A DNA stretch of 46,947 nucleotides, from NCBI GenBank assembly GCA_016650045.1, contig JAENWK010000008.1, forward strand, positions 1 through 46,947, written 5' to 3'. A model generated the notes under the pieces. It was not told where the DNA came from. It saw nothing but the letters and a program-made list of their open reading frames with translations, and did no database searches. Position 1 is the first letter of the stretch; the number at the start of each line of letters is the position of its first letter. Below are positions 1 through 46,947 of the stretch, piece by piece. This DNA comes from Eubacteriaceae bacterium. Its GTDB lineage: Bacteria; Bacillota; Clostridia; Eubacteriales; Eubacteriaceae. The translations under genes were made by a program, and so were the position numbers.

Positions 1-111
<111 letters not shown>

Positions 112-119
112 ATAATTAA

Positions 120-148
120 TTGACAGCGACCAAAATTTTACATATAAT
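120..148 (+). promoter_or_regulatory. Sigma-A promoter for rpsU-yqeY
   Basis: A full-consensus promoter: TTGACA at 120-125, a 17-base spacer and TATAAT at 143-148. The predicted start is about 155, giving a leader of about 64 bases before rpsU. This is among the best promoter matches in the window, fitting a ribosomal-protein gene. Confidence 0.85.
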
Positions 149-218
149 ATAAGTTGACTCATACCATGTCAGAAAATTGTTCCAGAAATCATGAACGGAT
201 TAGAGGGGGGGGTTAAAA

Positions 219-401
219 ATGTCAGAAGTAAAAATTAAAGAAAACGAAACACTCGAAAGTGCATTGCGAAGATTTAAAAGAAAAACAGCAATGGCGGGTG
301 TAATGTCTGAAATTCGTAAGAGAGAGCATTACGAAAAGCCAAGCGTAAAGCGTAAAAGAAAATCAGAAGCAGCAAGAAAAAGAAAGATGAAAAAAAGATA
401 G
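219..401 (+). CDS. rpsU: 30S ribosomal protein bS21
   Basis: Sixty residues, the usual size for Gram-positive bS21, which sits at the 30S platform beside the anti-Shine-Dalgarno end of 16S rRNA and aids initiation. The sequence shows the family pattern: an acidic N-terminal strand with the ESALRRFKR motif (residues 13-21), then a strongly basic tail rich in Lys and Arg (residues 44-60). The ATG is preceded by a ribosome binding site that contains a run of eight G at 205-212. It is followed 11 bases later by yqeY, the standard Firmicute arrangement, and the two share the promoter at 120-148 and the terminator at 872-904. Confidence 0.97.
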
Positions 402-412
402 GATGTGACTAT

Positions 413-859
413 TTGGCATTAAAGGATCAACTACAGGCTGATTTAAAGACTGCAATGAAGAACAAGGAAAAGATAAGAAAGTCCACCATTACCATGATTC
501 GAGCTGCTGTTTTACAGGTAGAGAAGGATAATATGGTTGAATTGGGGGATGAAGAAATCCTTGGGATTATTGCAAAACAGCTCAAGCAGTGTCGGGATAG
601 CCTGGCGGAGTTTGAGAAAGCTCAAAGAGACGATTTAATCCAGCAGGCTCATGCAGAAATTGCAGTAATAACGAGCTACCTTCCTACACAATTGACGGCT
701 GATCAAATCAGAGCCATTGTGAATGAAACAATTCAAGAAACTGGAGCGGTTGACGCCAAAGACATGGGTAAAATTATGGGTGTCCTAATGCCGAAGGTTA
801 AAGGTCGTGCAGATGGAAAACTTGTGAATCAAGTTGTCAGGGAAAGCCTGATTTCATAA
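413..859 (+). CDS. yqeY: GatB/YqeY domain protein
   Basis: This 148-residue protein matches the size of Bacillus YqeY. It is a stand-alone version of the helical tail domain of GatB, the amidotransferase subunit that binds tRNA; the cellular role of the free form is not settled. Seen here: an N-terminal helical bundle (ADLKTAMKNKEKIRKSTI, about residues 10-27) and the C-terminal part with GAVDAKDMGKIMGVLMPKVKGRADG, characteristic of the family. The start is TTG with GGATGTGA upstream, chosen because it begins at the conserved N terminus and leaves an 11-base gap after rpsU. Co-transcription with rpsU is likely. Family call is firm, function unknown. Confidence 0.93.
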   Translation: MALKDQLQADLKTAMKNKEKIRKSTITMIRAAVLQVEKDNMVELGDEEILGIIAKQLKQCRDSLAEFEKAQRDDLIQQAHAEIAVITSYLPTQLTADQIRAIVNETIQETGAVDAKDMGKIMGVLMPKVKGRADGKLVNQVVRESLIS

Positions 860-871
860 ATAGCACACAGA

Positions 872-904
872 GAAGCTTGTCCCAAAGACAAGCTTCTTTT
901 TTTA
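872..904 (+). terminator. Rho-independent terminator after yqeY
   Basis: A perfect 10-base stem, GAAGCTTGTC (872-881) with GACAAGCTTC (887-896), a 5-base loop and a run of eight T. It ends the rpsU-yqeY unit. Confidence 0.93.
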
Positions 905-1022
905 TGGAAAAAATTACATGCGAATCATAAATGCACAAAAATATCCAGAGGACCTGGCTATATGATTATTTAAGATTGCGGTGATATAATTTAATGCAAC
1001 GAATAAACTTCTGGAGGGTCTC

Positions 1023-3392
1023 ATGGAAAACTACATCAATCCTGAGTTTGGTTTAACCCAGACACAGGTAGACGAAAGGGTAAAAGAGGGTAAGATTAAC
1101 TCTCAACCTAAATCAAAAGCAAAAACCATTAGTGCGATTATTAGGGATAATATTTTAACTCTGTTTAATATCCTTAACATTATTTTGGCCTTAATGGTTA
1201 TTTTTGTCGCATCCTATCGAAATCTGCTTTTTATTAATATCGTGATAATAAATACCATCATTGGGATTGTTCAGGAAATAAAGGCAAAGAAGACCGTCGA
1301 TAAGCTTTCATTGATTTCTCAGCCACATACCACTGTCCTGCGGGAAGGACAACGACAGGTGATCAACTTTGAAAACATTGTTCTGGATGATGTGTTGATC
1401 TTAACACCGGGCAAACAAATCCCTTCTGACAGTGTCGTGATTAAAGGCGAAATCGAAGTGAATGAATCCTTGTTAACCGGAGAGTCAGAACCCCTTATTA
1501 AACGACTGGGGGAGTCGCTTCTTTCAGGAAGTTTTGTTATTTCCGGTGAAGGAACGGTTCAAGTGACACATGTGGGAGTGGAAAATTATGCTGCAAAATT
1601 AGCTGATGATGCAAAAGTAATGAAGAAACTAAATTCGGAGATCATGCGTGCGCTGAAACTCATTATGAAGGTTATCGGCATTGTTATTGTTCCCATTGGG
1701 ATTTTGCTCATGTACAATCAAATTGTTTTTCAGGGGTTGAGTTTACAGGCAGGTGTGGTTGCAACTGTAGCAGCCCTGATTGGGATGATTCCAGAAGGTT
1801 TAGTCCTTTTAACCAGTGTGGCTTTGGCAGTCGGTGTGATCCGACTGGGGCATTATAAAACCTTGGTTCAGGAACTCTATGGTATTGAAACCCTGGCCCG
1901 GGTGGATATGCTTTGTCTTGATAAAACCGGTACCATTACAGAAGGCAACATGGAAGTGCTGTCTTTGGAAATATTGAAAAACGAAAAGAATCCGGTTCAG
2001 GGGTTACGGGCATTGGTCGCCAATGTTAAGGATGATAATGCCACGTTTAAAGCATTAAAAGATTATTTCAAAGGAGAACCACCTCAATGGCGATGCGAAA
2101 AGATTATTCCCTTTTCTTCGGCACGGAAATGGAGTGGGGCCAATTTTGGAGGATTTGGGACCTATATCATTGGCGCCCCGGAAAATATTCTGGGAAGTCA
2201 ATATCACAGTATCCGGGATAAAGTTGAAACCTATGCAAGCCAGGGCAATCGGGTTTTAATGATCGGATATTCCAATAGCTCATTTAGGGGTGACTATGAA
2301 TTGCCGGATAATATCGAAACCATTGCCCTTCTTCCCATGGGTGATAAGATTCGTCCGGATGCAAAAAAAACATTGGAATTTTTTCATAATCAGGGAGTTA
2401 CTATCAAGGTGATTTCCGGTGATAATCCCATAACGGTATCTCAGGTGGCCAAACGGGCCGGACTTTGGGATTCGGATCATTACATTGATGCGTCAGTCTT
2501 AACCACTGATGAGGAAGTTAGACGAGCAGCCTTGACTTATACTGTTTTTGGTCGGGTGACCCCAAACCAGAAAAAGGTGCTGATTAAGGCCCTTAAGGAA
2601 GCAGGACACACCGTGGCCATGACCGGGGATGGCGTTAACGATGTGCTGGCCCTTCGGGAAGCTGATTGCAGTATTGCCATGGCGGAAGGCAGCGATGCCA
2701 CCCGTCAGGTAGCACAGCTCGTGCTTCTAGATTCCAATTTTGCCAGTCTTACCCGAGTTCTCATGGAAGGACGACGTGTCATTAACAACATTAGGCGGGT
2801 AGCTTCACTTTTTTTGGTGAAGACGATTTTTTCGTTTTTATTGGCAATCATTGTGATCGTAGCCAATAAGGCCTATCCCTTTGTTCCCATACAGCTTACT
2901 TTAATTAGCACTCTCACCATTGGTATACCTGCCTTTTTTTTAGCCCTGGAACCCAATAAAAATAGGGTTACAGGATATTTTCTTGAGTATGTTCTAAAAA
3001 AATCCATACCAGGTGCTATGGCCATTGTGGTGAATATTATTGTCATTCTGATCCTTGGCGGTTTGGTTCCTTTAACCAAAATGGAAATATCAACTCTTTC
3101 CGTGATTTTAACCGGATTAACCGGATTGATTATTCTCTTTAGAGTCTGCCAGCCCATGAACAGTAAACGGTGGGGATTATTTTTTGTTATGACGGCGGGC
3201 TTTGTTTTCCCGATTCTTTTTTTAGAAAATCTTTTCTTCCTCGTACAGATCAGTGAATTCACATGGGTGATGGTAGCCATTTTGATTGTTTTATTGATAG
3301 GGATTTATCCATTAATCAAACTTTTTACCTGGTTGGTCACACTTATTGAGGGTTATTATTTTCAATGGAAAAAAAAAGAAAAAAGAGCCTGA
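1023..3392 (+). CDS. Cation-transporting P-type ATPase, CtpE-like
   Basis: A 789-residue membrane ATPase. All P-type signatures are visible: TGES (152-155, actuator domain), DKTGT with the phosphorylated Asp300 (300-304) and GDGVND (535-540, hinge of the P domain). Hydrophobic segments lie around residues 43-64, 68-84, 212-231 and 245-275, with a further set in the last 200 residues. The fourth segment has PEGL (257-260) followed by VLLTS, the pattern of the CtpE group; mycobacterial CtpE has been linked to calcium uptake. No N-terminal heavy-metal domain or CPC motif is present, which argues against Cu/Cd/Zn export. The ATG follows GGAGGG at a good distance. It appears to be a single-gene unit. 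Ion specificity is inferred. Confidence 0.85.
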   Translation: MENYINPEFGLTQTQVDERVKEGKINSQPKSKAKTISAIIRDNILTLFNILNIILALMVIFVASYRNLLFINIVIINTIIGIVQEIKAKKTVDKLSLISQPHTTVLREGQRQVINFENIVLDDVLILTPGKQIPSDSVVIKGEIEVNESLLTGESEPLIKRLGESLLSGSFVISGEGTVQVTHVGVENYAAKLADDAKVMKKLNSEIMRALKLIMKVIGIVIVPIGILLMYNQIVFQGLSLQAGVVATVAALIGMIPEGLVLLTSVALAVGVIRLGHYKTLVQELYGIETLARVDMLCLDKTGTITEGNMEVLSLEILKNEKNPVQGLRALVANVKDDNATFKALKDYFKGEPPQWRCEKIIPFSSARKWSGANFGGFGTYIIGAPENILGSQYHSIRDKVETYASQGNRVLMIGYSNSSFRGDYELPDNIETIALLPMGDKIRPDAKKTLEFFHNQGVTIKVISGDNPITVSQVAKRAGLWDSDHYIDASVLTTDEEVRRAALTYTVFGRVTPNQKKVLIKALKEAGHTVAMTGDGVNDVLALREADCSIAMAEGSDATRQVAQLVLLDSNFASLTRVLMEGRRVINNIRRVASLFLVKTIFSFLLAIIVIVANKAYPFVPIQLTLISTLTIGIPAFFLALEPNKNRVTGYFLEYVLKKSIPGAMAIVVNIIVILILGGLVPLTKMEISTLSVILTGLTGLIILFRVCQPMNSKRWGLFFVMTAGFVFPILFLENLFFLVQISEFTWVMVAILIVLLIGIYPLIKLFTWLVTLIEGYYFQWKKKEKRA

Positions 3393-3556
3393 AGAAGAGG
3401 TCGAAAAAAAACAAAAGTTGTTTTTCAGTTTTAGATAAAAGAATGATCTATAACTAAAAAAAGACTTGCGTTTATATCGGTACCTATGCTAAAATAAATA
3501 AGTCGTAACGCGAAAGAAACTTAGTTAATAACCGAAATAAAAAAGTTAAAAATTGC

Positions 3557-3585
3557 TTGACAAAAACATCGGAAACATATACAAT
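3557..3585 (+). promoter_or_regulatory. Promoter of the tRNA operon
   Basis: TTGACA (3557-3562), a 17-base spacer and TACAAT (3580-3585), ending 14 bases before the first tRNA. It is the only strong promoter ahead of the three tRNA genes. Confidence 0.8.
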
Positions 3586-3599
3586 AAAGGACGTTGCAT

Positions 3600-3676
3600 C
3601 GAGGTGTAGCGCAGTTTGGTAGCGCACATGGTTTGGGACCATGGGGCCGGAGGTTCGAATCCTCTCACCTCGACCA
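3600..3676 (+). tRNA. tRNA-Pro (UGG)
   Basis: A 77-base cloverleaf including an encoded CCA. The acceptor stem pairs CGAGGTG (3600-3606) with CACCTCG (3666-3672). The anticodon stem CATGG/CCATG closes a TTTGGGA loop, giving anticodon TGG. The T arm contains GGTTCGAATCC. First gene of a three-tRNA operon. Confidence 0.96.
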
Positions 3677-3697
3677 TTTAAAAAAAAGACATTTTTG

Positions 3698-3774
3698 GGG
3701 CCTTTAGCTCAGTTGGTTAGAGCAACCGGCTCATAACCGGTAGGTCCGGGGTTCGAGCCCCTGAAGGCCCACCA
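3698..3774 (+). tRNA. tRNA with CAU anticodon (Met elongator or Ile2)
   Basis: A 77-base cloverleaf with encoded CCA. The acceptor pairs GGGCCTT (3698-3704) with AAGGCCC (3764-3770); the anticodon stem ACCGG/CCGGT closes a CTCATAA loop, anticodon CAT. A normal G1-C72 pair and no GGG/CCC anticodon-stem pattern rule out the initiator. The body resembles the minor isoleucine tRNA of Bacillus, whose C34 is changed to lysidine by TilS so that it reads AUA, as much as it resembles elongator Met; sequence alone does not decide. Confidence 0.93.
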
Positions 3775-3812
3775 TATTTTTTTTGGCTCGAATTTTACAT
3801 AGAACACAGGAT

Positions 3813-3924
<112 letters not shown>

Positions 3925-4075
3925 GAAAAAGCAAAAAAGCTCAGGAAGGTAAGCATAAGCAGAGAACCCAAATTTTTTATTTGGTGTGAATCGCTTAGTC
4001 AAGCAAATTCTTTTCTGCCACAAGCTTTTGAAATAGGAACGAACAATTGAATTAGTATTAGTAAATGTAATTTGT

Positions 4076-4162
4076 AGAGGACTGAAAATCCTCGTGTCGG
4101 TGGTTCAATTCTGCCTTTGGGCACCACTAAAGAAGCTAACAGCGAGAGCTGTTTTTTTTATG
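4076..4162 (+). repeat. Direct repeat copy 2: truncated tRNA-Phe (pseudo-tRNA) plus terminator
   Basis: A copy of 3838-3924 that starts inside the anticodon stem, so the acceptor 5' strand and D arm are missing and it cannot fold as a tRNA. It keeps the GAA anticodon region, T arm, CCA and terminator hairpin. Differences from copy 1 are a T in the T-arm segment, a C for T in the spacer and a shorter T run. The 151 bases between the copies hold no convincing gene. Confidence 0.8.
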
Positions 4163-4233
4163 CCTTTTTTTATTGAAAAAGGCAATAATGGCTATGCCAT
4201 TGCTTAACATACTAAGGAAGAGGATGTTAAGCA

Positions 4234-4311
4234 ATGATACAGAAAGCTACTGACGAATTTGGTTATTCAGACCTGCGATTAATAAAAATCCTGGGCTGGA
4301 ATGAAGAATAA
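4234..4311 (+). CDS. Very short ORF, unrecognised
   Basis: Twenty-five codons from an ATG at 4234 to TAA, ending exactly where the convergent DUF815 gene ends. AGGAAGAGG lies in the loop of the palindrome 4198-4236 and could serve as a ribosome binding site; the ATG itself is the end of that palindrome. The predicted peptide is soluble, with no motif I recognise. It may be a remnant C-terminal piece or chance; I give it little weight. Confidence 0.15.
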   Translation: MIQKATDEFGYSDLRLIKILGWNEE

Positions 4312-5634
4312 CTATTCTTTCAATTCCAGTCGTTTTTGTTCGCTTAATAAATAATGAATCAATTGCTCGGCAGTACGGCCTGAAGTATTAATATGGCGAC
4401 GTTCCCACATAATAGCCCGGGACTCAAGCTCAGAGGGATCCATGATGACTCCCTGAGATTTTGCCAGTTCATGGACGATGTGAAGATATTCCTGCTGATT
4501 TGGTGTGGAATAGGTCAGCACCAATCCAAAGCGGCTGCTCAGAGAAAGTTTTTCTTCCAGAACTTCACGGGCATTGACTGCATCTTCACGTTCACTGAAA
4601 CGTTCTTCTACTAAATGCCGCCGATTCGAGGTTGCATAGATACGAATATTATTGGGATTTTTCTCAAGAGAACCTTCAAGGACGCCCTTGAGAATTTTAT
4701 ATTCCTGATCTTTTGTCTCAAAAGTGAGGTCATCAATAAAGAGGATAAATGGGTAAGAACGATTACCCAGCTGTTTAAAAAGCTTGGGAATATAAGCCAG
4801 TTGATCTCTTTTGATTTCGATAATTTTCAATCGAGTATTGCGAAAGAAATGAAGTAAGGCGAGAACAGTTGAGGATTTTCCTGTACCCATACTGCCCTGA
4901 AGCAATACATTAAGCCCTTGCCGATAATCAATTAAGGCTTGAGTATTATTGATGATTTCTGTTTTTTGCAGGGTATTGCCCACAAGATCATCCATGGTTT
5001 GAGTGCTTGCTTTAGTAATGGGAATAAGCTGGCCTGATGCATTGATTTTGAAAGACCCGTTATTCAGAAAAATACCCAAACCATTGTCGTAAATAAATTG
5101 ATTTAAAGCATACAGAAAACCGACGGGATTATTTTTTTGGATTGCTTCGATTAACGGCGTAGTTTGTGAACTTGATGGAAAAATCTCTTTTGAAATAATG
5201 TTTTCAGAGTCGATAAAATATTTGTTTATAAAGTCATCCCAGGGGAAGTTTAACATTTGTAACAAAATAGTAACATCTTGTAACATGCTATCATAGAAGT
5301 GATGATTTGTTTTCACAAGTTGGGATTCACAAAACATAGTGAGTGAATTTTCATCGTTAAAAATGTTTCCAAGTAAAAAATACTGCCAAAGCGATTTGCC
5401 TATCGGGTGTTTTGAAAGCGCAAACTCAGGTTTCATATAGTCCTCTATAAGGATTGATTTTAAATGATAATAAGCCTCGATCAATTCAGGAGATGGGTTA
5501 TTATCAATTGATTTCTCAGATTCGCTTAAGATATTGGAAAAGCATTTTATGAGAGGTATATTATTAATTTCACGGAAAAAAACGAGTTGCAAAGGGGTTG
5601 TGCTGGTTAAGGGTTTTAGTTTGATCTCTTTCAT
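4312..5634 (-). CDS. DUF815-family ATP-binding protein
   Basis: A 440-residue AAA-type ATPase of the DUF815 group common in Clostridia, with no assigned substrate. Walker A is GSMGTGKSS (about residues 247-255), Walker B is FILFIDDLTFE (about 297-307), followed by the sensor segment IRIYATSNRRHLVEERFSER. The first 200 residues are a variable helical region without a recognised domain; the C-terminal part ends with the EQLIHYLL helix typical of the lid domain. Length fits the family. ATG at 5634 is followed by a normal N terminus. The gene stands alone on the minus strand, convergent with the tRNA region. The family call is strong; biological role unknown. Confidence 0.88.
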   Translation of the reverse strand: MKEIKLKPLTSTTPLQLVFFREINNIPLIKCFSNILSESEKSIDNNPSPELIEAYYHLKSILIEDYMKPEFALSKHPIGKSLWQYFLLGNIFNDENSLTMFCESQLVKTNHHFYDSMLQDVTILLQMLNFPWDDFINKYFIDSENIISKEIFPSSSQTTPLIEAIQKNNPVGFLYALNQFIYDNGLGIFLNNGSFKINASGQLIPITKASTQTMDDLVGNTLQKTEIINNTQALIDYRQGLNVLLQGSMGTGKSSTVLALLHFFRNTRLKIIEIKRDQLAYIPKLFKQLGNRSYPFILFIDDLTFETKDQEYKILKGVLEGSLEKNPNNIRIYATSNRRHLVEERFSEREDAVNAREVLEEKLSLSSRFGLVLTYSTPNQQEYLHIVHELAKSQGVIMDPSELESRAIMWERRHINTSGRTAEQLIHYLLSEQKRLELKE

Positions 5635-5757
5635 GTGTCACCGTCCATTATGTAATTTTATTTCCTTAAAATTATAACACAAAACCTTTAACATTGTTAA
5701 TAAATAACAAAGAACAAAGAACTTGTAAATATATGATCAACGTGGTATCATTCTTGT

Positions 5758-5850
5758 AAAGAAATTGTAACGAGGAGAAACCCTAAATATTTAATGATTA
5801 AAAAAAGTTTTGTCTACAACCTAGGATGCCTTTGATTGGCATTTTTTTTA
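5758..5850 (+). ncRNA. Candidate short transcript (about 90 nt), small RNA or leader peptide
   Basis: Bounded by the promoter at 5723-5751 and a hairpin ATGCC/GGCAT (5826-5842) followed by eight T. It includes GAGGAG at 5773-5778 and a 13-codon frame (5794-5835) whose stop falls in the terminator loop, but the spacing from GAGGAG to that ATG (15 bases) is long. No known RNA family is recognised. Confidence 0.3.
5826..5850 (+). terminator. Rho-independent terminator
   Basis: ATGCC, a 7-base loop, GGCAT and a T run. It lies upstream of the promoter for the secreted-protein gene at 5941. Confidence 0.65.
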
Positions 5851-5869
5851 TGATAAAATAAGAAAATCC

Positions 5870-5898
5870 TTGCCGATAAAAAATAAATATGATAGTAT
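5870..5898 (+). promoter_or_regulatory. Promoter for the 5941 gene
   Basis: TTGCCG and TAGTAT with a 17-base spacer; predicted start about 5905, 36 bases before the ATG. Confidence 0.55.
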
Positions 5899-5940
5899 GC
5901 TGTAAATAATATGTAACGAAAAATAACAAGGGGTAAAGAT

Positions 5941-6498
5941 ATGCACGAGGATGTAAAGACCGAACGAGAAAAAAGAAAAAAAATAAGACAACGAAAAAAA
6001 ATGCGCAGCACTATTGTAGCCATTACCCTTTTAATTGTAATCATGACGGTGGGAGTGGTGAATGCCCAAACACAGGGATATGAAGTTTTTTATCAGGGTC
6101 ACAGTCTTGGTTTTGTTCGAACGATGGGAGTATTTGATTCAGCAGTTGAACAACTAGAAGCAGGTCTTCGCAAGAGTTACAATAATGATGCTATTACCCT
6201 TGGTAATGGCTTTGAACTTGCGCAGGGCAGGGTTGAAAATCCTATGAATCTTGAAACATGTAACCAGGTTCTATTGAATAGTGGGATTGAACTTTATGTC
6301 AATGGTGCGATTATTTTAATCGATAATCAGGAAATAGGTGCCCTGGCATCTCTTGATGAAGCACAAAGTCTGATTAAAACCTATGAAAATCTATATCCCA
6401 ATGCCAACAATATCCGAACGATTGAAACAACGATTCCCTTAGCCGACACCAAGGATTTTGGAACAATACTTTCGCATATTAAAGGGATGAACAAATAA
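5941..6498 (+). CDS. Small secreted or membrane-anchored protein, unknown function
   Basis: A 185-residue protein with a highly basic N terminus (residues 8-23, many Lys and Arg), one hydrophobic segment (about 24-41) ending near VNAQ, and a soluble extracellular part. The soluble part holds two similar units, YEVFYQGHSLGFV (about 48-60) and IELYVNGAIILIDNQEIGALA (about 116-136), each followed by a helix with a DSAVEQL or DEAQSLI pattern. This strand-strand-helix unit resembles the N-terminal repeats of clostridial M23 peptidases and G5-containing cell-wall proteins, but no peptidase or G5 domain follows. RBS AAGGGG precedes the ATG. It may be a truncated or stand-alone wall-associated module. 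Function is not known. Confidence 0.7.
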   Translation: MHEDVKTEREKRKKIRQRKKMRSTIVAITLLIVIMTVGVVNAQTQGYEVFYQGHSLGFVRTMGVFDSAVEQLEAGLRKSYNNDAITLGNGFELAQGRVENPMNLETCNQVLLNSGIELYVNGAIILIDNQEIGALASLDEAQSLIKTYENLYPNANNIRTIETTIPLADTKDFGTILSHIKGMNK

Positions 6499-6538
6499 TG
6501 CGGCACTGTTATGCTATACTTGGAAAACAAGATGTAAA

Positions 6539-6574
6539 ATCACCAGCAAATTGATGTTGGTGATTTTGTTTTCA
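6539..6574 (+). terminator. Hairpin terminator after the 5941 gene
   Basis: ATCACCA and TTGGTGAT arms around a loop of about ten bases, then TTTGTTTT. It separates the secreted-protein gene from recX. Confidence 0.65.
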
Positions 6575-6588
6575 AAGGAAGGAAGATA

Positions 6589-7269
6589 ATGAAACCTAAT
6601 CAAACTCAGAAAGCCATGGATTTGGCAGTAAAATATTTATCCTTTAAGGCCCGAACAGAATATGAAATGGTTGAATACCTGAAAAAAAAGAACATGGAAG
6701 AGGATACGATTGATCATGTGATGGCAAAGCTTCGAGAGTATCGCTATGTGAATGATGAAATTTACCTCAAAAATTATGTGGAATATAATCGACAGGTGAC
6801 TTTTTACGGGTCAAAGCGCATCCGGCAGGATCTTGGAAGGCGCGGTATCAGTGATGATTTGCTGCTGTGTTTAGAAGATCTTATCCCCAGGGAAGAAGAA
6901 CTTTTATGTTGTGAAGCCATGGCAGAGAAAAACATCAAAAAATTAAAAGGGCAATCGGTTCAGCAAAAACGTAAAAAGCTTTATGATAAGCTGAGTCGGA
7001 TGGGATATCCTTCAGATATGATTTCCGGGACCATCCGAACTTTGGATTTAGAGGAAGCGCCCATCGAATTATCCGAAGACGAGATTGCCCAAAAGCAAAT
7101 GAAAGAAATGGATAAGCTAAACCGGGATTATGACAAATATGAAAGAACTCACAAAAATAAGGGTTATAAAGGAAAAGACTTAGAATATCGGATAACAAAA
7201 AGTCTGATGGGCCGGGGATACTCCTATGAAATTATAAAAAACAAGATGGCTGAAATGAAAGAAGAATAA
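6589..7269 (+). CDS. recX: Regulatory protein RecX
   Basis: A 226-residue all-helical protein. RecX binds RecA filaments and modulates recombination and the SOS response. The N-terminal module AMDLAVKYLSFKARTEYEMVEYLKKK (about residues 9-34) and the following YVNDEIYLKNYVEYN segment (about 51-65) are the recognisable RecX signatures; three three-helix repeats follow, the last ending RITKSLMGRGYSYEIIKNKM. Length matches Gram-positive RecX, with a charged insertion between the second and third repeats. ATG follows GGAAGG. recA itself is not in the window. A REPIN-like element lies immediately downstream. Confidence 0.9.
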   Translation: MKPNQTQKAMDLAVKYLSFKARTEYEMVEYLKKKNMEEDTIDHVMAKLREYRYVNDEIYLKNYVEYNRQVTFYGSKRIRQDLGRRGISDDLLLCLEDLIPREEELLCCEAMAEKNIKKLKGQSVQQKRKKLYDKLSRMGYPSDMISGTIRTLDLEEAPIELSEDEIAQKQMKEMDKLNRDYDKYERTHKNKGYKGKDLEYRITKSLMGRGYSYEIIKNKMAEMKEE

Positions 7270-7283
7270 ATGAAAGGTCTAAC

Positions 7284-7385
7284 CCCCTGTAGGTGCGATT
7301 ATTAATCGCCCGCAGATGTTTTATTTGAATATCAACGGTTGAGTTTCCCATGACGCTGCGGGCGGGTACTACCCACCCCTATGGT
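7284..7385 (-). repeat. REPIN-like element, copy A (reverse orientation)
   Basis: About 100 bases with a hairpin at each end: GCGAT/ATCGC at 7295-7309 and a GC-rich GGGCGGGTA-type hairpin near 7359-7379. Read on the minus strand it aligns with copies B (19174-19282) and C (30534-30633): a GTAGGGGCG-type start, an ATGG(G)AAA.TCAAC core and a GGCGATTAATAAT-type end. Lies between convergent recX and pdxK. Confidence 0.7.
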
Positions 7386-7395
7386 GGTCATTGAC

Positions 7396-8244
7396 TTAAA
7401 GACCCAGGCGTTTAATCAAATAGGGAATGGCTTGTTCAAAGCAGACACCGTATTTTTTTTCCTGATCCAGTTCCACGGTTTTGACAATGCATTCATGGAC
7501 ATAATCGACGGCGATCTGGGTGGCTTCATCCAAGGGAAAATCGCTTAATAGCGCAGATAGCAGAGTGCTTCCAAAAATATCCCCGGTTCCATGGAAAAGC
7601 CCTTCAATCCGATCATTGAAGGCATAGTGAATGACACCTGTTTCGGAATCATAGGTCGCGGCGCCCAGTTTGCTTTTGTCAAAGGAAACTCCGGTGAGGA
7701 CGACTTTTTTTGCGCCTAATTCAGCCAGGTTTTTTAACAGGGCTTCAATATGGGCCTGGTCATAACCTTCGGCAATGTAGGGCTTCTCTAGTAGAAAAGC
7801 TGCTTCGGTGAGGTTAGGCACAATAATATCGGCTTTGGCACAGAGCTTTTTCATTCCTATTGCCATTTCTGGCGAATAGACGGAGTACAGCTCGCCATTA
7901 TCAGCCATGACCGGGTCAACCAGAATGAGGTTATCATCGGTTCTAAAGGTGTCAAAGAGTTCGGCAACCAAATCAATTTGTTCAAATGAACCTAGGAATC
8001 CACTGTAGATGGCATCAAAACTGGCGTTAAGGGATTGCCAGTGCTCAGATATCGGGCGGATATCATCGGTTAAATCACGGTATGTGAAATTTTCAAAACC
8101 ACCGGTATGGGTTGATAAAACCGCGGTTGGCAACACACTGGTATTAAACCCGGCAGCCGAAATAATGGGTAGTGCCACGGTTAGGGAACAGCGACCAACA
8201 CAGGAAATATCATGTATGGCAACCACTCTTTTTTGTTTCTTCAT
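7396..8244 (-). CDS. pdxY: Pyridoxamine/pyridoxal kinase
   Basis: A 282-residue ribokinase-fold kinase that phosphorylates pyridoxal, pyridoxine or pyridoxamine to the 5'-phosphate in B6 salvage. The N terminus AIHDISCVGRCSLTVALPIISAAG (residues 9-32) and the THTGGFENFTYRDLT segment are typical of the PdxY/pyridoxamine-kinase group rather than ThiD. The anion-hole region LFHGTGDIFGSTLLSALL (about residues 216-233) holds the GTGD motif with the catalytic Asp. The ATG at 8244 follows AAGGAGTC on the minus strand. It is divergent from a MocR-type regulator with about 100 bases between, an arrangement that suggests control by PLP levels. Exact symbol (pdxY or pdxK) is uncertain. Confidence 0.88.
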   Translation of the reverse strand: MKKQKRVVAIHDISCVGRCSLTVALPIISAAGFNTSVLPTAVLSTHTGGFENFTYRDLTDDIRPISEHWQSLNASFDAIYSGFLGSFEQIDLVAELFDTFRTDDNLILVDPVMADNGELYSVYSPEMAIGMKKLCAKADIIVPNLTEAAFLLEKPYIAEGYDQAHIEALLKNLAELGAKKVVLTGVSFDKSKLGAATYDSETGVIHYAFNDRIEGLFHGTGDIFGSTLLSALLSDFPLDEATQIAVDYVHECIVKTVELDQEKKYGVCFEQAIPYLIKRLGL

Positions 8245-8347
8245 CTTAAGACTCCTTGATTTTTTAATGGATTTATTATATTATAAAACTGAACCTATTA
8301 AAAGCCTCAGTTTTTAATGAGACTTGGGGTTCAGCCAGGGAGGCAAT
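8245..8347. promoter_or_regulatory. Divergent pdxY/mocR control region
   Basis: AT-rich, with TATAAT-like boxes on the minus strand near 8273-8286. A perfect inverted heptamer CTGAACC (8289-8295) and GGTTCAG (8328-8334) flanks the segment next to the regulator start; it is a candidate operator, although MocR proteins often use direct repeats. RBS for pdxY is at about 8248-8254 and for the regulator at 8337-8342. Confidence 0.45.
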
Positions 8348-9745
8348 ATGATCACCATCCAGTTTAAAAATCAGGGCCAATCCCTCTATGAAGAAATATA
8401 TGAATTTATTAAAAGTGAAATACGGTTAGGACATATTAAGTTTAATGAAAAACTGCCGTCTAAGCGCGGTCTCGCCGCCCATTTGGCCGTCAGTGTTAAT
8501 ACCGTTGATTCGGCCTATGCTCAGCTGGTTGCGGAGGGTTATGTAGAAGCGATTCCTAAAAAAGGCTTTTTTGTCTGCCAAATTGATAAATATCTCCATG
8601 GTGAGGAACCAGCCGTTTTAGACAATAATTCTTCGAACAGCAGAGAAATTGAAGAAATTATCATTGATTTTTCGCCGAATGCCATTGATACAAAGCTCTT
8701 CCCCTATGATACTTTTCGAAAGATATTTAAGGCTACCTTTAGTGAATATGATTTAAATCTTTTAAAAAAACCCCATATTCAAGGGGATCTTGATTTAAGA
8801 AAATCATTGGTCACTCTTTTATATCGGTCGAGAGGGGTGACCTGTTCTGAGGATCAGATCATTATTGGTGCCGGAACTGATAATCTGCTTCAAATACTGG
8901 GTTTGATTTGGGGCCGTGATAAAGGCTTTGTATTTGAAAATCCGGTTTATTTAAAGGCCTATAAAATCGTTGAAAATATGGGCAATAAAGTCATTCCCAT
9001 TGATATTGACAAAAAGGGAATTCCCATTGAACCCTTGAAAAATCTTTCCAACATTGCCATTTATGTGACGCCTTCCCACCAATTTCCATTAGGAATAAGC
9101 ATGCCCATTGACCGGCGCATCAAGCTTCTTAATTTCGCAAATCAAGGTGAGGAAAATTATGTTATTGAAGATGACTACGATAGTGAATTTCGATACAATG
9201 AAAAACCGCTGCCATCGCTACAGAGCATTGATAAAAATGGGAAGGTGATTTATATTGGGACTTTTTCTAAATCCATTGCACCCTCCATACGCATTAGCTA
9301 TATGGTTTTGCCAAAACCTTTGCTAAAAATCTATTTGGAAATATCTGATGGCATTAGCTCACCGGTATCCAGTCTTGAACAGAAAATGATTGCCGAGTTC
9401 ATCGCCAGCGGGCATTTCGAAAAGCATATAAATAAAATGCGTAAAGTGTATAAAGAAAAAAGAATGGTTTTAATCAATACCCTTAATCAATTAGGGAAAA
9501 AGATTAAAGTCTCCGGTGAAAATGCCGGTCATCATCTGTTAATTCAATTAAAAACTGGTATGACTGAAAAAACCATGTGTGAGCGCGCCCTTGAATTAGG
9601 GGTGATGGTTTATCCAATCTCAACTTACTTCATTCATGGTGTTCCCAAAAAATATGAAAGTATGATACTGCTTGGCTATGGTTCTCTGACCTATGAAGAA
9701 ATTGACCAGGGAGTCTGTTTACTTAAAAAAGCCTGGGGATTGTAA
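8348..9745 (+). CDS. MocR-family (GntR-aminotransferase) regulator, PdxR-like
   Basis: A 465-residue fusion of a GntR winged helix (residues about 8-75; SLYEEIYEFIKSEI and LPSKRGLAAHLAVSVNTVDSAYAQL) to a class I aminotransferase-like domain (about 105-465). The PLP-lysine motif is YIGTFSKSIAPSIRISYMV. Proteins of this type use bound PLP as a signal; PdxR members control B6 synthesis or salvage. Start chosen at ATG 8348 because GGGAGG lies just upstream and the GntR domain begins directly; an in-frame upstream codon at 8324 lacks such a site. Its divergence from pyridoxamine kinase supports a PdxR-like role, which is inference. Confidence 0.88.
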   Translation: MITIQFKNQGQSLYEEIYEFIKSEIRLGHIKFNEKLPSKRGLAAHLAVSVNTVDSAYAQLVAEGYVEAIPKKGFFVCQIDKYLHGEEPAVLDNNSSNSREIEEIIIDFSPNAIDTKLFPYDTFRKIFKATFSEYDLNLLKKPHIQGDLDLRKSLVTLLYRSRGVTCSEDQIIIGAGTDNLLQILGLIWGRDKGFVFENPVYLKAYKIVENMGNKVIPIDIDKKGIPIEPLKNLSNIAIYVTPSHQFPLGISMPIDRRIKLLNFANQGEENYVIEDDYDSEFRYNEKPLPSLQSIDKNGKVIYIGTFSKSIAPSIRISYMVLPKPLLKIYLEISDGISSPVSSLEQKMIAEFIASGHFEKHINKMRKVYKEKRMVLINTLNQLGKKIKVSGENAGHHLLIQLKTGMTEKTMCERALELGVMVYPISTYFIHGVPKKYESMILLGYGSLTYEEIDQGVCLLKKAWGL

Positions 9746-9874
9746 AAAAAGAGATGTGAATAATCAGCCGGCAGACGGTTAAGAGAATCGATCAGCGCTC
9801 TCACTATTTGAAACTGTTCATTATGTATGATAAGCTAATAATATAAATACGAAAGATAAAAGGAGATTTAATAA

Positions 9875-10906
9875 ATGTGGATAGACCTCAGAAGTGATAC
9901 TGTGACCCAGCCAACAGAAGCCATGCGTCAGGCAATGGCTCATGCAGAAGTAGGCGATGATGTCTACGGTGATGACCCTACAGTAAACCAATTGGAAAAA
10001 TTGACAAGTGATCTGTTTGGTAAAGAAGCAGCACTTTTTGTGCCATCCGGCACTTTCGGCAACCAATTAGCTATTATGACCCACACTCAGCGAGGTGACG
10101 AAATTTTGCTGGGAGATGACTGCCATATTCTCATGCACGAGGTTGGCGGAGCCGCAGTACTCTCCGGTGTTCAAACCCGGACGTTTCCAACAAATTCTGG
10201 GCATATAGACATCGAAAAACTCAAGCGGATGATCCGTGGCGACGATATCCACTTCCCTGCCACCGGACTGATCTGTATGGAAAATGCACAATCATCCGGA
10301 GCTGTTGTCTCATTGGAAGACATGCAATCCGTGTACCGTCACGCACAGTCCAAGCATGTCCCTGTTCATATTGATGGTGCCCGGATTTTCAATGCGGGTA
10401 TTGCTCTTGGTGTTGATGTGAAAGAAATTGCAGCCTGTGGCGACTCCGTGAATGTCTGCCTTTCCAAAGGTTTATGTGCACCGGTTGGATCCATGCTGGT
10501 CGGTACCAGCGACTTTATACACAGAGCCCGAAAAAACAGGAAATTAATGGGCGGAGGGCTTCGACAGGCCGGAATTCTTGCAGCCGCCGGAATCCTTGCC
10601 TTAACTGAAATGGTATCCAGACTGGGTGACGATCATAAAAATGCCCGTTATCTGGCTGCTCGCCTTGAAGAAATAGAATCATGCCATGTGGATTGCAATC
10701 GTTTGGCAATCAATATGGTATTTTTCACACTGCCGGAATCAGTCATCGGTGAATCCGCTCTTATTGAAAGTCTGGCATCTATGAAGATTCGAATAAATGG
10801 TCAAGAGGACGGTGAGTACCGCTTTGTCACCAACTATGGAGTAACCGTTGATGACATAGACCGCGTCGTAACAACCATGAAAAACAGTATCGCCAATTGC
10901 TTTTAG
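9875..10906 (+). CDS. ltaE: Low-specificity L-threonine aldolase
   Basis: A 343-residue fold-type I PLP enzyme that splits threonine or allo-threonine to glycine and acetaldehyde. The N terminus [19 protein letters not shown] (residues 3-21) and [15 protein letters not shown] are family signatures; the PLP lysine is Lys198 in CLSKGLCAP, and the Asp of [10 protein letters not shown] (about residue 167) binds the cofactor. Length is typical. AAAGGAGA precedes the ATG. It follows the MocR regulator with a 129-base gap, so it probably has its own promoter, yet it is another PLP-dependent step beside the B6 genes and could be under the same control. Confidence 0.92.
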
Positions 10907-11212
10907 GATTTTTATTCCGATGTTGAAACCGCACTCCAGATTCAGGAAGGTCCGTACCTGCAATTTTTTTGTGGTTTTGGTGAATACATTGATGCACCAT
11001 CGCATTGTCAATTGTTGTTTTGAACCTGCGTAAGGTTCTTTACGCCCATTTTAGTTTTTAATGCCCAAATCGGGCATCGAATGGCTTTTCCGAAAATTGG
11101 TAACGATTCAGTAGGCATTAATTAGCCGAAGATATGGTATAATAATCAATTGGAATAGAAAAATCAGTTGCGGACTGATTTAAATATAGAAAATATAGAA
11201 CATGAGGTTAAA
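10907..11212 (+). other. Intergenic region upstream of the U32 gene
   Basis: No gene is supported. It contains two small hairpins (GCGTAA/TTACGC around 11029-11046 and TGCCC/GGGCA around 11061-11075, the latter followed by GGCTTTT, a weak terminator candidate) and an extended -10 promoter, TGGTATAAT at 11135-11143, that would start transcription near 11150 for the U32 gene. Confidence 0.45.
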
Positions 11213-13684
11213 ATGAACAGAAAACCAGAAATACTTGCACCGGCCGGAACCATGGAGTCGATTATCGCTGCCATTAACGGAGGTGCTGATGCGGTTTATT
11301 TGGGGGGGAAAGCTTTTAATGCCCGTCAAAATGCCGGAAATATGACAGAAGAAGAAATCACAACCGCGGTAGCATTATGTCACAGCCATCATGTGAAGGT
11401 TTATGTTACCCTGAATACTTTAATAAAAAACAGTGAGTTATCGGCACTGGTTGAGTCCCTGAATTTTTTAAAGAATCTTAATGTGGATGGGCTGATTGTC
11501 CAGGACATCGGGGTTATTTATCTCATCCAAAAATATTTTCCGGAGTTTAAACTTCAAACCAGTACCCAGGCATCGATTTATGGCCTGGAAGGGGTGTTGT
11601 TTTTCGAAAATCTTGGGTTTTCAAGAGTTGTGCTGCCACGGGAAATGCCACTGACCGAAGTGGCGGAAATCAAAAAACAATCCAACGTCGATTTAAAAAT
11701 ATTCTGTCATGGCGCTTTGTGCTATGCTTATTCCGGTCAGTGTCTGTTAAGCAGTATGATCGGCGGCCGAAGCGGCAACCGCGGTCTATGTGCCCAGCCC
11801 TGTCGAAAAACCTACGAACTTTTGGATAACGACGGCAATTTCTATGGATCCGGCTATCTTTTAAGTCCCAAGGATCTTAATACTTTAGATGATATAAAAG
11901 CCATTGTTGATTCAGGGGTGGACTCTTTAAAAATTGAAGGCCGCATGAAAACTCCGGAATACGTCTATGGGATCACCCGAGCGTACCGAGAAAAAATCGA
12001 CCAGGCCGGTGGCGAAAAAGTTAAAGAAACCATGGATAAACAGGCGGTCATGCAAGTGTTTAACCGGGATTTTACACGGGGGCACTTGTTCAATGAACCC
12101 GCTCTCTTAAATACCCAGGTTGGAAAAAACCGCGGCACTTTAATTGGTAAGGTTATTGTCATGCCTGAATCAGGTTACACCGGAAAGCATCGGGAGTATC
12201 AGCATTTGCCCATTGCCCTCAATGAAGGGGCAACCCTGGCATTGGGAGATGGATTATCTTTTGGTGAGGATGGCAATATCGGAGCAAAAGTGGATGCGAT
12301 TTTCACGTTGGATGGCAAGCGTCTGGAAAAGGGACTTGGTCAGGTGGCCATTCCTTGTCGCCATGGGATTCGACCGAATACCCTGGTTTATAAAAATTCG
12401 GATAAGGTGTTAATGGATCGTCTGAAAAAAGAGGGCTCACAGTCAGTTGCATTGCCTGATATGGCCGTTGATTTTAAAGTGACGATTAAAGCTGGGAAAT
12501 CAGCGGAGATTAAGGCCACCGCAAATGGGCTTGAAGCGCAATACCACTCTGAATTTATACCGGAAGCACCCCTTCGAAATTCATTGGAAGCATCCATGGT
12601 GGCAGAACAGCTTTCACGACTGGGAGAAACGGACTTTGTTCTGGGCGAAATTCAAATTGATTTGGACCCGAATTTATTTTTAACAAGAGGACAATTAAAT
12701 TCTCTGCGAAAAGAAGTCATGAAAGTCCTTGAAGAAAAATTAAAAAACAATGCCAAAAAAGAAGTTGTGTCATTGACCGTGGTTCCTTTGGAAATGGAAT
12801 TAAAGAATGTTCAGGAAAATGCTTTCGAAAAAGACGAGAAAAAACGACTTTCTGTTGAATTTACAGAAATGCCGTCGGAAGAATTTCTATTGGAATTGAA
12901 AGATCTGGGAGTTGATGAGATTGTCCTTCCGATAAATGTCCAGCATCCACTGGAAATGGCAGCTTTTGCCAAGGACCAGGGTTTTGCTGTGTTGCTGACA
13001 CTGCCAAGAATTATGGATATGGATTACTCCAAAAAGTTTCGGGCTCTTTCAGATGAAGGAATATTTAATGGCGCCGCCATCGATGGATTGCTCATTGGAA
13101 ATTATGAAGCTTTGAATATTTGTAAAGATCAGCCAATTTATTTACAAGCGGATCAGGCATTTAATATTTTCAATACCCTCGCCACCAGGGCTTTGAAAAA
13201 TTGGGGAGTGTCTTCCGGGGTATTATCACCGGAACTTGATGGGGAAGAACTTAAGGTTCTTTCAGAAAATTCAGCCCTTGAAACAGTGCTGCCGGTTTAC
13301 GGTGCCCAGGAGCTTATGTTGAGCAAGAAATGTATTTTTGATTGTCAGGATTGCCTGGAGAAAAAAGAAGGCAGCACCGGACTTTGTCACAGGAAAATGA
13401 CTGGGGATTTAGTGGATGAACGAAGACAGTCTTTTCCGGTTCGCAGAGATGCCCAGGGAACCACCCACATTTATAATGGGGCCACACTTTTTTTGCGGGA
13501 AGAGATCTTAGCGCTTTCGGGCATTGGAACCTGGCGGATATATCACCGAAATGAAAGCCTGGAAACACTGAAAACCGTGATTGGCTATTACAGTCAGGAA
13601 ATTTATGAAAAGAAATGGGGCCTTCCTCAAGGGCTTGGTACCGAAGGCACCACCCGCGGAAGTTTTAAACGAGGAGTGAAATAA
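11213..13684 (+). CDS. U32 family peptidase with DUF3656, RlhA-like
   Basis: An 823-residue protein with the peptidase U32 N-terminal domain (about residues 1-400) and a long C-terminal part of the DUF3656 type. Signature cysteines sit in the segment from FCHGALC to CAQPCRK: Cys170, Cys177, Cys193 and Cys197, consistent with an Fe-S cluster. Members with this architecture include E. coli RlhA, which hydroxylates C2501 of 23S rRNA; other U32 proteins (TrhP) hydroxylate tRNA U34. Peptidase activity is not expected. Start chosen at ATG 11213 with GAGGT upstream; an earlier TTG in frame (11168) has no site. It is 3 bases from mutS2, so the two are likely co-transcribed. Substrate is inferred. Confidence 0.85.
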   Translation: MNRKPEILAPAGTMESIIAAINGGADAVYLGGKAFNARQNAGNMTEEEITTAVALCHSHHVKVYVTLNTLIKNSELSALVESLNFLKNLNVDGLIVQDIGVIYLIQKYFPEFKLQTSTQASIYGLEGVLFFENLGFSRVVLPREMPLTEVAEIKKQSNVDLKIFCHGALCYAYSGQCLLSSMIGGRSGNRGLCAQPCRKTYELLDNDGNFYGSGYLLSPKDLNTLDDIKAIVDSGVDSLKIEGRMKTPEYVYGITRAYREKIDQAGGEKVKETMDKQAVMQVFNRDFTRGHLFNEPALLNTQVGKNRGTLIGKVIVMPESGYTGKHREYQHLPIALNEGATLALGDGLSFGEDGNIGAKVDAIFTLDGKRLEKGLGQVAIPCRHGIRPNTLVYKNSDKVLMDRLKKEGSQSVALPDMAVDFKVTIKAGKSAEIKATANGLEAQYHSEFIPEAPLRNSLEASMVAEQLSRLGETDFVLGEIQIDLDPNLFLTRGQLNSLRKEVMKVLEEKLKNNAKKEVVSLTVVPLEMELKNVQENAFEKDEKKRLSVEFTEMPSEEFLLELKDLGVDEIVLPINVQHPLEMAAFAKDQGFAVLLTLPRIMDMDYSKKFRALSDEGIFNGAAIDGLLIGNYEALNICKDQPIYLQADQAFNIFNTLATRALKNWGVSSGVLSPELDGEELKVLSENSALETVLPVYGAQELMLSKKCIFDCQDCLEKKEGSTGLCHRKMTGDLVDERRQSFPVRRDAQGTTHIYNGATLFLREEILALSGIGTWRIYHRNESLETLKTVIGYYSQEIYEKKWGLPQGLGTEGTTRGSFKRGVK

Positions 13685-13687
13685 TTA

Positions 13688-16057
13688 ATGGATCAACGTA
13701 GTCTGAAGGTCTTGGAATATGATAAAATTTTAACAAGTTTGAGAGAACGCTGTGTTACCCAGGGCGGAAAAATTATGGCCGGGGAACTTGTTCCGGTTGA
13801 GACCCTGAATGGCGTCAATCGGGCCCTTGAATTTACAGATGAAAGCCTGGGAATGATTCTGCGTAACGGACGTCCGCCATTATCGGATGTGGTAAATACC
13901 AGTGATTATGTAAAACGGGCGTCGATTGGATCCATGCTTTCCATGAAGGAACTCCTTGCTATTGGCACCCTGCTTCGCATTGCCAGGGATATGGAAAACT
14001 ATTTTAAAGCTGACACCCAAAAGCTTGAGTTGGTTTTACTTACAGAACTTTTTTCGGTCCTTAAAATTTGCGAGGAACTTGAAAAGGAAATCACTCGTAA
14101 AATTATCGGGCCTGAAGAAATTGCGGACAATGCGTCCAGAGAGCTGGCCCGAATCCGTCGTGAAATGCAATTTAAAAACAACCGCATCAGTGAAAAACTG
14201 AGTCATATGGTAAGCTCCACCGCCTATGAAAAATATCTCCAGGAGAAAATTGTGACCATTCGAAATAACCGATATGTTATTCCGGTGAAGCAGGAATACC
14301 GAAACCAGGTGCCGGGAATTGTTCTGGATAAATCCGCCAGCGGGGCTACCCTGTTCATTGAACCTATGGCCGTGGTTGAACTTAATAATGACATTAAAAT
14401 ATTGATTGTCGAAGAGGAACAGGAAATTGTTCGAATTCTCAAAGATTTAACGCAAAAGGTGGCCGATAACCGTGAGGATATTATCTGCAATTATGATGTT
14501 CTGGTAGAACTCGATTTCCACTTTGCCAAGGGCAAATACGGTTTGGATATTAATGGGGTTAAAGTCGATATCTGCCGGGACGGGAAAATTCAATTACTGC
14601 GTGCCAAGCATCCCCTTATTCCGGTGGATCAGGTCGTGGCTTCGGATATTATTTTTGATGAAGCCATTGATACCATGGTGATTACCGGCCCGAATACCGG
14701 GGGGAAAACCGTTTGTCTTAAAACCATGGGGTTACTGAATCTCATGGTGCAGTCCGGGATTTTCATTCCGGTGAGAGAGGGAAGTCAAACCCGGATTTTC
14801 AATGATATTTTTGCGGATATCGGCGATGAGCAAAGTATTGAGCAGAGCCTCAGTACGTTTTCTTCGCACATGACGAATATTGTTGAGATTATTGAAAAAG
14901 CTGACGAAAACAGCTTAGTGCTTTTTGATGAGTTGGGTGCCGGCACGGATCCCACCGAAGGGGCGGCTTTGGCCATAGCCATTTTAGAAACGCTGCATCA
15001 GCGAAAGGTCACCAGCGTGTCCACCACTCATTACAGTGAACTCAAAGAATTTGCTTTGGTCACGCCTGGCGTGGTGAACGCCAGTGTGGAATTTGATGTC
15101 AAAACCCTAAGGCCTACCTATCGCTTGCTGATTGGGGTTCCTGGTAAATCCAACGCCTTTGAAATTGCCAAACGTCTGGGTTTAAGGGATGATATTATTG
15201 AAAAATCCCGGGAACTCATTAAAAACGAAGCCATTCGCTTTGAAGAAACCCTGATTAAAATCGATGAAAAACGGCGTCGCACCGAAGCAGAGCATGATGC
15301 CATTATTCGGCTGAAACAACAAACCGAGGCGATGAAACTCGATATGGATCGTGAACGTGAACGTTTTGGCATCGAAAAGGAAGAACTCAATCGAAAAGCC
15401 CAGGAAGAAGCTTTGAAAATCGTCCAGAAAACCCGGGTGGAAACCGAAGAAATTTACCGGGAAATCCGAACCATTCAGGAAACCATGACCAGTGGGATTA
15501 AGGATAATAAAGAACTTGAGGCCATTCGCAAGCGCATTAAGGATAAAGAAAAAAATATTTACAATTTTGGTAATGTTCCCCGGGATTATAGCACCCAGAG
15601 TCTGGATATTGATGACCTGACCATTGGCATGAAAGTTTATGTCAAAAGTCTGCGCAGAGAAGGGGTCGTTATTAAGATCTTAACCAATGATAATAAAGCC
15701 ATGGTTGAATCGGGTATGATTAAACTCAATGTCGATGTCGGGGATCTTACCCCGTCAACGGCCATAGCGAAACCCGAGGAAAAAATGGTGACCTACAAAA
15801 AAATTGACCGTCACGTGATGAATACAAAACTGGATTTGCGCGGGAAAAATGGCGAAGAATCTTTGTTTCTGGTTGAAAAAATGCTGGGAGATGCCATGCT
15901 TTCCGGGAATAAACAGATCATGATTGTCCATGGCAAAGGCACCGGAAAGCTGCGCCAGATTATTCATGAATACCTTAAGGGAAATCCCTTAATCGAGGAT
16001 TTCAGGTTAGGCGCCATGAATGAAGGCGGTTCCGGCGTCACCATCGTCAATTTATAA
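13688..16057 (+). CDS. mutS2: Endonuclease/ribosome-rescue ATPase MutS2
   Basis: A 789-residue MutS paralog lacking the mismatch-recognition domain. Seen: core and clamp helices (about 1-300), ATPase domain with Walker A GPNTGGKT (334-341) and Walker B LVLFDELGAGTDP (about 412-424), a long Arg/Glu-rich coiled coil (about 510-640), a KOW-like region and the C-terminal Smr domain starting at LDLRGKNGEE (715-724) with the HGKGTGKLR motif. The family suppresses homologous recombination in some bacteria and, in Bacillus, splits collided ribosomes. Length is standard. ATG follows the U32 stop by 3 bases. A long palindrome (16072-16173) lies just behind the stop. Confidence 0.96.
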   Translation: MDQRSLKVLEYDKILTSLRERCVTQGGKIMAGELVPVETLNGVNRALEFTDESLGMILRNGRPPLSDVVNTSDYVKRASIGSMLSMKELLAIGTLLRIARDMENYFKADTQKLELVLLTELFSVLKICEELEKEITRKIIGPEEIADNASRELARIRREMQFKNNRISEKLSHMVSSTAYEKYLQEKIVTIRNNRYVIPVKQEYRNQVPGIVLDKSASGATLFIEPMAVVELNNDIKILIVEEEQEIVRILKDLTQKVADNREDIICNYDVLVELDFHFAKGKYGLDINGVKVDICRDGKIQLLRAKHPLIPVDQVVASDIIFDEAIDTMVITGPNTGGKTVCLKTMGLLNLMVQSGIFIPVREGSQTRIFNDIFADIGDEQSIEQSLSTFSSHMTNIVEIIEKADENSLVLFDELGAGTDPTEGAALAIAILETLHQRKVTSVSTTHYSELKEFALVTPGVVNASVEFDVKTLRPTYRLLIGVPGKSNAFEIAKRLGLRDDIIEKSRELIKNEAIRFEETLIKIDEKRRRTEAEHDAIIRLKQQTEAMKLDMDRERERFGIEKEELNRKAQEEALKIVQKTRVETEEIYREIRTIQETMTSGIKDNKELEAIRKRIKDKEKNIYNFGNVPRDYSTQSLDIDDLTIGMKVYVKSLRREGVVIKILTNDNKAMVESGMIKLNVDVGDLTPSTAIAKPEEKMVTYKKIDRHVMNTKLDLRGKNGEESLFLVEKMLGDAMLSGNKQIMIVHGKGTGKLRQIIHEYLKGNPLIEDFRLGAMNEGGSGVTIVNL

Positions 16058-16071
16058 GGTCGCTGCCGTGT

Positions 16072-16173
16072 CATTGCCGGACAATTATTTATCTTTGTGT
16101 GCTGCGAGATCGGACAGGCTGCCGCCTGTTCGCCACGATGCACACAATTAGATCAAATAATTGTCCGGCAATG
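16072..16173. repeat. Long nested palindrome between mutS2 and dcd
   Basis: Outer arms of 19 bases are perfectly complementary: CATTGCCGGACAATTATTT (16072-16090) and its reverse complement (16155-16173). Inside, TGTGTGC (16096-16102) pairs with GCACACA (16140-16146), and the centre GGACAGGC/GCCTGTTC forms a third stem. The whole could fold as one 100-base hairpin. No T run follows, so it is not a simple terminator. Confidence 0.85.
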
Positions 16174-16217
16174 CCCGATGACGTTCATTAAAAATAAAGA
16201 AAAATTTGGAGGAACCC

Positions 16218-16751
16218 ATGATATTATCGGATAAAACCATTTACAAATATTTAGAAAGTGGCGAACTCGTCATTGACCCCATGGAAAAAGGTCAGGTCCA
16301 ACCGGCATCGGTGGATATTCGTTTAGGTTCAAGTTTTTTGAAATTAGACGAAAACAGTTTTGAAGCTATGACCCTTACGGATGAAATTAAGTACATATCC
16401 ATACAGGCCAATGAAATCATCATTCCATCGAATTCATTTTTATTGGCTACAACCATGGAATACATTAAACTTCCCCGTAATCTCACCGCTTTTGTTGAAG
16501 GGCGCAGTTCCATCGGCCGCATGGGTTTATTTATTCAAAATGCAGGCTGGGTTGACCCCGGTTTTGAAGGGGAAATTACCCTTGAACTATACAATGCCAA
16601 TCGTTTGCCCATTAAGCTTGAAACCGGTCGACGGATTTGTCAACTGGTTTTCGCTCAAATGGATGAAGAAGCCCTTAATCCCTACCAGGGTAAATACCAG
16701 GGCCAACGCTCTGCCGTAGGAAGCCGTATTTTTATGGATGATGAATGTTAA
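16218..16751 (+). CDS. dcd: dCTP deaminase
   Basis: A 177-residue trimeric enzyme that deaminates dCTP toward dUMP/dUTP for thymidylate synthesis. Family signatures: VQPASVDIRLGSSF (about residues 26-39), FVEGRSSIGRMGL (about 93-105) with the catalytic-site Ser and Arg, GWVDPGFEGEITLELYN (about 111-127, containing the catalytic Glu), and the C-terminal KYQGQRSAVGSR. The GWxDxGFxGxITLE pattern is close to bifunctional Dcd-Dut enzymes, which release dUMP directly; sequence reading cannot settle mono- versus bifunctional. Start at ATG 16218, right after TTGGAGGA. The next gene begins 50 bases later. Confidence 0.92.
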   Translation: MILSDKTIYKYLESGELVIDPMEKGQVQPASVDIRLGSSFLKLDENSFEAMTLTDEIKYISIQANEIIIPSNSFLLATTMEYIKLPRNLTAFVEGRSSIGRMGLFIQNAGWVDPGFEGEITLELYNANRLPIKLETGRRICQLVFAQMDEEALNPYQGKYQGQRSAVGSRIFMDDEC

Positions 16752-16801
16752 TTTTAGTGTTAAAAAAATCTTGACCTCAAGGAGTGAAGGAACCAAATAT
16801 A

Positions 16802-17968
16802 ATGAAAGAAATTTATTTAGATAATGCAGCTACGACTCGGGTGAATCCCCAAGTCGCAGAAAGAATGATGGATGCTTTTTCCAATAATTATGGAAATCCT
16901 TCGTCTCTTCATCGCATCGGAATGCGTGCGGAACAAACCGTCAAAGAGGTCCGTGAGCGTATTGCAAAAACCCTGAATTGTCAGAGCGAAGAGATTTATT
17001 TTACTTCCGGCGGTACGGAGGGAAACAACATGATCATTAAAGGGATTGTTGAAAATAAACAAAGAAACCGTAGTCGGATCATTACCACAAGTATTGAGCA
17101 TCCTTCAGTCCTGGATGTTTTTGCTTTTTATGAAGGTCATCACATTGATGTGGTCGTTCTTGGTGTGGATGATAAAGGGCTCATTGATATGGATGAGCTT
17201 AAAGCAGCCATGGATATGGATACCATCCTTGTTAGTGTCATGGGGGTCAATAATGAACTGGGAACCATTCAGGATCTTAGGGCCATTGGAAAGGTTATCA
17301 AGACTGTGAATCCCAAATGCGTTTTTCACACGGATTTTGTTCAGGGATTTATGAAAATTCCAGTGGATGTGGCGGAATGTCAGTTAGATGCCTTAACCCT
17401 ATGCGGTCATAAAATATTCGGGCCCAAGGGTATTGGTGCCGTTTATATTAAAAAAGGCATTGCCTTGAAGCCTTTGATGCGCGGTGGCGGTCAGGAAAAA
17501 AACATGCGATCCGGTACTGAAAATGTTCCTGGAATTGTTGGCTTGGGAGAGGCCATTGCTCTTCGACAAAACACTTACCGGGAAGAAATAACAACTATGA
17601 GAAAGCTGAGAGAGCGTTTTATTGCAGGACTTGAAGCAACCGTCGAAGATTTCAAAATCAATGGTGATCCCAATGGGAGTCCCTATATTCTCAATCTTTC
17701 CTTTAATCGGGTCAGAGGCGAGGTCTTACTTCATAGTATTGAAGGTGAAGGTGTTTATGTTTCCACCGGCTCGGCTTGTTCCTCTCATAAAAAGGAAAAG
17801 CAATATGTGCTAAAGGCCATTGGGCTTTTGGGTGAATATAAAGAAGGTACCATTCGCATTAGTTTTTCAAAAGATATTACCGAGGGTGATGTGGATGAAG
17901 CAGTGGCCATTATTGCAAAAGCAGTGGCCGGGTTGCGACTTTTAGTTAAAGTCAGGCGCCGAAAATAA
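16802..17968 (+). CDS. Cysteine desulfurase (IscS/NifS type)
   Basis: A 388-residue PLP enzyme that takes sulfur from cysteine and passes it on as a persulfide. N terminus IYLDNAATTRVNPQV; PLP lysine Lys204 in CGHKIFGPKG; catalytic Cys326 in STGSACSSHKKE, on a loop of the length seen in thiI-linked desulfurases. The start at 16802 is chosen because the conserved YLDNAATT motif follows immediately and GAAGGAACC is upstream. The gene is 19 bases before thiI, the same pairing as Bacillus nifZ-thiI, where the desulfurase is the dedicated sulfur donor for 4-thiouridine. No iscU follows, supporting that role rather than general Fe-S assembly. Confidence 0.93.
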   Translation: MKEIYLDNAATTRVNPQVAERMMDAFSNNYGNPSSLHRIGMRAEQTVKEVRERIAKTLNCQSEEIYFTSGGTEGNNMIIKGIVENKQRNRSRIITTSIEHPSVLDVFAFYEGHHIDVVVLGVDDKGLIDMDELKAAMDMDTILVSVMGVNNELGTIQDLRAIGKVIKTVNPKCVFHTDFVQGFMKIPVDVAECQLDALTLCGHKIFGPKGIGAVYIKKGIALKPLMRGGGQEKNMRSGTENVPGIVGLGEAIALRQNTYREEITTMRKLRERFIAGLEATVEDFKINGDPNGSPYILNLSFNRVRGEVLLHSIEGEGVYVSTGSACSSHKKEKQYVLKAIGLLGEYKEGTIRISFSKDITEGDVDEAVAIIAKAVAGLRLLVKVRRRK

Positions 17969-17987
17969 TTTACAGGAGAAAACAGTC

Positions 17988-19148
17988 ATGGAGCATGTTA
18001 TTTTAGTACGGTATGGTGAGATTGCCCTGAAAGGGTTAAATCGAAATTTTTTTATCGACTTACTTGCAAAAAATATACGTAACACCCTTCGTTGTGTTGA
18101 ATCAGCCAAGGTGAAAAAAATTCAGGGACGGATCATTGTTTTTCTGGATGAAGCTGATTTAGAATTGGCCATGAGCCGGGTGCAAAAAGTTTTTGGAATT
18201 GTATCCATCAGCGACGCTGTGATTATTCCCAGTGATATGAAGGTCATTGAAGAAAATGCGATTAAGCGGATCCGGGAAGCCGAAGGCCTCAAAACCTTTA
18301 AGATCACCGCAAAACGCGGAGATAAAACTTTCCCAATGAAATCCCCAGATTTATGCGCACATTTAGGTGATGTGATTCTCAATGCCGTTGAAGGGATTAA
18401 AGTGGATATTCACAATCCTGAATTAAACCTATGGGTTGAAGTTCGGGAAGAAACCTATATGTACCATGAATTTATTCCCTGCAATGGCGGCTTACCCGTT
18501 GGTTGCAGCGGCAAAGGTGCGCTCCTTCTGTCCGGCGGGATTGACAGCCCGGTTGCCGGGTACATGATGGCCAAACGCGGCGTGGAAGTCATTGGGGTTT
18601 ATTTCCATAGTTTCCCTTTTACCAGTGACCGCGCCAAACAAAAAGTTGTGGATCTGGCAAAGATTATGAGCCAGTACTGCGGAAAAATCAAACTCTTTGT
18701 GGTCCCTTTTACCGAGGTTCAGACCACCATTGTGGAATTGTGTCCGGAGCGGCAAACCACCATTATCATGCGCCGCTATATGATGCGGATTGCCGAAACC
18801 ATTGCCGAAAATGAAGGGGCAAAATGCTTGATAACCGGTGAAAGCCTGGGTCAGGTCGCCAGCCAAACCATGGAAGGCCTGGGGGCTACCAATGCCGTCG
18901 CTGAACTTCCGGTATTCAGACCCCTGATTGGTTTTGACAAATCGGAAATCGTCAAAATTGCCCAGACCATCGGAACCTTTGAAACCTCGATTCTGCCCTA
19001 TGAAGATTGCTGCACCATTTTTGTTCCCAAGCATCCTGAAACCCGACCAAAGGTTGCAGAAATGAAACGATCCGAAGAAGCAATCTCTGAAATGATGATC
19101 GCCATGATGGCCACCGCCGTTGCAAATGCCGAAGTTATAAAACTGTAA
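17988..19148 (+). CDS. thiI: tRNA 4-thiouridine synthase ThiI
   Basis: A 386-residue protein with an N-terminal ferredoxin-like and THUMP region (about 1-165) and a PP-loop ATPase (SGGIDS, 182-187). It adenylates U8 of tRNA and transfers sulfur to give s4U. It lacks the C-terminal rhodanese domain of the E. coli enzyme, as is normal in Gram-positives, so it depends on a desulfurase; the one upstream is the natural partner. Cysteines in YEDCCTIFVPKHPETRP near the C terminus fit the catalytic region. AGGAGA precedes the ATG. A REPIN-like element follows the stop. Confidence 0.96.
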   Translation: MEHVILVRYGEIALKGLNRNFFIDLLAKNIRNTLRCVESAKVKKIQGRIIVFLDEADLELAMSRVQKVFGIVSISDAVIIPSDMKVIEENAIKRIREAEGLKTFKITAKRGDKTFPMKSPDLCAHLGDVILNAVEGIKVDIHNPELNLWVEVREETYMYHEFIPCNGGLPVGCSGKGALLLSGGIDSPVAGYMMAKRGVEVIGVYFHSFPFTSDRAKQKVVDLAKIMSQYCGKIKLFVVPFTEVQTTIVELCPERQTTIIMRRYMMRIAETIAENEGAKCLITGESLGQVASQTMEGLGATNAVAELPVFRPLIGFDKSEIVKIAQTIGTFETSILPYEDCCTIFVPKHPETRPKVAEMKRSEEAISEMMIAMMATAVANAEVIKL

Positions 19149-19173
19149 AAATTATTCATAAGGATTGTATCTA

Positions 19174-19282
19174 ACCCCAAGGGGCGAATAGTATTCGCCC
19201 GAAACGTTAGGGTAAATCCAACGTTAATATTTAACCAAAGCGTTTGCCGGCGATTGATAATCGTCTTACCAATTTACGTAGG
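19174..19282 (+). repeat. REPIN-like element, copy B
   Basis: Starts with a perfect hairpin GGGCGAATA/TATTCGCCC (19182-19200) and ends with GGCGATTGATAATCG (19249-19263) and CGTAGG. The core AATCCAACGTTAATATTTA (about 19215-19233) is nearly the same as copy C. It lies between thiI and hflX. Confidence 0.75.
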
Positions 19283-19320
19283 TTTGAATGATAGCCCGAC
19301 AATATAAACATCGCTTTAAC

Positions 19321-19362
19321 CCATAAAAACCAGGCAATTTCGCCTGGTTTTTATGGTATAAT
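19321..19362 (+). promoter_or_regulatory. Perfect hairpin abutting the hflX promoter
   Basis: A perfect 15-base stem CCATAAAAACCAGGC (19321-19335) and GCCTGGTTTTTATGG (19342-19356) with a 6-base loop; the T run inside the right arm makes it a plausible terminator for thiI. The extended -10 box TGGTATAAT (19354-19362) begins inside the right arm, so the terminator and the hflX promoter overlap. Predicted hflX start is about 19369. Confidence 0.7.
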
Positions 19363-19413
19363 AGAAAGAATCATTAGCAAAGTTAATGATTAAAAAAGTA
19401 AAGGAAACAGATA

Positions 19414-21216
19414 ATGGCAGATAATAAAAGCGGCATTCGCCAAAACTATATAAACGAACTTGATGATTTGGTCGGGTATGAAATGGAAAACCAGGTGCTT
19501 TTGGATGAAAACATTCTGGAGATTTTAAAGCGTCTGACCCTTGCAATTCAACGGGAAATTCTCATTGCAACCAACGAAAAAAATCGTGTCCAGTGGGTAA
19601 ATGTTGGCGACGCCTCGACGGTTACCATTGGGGATAAGGATATGCTGTATCACGAAAAATTCCTTAATAAATATCGGGTGATCCATACCCATCCCAATGG
19701 CAATCCCAATTTGTCGGAAGAGGATTTTTCGGCAGCAAAAAATCAGGGACTGCAATGCATTGTTACCATTGGGGTGGCTGAGGATACGCCGGTAAGATTT
19801 GGCATTGGTGTGCCAATCATTGAAGAAGGTGCCATGGAATACGCCCAGGGTCTGTTCAAAAGTCTGAAAGAGCTTAATGCGTTTCCGCTGGAATATTATA
19901 TTCTCCAGGCCAATCGGTTTATTAAAAATGATCCGAATACGGTTTTTGATTTAGAGGATACGGAAGAACGTGCCCTTCTGCTTGGCATTGATCTTCCGGG
20001 AAGTGAAGGGGTGACCCTCGATGATTCCATGGAAGAATTGGCTCAGCTGGTTAAAACAGCAAAGGGCAAAGTCATGGAACGGGTGACTCAATCCCGAAGT
20101 AAAATTGATTCAACCTTTTATGTTGGTAAGGGGAAGATTCAGGAATTGACCAGGGTCATTCAAAACAATGACATTAATCTGATTGTCGCCAATGATGAAC
20201 TGAATTCAAAACAAATTGCAAATATTGAAGCCGCTACCGGCACAAAAACCATTGATCGCACCACGGTCATTTTAGATATCTTCGCCCGTCAGTCAAAAAC
20301 CCGTGAAGGAAAGCTCCAGGTTGAGTTGGCCCAGCAGAAATATCGCATGTCCCATCTTAAGGGCATGGGAATTGTCATGTCCCGTCTGGGCGGCGGTATT
20401 GGTACCCGGGGGCCGGGGGAGAAAAAGCTGGAAATCGATCGACGGCTGATACGAAAACAAATTGATGACCTTGAAGCCAGAAATGAGCGTATTAATAAAA
20501 GCAATACCCTCAATGCTCTGCAACGACAAAAAAATCAGATCCAGACCGTGAGTCTCATTGGTTATACCAACTCAGGAAAGAGCACTTTGTTTAATGTGCT
20601 CACCCAAAGTGAAGCGGTCACCAAAGATGGGCTTTTTGTGACCCTGGATTCGACGCTTCGAAAAGTTGAGCCGGAACAGGGGGATTACCTCATATCCGAT
20701 ACGGTTGGATTTATTGAAAAATTGCCTCATGATCTGATTAAGGCCTTTAAAACCACTTTGAAAGAGGTGGAAACAGGGGATTTACTTCTCCATGTGGTGG
20801 ATGTGTCAAATCACAATTATCGGGCTCAAATTGATGTGGTGAATCAGGTGCTTTCTGATATTGGCGCAGGGCAAAAAAAAGTAATTCTTGTTTATAATAA
20901 AATAGATAAGCTGTCAAAAGAGGACCGAGATGCGCTGATCCAAAAGAATCAGTCTCCGGGTGAGGATCTGAGTCTTTATATTTCGGCAAAAGAGGGACTG
21001 GAAATCGATGTTTTGTCAGAAACCATACAAAAGGTCCTTCAAGGCGATAAACGCCAGATAAAGCTTCTCATCCCCTATGATGATAATCGGGCCATTGCGG
21101 CACTCCATGAGAAAAAAGTGGTGCTGGACATTGATTATCAAAGTGATGGGAACCTGGTGACCATAGAGATTACCGATGAGTTTCCCATGCATCTGTTTGA
21201 CAAATATGTGGTGTAA
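19414..21216 (+). CDS. hflX: GTPase HflX with JAMM-like N-terminal domain
   Basis: A 600-residue protein, about 180 longer than classic HflX. From about residue 190 it is HflX: the ERVTQSRSKIDSTFYVGKGKI nucleotide-binding domain, GGGIGTRGPGEKKLE, then a G domain with GYTNSGKST (383-391), DTVGF and NKID. HflX binds 50S subunits and splits stalled ribosomes. The N-terminal 185 residues contain HTHPNGNPNLSEED with His91, His93, Ser101 and Asp104, matching the JAMM metal pattern HxH-x7-SxxD. Clostridial HflX proteins often carry such an extension, but its activity is not known to me. The ATG follows AAAGGAAA. yigZ follows with 3 bases between. Confidence 0.92.
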   Translation: MADNKSGIRQNYINELDDLVGYEMENQVLLDENILEILKRLTLAIQREILIATNEKNRVQWVNVGDASTVTIGDKDMLYHEKFLNKYRVIHTHPNGNPNLSEEDFSAAKNQGLQCIVTIGVAEDTPVRFGIGVPIIEEGAMEYAQGLFKSLKELNAFPLEYYILQANRFIKNDPNTVFDLEDTEERALLLGIDLPGSEGVTLDDSMEELAQLVKTAKGKVMERVTQSRSKIDSTFYVGKGKIQELTRVIQNNDINLIVANDELNSKQIANIEAATGTKTIDRTTVILDIFARQSKTREGKLQVELAQQKYRMSHLKGMGIVMSRLGGGIGTRGPGEKKLEIDRRLIRKQIDDLEARNERINKSNTLNALQRQKNQIQTVSLIGYTNSGKSTLFNVLTQSEAVTKDGLFVTLDSTLRKVEPEQGDYLISDTVGFIEKLPHDLIKAFKTTLKEVETGDLLLHVVDVSNHNYRAQIDVVNQVLSDIGAGQKKVILVYNKIDKLSKEDRDALIQKNQSPGEDLSLYISAKEGLEIDVLSETIQKVLQGDKRQIKLLIPYDDNRAIAALHEKKVVLDIDYQSDGNLVTIEITDEFPMHLFDKYVV

Positions 21217-21219
21217 GAT

Positions 21220-21855
21220 GTGAAAGATTATAATACGGTTCTAATGCCTTTTGAAACTGAAATAGAAATCAAAAAATCAAAGTTTATTAACCTGGTATTT
21301 CATGCTGAAGATGAAGAGACTTTGGAAAAGATTTTAGGGGAGGTTCGAAAAAAGCACTATAAAGCCACCCATGTTTGTTGGGCCTATGTTCTTAATTCCG
21401 ATCCAAAACGGCAAAAGGCCAGTGATGACGGTGAACCTTCAGGCACTGCCGGAAAACCGATTCTTGAAGTCATTAACCATCGGGAACTTCGGGATGTACT
21501 GGTGGTGGTGATCCGTTATTTTGGTGGGGTGAAGCTGGGAACCGGGGGACTGATCCGAGCCTATATTGGCGGCGCCAGTGATGTGCTGAAGCAGTCCCAA
21601 ATCATTAAAAAACAATTTTCGGATCAAGTGAAGATTCACATTAGTTACGCCAGCTATGGCAGCTTAACCAGCAGTTTATTGGAAAAAGAAATAATTCCGG
21701 TGGATGAAGATTTTGGAGAAAATGTCACTCTGTCTTTTCAAATCCCGGTGGCAGATACTCAGGAGTTTTTAGACTGGATTAAAGATCAGACCAGTGGAAG
21801 CAGTGAAGTGACCCAGGAAGAACAAACCTATGTGGATATACAACTCAATCATTAG
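21220..21855 (+). CDS. yigZ: YigZ/IMPACT family protein
   Basis: A 211-residue UPF0029 protein related to eukaryotic IMPACT, with an N-terminal domain (about 1-120) holding KKSKFINLVFHAEDEE, KHYKATHVCWAYVL, SDDGEPSGTAGKPILE and VVVIRYFGGVKLGTGGLIRAY, all family signatures, and a C-terminal ferredoxin-like DUF1949 domain. Bacterial members bind nucleic acid; their role is unsettled. The start is GTG 3 bases after the hflX stop with no good ribosome binding site of its own, which suggests translational coupling. Its 3' end forms one arm of a 14-base inverted repeat (21841-21876). Confidence 0.9.
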   Translation: MKDYNTVLMPFETEIEIKKSKFINLVFHAEDEETLEKILGEVRKKHYKATHVCWAYVLNSDPKRQKASDDGEPSGTAGKPILEVINHRELRDVLVVVIRYFGGVKLGTGGLIRAYIGGASDVLKQSQIIKKQFSDQVKIHISYASYGSLTSSLLEKEIIPVDEDFGENVTLSFQIPVADTQEFLDWIKDQTSGSSEVTQEEQTYVDIQLNH

Positions 21856-21876
21856 TTTCACTTAATGATTGAGTTG
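21841..21876 (+). terminator. 14-base hairpin at the end of yigZ
   Basis: CAACTCAATCATTA (21841-21854) pairs perfectly with TAATGATTGAGTTG (21863-21876); the stop codon lies in the stem. Only a weak T run follows, so it is either a terminator of reduced strength or a 3' stabilising hairpin. Confidence 0.55.
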
Positions 21877-21965
21877 TAATTGAGATTTCTGTGGATTTCT
21901 AAAGGTTTTCTGGTTATAATAAAGAAGTTTTGAAACGAAACCAATGACATCAGAAAGGAATCCCT

Positions 21966-22454
21966 ATGATAAAAAACAACCGAGTCAGGTTTTTGGTAAC
22001 GCTGATTTTTTTTGCTTATATTATCTGTTTAATTATTCTGACTTTGTTACCGGATTCAAGTAATATCACCTATACAAACACCTATAACATTATTCCATTG
22101 ACAAGTATTGATGAGTTCTTTTATGATATTATGGCTAATGGCATAATAAACTGGGCGTTTTTATCAATGAAACCGACAGGATTTCTTGATATTGTGATGT
22201 ACACTTTTACGGATTCCTTTAAAAATTTAATGGGTAACATTCTGATTTTTATTCCGTTAGGGCTTTTGTATCCCCTGTGTCGCAAGAAAAATGGGGGCTT
22301 TTTTGGAGCTTTTTTGATAATTCTGGGTTCGACCTGTACCATTGAAATTTTGCAATTCTTCTTTTTAACCAGTCGAAGGGCAGATGTGGATGATATTATC
22401 CTCAATGTTATTGGTGGGATCATCGGCTATCTCATTTATAAATGGATTAAATAA
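21966..22454 (+). CDS. VanZ-like membrane protein
   Basis: A 162-residue integral membrane protein of the VanZ family (some members give low-level teicoplanin resistance; most have no known role). Hydrophobic helices are at about residues 8-28, 72-103, 106-122 and 140-158. Family signatures are the PDS segment after the first helix (residues 28-30), NLMGNILIFIPLGLLYPL (about 84-101), ILQFFFLTSRRADVDDIILNVIGGIIGY (about 128-155) with the conserved RxxDxxDxxxN-type motif. ATG follows AAAGGAA. It sits 24 bases before radA and may be co-transcribed with it; no glycopeptide-resistance genes are nearby. Confidence 0.85.
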   Translation: MIKNNRVRFLVTLIFFAYIICLIILTLLPDSSNITYTNTYNIIPLTSIDEFFYDIMANGIINWAFLSMKPTGFLDIVMYTFTDSFKNLMGNILIFIPLGLLYPLCRKKNGGFFGAFLIILGSTCTIEILQFFFLTSRRADVDDIILNVIGGIIGYLIYKWIK

Positions 22455-22478
22455 ACGAAGTCAATTAAGGGAGAACTC

Positions 22479-23840
22479 ATGGCAAAGAAAAAAAGTGTAT
22501 TTGTGTGTCAGAATTGTGGTCATGATTCCCCTAAATGGATGGGAAAATGCACCGAATGCGGTGAATGGAATACCATGGTGGAGGAGTTTGATTTTGCCAA
22601 GTCAGCGGGGAAAGAAAATACCCGGGAACGCGGGGTTTATTCCAAGCCCAAGGCCTTGGCGGAAATTAGTTATATCGGTGATAAACGTTATCCCACAAAA
22701 AATGAAGAGCTTGATCGGGTGCTTGGGGGAGGCATTGTTCCCGGGGGAATGATTCTCTTAGGAGGCGATCCGGGGATTGGAAAATCCACCATTTTACTTC
22801 AAACCACTGAGGCTTTGGGAAACCAGGGCTACAAGGTGTTGTATATTTCCGGAGAAGAATCCGAACAGCAATTAAAAATGCGTGGTGAACGGATGAATGT
22901 AAAATCAGAAAATATTTACTTTCTTTCTGAAATTAATATTCCCTATATTTTGACGATTATTTTGGATGAACGGCCGGATATTGTGATCATCGACTCGATT
23001 CAAACCATGTATAGCCCGGATATTTCTTCGGCACCGGGCAGTGTTAGCCAGATCCGGGAAAATACCGGAGCCTTAATGCAAATTGCGAAAAAAGATAATA
23101 TTTCCATTATTCTGGTCGGACATGTGACCAAGGATGGCTCTATTGCCGGACCACGGGTATTGGAGCATATGGTTGATACGGTTCTTTATTTTGAAGGAGA
23201 AAAATATCATACCTACCGAATCCTTCGCGGGGTCAAGAATCGATTCGGCTCAACCAATGAAATTGGAATTTTTGAAATGACCGAAAACGGCTTGCAGCCT
23301 GTGGCAAACCCATCAGAAATGATGCTGGACAGTCGCCCACTGAATACCTGCGGGTCGGTGGTGGTTCCTTGTATGGAAGGAACACGTCCTTTACTCGTTG
23401 AGCTTCAGGGACTTGTTTCCCCCTCCGGCTTTGGGAATCCCCGACGGATGTCCACGGGAATGGATTATAACCGAATGGTTTTGCTGATGGCCATAATGGA
23501 AAAACGCCTGGGTATTCAACTGCAGTCAGTGGATGCCTACATCAACGTGGTTGGTGGTATTAAAATTGATGAACCAGCCTTGGATCTTGGGGTGATTGCA
23601 GTGCTTTATTCCAGTCTTCGGGACTTTCAAATCCCCGGTGATTTAATGATTCTTGGTGAGGTTGGTCTCACCGGAGAGGTTCGCAATATCCAACACATGG
23701 ATAAGCGGCTTATGGAAGGAAAAAAGCTGGGCTTTAAACGGTGTATCATTCCCAAGGGCAATAAAAAGGGTCTGAGTCTGGAAGGAATGGAAATTCTTCC
23801 GGTAGATAATATAAGAGCCGCCCTGGACATTCTTATTTAA
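22479..23840 (+). CDS. radA: DNA repair protein RadA
   Basis: A 453-residue RecA-like ATPase and helicase that promotes branch migration. N-terminal zinc finger with Cys10, Cys13, Cys24 and Cys27; Walker A GGDPGIGKST (95-104); the RadA-specific KNRFG motif (253-257); and a C-terminal Lon-protease-like domain (about 275-453) with GGIKIDEPALDLGV. Length is standard. AGGGAGAA precedes the ATG. The 6S RNA gene follows, then ruvA, so this region groups recombination functions. Confidence 0.96.
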   Translation: MAKKKSVFVCQNCGHDSPKWMGKCTECGEWNTMVEEFDFAKSAGKENTRERGVYSKPKALAEISYIGDKRYPTKNEELDRVLGGGIVPGGMILLGGDPGIGKSTILLQTTEALGNQGYKVLYISGEESEQQLKMRGERMNVKSENIYFLSEINIPYILTIILDERPDIVIIDSIQTMYSPDISSAPGSVSQIRENTGALMQIAKKDNISIILVGHVTKDGSIAGPRVLEHMVDTVLYFEGEKYHTYRILRGVKNRFGSTNEIGIFEMTENGLQPVANPSEMMLDSRPLNTCGSVVVPCMEGTRPLLVELQGLVSPSGFGNPRRMSTGMDYNRMVLLMAIMEKRLGIQLQSVDAYINVVGGIKIDEPALDLGVIAVLYSSLRDFQIPGDLMILGEVGLTGEVRNIQHMDKRLMEGKKLGFKRCIIPKGNKKGLSLEGMEILPVDNIRAALDILI

Positions 23841-23909
23841 TGAAGAACTCAGGTATTAAATATTAATGTTTCACAAAAATTTATCCTTTTATTTTTAGTG
23901 AAAATTGTG

Positions 23910-23915
23910 TATAAT
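23910..23915 (+). promoter_or_regulatory. -10 box of the 6S RNA gene
   Basis: TATAAT at 23910-23915, about 6 to 8 bases before the predicted RNA start. No good -35 match is seen, though TTTTTAG-type sequence lies at the right distance. Confidence 0.5.
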
Positions 23916-23920
23916 AGGTT

Positions 23921-24115
23921 TATCCCAAAGTGTTCGTGCTACTTTGTTTTTGAACCTACATCAATATTCAGGGAGTCTGATTGTTCAGAAGCAGATGTTA
24001 GGCCTCGTTTTATCAGTGGAAAACAGAAACTGATGACAAGACACCCACCTAGATTTCGCTAGGGCGTCAAAAATGAAGAACGGCACATTGGGATAGCACC
24101 TCAGGGTGCTTTTTT
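23921..24115 (+). ncRNA. ssrS: 6S RNA
   Basis: About 195 nt. The two ends pair: TATCCCAA (23921-23928) and following bases with TTGGGATA (near 24088-24095), and GTG/CAC behind them. The 5' side carries TTTTTGAACC and the 3' side of the central bubble has a short hairpin CCTAG/CTAGG (around 24051-24064), both seen in Firmicute 6S RNAs. An internal stem-loop ATCAGT/AACTGAT forms the distal part. It ends in the terminator 24095-24115. 6S RNA mimics an open promoter and binds sigma-A RNA polymerase. Size, own promoter, own terminator and no ORF support the call; no covariance search was possible. Confidence 0.75.
24095..24115 (+). terminator. Terminator of 6S RNA
   Basis: AGCACC, loop TCAG, GGTGCT and TTTTT. 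Confidence 0.85.
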
Positions 24116-24177
24116 ATTGTATTATATTTTTATTTTGGTACAATAGATAAAGCATGATTAATTATTAAGGAGAGCCT

Positions 24178-24768
24178 ATGTACGAATATATCATTGGGAG
24201 CCTGGAGGAACAGGCCCTGGACTATGTGGTCATTGATTTGCACCATATGGGATACAAAATAAAGGTTTCGGCCAATACGCTTAATGAATTGCCAAACCTT
24301 CATTCAGAGGCAAAACTTTACCTCCACCAGGTTATTAAAGACGATGAAGTGGCTCTTTATGGTTTTGCAACAACCGATGAGCGGGAAATTTTTCGGACCA
24401 TTATTGGGATTTCCGGCATCGGACCCAAGGCAGCCACCGGGCTTTTGTCCCAGTTCAGCCGGGATGAGCTTATTTCTCATATTATTAATGAGGATGCCAA
24501 AAGTATTACCAGAGCTCCGGGAATTGGGATAAAAACCGCCAGCCGGATGATCCTGGAACTGAAGGATCGTTATAAGGATTATGCCCCAATGCATTTGCCA
24601 ATGGGTGGGGTTAAGGCACTGAGCGATACTGCCAGCGAGGCGGTTAATGGTCTTGTGGGATTGGGCTATAGTATTTCTGAGGCTTCGGAAATGGTGGCCA
24701 GAGCCTATCTGCCTGAAATTACCCTTGAGGATTTAATTAAAGGGGCACTCAGGGCACCAAAACATTGA
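24178..24768 (+). CDS. ruvA: Holliday junction branch migration subunit RuvA
   Basis: A 196-residue protein: N-terminal OB fold (about 1-63), two helix-hairpin-helix motifs including ISGIGPKAATGLLSQF (about 79-94) and APGIGIKTASRMILELKDR (about 114-132), and the flexible C-terminal domain III (about 145-196) that contacts RuvB. It binds four-way junctions as a tetramer. AAGGAGAGCC precedes the ATG. ruvB starts 16 bases after the stop. Confidence 0.97.
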   Translation: MYEYIIGSLEEQALDYVVIDLHHMGYKIKVSANTLNELPNLHSEAKLYLHQVIKDDEVALYGFATTDEREIFRTIIGISGIGPKAATGLLSQFSRDELISHIINEDAKSITRAPGIGIKTASRMILELKDRYKDYAPMHLPMGGVKALSDTASEAVNGLVGLGYSISEASEMVARAYLPEITLEDLIKGALRAPKH

Positions 24769-24784
24769 AGGGACAGTAAATTAA

Positions 24785-25849
24785 ATGAAAGACCGAATCA
24801 TAACTTCTGAAATTACAGAGGTTGATATCGATATTGAAAAAAGTTTAAGGCCCCAGGGTCTAAAGGAATATGTTGGACAGGAACGTGTAAAAAGACAAAT
24901 GGGCATCTTTATAAAGGCAGCTCAGAAACGCGAAGAAAGCCTGGATCATGTGCTGCTTTACGGACCACCGGGTCTTGGAAAAACAACCCTGGCAAATATT
25001 ATTGCCAAAGAAATGGGTGTGGGCATTAAAACCACGTCTGGCCCGGCCATTGAAAAGGCAGGGGATTTGGCGGCTATTCTCACGAATCTCAAGGAAGGGG
25101 ATATCCTTTTTATTGATGAAATTCATCGTCTTCAACGGACGGTGGAAGAGGTTCTCTATCCGGCCATGGAGGATTATGCCTTGGATATTATTATTGGAAA
25201 AGGTCCTGGAGCGCGTTCGATTCGTTTGGAACTGCCGCATTTCACCCTCATTGGCGCCACCACACGGGTGGGGCTTCTGACTTCGCCACTCAGGGATCGT
25301 TTTGGTGTGATTCACCGATTAGAACTTTATAATCCAGAAGAATTAGCCACCATCATCCATCGTTCCTCAGGAATCATTGGGGTCCAAATCGATGATGAGG
25401 GGGCGGTTGAACTGGCCATTCGTTCACGGGGAACGCCGCGAATTGCCAACCGGCTGTTAAAACGGGTTCGTGATTATTGTGAGATTGAAGGACAGGGATT
25501 TATCGATCTTCAAATTACCAAAGAAGCCTTGGATCTATTTGAAGTGGACGCTGTGGGACTTGATCAAATAGATCGCACCATGCTCATTACCATCATTGAA
25601 AAATTTGATGGGGGACCGGTGGGAATTGATACCCTGGCCGCGGCCATTGGTGAAGAAAAAAACACCATTGAGGAGGTTTACGAGCCTTATCTTATTCAAC
25701 TGGGTTTTCTTTCAAAAACTCCTCGCGGGCGAATGATTACCAGCCGTGGTTATGCCCATTTAGGTTTAGAACCTTTATATAAAAAAGAATTAGACCCGAA
25801 TCAAATGAAAATAAATTTTTACAGCAACGAGGAAGATACTGATGAATAA
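24785..25849 (+). CDS. ruvB: Holliday junction helicase RuvB
   Basis: A 354-residue AAA+ motor. Walker [10 protein letters not shown] (60-68), Walker [11 protein letters not shown] (about 107-116), sensor 1 LIGATTRVG, the RuvB-specific segment [20 protein letters not shown], and a C-terminal winged helix with [17 protein letters not shown]. The N terminus [15 protein letters not shown] is typical. The last 8 bases overlap queA, the common ruvA-ruvB-queA-tgt-yajC order of Firmicutes. Confidence 0.98.
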
Positions 25850-26867
25850 AACTGATTTTTACTATGACCTGCCTGATGAACTCATTGCCCAGTATCCCCT
25901 GGAAAAACGGGATGATTCACGATTAATGGTTCTGAACCGAAAAAACAATATCATAGAGGATCGACATTTTTCTGATCTTACCGACTATTTACACCCAGGG
26001 GATCTACTGGTAATGAATAACACCAAAGTCTTGCCGGGTCGTCTTTATGGACATCGTCAAGACACTGGGGGTAAGGTGGAAATACTTTTGTTACGGCATT
26101 TGTCAGAAACCGATTGGGAAATCATGGTGAAACCGGGAAAACGTGCCCGGGTGGGAGCGCACATTGTTTTTAGCCCAGAACTAAAGGGCGAAATCACCGG
26201 CACCACCGAAGGAGGCCTTCGGGTGATCCACTTTGAATACGATGGTATTTTCCAGGAGATTATTAACGACATTGGTTTAATGCCGGTGCCCCCCTATATC
26301 CATGAAACATTAAAGGATAATAATCGTTATCAAACAGTCTATGCAAAATATGAAGGATCTTCGGCGGCCCCTACAGCTGGCCTTCATTTTACACCGGATC
26401 TCATTGAGAAAATTGAAGCCATGGGCGTGGAAACCACGGAAGTCACCCTTCATGTGGGCATTGGAACTTTTCGACCGGTAAAATGCGATGTGATTGAAGA
26501 ACATCATATGCATGAAGAATATTGCGAAGTCACCGAAGAAACCGCCAATGCCATTAAACGAACTAAAGCCAATGGCGGTCGAATCATCGCCGTGGGAACC
26601 ACTTCGGTGCGGACATTGGAAAGCAATGCCAAACGCCATGGCGGCGAAGTGAAAGCCTATGCCGGGGTGACGGATATTTTTATTTACCCAGGCTATACCT
26701 GGGAAATTGTGGATGCTTTAATTACAAATTTTCATTTGCCCGAATCCACGCTTCTCATGCTGGTGTCTGCGTTTTATAATCGGGAAGCGGTGATGAAAGC
26801 CTATCAGACCGCCATTGACCGGAAATATCGTTTTTTCAGCTTTGGCGATGCCATGCTGATCGAATAG
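25842..26867 (+). CDS. queA: tRNA preQ1(34) S-adenosylmethionine ribosyltransferase-isomerase QueA
   Basis: A 341-residue enzyme that moves the ribosyl part of SAM to preQ1 at position 34 of tRNA, giving epoxyqueuosine. Signatures: N-terminal [41 protein letters not shown], the [15 protein letters not shown] segment, [13 protein letters not shown] and [19 protein letters not shown]. Length is typical. It overlaps ruvB by 8 bases. Tgt, the enzyme before it in the pathway, lies downstream beyond a repeat element of about 190 bases. Confidence 0.97.
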
Positions 26868-26902
26868 TAAGTGTAAATAAAAGTCTGATAAGCTTAGCTG
26901 TC

Positions 26903-26979
26903 CGTTTACATGAAACAATTTTTCCACTATACGGCGGACAGTCTAACGACTGTTCGCCTATACGTTGCAAAATTGGTTA
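26903..26979 (+). repeat. Structured repeat, family 2, copy 1
   Basis: A nested hairpin: outer arms CAATTTT/AAAATTG, centre GGCGGACAG/CTGTTCGCC around TCTAACGA. It is about 85% identical to 28871-28947. Lies between queA and tgt; no reading frame is conserved between the copies. Confidence 0.75.
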
Positions 26980-27052
26980 TGAAAACTGACATCAAAGCAA
27001 TTTACGGTAGTGTTATGAATTTCGCAATTATCTAAAAAAAGTTAAAATTTAG

Positions 27053-28189
<1,137 letters not shown>

Positions 28190-28201
28190 GGAGAATGTTA
28201 A

Positions 28202-28612
28202 ATGTTTGGAATTGATATTACTTTAGTTCTTCCTTTGATTTTAGTACTTGTATTCTTTTATTTCTTTATTCTTAGACCTCAAAACAAACAAAAAAAAGAA
28301 ATTCAAGATATGCGCTCAAGTATGAAACCAGGGGACGAAATCATTACTATTGGCGGCTTTTATGGCATCATTTATGCCATTGGCGAAGAAAATGTGACCA
28401 TTGAATTATTACCGGATTATAACAAAACTTTAATTTCAAAAGCAGCTATTTCAAAAGTTGTGGTTTCCGCGGATGCTGCAGCAGCAGAAGAAGAGGAACC
28501 TTTTGAAGAAATCAATGAAGAATTAATTAAAGACAGCGACGTGGTCGATGCGGAATATGAAGAAATCGACGAAGCTGATGATGAAATGAGTACAAAGAAA
28601 GAGACTAAATAG
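28202..28612 (+). CDS. yajC: Preprotein translocase subunit YajC
   Basis: A 136-residue single-span membrane protein of the SecDF-YajC complex. One hydrophobic helix (about residues 6-24) ending in the RPQNKQKKE motif (about 26-34), a YajC domain with [17 protein letters not shown], and an unusually long acidic tail (about 92-136, rich in Asp and Glu). Usual YajC is 85-110 residues, so the tail is the odd part. AAGGAGAA is the ribosome binding site. The stop codon lies in a terminator hairpin (28601-28621). Confidence 0.93.
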
Positions 28613-28621
28613 TCTCTTTTT
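28601..28621 (+). terminator. Terminator overlapping the yajC stop
   Basis: GAGACT, loop AAAT, AGTCTC and TTTTT. The yajC TAG is in the hairpin. It lies 19 bases before scfA, so only part of the transcripts may continue into scfA. Confidence 0.7.
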
Positions 28622-28639
28622 AAGAAGGGAGTGAACAAT

Positions 28640-28786
28640 ATGAAGCACATTAAAGTCATTAAAGAAGGAACCCTGACTGATGTAAAAAACAGAGGCTGTG
28701 GGGAATGTCAAACTTCTTGTCAGTCAGCTTGTAAGACTTCCTGTACTGTAGGAAATCAGAAATGCAAACAAACAACCCAAAAATAG
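28640..28786 (+). CDS. scfA: SCIFF ranthipeptide precursor
   Basis: A 48-residue peptide too short for usual gene finders. It has six cysteines in its C-terminal part (residues 20, 23, 27, 31, 35 and 42), the six-cysteines-in-forty-five pattern of SCIFF. The first half, with IKVIKEGTLTDVKNRGC, is the near-invariant leader. In this family a radical SAM maturase links Cys sulfur to side-chain carbons of other residues, giving thioether bridges. GAAGGGAGTGAAC lies upstream as ribosome binding site. The maturase gene is downstream (29116), as is usual, and the neighbours tgt-yajC are also typical. The end product's function is debated; signalling roles have been proposed in Clostridium. Confidence 0.96.
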   Translation: MKHIKVIKEGTLTDVKNRGCGECQTSCQSACKTSCTVGNQKCKQTTQK

Positions 28787-28800
28787 AAAAAAAACATGAG

Positions 28801-28830
28801 GGGCTGTCTCAAAAGAGATAGCCTTTTTTT
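28801..28830 (+). terminator. Terminator after scfA
   Basis: GGCTGTCTC, loop AAAA, GAGATAGCC (one internal mismatch) and seven T. Confidence 0.8.
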
Positions 28831-28870
28831 ATGATTGGTTATTGCAAAAGTATTGTGAGTTTCACTGTCA

Positions 28871-28947
28871 GTTTATATGAAACAATTTTTACACTCTACG
28901 CCTTCCAGTCTAACGACTGTTCGCCTAAGACGTTACAAAATTGTTTT
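28871..28947 (+). repeat. Structured repeat, family 2, copy 2
   Basis: Same element as 26903-26979, including GTTTATATGAAACAATTTTT and CAGTCTAACGACTGTTCGCC; the left arm of the central stem is degraded here (CCTTCCAG in place of GGCGGACAG). Confidence 0.75.
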
Positions 28948-29000
28948 CGCGAAGGTAATGAGCCAATCACAAGCTCGCTTGTAGTTGGCGACTATCCGCG

Positions 29001-29036
29001 AACCATAAGAAATTCGCATAGCGATTTCTTATGGTT
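29001..29036. repeat. Perfect inverted repeat
   Basis: AACCATAAGAAAT (29001-29013) and ATTTCTTATGGTT (29024-29036), with CGC/GCG inside the loop. No T run follows. Lies 80 bases before scfB. Confidence 0.8.
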
Positions 29037-29115
29037 ATATAAACCCACAGTAAAGCACTAAATGTTTGTGTCTGATTTTCACAATCGCTTATCATTTTAT
29101 ACAAAAAGGAGAAAT

Positions 29116-30459
29116 ATGATCCATAAATATCAGCTTAATGGAATGAATATTGTTTTAGATGTTGACACCAGCACGGTGTTAACGGTCGATGATCTTACCT
29201 ATAAACTTTTGGATGATTTTGGAAATAAGTCTAAAGAAGAAATAATAAAAAAATATACCAATGAACATTCAATGGATGAGATTACTGAATGTCTGGATGA
29301 AATAGATGAACTTAAAGAACAGGGACTATTATTTACAGACGTCGCATATACTCGGGAAAATTTTGGGAATGAAGACCTTATTAAAGCGGTCTGTTTGCAT
29401 GTTGCTCATGATTGCAATCTCAAGTGCGAGTACTGTTTTGCGGCCCAGGGAGATTTTGATGGAGAAAAGCTCTTAATGCCTCTGGAAATCGGTAAAAAAG
29501 CCATTGATTTTATTATTGAACAATCCAAAAATAGACAAAATCTTGAACTTGATTTCTTTGGGGGAGAGCCTCTCATGAATCTTGATGTGGTTAAGGGTTT
29601 GGTTGCCTATGGAAATGAAGTCGCAGCAAAGAACAATAAGATTTTCAAATATACCATGACTACCAACGGGGTATTACTGGATAAAGCAACCCGGGAATAT
29701 TTAAATGAAACCATGGATAACATTGTCTTAAGCCTGGATGGTCGAAAATCCATCAACGATCGTATGCGAAAAACCTTAAATGATAAAGGCTCATATGATG
29801 TGATCATTGGCAATATTAAAGCCATGGCTTTAATGCGAGGGGATAAGGATCATTATATTCGCGGAACTTTCACAAGTCATAACCTTGATTTTGGAAAGGA
29901 TGTTCAATTTTTTGCAGAACAAGGGTTTACCAGTATTTCAGTTGAACCGGTGGTTGCTGAGCCAAAACATGATTACGCCCTGACTGAAGAGGATTTACCG
30001 ATTATTTTAAAGGAATATGATGATCTTGCGTTAGCTTATTTAAAGCGCCATGAAAATGGGCTTAATTATAATTTCTTTCATTTTAATGTGGATCTGGATC
30101 ACGGTCCCTGTATTTACAAACGGCTGTCAGGCTGTGGGGCAGGAAAAGATTATGTGGCAGTGACGCCCGAAGGTGATATTTATCCCTGTCATCAATTTGT
30201 CGGGAAGGAAGAATTTAAAATGGGTGATGTTTTTAAAGGCATTACCAACGATAACATTAAAAAAATATTTGATGCCGGAAATCTCCTTGAAAAAGAAAAA
30301 TGCAAAGATTGTTGGGTGAAATATTTTTGCGGCGGCGGGTGTCATGCCAATGCTTATAACTTCAATGGTACCATTATGGAACCCCATCATGTCAGCTGTG
30401 AAATCGAACGTCGTCGGGTTGAGAATGCCATTATGATTTCCATCATTGAAGAAAGCTAG
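29116..30459 (+). CDS. scfB: Thioether-forming SCIFF maturase (radical SAM/SPASM)
   Basis: A 447-residue radical SAM enzyme. The N-terminal 85 residues form a RiPP-recognition-like region; the core has the SAM cluster motif Cys100-x3-Cys104-x2-Cys107 (CNLKCEYC) and LDFFGGEPLMN; the C-terminal SPASM part has the cysteines of CGAGKDYVAVTPEGDIYPCHQF and CKDCWVKYFCGGGCHAN for two auxiliary clusters. It installs the thioether bridges of the SCIFF peptide encoded at 28640. Start chosen at ATG 29116 because AAAAGGAG precedes it and the conserved IHKYQLNGMNIVLDV begins there; an in-frame ATG at 29062 lacks a site. It is 329 bases from scfA, more than usual. Confidence 0.96.
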   Translation: MIHKYQLNGMNIVLDVDTSTVLTVDDLTYKLLDDFGNKSKEEIIKKYTNEHSMDEITECLDEIDELKEQGLLFTDVAYTRENFGNEDLIKAVCLHVAHDCNLKCEYCFAAQGDFDGEKLLMPLEIGKKAIDFIIEQSKNRQNLELDFFGGEPLMNLDVVKGLVAYGNEVAAKNNKIFKYTMTTNGVLLDKATREYLNETMDNIVLSLDGRKSINDRMRKTLNDKGSYDVIIGNIKAMALMRGDKDHYIRGTFTSHNLDFGKDVQFFAEQGFTSISVEPVVAEPKHDYALTEEDLPIILKEYDDLALAYLKRHENGLNYNFFHFNVDLDHGPCIYKRLSGCGAGKDYVAVTPEGDIYPCHQFVGKEEFKMGDVFKGITNDNIKKIFDAGNLLEKEKCKDCWVKYFCGGGCHANAYNFNGTIMEPHHVSCEIERRRVENAIMISIIEES

Positions 30460-30533
30460 AAACAGATTTAAGTTAAGGCTGTCAGTTTAGTTTATCCAAC
30501 CCGTATTGGTTTATCCTCCAAACGTTTTTTATA

Positions 30534-30633
30534 TCCGTAGGGGCGGGCAGTACCCGCCCAAAAAGTAATGGAAAATCCAACGTTTATATTTATCTCAACG
30601 TCTGCTGGCGATTAATAATTATTTTTACCTAGG
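30534..30633 (+). repeat. REPIN-like element, copy C
   Basis: Begins CCGTAGGGGC with hairpin GGGCGGG/CCCGCCC (30541-30559), core AATCCAACGTTTATATTTA (about 30574-30592) and ends GGCGATTAATAATTA and CCTAGG. Closest to copy B, same orientation. Confidence 0.75.
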
Positions 30634-30641
30634 AGTTTGCT

Positions 30642-30670
30642 TTGACAAAGGTTGCAATCTATGGTAGATT
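30642..30670 (+). promoter_or_regulatory. Promoter for rho
   Basis: TTGACA (30642-30647), 17-base spacer, TAGATT (30665-30670). Predicted start about 30677. The leader before rho is long enough for regulation, as Rho is often autoregulated. Confidence 0.65.
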
Positions 30671-30790
30671 AAAACGTATGATTTTCTGAAGTATTCATTT
30701 AGTATAAACAATCTACTTTATTCTCACATTCTATTTAAGACATCTCATTATTACATTCAAAAAGGATGAAAATATTCATGGAGGCAAGTA

Positions 30791-32482
30791 TTGGACAAAA
30801 AAGTATGGGAAGATTCAACCGTAGTTGAATTACGTAAACAAGCAGAAACACTGGGAATTGAAAAAACCAGCCGTTTAAAAAAAAGTGAGCTCATTGAAGC
30901 CATTGCAGAAAAACAGACAGTGGAAAAACAAAGGACAGTATCATCTGTGGGAGAAAAATCCCTAGAAAAACATTTGACGCCACAACAAAATCATCAGAAT
31001 CATTCAAATGGGTTGGGAAGTGAGAACGGGCGATCACCTTACTATAAGATCAAGGATTCGATGGATAATGTCGTTGTTGTTGAAGGAATTCTTGAAGTGC
31101 TTCCTGGCGGATTTGGCTTTGTGAAAAATAAAGACATGACATCTAATGAGGAGTCAGTTTATATTTCCGGGTCCCAAATTCAAAAATTCAAGTTGGAAAC
31201 CGGGGATCGACTGAGTGGGAAGGTCCGCCCGCCTAAAATAGGAGAAAAATATTCGGCCATGCTTTTTCTGGAAAAGGTCAATGGCATAAAAACTGCGGAT
31301 ATTATTCAAAAAATAAACAGCATGCTTTATGTGGATGATAAAAAGGATCTTGAACGATTCAAAAGTTCACAGGAAGGCATTCTGGATGTGAATCCGGATG
31401 GCTTTGGTTTTTTAAGAACCAACCATTATCTGTCCGGGGATAATGACATTTATGTGGCTGCTAATCAGATTCGGCGGTTTAATCTTCGAACCGGGGACAA
31501 AATTGTGGGAAAGATCAAGTTGTCCAGCGAAAGTGAAAAATTCGATGCGTTGCTTTATGTGGAAACGGTGAATGGTGATATTCCCGAGAAAATAGCCAAT
31601 CGTCCCCGATTTGAGCGATTGACCCCCATTTTTCCAGAAGAACGCATCACGTTGGAAACCACCCGGGATGTGATATCAACGCGAATGATTGATATTTTCT
31701 CACCTGTGGGCAAAGGTCAGCGTGGTATGATCGTGGCGCCGCCAAAAGCTGGGAAGACCATTCTACTTAAGGAAATTGCCAAAGGCATTACTGAGAATCA
31801 TCCGGAGATTGAGCTTATTATTTTGTTGGTGGATGAACGTCCTGAAGAAGTCACGGACATGAAACGTTCCATTGATGCTGATATTGTCTATTCCACCTTT
31901 GACCAGCCTCCGGAAAACCATATTAAAGTGGCGGAAATTGTGCTTGAACGTGGTAAACGATTGGTTGAACAGGGAAAGGATGTGGTGATTCTTGTGGATA
32001 GTCTTACCCGTCTTACTCGAGGAAACAACCTGGTGGTTGCACCATCGGGACGAACTCTTTCAGGTGGACTTGATCCGGAAGCGCTCTATTTTCCAAAGAA
32101 ATTTTTTGGTTCAGCGAGAAAGATTGAAGAGGGCGGCAGCCTGACTATTTTAGCAACGGCTTTGGTAGATACCGGAAGCCGAATGGATGATATGATCTTT
32201 GAAGAATTTAAGGGAACAGGCAATATGGAACTGCATCTTGAGCGTGAGTTGGCTGAGCGTCGCATTTATCCCGCCATTAACTTAAACCGCTCGGGTACAC
32301 GTCGGGAAGAAAAGCTTTTAACCGAGGAAGAGTTAAAAGTCAGCTTCGATATTCGCAAACTATACAAAGGAACCACGGTTTCAGATCTGACAGATAAGAT
32401 TATTTCTATTTTGGAACGAACAAAGGATAATAAAGAATTTTTAAAGAAATTTATTCATAAATATAATGCACAAAATATTTGA
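30791..32482 (+). CDS. rho: Transcription termination factor Rho with duplicated RNA-binding domain
   Basis: A 563-residue Rho, against about 420 usually. N-terminal SAP-like helices (1-45) and a polar linker (46-92) precede two copies of the cold-shock-like primary RNA-binding domain: residues 98-165 ([17 protein letters not shown] to LFLEKVNG) and 195-262 ([17 protein letters not shown] to LYVETVNG). Between them is a helical spacer (166-194). The hexameric ATPase core follows with PPKAGKT Walker A (317-323), [12 protein letters not shown], the Q-loop [13 protein letters not shown] and the GTRREEKLL region. Start is TTG, chosen because GGAGGCAAG is well placed and no earlier or better codon exists. 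Termination activity is expected; the duplication is the odd feature. Confidence 0.96.
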
Positions 32483-32565
32483 TTTTTTAAGAAATCTTTG
32501 ATATAATGTTTCAGTTAATAAAATAACAATGTAATATAAAATAAAGAAGAAGCGAGGTGAATTCG

Positions 32566-32778
32566 ATGAAAGAAGGCATTCATCCTAATTACAACAAAGC
32601 TGTAGTAAAATGCGCATGTGGGAATACTTTTGAAACTGGTTCTGTTAAACCAGAACTAAAAGTGGAAATTTGTTCTGCTTGTCATCCATTTTTCACAGGT
32701 AAACAAAAACTTGTTGATACTGGTGGACGTGTTGATCGATTTAACAAGAGATTTGACAAAAGCGATTCAGCAGAATAA
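32566..32778 (+). CDS. rpmE: 50S ribosomal protein bL31, zinc-binding type
   Basis: A 70-residue bL31. It has the zinc-binding cysteines CAC near residue 14-16 and CSAC near 35-38, marking the C+ form used when zinc is available. The N terminus MKEGIHPNY is typical. ATG 32566 is preceded by GCGAGGTG; a GTG at 32557 lies inside that site and is not used. A terminator follows. rho-rpmE order is standard in Gram-positives. Confidence 0.97.
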
Positions 32779-32781
32779 TAA

Positions 32782-32808
32782 AAAGTCGGTTCTTGTAACC
32801 GGCTTTTT
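32782..32808 (+). terminator. Terminator after rpmE
   Basis: AAGTCGGTT, loop CTTGT, AACCGGCTT and a T run. Confidence 0.85.
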
Positions 32809-32954
32809 TCTTGCGCGAAAGCAACAAGCCTGACAGGTGCCGGCACTTCATGGGCCTGGGCCTGGGAAACACCTAGAAACACGGTTCGATTTTTACGTGG
32901 TTATCGTTTTGAATGAATGTGAAGTTTAAATAATAAATTAATTGAGGTAAGCCT

Positions 32955-33815
32955 ATGGACGTCAAGTCACTTTTAGATTTAGGCAGAAAAGCACTTCTTC
33001 AAGCAAAAATTGAATATCCGGGGCTGGAAGCAGAAATATTATTAAGTCATGTTTTAAATTGCGATCGAATCATATTTTATGCTCACCCAGAGAAAATAGT
33101 GGATAAAATTCAGGAAGCCACTTATCTTAGGGCAGTTGAAAGACGTTGTCAACACGAACCGATTGCCTATATTTTAGGACAAAAGGAATTTATGGGAATG
33201 AATTTCATCGTCAATTCCAGTGTTTTAATTCCCAGACCGGACACTGAATCCATGGTTGAATATCTGATTGAACGTCTGCAATCGGACTATCCCAAGGGCG
33301 CGAAAGTCTTTGATCTTTGTACCGGCAGCGGTGCCATTGGCATTTCCATAAAAAAGTATTATTCGCAGGGAATGATTGCTCTGGGAGATATTTCAAAGGA
33401 TGCTTTATCAGTGGCCAATGCCAATGGAAACCGTTTGGTGAAAGGTGACCTTACCCTTTATCAAGGAGACTTATTTGGTGCTCTGCCAAAGGATGAACGA
33501 TTTAATGTGATTGTGTCGAACCCCCCTTATATAAAAAGGGAAGAGATGAAAGCATTGGCAACGGATATCCTGAATTATGAGCCTCATTTGGCTCTTGACG
33601 GCGGTGCTTCAGGTCTGGATTTTTATGAATGTATTGTTACAAAAGCCAAGGATTACCTTTTGCCGGCTGGAATTTTAGCTCTGGAAATCGGGGATGACCA
33701 GGAAGACAGTGTTTTTGAACTCCTGGTAAACAATGGTTATGTCGCGGTGAAAAAGCATTATGATCTTTCAGGGCACGTCCGATGTCTGGTGGGAGAACTC
33801 ACAGAAAAGTTGTGA
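32955..33815 (+). CDS. prmC: Release factor glutamine methyltransferase PrmC
   Basis: A 286-residue SAM methyltransferase that modifies the Gln of the GGQ loop in RF1 and RF2. N-terminal helical substrate-binding domain (about 1-85) with PIAYILGQKEFMGMNF, then the Rossmann domain with VFDLCTGSGAIGISI (about 117-131) and the NPPY catalytic motif (189-192). prfA, its usual partner, is absent from the window. GAGGTAAG is the ribosome binding site. Confidence 0.96.
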   Translation: MDVKSLLDLGRKALLQAKIEYPGLEAEILLSHVLNCDRIIFYAHPEKIVDKIQEATYLRAVERRCQHEPIAYILGQKEFMGMNFIVNSSVLIPRPDTESMVEYLIERLQSDYPKGAKVFDLCTGSGAIGISIKKYYSQGMIALGDISKDALSVANANGNRLVKGDLTLYQGDLFGALPKDERFNVIVSNPPYIKREEMKALATDILNYEPHLALDGGASGLDFYECIVTKAKDYLLPAGILALEIGDDQEDSVFELLVNNGYVAVKKHYDLSGHVRCLVGELTEKL

Positions 33816-33921
33816 TAATCCATCATTATTTGTAAATACAGATGACGGGCAAAGAAAATTGTGATAAAATAAGAAAATATTATAAGAATAGATTGAAAAC
33901 AAACTCACCCGGAGGTAGAAT

Positions 33922-34479
33922 ATGGTATCAGCTAGTGATTTTAAGAAGGGTGTAACCTTTGAAATGGATGGTAATGTGTTTAGTATCATTGAATTTCAAC
34001 ATGTTAAGCCAGGAAAAGGTGCAGCCTTTGTCCGAACCAAGATAAGAAATATTATTTCAGGGGCAGTGGTTGATAAAACATTCAATACCACAGAAAAATT
34101 TCCAAAAGTCCAGGTTGAAACCAGAGAAATGCAATATCTTTATGAAGATGGCGGTTTATATTATTTTATGGATGGCGAAACCTTCGAACAAATACCACTA
34201 AACTTTGAACAGGTTGAAGAAGCATTAAAATATTTAAAAGAAAATGACACTGCAACGATTCGTTCTATAAAAGGCGTTGCGTTTTCAGTAGTCCCACCAA
34301 CTTTTGTTGAATTGGAAATTGTTCAGACGGATCCAGGATTTAAAGGTGATACCGCTACAGGTGCCAATAAACCTGCAACCGTTGAAACAGGTGCTATTAT
34401 CACTGTCCCTCTTTTTGTGGAACAGGGAAATGTCATCCGAATTGATACACGTACCGGTGAGTACATGGAAAGGGTATAA
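33922..34479 (+). CDS. efp: Elongation factor P
   Basis: A 185-residue, three-domain beta protein shaped like tRNA that relieves ribosome stalling at polyproline. The loop tip PGKGAAF carries Lys32, the position modified with 5-aminopentanol in Bacillus; no epmA or earP is present nearby. The C terminus [17 protein letters not shown] is canonical. GGAGG lies just before the ATG. The next gene begins 2 bases after the stop. Confidence 0.98.
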
Positions 34480-34481
34480 AA

Positions 34482-34913
34482 ATGAAATTTATTAATGAAA
34501 AAGTATCGTACACCAAGGGTCTTATGGATGGTTTGGATTTAGACAAGAATTCAAATGAAGGCAAGGTTTTAGTTCAGGTTCTTGATATTCTTGAAGATAT
34601 TGTTGATGCGTTAGATGGTCTTACAGAAGCTCAGGAAGAGCTGGAAGCCTATGTTGAAATGGTTGATGATGATCTCACTGATTTAGAAGAATTCATTTTG
34701 GATGAAGATGATCTTTTAGAAGATGATGACGATTTTGATGATGAAGAATATTTTGAAGTCGTTTGTCCAGAATGCGGTAATGTCTACATTACTGAGTTTG
34801 AGTCTTTTGAAAATGATGCTGTGATCTGTCCTGATTGCGGAACTCCATTCCGCCTTGAAGAAGAAATTTCCTGCTGTGGAGAAGATGGTTGTGACTGCGG
34901 CCAGGAAGTATAA
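34482..34913 (+). CDS. CD1247-type protein with zinc ribbon
   Basis: A 143-residue protein of the type annotated in Clostridia as CD1247 N-terminal domain-containing. Residues 1-65 are a helical domain (KVSYTKGLMDGLDL, ILEDIVDALDGL); 66-90 form an acidic linker of mostly Asp and Glu; then a zinc ribbon with CPECG and CPDCG (about residues 95-121), and a cysteine-rich tail CCGEDGCDCG (about 131-140). The ribbon suggests nucleic-acid or protein binding; no function is known to me. It starts 2 bases after efp, so the pair is co-transcribed, hinting at a translation-related role. Confidence 0.8.
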   Translation: MKFINEKVSYTKGLMDGLDLDKNSNEGKVLVQVLDILEDIVDALDGLTEAQEELEAYVEMVDDDLTDLEEFILDEDDLLEDDDDFDDEEYFEVVCPECGNVYITEFESFENDAVICPDCGTPFRLEEEISCCGEDGCDCGQEV

Positions 34914-34932
34914 TGACTTCAGGAAAAATAAA

Positions 34933-35277
34933 ATGAAAAAAGAAATAAAAAATTATCAGTCACCTGAAATTTCTCAGGAAATGATCTCCTCCATTGTAAG
35001 CTTAGCAGCCACTGGCGTTAGCGGAGTTGAAGGCCTTTCAATGAAAATAACTGATGAAATTATGGATAAGCTGTCCCTTGCATCCTCATTAAAAGGTGTT
35101 AAGGTTAGTCATGAACCAGAGGGCCTTATCATTGGCGTTTATTTAATTACTGAACCCAGAGTTGACATTGTCAGGGTTTCCAGAGAAGTTCAGACAAAAG
35201 TCAAAGCTTCGGTTGAATCCATGACAGGCTTGCAAGTAACTTCGGTTAATATAAGAATTGAAGGTTCTGGTATTTAG
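34933..35277 (+). CDS. Asp23/Gls24 family envelope stress protein (YqhY-like)
   Basis: A 114-residue Asp23 family protein. The pattern ISQEMISSIVSLAATGVSGVEGLSMK and GVYLITEPRVDIVRVSREVQTKVKASVESMTGLQVTSVNIRIEGSGI is diagnostic. In Bacillus YqhY sits before nusB and its loss disturbs lipid synthesis; the same order is seen here. Start at ATG 34933 is chosen since the conserved domain follows and AGGAAAA is close upstream; an in-frame ATG at 34855 would overlap the previous gene by 59 bases. The stop touches a probable IS-end motif. Confidence 0.87.
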   Translation: MKKEIKNYQSPEISQEMISSIVSLAATGVSGVEGLSMKITDEIMDKLSLASSLKGVKVSHEPEGLIIGVYLITEPRVDIVRVSREVQTKVKASVESMTGLQVTSVNIRIEGSGI

Positions 35278-35540
35278 AGGCTGTTTCAAAAGAATCACAA
35301 GACAGGGGCTGTTGCAAAATCAGAAAAACCCATGAATGGTTTTTTTGAATCTGGCTAAGTGACCGTTTTTGCTGGTATCATTGTCATTCTTGAGCTTGGA
35401 CTCCCCTTGGGTGTTCAACCCAAGGTTTATCAATTGATACTCAGTATGCGGGCAGTTAATCAGAGTTTTGCGGCAGTCTCTTTTTGAAATTTTCGGACAG
35501 ATCATTTTTATAGTGGTGTGTCTGATCAATTTCATCGAAG
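35277..35540 (-). mobile_element. Possible insertion-sequence remnant
   Basis: Two copies of a GRGGCTGTTKCAAAA motif, at 35277-35291 and 35305-35319, resemble the ends of several IS families. Reading left on the minus strand, a frame with CPKISKRDC, ends close to the second motif, as the tail of a transposase gene would. No DDE motif or right-hand terminal repeat is present, so this is at most a decayed end. Confidence 0.35.
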
Positions 35541-35565
35541 AAACCGGAAAAATAAAGGAGACCAC

Positions 35566-35982
35566 ATGAGTCGAAAAAAAGAAAGGGAAAGCGCCCTTAA
35601 GGGTGTGTTCCAATTAGACTTTCATATTGAACCAGGGGATTTTAAAGAGAGCATTGATTATTTTTTAGAAGATAGTGAGCTTGACCTTAGTTATGGAAAA
35701 ACCCTGATTGATAACACAGAGGCCAATCTTACCGAGATTGACCGGATTTTAAATGACTATCTTAAAAGTACCTGGAAAATTGATCGTATCCCAAAAATCG
35801 AAAAATCGATTCTTAGGCTAGCTATTTGTGAGCTCATGTTTATGGATGAAGTCATTCCCTACGAGGTCGTGATCAATGAGGCCATCGAACTTACGAAAAA
35901 GTATGGCGATGAAGATGGGAAAAATTATGTCAACGGTATTTTGAATAAAATTGTTAAGGATGGATTCAATGTGTGCCCTTAG
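35566..35982 (+). CDS. nusB: Transcription antitermination factor NusB
   Basis: A 138-residue all-helical protein that binds boxA RNA with NusE and supports rRNA antitermination. N terminus SRKKERESALKGVFQLDF, central IPKIEKSILRLAICELMFMDEVIPYEVVINEAIELTKKYGDEDGKNYVNGILNKI is the family signature. The ATG at 35566 follows AAAGGAGACC. Its last 14 bases overlap the next gene, so nusB heads a long tightly packed operon to ispA. The promoter probably lies in the IS-like sequence upstream (TTGAAA near 35486). Confidence 0.96.
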   Translation: MSRKKERESALKGVFQLDFHIEPGDFKESIDYFLEDSELDLSYGKTLIDNTEANLTEIDRILNDYLKSTWKIDRIPKIEKSILRLAICELMFMDEVIPYEVVINEAIELTKKYGDEDGKNYVNGILNKIVKDGFNVCP

Positions 35983-36952
35983 TCTGGGAGTTGACACCAG
36001 TAATTACACGACCTCAGTGGCATTAGTCGACGAAAATGAAAATATTATTTACAATCAGGGCATTCTATTGGAAGTGAAGTCAGGAGAAAGAGGACTTCGT
36101 CAATCGGATGCTCTTTTTCAACATATTAATAATTTACCGGACCTGCTGAAGGATATACCCAGAGGCAGGGAAATCGACGTGATCTGTTTTTCAGAACGGC
36201 CCCGACCCTTACCAGATTCCTATATGCCTGTGTTCAGAGCGGGGAAATCCCTGGCTCGGTCTCTGGCAGGGGTTTTAGACTGTGAACTCCTGGCGGTCAG
36301 CCATCAGGAAAATCATATTCGCGCCGCACTTTATGGCAGTGGCTCGCCAGATCTTAAGGACGTGTTTTGCGGGGTTCATTTTTCAGGAGGAACCTCGGAA
36401 ATTCTTTTAGTGAGAAAAAAAGAAATCGGGTTTAGCTGTGAGATTATGGCCCAAACCCTGGATCTCAATGCGGGTCAGCTTATTGACCGTATTGCACTAT
36501 TAATGGATTGTCCTTTTCCCGGAGGGATTGCTCTTGAAGCTCTGGCAGAAGAGGCCCTGGTTAAAGATGTGGGAACAGACTTTATTATTTCAGCTGCTAT
36601 GGATGGCGTGAACTTTCATTTTTCCGGACAGGAAAACCAGGCGAAAGAGTATTTGAAAAAAGGTGTGGATCCCAGTGAAGTGGCCTATAGCTTGTTGAAA
36701 TCCATTGCCAAAACCTTGTCGAAATCCATTCGTCGGCTTCATGAAAAACAAGAATTTAAAGCGGTTCTTTTTTCCGGGGGGGTGATGTCCAACCAAATCA
36801 TTAAAACTATTTTATTAAAAGAGATGAATCGATCTGGAATCGACCTTTATTTCTCACCCGGGGCATTTGCCAGAGATAATGCTCTTGGCAATGCCTTGCT
36901 GGGAATGGATCATTTCAAAAAAATAGGAGGGGATTGTCATGGCAAATCCTAG
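35969..36952 (+). CDS. TsaD/Kae1-like paralog (M22 glycoprotease family)
   Basis: A 327-residue protein of the ASKHA fold. It begins with LGVDTSNYTTSVALVD and keeps the metal site His112-x3-His116 (SHQENH), the FSGGVMSNQ phosphate loop and FARDNALGNALLG with the metal-ligand Asp. These match TsaD, the t6A37 tRNA enzyme, but the sequence lacks several canonical TsaD segments, and clostridia usually have a separate true tsaD. I therefore call it a TsaD-like paralog. It overlaps nusB by 14 bases and xseA by 14. Start at 35969 has AAGGATGG upstream. Confidence 0.75.
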   Translation: MCALSLGVDTSNYTTSVALVDENENIIYNQGILLEVKSGERGLRQSDALFQHINNLPDLLKDIPRGREIDVICFSERPRPLPDSYMPVFRAGKSLARSLAGVLDCELLAVSHQENHIRAALYGSGSPDLKDVFCGVHFSGGTSEILLVRKKEIGFSCEIMAQTLDLNAGQLIDRIALLMDCPFPGGIALEALAEEALVKDVGTDFIISAAMDGVNFHFSGQENQAKEYLKKGVDPSEVAYSLLKSIAKTLSKSIRRLHEKQEFKAVLFSGGVMSNQIIKTILLKEMNRSGIDLYFSPGAFARDNALGNALLGMDHFKKIGGDCHGKS

Positions 36953-38147
36953 AATTCTCAGCGTTTCGGAAGTTAATCAATTTCTTAAAACCTTATTGGA
37001 AAGCAATAGCCTTTTAAAAAATCTGATGATTCAAGGGGAACTGTCCAATGTTAAACGGGCCGCCTCAGGTCATCTTTACTTTTCACTAAAGGATACGGCC
37101 AGTAAGATCGATTGTGTGATGTTTAAAAATGCTGCCATGGGGATTAAATTTATTCCAAAAGAGGGAATGAAGGTGACCCTGCGCGGAAGCCTTGGGGTAT
37201 ATCCCCCCAGTGGGCAATATCAGATTACGGTACGTTCCCTGGAACCTCAGGGCCAGGGAGATCTCTATCAAGCCTACCTTGCCCTAAAGGATGAACTCTC
37301 AGAACGCGGCTATTTTGACCCGGATAAGAAGAAAAAATTGCCGAAAACTGTTAGTCGTGTTGGGCTCGTCACCTCTCCTACCGGTGCCGCGGTTTCGGAT
37401 ATGATAACTATTATCAAACGACGTAACCCTCTGATGGACATTGTTCTTTATCCCAGCCTTGTCCAGGGAGATGCTGCCGCTGAGAATATCAGCGCCGGGA
37501 TTCGGGCATTTAATGTTTTAAAATCCGTGGATGTCATTATTATTGGCCGTGGCGGCGGTTCTATAGAGGATCTTTGGGCCTTTAATGATAAAAATCTTGC
37601 CAAGGTGATTTTCGACTCAGAACTTCCCATTATTTCAGCGGTTGGTCATGAAATTGACTTTACCATTGCGGATTTTGTGGCAGATATTCGCGCTCCCACC
37701 CCATCCGGTGCGGCTGAGTTGGTGGCTGAGGAAACCCTTGCCTTTATCAACCGATTAGATCAGGTGAAAAATCGTTTGATGCAATCCATGAACGGGCAGA
37801 TTCGTAAAAATTGGGAGACTTTGTTTCAGTTGAAAAAAGATTTAATGCGGTTTCGTCCCCGGGAACGGGTTGAAGAAATGCGTCTGAATCTGGATGTGCT
37901 TCAAGAAAGGTTGCTTCGTTCCATTAAGAGTATGATCAAGGAAAATCGGCAGCAAATCAAACATCTTGAAGCAAGACTTGAGGCCGTTAATCCTGAGAAT
38001 GTCCTTAATCGGGGCTATGTTCTGGTGACCGATAAAAATGGCATACCGATCGGAACAGTCAAGGGTTTAAACCAGGGTCAGGAGTTAAAGCTGCGCTTTA
38101 AAGATGGTGAGTCTTTAGTACGTATTGAATCCATAAAGGAGAATTAA
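36939..38147 (+). CDS. xseA: Exodeoxyribonuclease VII large subunit
   Basis: A 402-residue subunit with an N-terminal OB fold (about 1-100: ILSVSEVNQFLKTLLE, LSNVKRAASGHLYFSLKD) and a catalytic core with VGLVTSPTGAAVSDMI, IIIGRGGGSIEDLWAFN and SAVGHEIDFTIADFVADIRAPTPSGAAEL, followed by a coiled coil (about 260-350) that carries small subunits. The enzyme degrades single-stranded DNA. It overlaps the previous gene by 14 bases and is followed 3 bases later by xseB. Confidence 0.97.
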   Translation: MANPRILSVSEVNQFLKTLLESNSLLKNLMIQGELSNVKRAASGHLYFSLKDTASKIDCVMFKNAAMGIKFIPKEGMKVTLRGSLGVYPPSGQYQITVRSLEPQGQGDLYQAYLALKDELSERGYFDPDKKKKLPKTVSRVGLVTSPTGAAVSDMITIIKRRNPLMDIVLYPSLVQGDAAAENISAGIRAFNVLKSVDVIIIGRGGGSIEDLWAFNDKNLAKVIFDSELPIISAVGHEIDFTIADFVADIRAPTPSGAAELVAEETLAFINRLDQVKNRLMQSMNGQIRKNWETLFQLKKDLMRFRPRERVEEMRLNLDVLQERLLRSIKSMIKENRQQIKHLEARLEAVNPENVLNRGYVLVTDKNGIPIGTVKGLNQGQELKLRFKDGESLVRIESIKEN

Positions 38148-38149
38148 AA

Positions 38150-38365
38150 ATGGCAGTAAAAAAATTAAAAGCAAAAATAAATCGTTTGGAAACCATTGCT
38201 GAGATTCTTGAAGGGGAAAATCAGGAAATTGAAGCATCTATTAAATTGTTTGAAGAAGGAATGAAGCTTATCAAAGAGTGCACCGGTGATTTAGATACTC
38301 TTGAAGGGAAAATTCTGGTTATGGTTGATGGTGAAGAAAAAGATTTTGAAGGGAGAACCATTTGA
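38150..38365 (+). CDS. xseB: Exodeoxyribonuclease VII small subunit
   Basis: A 71-residue helical hairpin protein, normal length for XseB. Signatures: RLETIAEILEGENQEIEASIKLFEEGMKLIKECTGDL. Several copies bind the coiled coil of XseA. Its TGA overlaps the ATG of ispA (TGATG). Confidence 0.95.
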   Translation: MAVKKLKAKINRLETIAEILEGENQEIEASIKLFEEGMKLIKECTGDLDTLEGKILVMVDGEEKDFEGRTI

Positions 38366-39261
38366 TGTTCGAATTCCAATCATTATTAAGAGAAAATGTC
38401 AGTTTGATTAATGAAAACCTGGAGAAAACATTTCAGGGGAATCTGGATACCCCGGAAGTAATTTTAGAATCCATGAAGTATAGTCTTTTTGCTGGTGGGA
38501 AACGTCTCAGGCCCATGCTGATGATTGAAACCTGCCGATCTCTTGATGGTGATGTGGAGGTTATCATGCCACTGGCTTTGGCCATGGAAATGATCCACAC
38601 TTACTCTCTGATTCATGATGATTTGCCGGCAATGGATAATGATGATTTCAGACGGGGCAAACCCACCAATCATAAAGTTTATGGTGATGCGACTGCAATT
38701 CTGGCTGGGGATGGCCTTCTGAATTATGCCATGGAAACGATGCTTGAGGGAGCCCAGGGACTTTCAGGTGAACTGTTGGATCGATATCTGACAGCCATGA
38801 AAATCATTATGCGGGCTTCTGGAATTTCAGGTATGATTGGCGGACAGGTCGCCGACATGCTCAGTGAAAATCGGGTTATTACCATAAATGAATTGAATTA
38901 TGTTCATTTGCATAAAACCGGGGCTCTTTTGGAAGCCAGTATTCATTGCGGTTGTATTATTGCCAATGCCGAACCGGCAACTCAGGGAAGATTAATTACC
39001 TATAGCAATCTCATTGGGTTAGCCTTCCAAATTGTGGATGATATTCTTGATATAGAAGGCACAGAAAGTGAGCTTGGAAAACCCGTTGGCAGTGATGAAA
39101 AAAATCATAAATCGACATTTGTTTCACTGTATGGACTGGAAGCATCGAAAATTAAAGTAGCAGAACTAAAAAGTGAAGCTTTGGAAATACTTAAACCTAT
39201 TGGTGAAAAATCGGAATTTCTTGAAAATTTAGCAGAGTATATTTGTAAGCGTCGAAAATAG
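38365..39261 (+). CDS. ispA: Geranylgeranyl/farnesyl diphosphate synthase
   Basis: A 298-residue trans-prenyltransferase. First Asp-rich motif DDLPAMDNDD (85-94), followed by FRRGKPTNHK; second motif DDILD (225-229), with GSDEKNHKSTF after it; GGKRLRP (44-50) for IPP binding. It condenses DMAPP with IPP to C15 in the IspA group. Residues before the first motif (HTYSLIHDD) are compatible with a C15 enzyme, but product length is not certain. The OLE RNA promoter starts 12 bases behind its stop. In other bacteria with OLE RNA the locus also lies next to ispA. Confidence 0.95.
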   Translation: MFEFQSLLRENVSLINENLEKTFQGNLDTPEVILESMKYSLFAGGKRLRPMLMIETCRSLDGDVEVIMPLALAMEMIHTYSLIHDDLPAMDNDDFRRGKPTNHKVYGDATAILAGDGLLNYAMETMLEGAQGLSGELLDRYLTAMKIIMRASGISGMIGGQVADMLSENRVITINELNYVHLHKTGALLEASIHCGCIIANAEPATQGRLITYSNLIGLAFQIVDDILDIEGTESELGKPVGSDEKNHKSTFVSLYGLEASKIKVAELKSEALEILKPIGEKSEFLENLAEYICKRRK

Positions 39262-39272
39262 TCTTTGACTTC

Positions 39273-39300
39273 TTGTTTTCGAACAAAACTATGATATAAT
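39273..39300 (+). promoter_or_regulatory. Promoter of OLE RNA
   Basis: TTGTTT (39273-39278), a 16-base spacer and perfect TATAAT (39295-39300). The predicted start near 39306 coincides with the first base of the closing stem of the RNA. Confidence 0.75.
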
Positions 39301-39305
39301 TAAGC

Positions 39306-39872
39306 TTCAGGTGGTGCAGTATCCTAGTCGGCACTGTCGATCTTCAGGGCGGGCCTAAAAATCCGTCGAAGGGCATATCGATGAAGTCCCTTATTTCTGC
39401 CTCTGACGCCCAGTCGGGGGTTGATTTAGGGGGTTAAGGAGGATGGGGCGATCCGCAATGGCATGCGGGCGTTGACCCTGCCTCCGTGGAGACCTGCATT
39501 TGCAGGAGTAACCTGTGAACGTGTTACCGCAAGGAGATACTGAAGCAGTGTAGCCTGCCTTGAGTGGCTTAGGTGGATGGATTGACAGTTTCATAAGCTA
39601 TTGGGCCCAAGGCTTAGAAATATTGCTCTTCGAAACCTAATCTGCAAAAGAGGCTAAGGATCGATTGGTGTTGCCGAGGAAAACTCCTAGGCTGTTTGAA
39701 AGAAGTATAATAGGGATTATGGTGTGCACTCAGTGGTAATTCAGTCTTGTATATGGCGACATTACAAAATGCATATAAAGGGAAACCGCTGGAACGGCGA
39801 CGTTTCAGTCGTGCATTGGGAAATCCTGCTGGACCTAAGTCGCAAAGTTTACTTATTATACTGCCACCTGAA
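39306..39872 (+). ncRNA. ole: OLE RNA (ornate, large, extremophilic)
   Basis: A 567-base non-coding stretch with no supportable ORF. Its two ends pair: TTCAGGTGGTGCAGTAT (39306-39322) with ATACTGCCACCTGAA (39858-39872), leaving a 2-base bulge. It has its own promoter before and terminator behind. Size (OLE RNAs are about 600 nt), GC content well above the neighbouring spacers, position between ispA and an OapA-type gene, and the stem-closed ends all match OLE RNA, one of the largest structured bacterial RNAs. It forms a membrane ribonucleoprotein with OapA in Halalkalibacterium halodurans and affects tolerance to cold, alcohol and Mg2+. Recognition rests on context plus structure; the covariance model was not run. 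Confidence 0.9.
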
Positions 39873-39885
39873 TTAATAAAGTATT

Positions 39886-39918
39886 TAAGGAATTATGATG
39901 ATTCATAGTTCCTTTTGT
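39886..39918 (+). terminator. Terminator of OLE RNA
   Basis: AAGGAATTATG and CATAGTTCCTT form an 11-base stem (one G-T pair) around ATGATT, then TTTTGTTG. Separates OLE RNA from oapA. Confidence 0.75.
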
Positions 39919-39960
39919 TGTATAATGATGTATAAATAATCATTGTCTTTAGGAGTATAG

Positions 39961-40533
39961 ATGAAAGTAAAATTATCAAAAAAAGCAATAAAAGAGAAGC
40001 GTCATCGACAGTGGGTTATTAATATTACCATTGCCACCTTTGTCCTGACCTTTCTCATCAGTTATATTTCAGATGCTATATTGTCCAACACACCTATTTT
40101 TGTTTCATTTATTATTTTACTGGTTATTATCAGTATTGGGATCATTTCAGATACCATTGGGATTGCGGTAACGGCGGTGGATATTCATCCGTTTAATGCC
40201 ATGTCTTCGAAAAGAATAAAAGGAGCAAAAACATCGGTGGCACTGGTGAAAGATGCCACGCGAGTGTCAAATTTTTGCAATGATGTTGTTGGGGATATTT
40301 GCGGCATCGTCAGTGGGGTAACCAGTATTACCATTGTGCTGCAATTAGCTGCCCATTATCCACCGATCAATGTCGCACTGATGACATTAGTTCTCAGCAG
40401 TGTTGTTGCTTCCATTACCGTTGGCGGGAAAGCTTTAGGAAAAGACATTGCCATGAAACATGGCACCGCCATTATTCATGGTTTGTCAGTCATCATTGCC
40501 AGTGTTAAAATAGCGGTTAAAGGCAGTGAATAA
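39961..40533 (+). CDS. oapA: OLE-associated membrane protein OapA
   Basis: A 190-residue membrane protein with a very basic start (residues 3-16) and hydrophobic segments at about 19-40, 46-72, 115-131 and 137-156. Directly behind OLE RNA, as OapA genes are. DTIGIAVTAVDIHPFNA (64-80) and an Asp108-x3-Asp112 motif in NDVVGDICGI are the conserved-looking parts. OapA holds OLE RNA at the membrane and is linked to Mg2+ homeostasis; the protein resembles Mg/Co transporter-type membrane domains. AGGAGT precedes the ATG. It has 89 bases between it and the RNA, including the terminator, so it may use a separate promoter (TATAAT near 39920). Confidence 0.9.
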   Translation: MKVKLSKKAIKEKRHRQWVINITIATFVLTFLISYISDAILSNTPIFVSFIILLVIISIGIISDTIGIAVTAVDIHPFNAMSSKRIKGAKTSVALVKDATRVSNFCNDVVGDICGIVSGVTSITIVLQLAAHYPPINVALMTLVLSSVVASITVGGKALGKDIAMKHGTAIIHGLSVIIASVKIAVKGSE

Positions 40534-40565
40534 GAACAATAGAAAATATCAGAAAAGAGGAAAAA

Positions 40566-41393
40566 TTGAAAGAACGTTTAGATAAATTATTAGTTGCAAA
40601 GGGACATTTTGATTCTCGGGAACGGGCAAAAAAAGCCATTATGGCTGGACTTATTCAAGTAAATGATCAAATAAAAGATAAAGCTGGGGATCTGGTTGAT
40701 ACCGAAGCCACAATTCTCGTTAAGGGTGGGGATATGCCCTATGCCAGTCGGGGTGGTTTAAAACTTGAAAAGGGATTAGTCGCTTTTCCAATGGTTGTCG
40801 CTGGAAAAACATTCATTGATGTCGGGTCTTCGACCGGAGGTTTTACAGATTGTCTGCTCCAAAATGGCGCAACCAGGGTTTATGCCGTGGATGTCGGCTA
40901 TGGTCAGCTGGACTGGAAGCTTCGTAACGATGAACGCGTCGTTTCCATGGAGCGCACCAATTTTCGTCATCTGACAGTTAATGATATTCCGGAAATGGTG
41001 GATGGCACGGTAATGGATGTTTCATTTATATCCATCATCAAGCTTTTTGATGCGATCCAAACCTTTATGAAGCCGGGAGCACAAGGTATTTGGCTCATTA
41101 AACCTCAATTTGAAGCCGGTCGGGATCGAATTGGAAAAAATGGTGTTGTACGTGAAAAAAAGATCCATGCTGATGTATTATTTCATGTACTTACCGCCAT
41201 TGAAAATCACGGATTTTCAGTGAAGGGTCTGGATTTTTCTCCGATTCAGGGACCGAAAGGAAATATTGAATTTCTTGTTTTTGTCGAAAATACTGAATCT
41301 GATGAAAGCTATCCATGGACTGAAAAAATTGAAAATGTGGTCACACTGGCCCATGAAAGCTGTCACAAAAAAAAGGAACCAAATGTTGAATAG
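40566..41393 (+). CDS. tlyA: TlyA family rRNA 2'-O-methyltransferase/hemolysin-like
   Basis: A 275-residue protein with an N-terminal S4 RNA-binding domain (about 1-60: ERLDKLLVAKGHFDSRERAKKAIMAGLIQVN) and a FtsJ-like SAM methyltransferase domain with FIDVGSSTGGFTDCLLQNGA (about 79-98) and the KPQFEAGR motif. Mycobacterial TlyA methylates 16S C1409 and 23S C1920; the Bacillus ortholog is YqxC. Start TTG with AGAGG upstream. Order tlyA-nadK-argR-recN is the standard Firmicute arrangement. Confidence 0.93.
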   Translation: MKERLDKLLVAKGHFDSRERAKKAIMAGLIQVNDQIKDKAGDLVDTEATILVKGGDMPYASRGGLKLEKGLVAFPMVVAGKTFIDVGSSTGGFTDCLLQNGATRVYAVDVGYGQLDWKLRNDERVVSMERTNFRHLTVNDIPEMVDGTVMDVSFISIIKLFDAIQTFMKPGAQGIWLIKPQFEAGRDRIGKNGVVREKKIHADVLFHVLTAIENHGFSVKGLDFSPIQGPKGNIEFLVFVENTESDESYPWTEKIENVVTLAHESCHKKKEPNVE

Positions 41394-41400
41394 GATGTGA

Positions 41401-42276
41401 ATGCCAGTGAAAAATCAAATGAATGAGGTCGGGATTTTTCTGAATTTGGAAAAACCTGAAAGCAATGGTTTAGGAAAAAATTGCATTGAATATTTATTGG
41501 CTAAAGGGTATAAGATTGCTTTGCTTGAAGGCCAAATTCAATATGATCATGACTCAGTGCGTTATTATGCAAAAGATGTTTTCTTTGGAAAACCTGATTG
41601 CATTCTTGTTCTTGGCGGAGATGGGACCTTACTATCGGTTGCCCGGAAATGCTGCATTTATCGAGTTCCTCTTTTCGGAATTAATCTTGGCAAGCTAGGA
41701 TTTCTAACCGAAGGAGAAGCCGGTCATTATGAAGATACGCTGAAGCGTTTTATCCAGGGTGACTATTATATTGAAGAACGCATGATGCTGACGTGTACGG
41801 TTAAAAAGACAAATCAAATCTCTCATGAATATGTGGCTTTAAACGATGTACTGGTGAAAAGCCGGGAATATCGGATGATGGATATTCAGGCCTATGCCAG
41901 CGGATCCACCATTGATACCATTCGGGCAGACGGACTGGTTATCTCAACCCCAACGGGATCCACAGGGTATTCATTGGCAGCTGGGGGACCAGTGGTTGCT
42001 CCTCAAACGGATGTAATAATCCTTAACCCTATTTGTCCTCATCGTCTCCATGACCGCTCCTATATTTTGCCAGGAGATGAAGTGATAACTTTGAAATTTG
42101 GATCTCGGGAAAAGGAAATTAGGGTTATCTTAGATGGCCAAACTATTATTTCTATTAAACCGGAGGACGAGGTTCGCGTTGAAAAATCAATCTATGTCAC
42201 CCAATTAATTCGACTCAACGAAATGAGTTATTTTGATCGATTAAGAATTAAATTGTCCAATGATATTATTACTTAA
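41401..42276 (+). CDS. nadK: NAD kinase
   Basis: A 291-residue kinase making NADP. The GGDGT motif (72-76) and the downstream GINLGKLGFLTE, RADGLVISTPTGSTGYSLAAGGPVV and LNPICPHRLHDRS segments are definitive. Length is typical. Starts 7 bases after tlyA. It supplies NADP to a cell whose acetogenic or fermentative metabolism is suggested by pduL further down. Confidence 0.97.
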   Translation: MPVKNQMNEVGIFLNLEKPESNGLGKNCIEYLLAKGYKIALLEGQIQYDHDSVRYYAKDVFFGKPDCILVLGGDGTLLSVARKCCIYRVPLFGINLGKLGFLTEGEAGHYEDTLKRFIQGDYYIEERMMLTCTVKKTNQISHEYVALNDVLVKSREYRMMDIQAYASGSTIDTIRADGLVISTPTGSTGYSLAAGGPVVAPQTDVIILNPICPHRLHDRSYILPGDEVITLKFGSREKEIRVILDGQTIISIKPEDEVRVEKSIYVTQLIRLNEMSYFDRLRIKLSNDIIT

Positions 42277-42304
42277 GTCGGAATAACTATGAGGAGCAGA
42301 AGAG

Positions 42305-42754
42305 ATGAAAGTTGCAAGACAAATAAAAATTATTGAAATCATCGAAAATAGCATTATTGAAACCCAGGAGGATCTTGCCCAGGCGCTAAAGGATAACGGT
42401 TTTACCGTGACTCAGGCGACCATCTCAAGAGATATTAAAGAATTAAAATTAATTAAGATCATCAGTAATGATGGCGTTCAACATTATGCACCACTTAAAG
42501 ATATTAGCGCCATTTATAATGAACGGGTCACTGCTGTTTTCAGAGAATCTGTTTTAACCGTGGACTTTGTCGAAAATAGTATTGTGTTAAGAACATTGCC
42601 AGCCATGGCTCAGGCAGCGGCTTTAGCCATTGATGGTCTGGAATGGAATGAAGTTGTGGGAACCATTGCCGGAGATGATACTATTTTTGTTTTAATCCGT
42701 AATCGCGATCTGGTTCCAGAAATCGTAGGTAAATTCAAAAAGCTGATGAAATAA
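42305..42754 (+). CDS. argR: Arginine repressor ArgR
   Basis: A 149-residue hexameric regulator. N-terminal winged helix (about 1-70: IETQEDLAQALKDNGFTVTQATISRDIKELKLIKI) and C-terminal arginine-binding domain with GTIAGDDTIFVLIRN (about 119-133). It controls arginine synthesis and catabolism in response to arginine. Its place before recN is conserved among Gram-positives. GAGGAGCAGAAG is upstream of ATG. Confidence 0.96.
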   Translation: MKVARQIKIIEIIENSIIETQEDLAQALKDNGFTVTQATISRDIKELKLIKIISNDGVQHYAPLKDISAIYNERVTAVFRESVLTVDFVENSIVLRTLPAMAQAAALAIDGLEWNEVVGTIAGDDTIFVLIRNRDLVPEIVGKFKKLMK

Positions 42755-42765
42755 GGGAGGTCCCA

Positions 42766-44487
42766 ATGCTGAGAAATCTCGTTGTTAAAGACTATGCACT
42801 CATTGAAAGTTTAAGTGTTGATTTTAGTAAAGGGCTTAATGTCATTACCGGGGAAACAGGGGCAGGAAAATCTATTGTCATTGATGCCCTATCAATGGTG
42901 CTTGGAAACCGTGGAAACAAAAGCAATATTCGTCTAGGTTCAAATAAAATGATTGTGCAGGGACTCTTTGATATTACAGATCAACCGGACCTTCTGGAAA
43001 AATGCGAGGCATTTGGTGTTACCATTGAGGAAGGTCAATTAATTTTAACCCGTGAATTAGATGAGCACGGTCGCAATTTATGTCGAGCAAACGGTTTAAT
43101 CATTACCGTGGCCCAGCTTAAAAATTTGGGAGAAAGTTTAATGGACATTCATGGACAACATGAACATCAATCTCTTTTTCAACGGGATAACCATCGCCAG
43201 CTCCTGGATGCTTTTGGTGGGGAAACCAGTCGAAAATATTTAGAAGAAGCAGCGTTTTACGCCCATAAACTTAAAACCCTTAAAATCCAAATTGATGATC
43301 TGGAAACAAATGAACGGGAATTGGAACGGGAAAAAGAAACACTTCAGTTTGAAATGAACGAAATTGAAAAGGCCCAGTTAGAAATTGGTGAGGATGAACG
43401 TCTTGAGGATGAAAAGCGAATTCTTGAGAATAGAGAACGTCTTTTTTCCAATATTAATGGGGCTTATGAACGATTGAATGGTGAAAATCCAGGCCAAAAC
43501 TCTATTATGGATGCCTTGGGATTGCTTCAGGAAAACTTTTCTGAAGTGACTAAAATTGATAGCAGTTTTAATTCAAAACTCGAGCAGCTCAATGGTGTAT
43601 TTAGTGAATTGGAAGGACTGACCTTTGAAATTAGAAAATATCTTGAAGATATGGAATTTAATCTTGGGGATTTAGACGAAATTGAAGGCCGTCTCGCACT
43701 CATTAGTCGGATGAAGCGGAAGTATGGGAATGACATCTCGGAGATTTTGGCCTATGCGGTGGACACCAATGAACGACTCATAACCCTTCTCAATCGTGAT
43801 GAAAACCTGCAGTCTTATTATCGAGATTATCAAGAAAATGAAAAGAAATATATTAGTGCCGGAAAACACCTGCATCAGTTGCGATTAAAATCAGGAAAGG
43901 TGCTCAAAAGCTCCCTGGAAAAAGAATTACGGGAGTTAGCCATGGAAAAAGTTCAGGTAGAAATATCTGTGGATTATGATCCGCAACGGATGACTGCCAG
44001 AGGCCAGGATGTGGTGGAGTTTTTAATCTCTGTTAATCCCGGGCAACCCCCAAAACCATTGGGAAAGATTGCGTCAGGAGGGGAGATATCCCGAATCATG
44101 CTGAGTATCAAGAGCATTTTTGGAAATATGGATGCCATTGAAACCATGGTTTTTGATGAAATTGATACGGGGATCAGCGGAAGAACAGCCCAGGTGGTGG
44201 CGGAAAAAATTCAAGCCTTATCAGCAACACCTCCTAATGGCCGGCAAATTATTTGCATAACCCATTTACCCCAAATCGCAGCCATGGCGGATCAACACTT
44301 TATGGTAGAAAAACATACGGGGGAATCCTCGGTGGATGTTTCTTTTTTGCCTTTGGATGAAAAGGGTAAAAAAGAGGAACTGGCCAGAATGCTCGGAGGA
44401 GCTAAGGTCACCCAGAAAACCTGGGATCATGCCCAGGAAATGCTGGAATTAAGCCAAAAAATAAAAAAAGACAAAAAAAGAGAGTAA
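42766..44487 (+). CDS. recN: DNA repair protein RecN
   Basis: A 573-residue SMC-like ATPase for double-strand break repair. Walker A GETGAGKS (29-36), the MDIHGQHEHQSL segment, a coiled coil (about 160-390) with short globular middle, ABC signature ASGGEISRIML and Walker B VFDEIDTGISGRTA. Length is normal for the family. Starts 11 bases after argR with GGGAGGTCCC upstream. The operon ends here. Confidence 0.97.
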   Translation: MLRNLVVKDYALIESLSVDFSKGLNVITGETGAGKSIVIDALSMVLGNRGNKSNIRLGSNKMIVQGLFDITDQPDLLEKCEAFGVTIEEGQLILTRELDEHGRNLCRANGLIITVAQLKNLGESLMDIHGQHEHQSLFQRDNHRQLLDAFGGETSRKYLEEAAFYAHKLKTLKIQIDDLETNERELEREKETLQFEMNEIEKAQLEIGEDERLEDEKRILENRERLFSNINGAYERLNGENPGQNSIMDALGLLQENFSEVTKIDSSFNSKLEQLNGVFSELEGLTFEIRKYLEDMEFNLGDLDEIEGRLALISRMKRKYGNDISEILAYAVDTNERLITLLNRDENLQSYYRDYQENEKKYISAGKHLHQLRLKSGKVLKSSLEKELRELAMEKVQVEISVDYDPQRMTARGQDVVEFLISVNPGQPPKPLGKIASGGEISRIMLSIKSIFGNMDAIETMVFDEIDTGISGRTAQVVAEKIQALSATPPNGRQIICITHLPQIAAMADQHFMVEKHTGESSVDVSFLPLDEKGKKEELARMLGGAKVTQKTWDHAQEMLELSQKIKKDKKRE

Positions 44488-44532
44488 AAAGATAAAAAAA
44501 ACCAAAAATGTGAAAGAAAACAAAATATTGCC

Positions 44533-44584
44533 TTAACAAATTAAGGTTTATTGGTTAAAATAAAGATTGTTAATAATTTAATTA
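44533..44584 (+). promoter_or_regulatory. Possible Rex-type operator ahead of pduL
   Basis: TTAACAA at 44533-44539 and TTGTTAA-n4-TTAA at 44567-44581 match the half and most of the consensus (TTGTTAA-n4-TTAACAA) for the redox sensor Rex. The second copy fits only one complete half. No clear promoter boxes were seen. Confidence 0.25.
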
Positions 44585-44600
44585 AGTAGAGGAGAACATT

Positions 44601-45170
44601 TTGGAAAGAAAAGTGCCCATTGGGCTATCAAACAAACATATTCATTTATCACAGGCAGATTTAGAGGCTTTATTTGGAAAAGATCATGCTTTAACATTAA
44701 AGAAAGAATTATCTCAACCAGGCCAATACGCTGCTGAAGAAAAAGTTGATGTTGTTGGACCTAAAGGAACCATTAAAGGTATTCGTATTCTAGGTCCGGT
44801 ACGTCCTGAAACACAGGTTGAAGTTTCCATTGGTGATGGTTTTAGTTTAGGAATTAAAGCACCCATAAGAAATTCCGGAGACACCGCTAATACACCAGGG
44901 GTCAAACTTGTTGGACCAGCAGGAGAAGTTGAAATTGATAAGGGTGCCATTGTTGCAGCCCGTCATATTCATATGAGTCCTGAAGAAGCCGAAAAATATA
45001 ACTTAAACGACAAGGATGTGGTTTCTGTAAAGCTAGACGGACCACGTGGTTTAACGTTTGACAATGTTTTAGTACGCGTAAGTCCAGACTATAGATTAGA
45101 TATGCACATAGATGTTGAAGAAGGAAATTCAGCTGGCGCTAAAAATGGTCAATTGGCAAACATTCTTTAA
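44601..45170 (+). CDS. pduL: PduL-type phosphate acyltransferase
   Basis: A 189-residue protein made of two similar beta-barrel halves. The His-containing motifs VPIGLSNKHIHLS (about residues 5-17, His13 and His15) and AARHIHMSPEEAEKYNL (about 117-133) bind zinc; GPVRPETQVEVSIGDGFSLGI and PIRNSGD also match. It swaps acetyl or propionyl between CoA and phosphate. No encapsulation peptide extends the N terminus, so it is a cytosolic phosphotransacetylase-like form as in some acetogens. TTG start with GGAGAAC upstream. No acetate kinase is nearby; lgt follows 2 bases later. Confidence 0.93.
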   Translation: MERKVPIGLSNKHIHLSQADLEALFGKDHALTLKKELSQPGQYAAEEKVDVVGPKGTIKGIRILGPVRPETQVEVSIGDGFSLGIKAPIRNSGDTANTPGVKLVGPAGEVEIDKGAIVAARHIHMSPEEAEKYNLNDKDVVSVKLDGPRGLTFDNVLVRVSPDYRLDMHIDVEEGNSAGAKNGQLANIL

Positions 45171-45172
45171 TT

Positions 45173-45955
45173 ATGCCAACACCAAACCCGATTGCTTTTT
45201 CCATATTTGGCCTTGATGTAAGGTGGTATGGAATTCTTATTGCCAGCGCACTGCTCATTGGATTATTCATAAGTATTAAGCGAGCTCCAAAATATGGAAT
45301 TGATCCAGACATTGTCCTTGATTTCTTTCTTTTTATGACACCGGCAGTGATTATTGGAGCACGACTTTACTATGTGATTTTTAACCTTGAGTATTATACA
45401 GCCAACCCTGGGGAAATCTTTGCCATTTGGAATGGCGGTCTCGCCATTCATGGCGGCATTATAGCCGGAGTTATTGTGGCCTATATTCTTTGTCGGGTTA
45501 AAAAAATCAATTTTATGAGTTTTGGTGATATGATGATTCCAGGATTGCCTTTGGGACAAGCCATTGGGCGATGGGGAAATTATTTCAATCAGGAAGCCTA
45601 TGGCACTCAGACAAATTTACCCTGGGCAATTACCGTTAATGATGCAGTTCTGGGAATGATCAAGGTCCATCCGACCTTCCTGTATGAATCCATCTGGGAT
45701 TTAATGATCTTTGGATTTCTCTTTTTCTATGAACGTAAGCTAAAAAAGGTAAACGGTGAATTGTTTTTCGTTTACCTCGGGTTATACTCCATTGGTCGAT
45801 TTTTCATCGAAGGATTGAGAACAGACAGTCTTATGTTTTTAGGATTGCGAACTGCCCAAATGATCAGTTTGGCTTTATTGATCATAGGTTTTGGAGGACT
45901 GCTGCTTTTAAGAAAAAATCCGAATCTGTTTAAAAGTGAACCGTGGAAAAAATAA
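45173..45955 (+). CDS. lgt: Prolipoprotein diacylglyceryl transferase
   Basis: A 260-residue multi-span membrane enzyme that puts diacylglycerol on the lipobox Cys of lipoproteins. Hydrophobic helices at about residues 15-33, 44-66, 87-106, 117-125, 173-190, 197-211 and 225-249. The Lgt signature is GQAIGRWGNYFNQEAYG (about 126-142) with the conserved GRWGN, plus the HGGII segment and RFFIEGLR. ATG begins 2 bases behind pduL. The operon closes with the terminator at 45963-45994. Confidence 0.96.
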   Translation: MPTPNPIAFSIFGLDVRWYGILIASALLIGLFISIKRAPKYGIDPDIVLDFFLFMTPAVIIGARLYYVIFNLEYYTANPGEIFAIWNGGLAIHGGIIAGVIVAYILCRVKKINFMSFGDMMIPGLPLGQAIGRWGNYFNQEAYGTQTNLPWAITVNDAVLGMIKVHPTFLYESIWDLMIFGFLFFYERKLKKVNGELFFVYLGLYSIGRFFIEGLRTDSLMFLGLRTAQMISLALLIIGFGGLLLLRKNPNLFKSEPWKK

Positions 45956-45962
45956 ATAGCAA

Positions 45963-45994
45963 AAAAGACTGTCCTTCCGGGGACAGTCTTTTTT
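45963..45994. terminator. Bidirectional terminator between lgt and comM
   Basis: AAAAGACTGTCC and GGACAGTCTTTT (45963-45992) with a 6-base loop, flanked by A and T runs, so it can stop transcripts from both converging genes. Confidence 0.88.
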
Positions 45995-46007
45995 GGTCTA
46001 AGAAAAG

Positions 46008-46947
46008 TCAGTGCGACTTAAGCATCCCTCGATATTGGATGGCTTCTGAGAGATGATTGACATTAATTTCATCTGCATTGTCCAAATCGGCAATGGTCCG
46101 AGCCAGCTTAAGAATCCGATGATAGCCTCGAGCACTGAGATTCATTTTCGTATAAACTTTTTCCATCAACTTTTGCTCAGGGTTTCCCAGCACGCAAAAT
46201 ATTTCCATAAGTTTTGGGGTTAACTGGGCATTGTAATAGATATCCAAATGTTCGTATCGTTTATTTTGAATTTCTCTGGCGGCATCAACTCGCTTTTTAA
46301 TGATATGAGAGGAATCGCCTTTGGGATTGCTTTGCAGTTCATCATAAGTAGTAGGGGGGACATTAACAAAAATATCCAGACGATCCATGAGCGGACCGGA
46401 AATTTTTCCCTGATAATTTTTGATTTGCTGAGGGGTGCAAATGCATTCATGGGTCGGGTCTGTGAGATACCCACAGGCACAGGGATTCATGGAAGTGATC
46501 AGGGTGAAGCTGGCAGGAAAGGTTAGTGACGCATTGACTCTTGAAATACACACTTCCTGGTCTTCAATGGGTTGGCGTAAAACTTCAAGTGCTGATTTTT
46601 GAAATTCCGGCAGTTCATCTAAAAAAAGAACACCCAAATGGGCAAGAGATACTTCTCCTGGTTTAGGAATACGCCCGCCACCGACTAAGGCGGTTTTGGA
46701 AATAGTGTGATGGGGTGAGCGAAAAGGGCGTTCGCACATAATGGCGTTGTCCTTGAGCAACCCTGAAATGCTATGAATTTTAGTAATTTCCAGGGCTTCA
46801 TCCAGGGTGAGATCTGGAAGGATTGATGAGAAACCTTTGGCCAACATGGTTTTTCCAGAACCGGGTGGCCCTGACATAAGCAAGTTGTGGCTCCCGGCAG
46901 CGGCAATTTCCAAAGCCCGTTTTGCCTGATCCTGACCGCGGATATCA
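46008..46947 (-). CDS. ComM/YifB family Mg-chelatase-like ATPase, 3' part
   Basis: On the minus strand the frame runs open to the window edge, with DIRGQDQAKRALEIAAAGSHN before the AAA+ part, so the 5' portion (about 190 residues, Lon-like domain) is outside. About 313 residues are present: Walker A GPPGSGKT, Walker B VLFLDELPEF, the FTLITSMNPCACGYL zinc-finger region with CxC...CxC cysteines, and the arginine-finger segment GPLMDRLDIFV, then the C-terminal helical part with SARGYHRILKLARTIADLDNADEI. In Gram-negatives ComM is a helicase aiding branch migration in natural transformation. Confidence 0.93.
   Translation of the reverse strand, partial: DIRGQDQAKRALEIAAAGSHNLLMSGPPGSGKTMLAKGFSSILPDLTLDEALEITKIHSISGLLKDNAIMCERPFRSPHHTISKTALVGGGRIPKPGEVSLAHLGVLFLDELPEFQKSALEVLRQPIEDQEVCISRVNASLTFPASFTLITSMNPCACGYLTDPTHECICTPQQIKNYQGKISGPLMDRLDIFVNVPPTTYDELQSNPKGDSSHIIKKRVDAAREIQNKRYEHLDIYYNAQLTPKLMEIFCVLGNPEQKLMEKVYTKMNLSARGYHRILKLARTIADLDNADEINVNHLSEAIQYRGMLKSH

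Follow-up and report, generated by a model that had tools for sequence, protein, structure and literature searches.

The window analysed here spans 46,947 nt (positions 1 to 46,947 of contig JAENWK010000008.1, assembly GCA_016650045.1 of a Eubacteriaceae bacterium; genome G000 below). It carries an OLE RNA and, behind it, a gene for the membrane protein OapA. Both lie between ispA and tlyA, and all four are on the forward strand. The features of the locus, in window coordinates, are:

38362..39261, + strand: ispA, farnesyl diphosphate synthase, upstream (NCBIfam NF045485, 359.5 bits)
39295..39883, + strand: OLE RNA, whole Rfam model RF01071 (cmscan, 462.6 bits, E 9.9e-133)
39309-39315 with 39863-39869, + strand: P1, the closing helix (RNAalifold; 609/658 cells paired, 92.6%)
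39316-39319 with 39692-39695 and 39323-39327 with 39687-39691, + strand: P2 (840/845 cells paired)
39324-39327 and 39687-39690, + strand: palindromic CUAG boxes in P2 (CUAG in 93/94 sequences at each)
39329-39333 with 39669-39673, + strand: P3 (423/470 cells paired)
39337-39343 with 39658-39664, + strand: P3.1 (600/649 cells paired)
39603..39608, + strand: P9 loop GGGCCC, self-complementary, the published dimer kissing loop
39887..39914, + strand: terminator-like hairpin between ole and oapA (consensus scan; 12 pairs, T-rich tail)
39961..40533, + strand: oapA, 190 aa, CNNM-like membrane protein with D108-x3-D112 (ORF, alignment, model)
40566..41393, + strand: tlyA, S4 and FtsJ rRNA methyltransferase, downstream (TIGR00478, 254 bits; PF01728, PF01479)

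OLE RNA is among the largest conserved bacterial RNAs without known biochemical function. The original prediction of a complete copy between ispA and tlyA was borne out: the covariance match covers positions 1-616 of the 616-position model, far above the gathering score of 50, and the family matches listed above confirm both neighbours. The RNA was also said to be free of ORFs, and the ORF list indeed holds none of at least 70 aa on either strand between the end of ispA (39261) and 39961. Folding of 39306-39876 gave a minimum free energy of -210.7 kcal/mol, far below that of shuffled sequences (mean -178.7, sd 6.6; z -4.84), none of 100 being as stable. Its identity as OLE RNA is near certain, and the interpretation as an OLE RNA-OapA locus is supported. 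The RNA agrees with the full-length type of OLE RNA (RF01071; Fernando and Breaker 2024) in matching the whole model, in its size and P1-P9 layout and in its dimer loop; oapA likewise follows it, and its genome holds genes for OapB and OapC. It departs from the typical OLE in a rather short P7-P8 span of 64 nt. A rough pattern could measure this span in 72 of the 94 sequences: the median is 88 nt, and 19 of the 72, the window included, have at most 64 nt. Apart from this span the copy is ordinary and belongs to an already known RNA class.

To assess the structure, we built an alignment of 94 OLE sequences, made up of the window sequence, 27 of 28 loci of relatives (L106 is cut off by a contig end) and 66 of the 75 OLE found at 80 named OapA loci, themselves the best 80 of 154. 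The other nine comprise two duplicates (L002 = L089, L003 = L088) and seven incomplete sequences. Of the 13015 cells at the 145 model pairs of the window, 11182 (85.9%) are paired, compared with 42-47% after the partner is slid by 1-3 bases, and both sides have changed at 119 of the 145 pairs. The window OLE thus shares a conserved secondary structure with compensatory change. Helices P1, P2, P3 and P3.1, which the Rfam structure line lacks, come from RNAalifold on the 94 sequences, and their pairing is kept in 90-99% of cells. A 17-base pairing of the two RNA ends had been proposed. Its outer part stands as P1, with two-sided change at 6 of 7 pairs, but its inner extension (39317-39322 with 39858-39863) is poorly kept (428/562 cells, 76%) and competes with P2 and with one stem of the Rfam model.

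The conserved helices and loops coincide with elements described for OLE elsewhere. PMC12265935 describes two palindromic OapA sites, one of them in or near P2, where the CUAG boxes lie, and reports a proposal that one OLE helix crosses the membrane, which we take to be P3/P3.1. Together P3 and P3.1 comprise 12 bp, all with two-sided change, and their sequence covaries freely. The CUAGUC box and the P4 motif are 21 nt apart in 71, 20 nt in 10 and 19 nt in 1 of the 82 sequences in which both anchors could be placed (of the other 12, 11 lack an anchor and one gave a false match). We considered this constancy as a test of membrane crossing and rejected it: other core segments are equally constant in the 30 of 94 sequences with all anchors, so the 19-21 nt spacing fits the membrane-crossing model without favouring it. 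The P9 loop forms the dimer kissing contact in published structures, as described in PMC12265935 and PMC12286853. Its inner 4-mer is self-complementary in 81 of the 83 gap-free sequences among the 94 (GGCC in 69, AGCU in 12), against a background of 5%. With its model match, covariation, helices and P9 loop, the window copy has the checked parts of a functional OLE. Nothing found speaks for decay or loss of function, which has a negligible probability in view of the full model match, the covariation, 91.7% identity to the A. bakii OLE over 589 compared positions and the open oapA frame.

The gene oapA lies 77 bases past the end of the OLE model. One rival reading makes the RNA a leader acting in cis on oapA alone, its partner proteins being incidental. 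The gene directly behind and the terminator-like hairpin in between are what a switch would have. Five such hairpin sites occur on both strands of 38800-40700 where 1.1 are expected, so this one is no proof of function. A search for a sigma-70-like site on the ole strand upstream of the RNA (38800-39306) found none, a point against the reading as a functional RNP locus. Against a leader stand the closed unit of about 560 nt with paired ends and a conserved self-complementary loop, the trans-acting RNP demonstrated in published work, and an OLE-positive relative from the same order (G042) that has no oapA ORF right behind its OLE. We consider a pure leader very improbable.

The protein encoded behind the RNA had been predicted to be an OapA-type membrane protein with an Asp-x3-Asp motif, and D108 and D112 are invariant in all 30 aligned OapA sequences. 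No Pfam or NCBIfam family matches the 190-aa protein above cut-off. Its AlphaFold2 model (pLDDT 86.3) superimposes on the transmembrane domain of MtCorB (7m1t_A) with Z 13.3 and an rmsd of 2.3 over 128 residues, a score barely higher than the Z of about 13 that mostly helical models can reach by chance. A bacterial CorC domain follows with Z 11.6, and the next unrelated chain with Z 8.0. Foldseek alone ranked CNNM chains first to third with the same model, at an E of only 0.02, and a profile comparison with MpfA-type CNNM domains aligned 132 columns with a probability of 79.5%. OapA is thus predicted to have a CNNM-like membrane fold, and the fold and profile results together repeat the OapA-CNNM kinship reported in PMC11332333. 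In the model, residues 44-182 would share the transmembrane fold of the Mg2+ transporters MpfA, CorC and CorB (CNNM, PF01595). Unlike these, OapA has a DxxxD motif and no further domain was found in it; its GGKxxGK motif aligns where CNNM proteins have GExxPK. The MpfA combination of a PF01595 match over the cut-off with CBS and CorC domains was found neither in OapA nor in its genome. Within the OapA family the protein shows no notable difference: it shares DxxxD, the predicted CNNM-like fold, GGKxxGK and the position behind ole, and is 81% identical to A. bakii OapA.

Genes for the other two OLE-associated proteins were both found elsewhere in the genome, so that G000 carries genes for all three Oap partners. 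The OapB ORF (100 aa; L210 4963-5265) has its best PDB match in 7k9b, OLE-associated protein B (E 1.9e-14), and is flanked by ORFs that we take to be map and infA. A KOW family search picked up two ORFs, apparently RplX and NusG, and OapB was instead located through its position. The OapC (YbxF-type) ORF (79 aa; L207 1474-1713) matches YbxF 4lck with E 3e-11 and has an rpoC-like ORF on one side and an rpsL-like ORF on the other. In the window, an ORF at 42305-42754, the third gene downstream from oapA, reads by eye as ArgR, a protein that PMC12265935 mentions as an unpublished candidate OLE partner.

The host belongs to Acetobacterium in the GTDB sense, the genus that also holds A. bakii (G008) and A. 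tundrae (G013), and given this genus the label of probable acetogen is reasonable. Its assembly comprises 2.23 Mb in 217 contigs and is 98.9% complete; among the 19 genomes compared within the genus none is smaller, the others, some incomplete, having 2.7-4.1 Mb. The copy had been singled out as a good comparative case. Its presence stands as claimed; what could not be seen from one sequence is that OLE is patchy within the genus. OLE is present in 5 of the 19 genomes, and OapA in exactly the same five: G000, A. bakii, A. tundrae, probable A. fimetarium (G016) and probable A. paludosum (G017). It is absent from, among others, probable A. woodii (G009) and probable strain ES3 (G014). Among the other family genomes searched, 17 of 18 have it.

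In all 11 readable junctions of the OLE-negative genomes ispA is followed directly by tlyA, with a gap of 26-99 bp from match to match, and over the length that the contigs cover the other genes keep their order. In the remaining three of the 14 negatives the contig breaks off at this place or tlyA gave no match. In all eight other family members examined, oapA precedes tlyA-nadK-argR-recN. The simplest reading is vertical descent with clean joint loss of ole and oapA. A FastTree phylogeny of ten concatenated neighbourhood proteins only (27 taxa, with 18 of the 19 genus genomes, G018 being left out, and with fewer genes for G004, G015 and the family outgroups) places the OLE-negatives in two groups, a woodii branch nested among OLE-positives and a basal ES3 branch, with key supports of 0.98-1.00. 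This implies at least two losses within the genus.

At a few loci one of the two, RNA or protein, was found without the other. Among the best 80 of the 154 named OapA loci, five have no OLE; four of these have fewer than 350 bases before oapA, and L054, with 6 kb, still has none. The latter encodes an OapA homologue (6001-6543) from a Clostridiales MAG, and its whole 9.8-kb locus contains no OLE at the gathering score. The OLE of G042 (L087 1501-2110) is full-length (469.6 bits); no oapA is adjacent, since no ORF of at least 80 aa lies between the OLE end and 2949, and the OapA of the window as a query found no match within 20 kb around this RNA.

We then compared the distribution of OLE with that of CNNM exporters. 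Among 61 relatives searched, CNNM (PF01595) genes occur in 32 of 32 OLE-negative genomes, and a strong CNNM match is missing in 17 of 29 OLE-positive genomes versus none of the 32; the 17, counted by hand, have at most weak PF01595 matches of OapA size. In the genus, one CNNM clade of 415-437 aa, MpfA-A, shows a reciprocal pattern with OLE: all 14 OLE-negative genomes have it, but of the five OLE-positive ones only A. bakii does, and it is missing from G000, G013, G016 and G017. Sister sequences of MpfA-A occur in the family members G019, G022 and G034. In G013, G016 and G017 the radical-SAM neighbours of mpfA-A are present, and mpfA-A is missing together with the adjacent cdaR-like gene; because these neighbours lie within contigs of 135-331 kb, the absence is no assembly gap at that place. 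G000 shows no close match to the radical-SAM neighbour. It is also the sole genome among the 19 without a PF01595 match, an absence that could be a gap because the assembly is in 217 contigs. The exchange is not strict, since A. bakii has both and four of the five OLE-positive genus genomes carry some CNNM; G013, G016 and G017 have another paralogue, MpfA-B.

The same bias appears class-wide. Among 156 genomes, a strong CNNM match (best E below 1e-20, counted by hand) is lacking in 28 of 74 OLE-positive versus 5 of 82 OLE-negative ones. Fisher tests gave 9.7e-8 (61 relatives), 1.1e-6 (156 class-wide genomes) and 0.0013 (MpfA-A within the genus), values that ignore relatedness and come from overlapping sets. 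The class-wide OLE search used stricter filters, with at most five candidates scored per genome, so weak OLE may be missed among the 82 negatives, of which five were re-searched. We rejected a strict rule by which no genome lacks both OLE and MpfA: all 61 relatives obey it, but 5 of the 156 genomes do not. These five, G064, G130, G174, G154 and G197, have neither OLE nor a strong CNNM match, and searching them for OLE again with laxer settings gave no match. G064 and G174 have a weak CNNM match of OapA size, and G130 has none. These three belong to one genus of 0.8-0.9-Mb genomes, in which they make up three of the four members sampled; the fourth, G092, has a lower-scoring OLE (356.8 bits). 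The three possibly carry OLE or OapA variants below detection.

Could the MpfA-A/OLE pattern in the genus be a coincidence of few losses? On the tree OLE and MpfA-A were each lost only about twice, the Fisher values take no account of relatedness, and MpfA-B is present in three OLE-positive species. Yet the bias recurs among the 61 relatives and the 156 class-wide genomes, and PMC11332333 describes an OLE/MpfA anticorrelation in Bacillota across over 17,000 assemblies. We regard coincidence as rather unlikely; the genus pattern agrees with the published anticorrelation and turns it into a within-genus natural experiment.

The locus probably encodes a complete functional OLE RNP, a dimer that OapA would hold at the membrane and that would serve metal and membrane homeostasis under stress. 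The present analysis shows the identity of the RNA, its conserved structure, genes for the three Oap partners and the reciprocal pattern with one MpfA paralogue. The literature on H. halodurans and cryo-EM of the C. acetobutylicum RNA supply the location at the membrane, the dimer, the binding of partners and the stress phenotypes. By analogy they would hold in Acetobacterium, and function would be exchanged with MpfA; the mechanism as a whole (a membrane RNP with a CNNM-like partner in metal and stress homeostasis), taken from other species, is likely to apply. The OLE RNA would most likely dimerise, and OapA would hold it at the membrane; OapC would bind the k-turn near P5, and OapB P12.2/P13. 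OapA may act as a divalent-metal transport domain of the CNNM type that lacks the regulatory CBS and CorC domains. MpfA-type exporters carry these on the protein; here the OLE RNA might take their place, an idea put forward in PMC11332333. The complex would maintain divalent metal and membrane homeostasis under cold, alcohol and high Mg2+. As OapA is the only CNNM-like protein found in G000, the particle there probably does alone the job of the MpfA exporter in OLE-free sister species.

A. tundrae is reportedly cold-tolerant, according to the title of Simankova 2000. If the two tentative species names hold, all four isolates among the five OLE-positive genomes are described as cold-tolerant. 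PMC6239172 states that the cold-active acetogens isolated from cold sites are all Acetobacterium, with growth down to 1 C, names A. bakii, A. paludosum and A. fimetarium, and puts the optimal temperature of A. bakii at 20 C and that of A. woodii at 30 C; for ES3 the best range is 30-35 C (PMC10625859). H. halodurans OLE knockouts are described as sensitive to cold, alcohol and Mg2+ in PMC9723947, and as cold-sensitive in PMC11332333 too. The 17 of 18 other family genomes that keep OLE, and the number of losses, only two, speak against a simple cold rule. The cold link thus rests on few independent events and may reflect phylogenetic inertia, with OLE retained in cold-tolerant species for reasons unrelated to temperature. 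In line with inertia, the cold-tolerant species occupy two adjacent branches, only two losses are implied within the genus, and some of the other family members that keep OLE are probably mesophilic; on the other hand, each loss includes a tentatively named mesophile (A. woodii, ES3), and the H. halodurans knockouts are cold-sensitive. We see the arguments for and against inertia as evenly balanced. A more specific scenario, which we put forward tentatively and consider doubtful, is that OLE-OapA and MpfA-A are alternative solutions to one task in Acetobacterium: the ancestor would have had both and every lineage kept at least one, the cold lineages keeping the RNA since it works at low temperature and the mesophiles dropping OLE at least twice.

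The within-genus presence and absence of OLE, the reciprocal MpfA-A pattern and the alignment with cold tolerance are new as far as searched. The literature search returned no co-mention of OLE RNA with Acetobacterium or with psychrophily, and the supplements of PMC6239172 and PMC11332333 might list OLE; OLE RNA and acetogens are co-mentioned in a soda-lake metagenome study. Since ole-oapA is kept in some Acetobacterium and cleanly lost in others, close relatives can be compared for OLE function. OLE genetics met in this literature rests on one alkaliphile, and in a genus of culturable acetogens one locus is now seen to be either cleanly there or cleanly missing, the tree implies two losses, an MpfA paralogue shows the reciprocal pattern, and one OLE-positive member has public transcriptomes from cold and warm growth. 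Two ideas become directly testable in Acetobacterium: replacement of OLE by MpfA, and a role of OLE in cold adaptation. The transcriptomes are RNA-seq data of A. bakii at 10 and 20 C under autotrophic and heterotrophic conditions (ENA PRJEB21929), described in PMC6239172; ole of this species lies at L002 5295-5885. The main text of that study does not contain "OLE" as a whole word, and it reports 87 putative ncRNAs containing a start site. In the window itself, a 6S RNA lies at 23919-24098 (72.1 bits).
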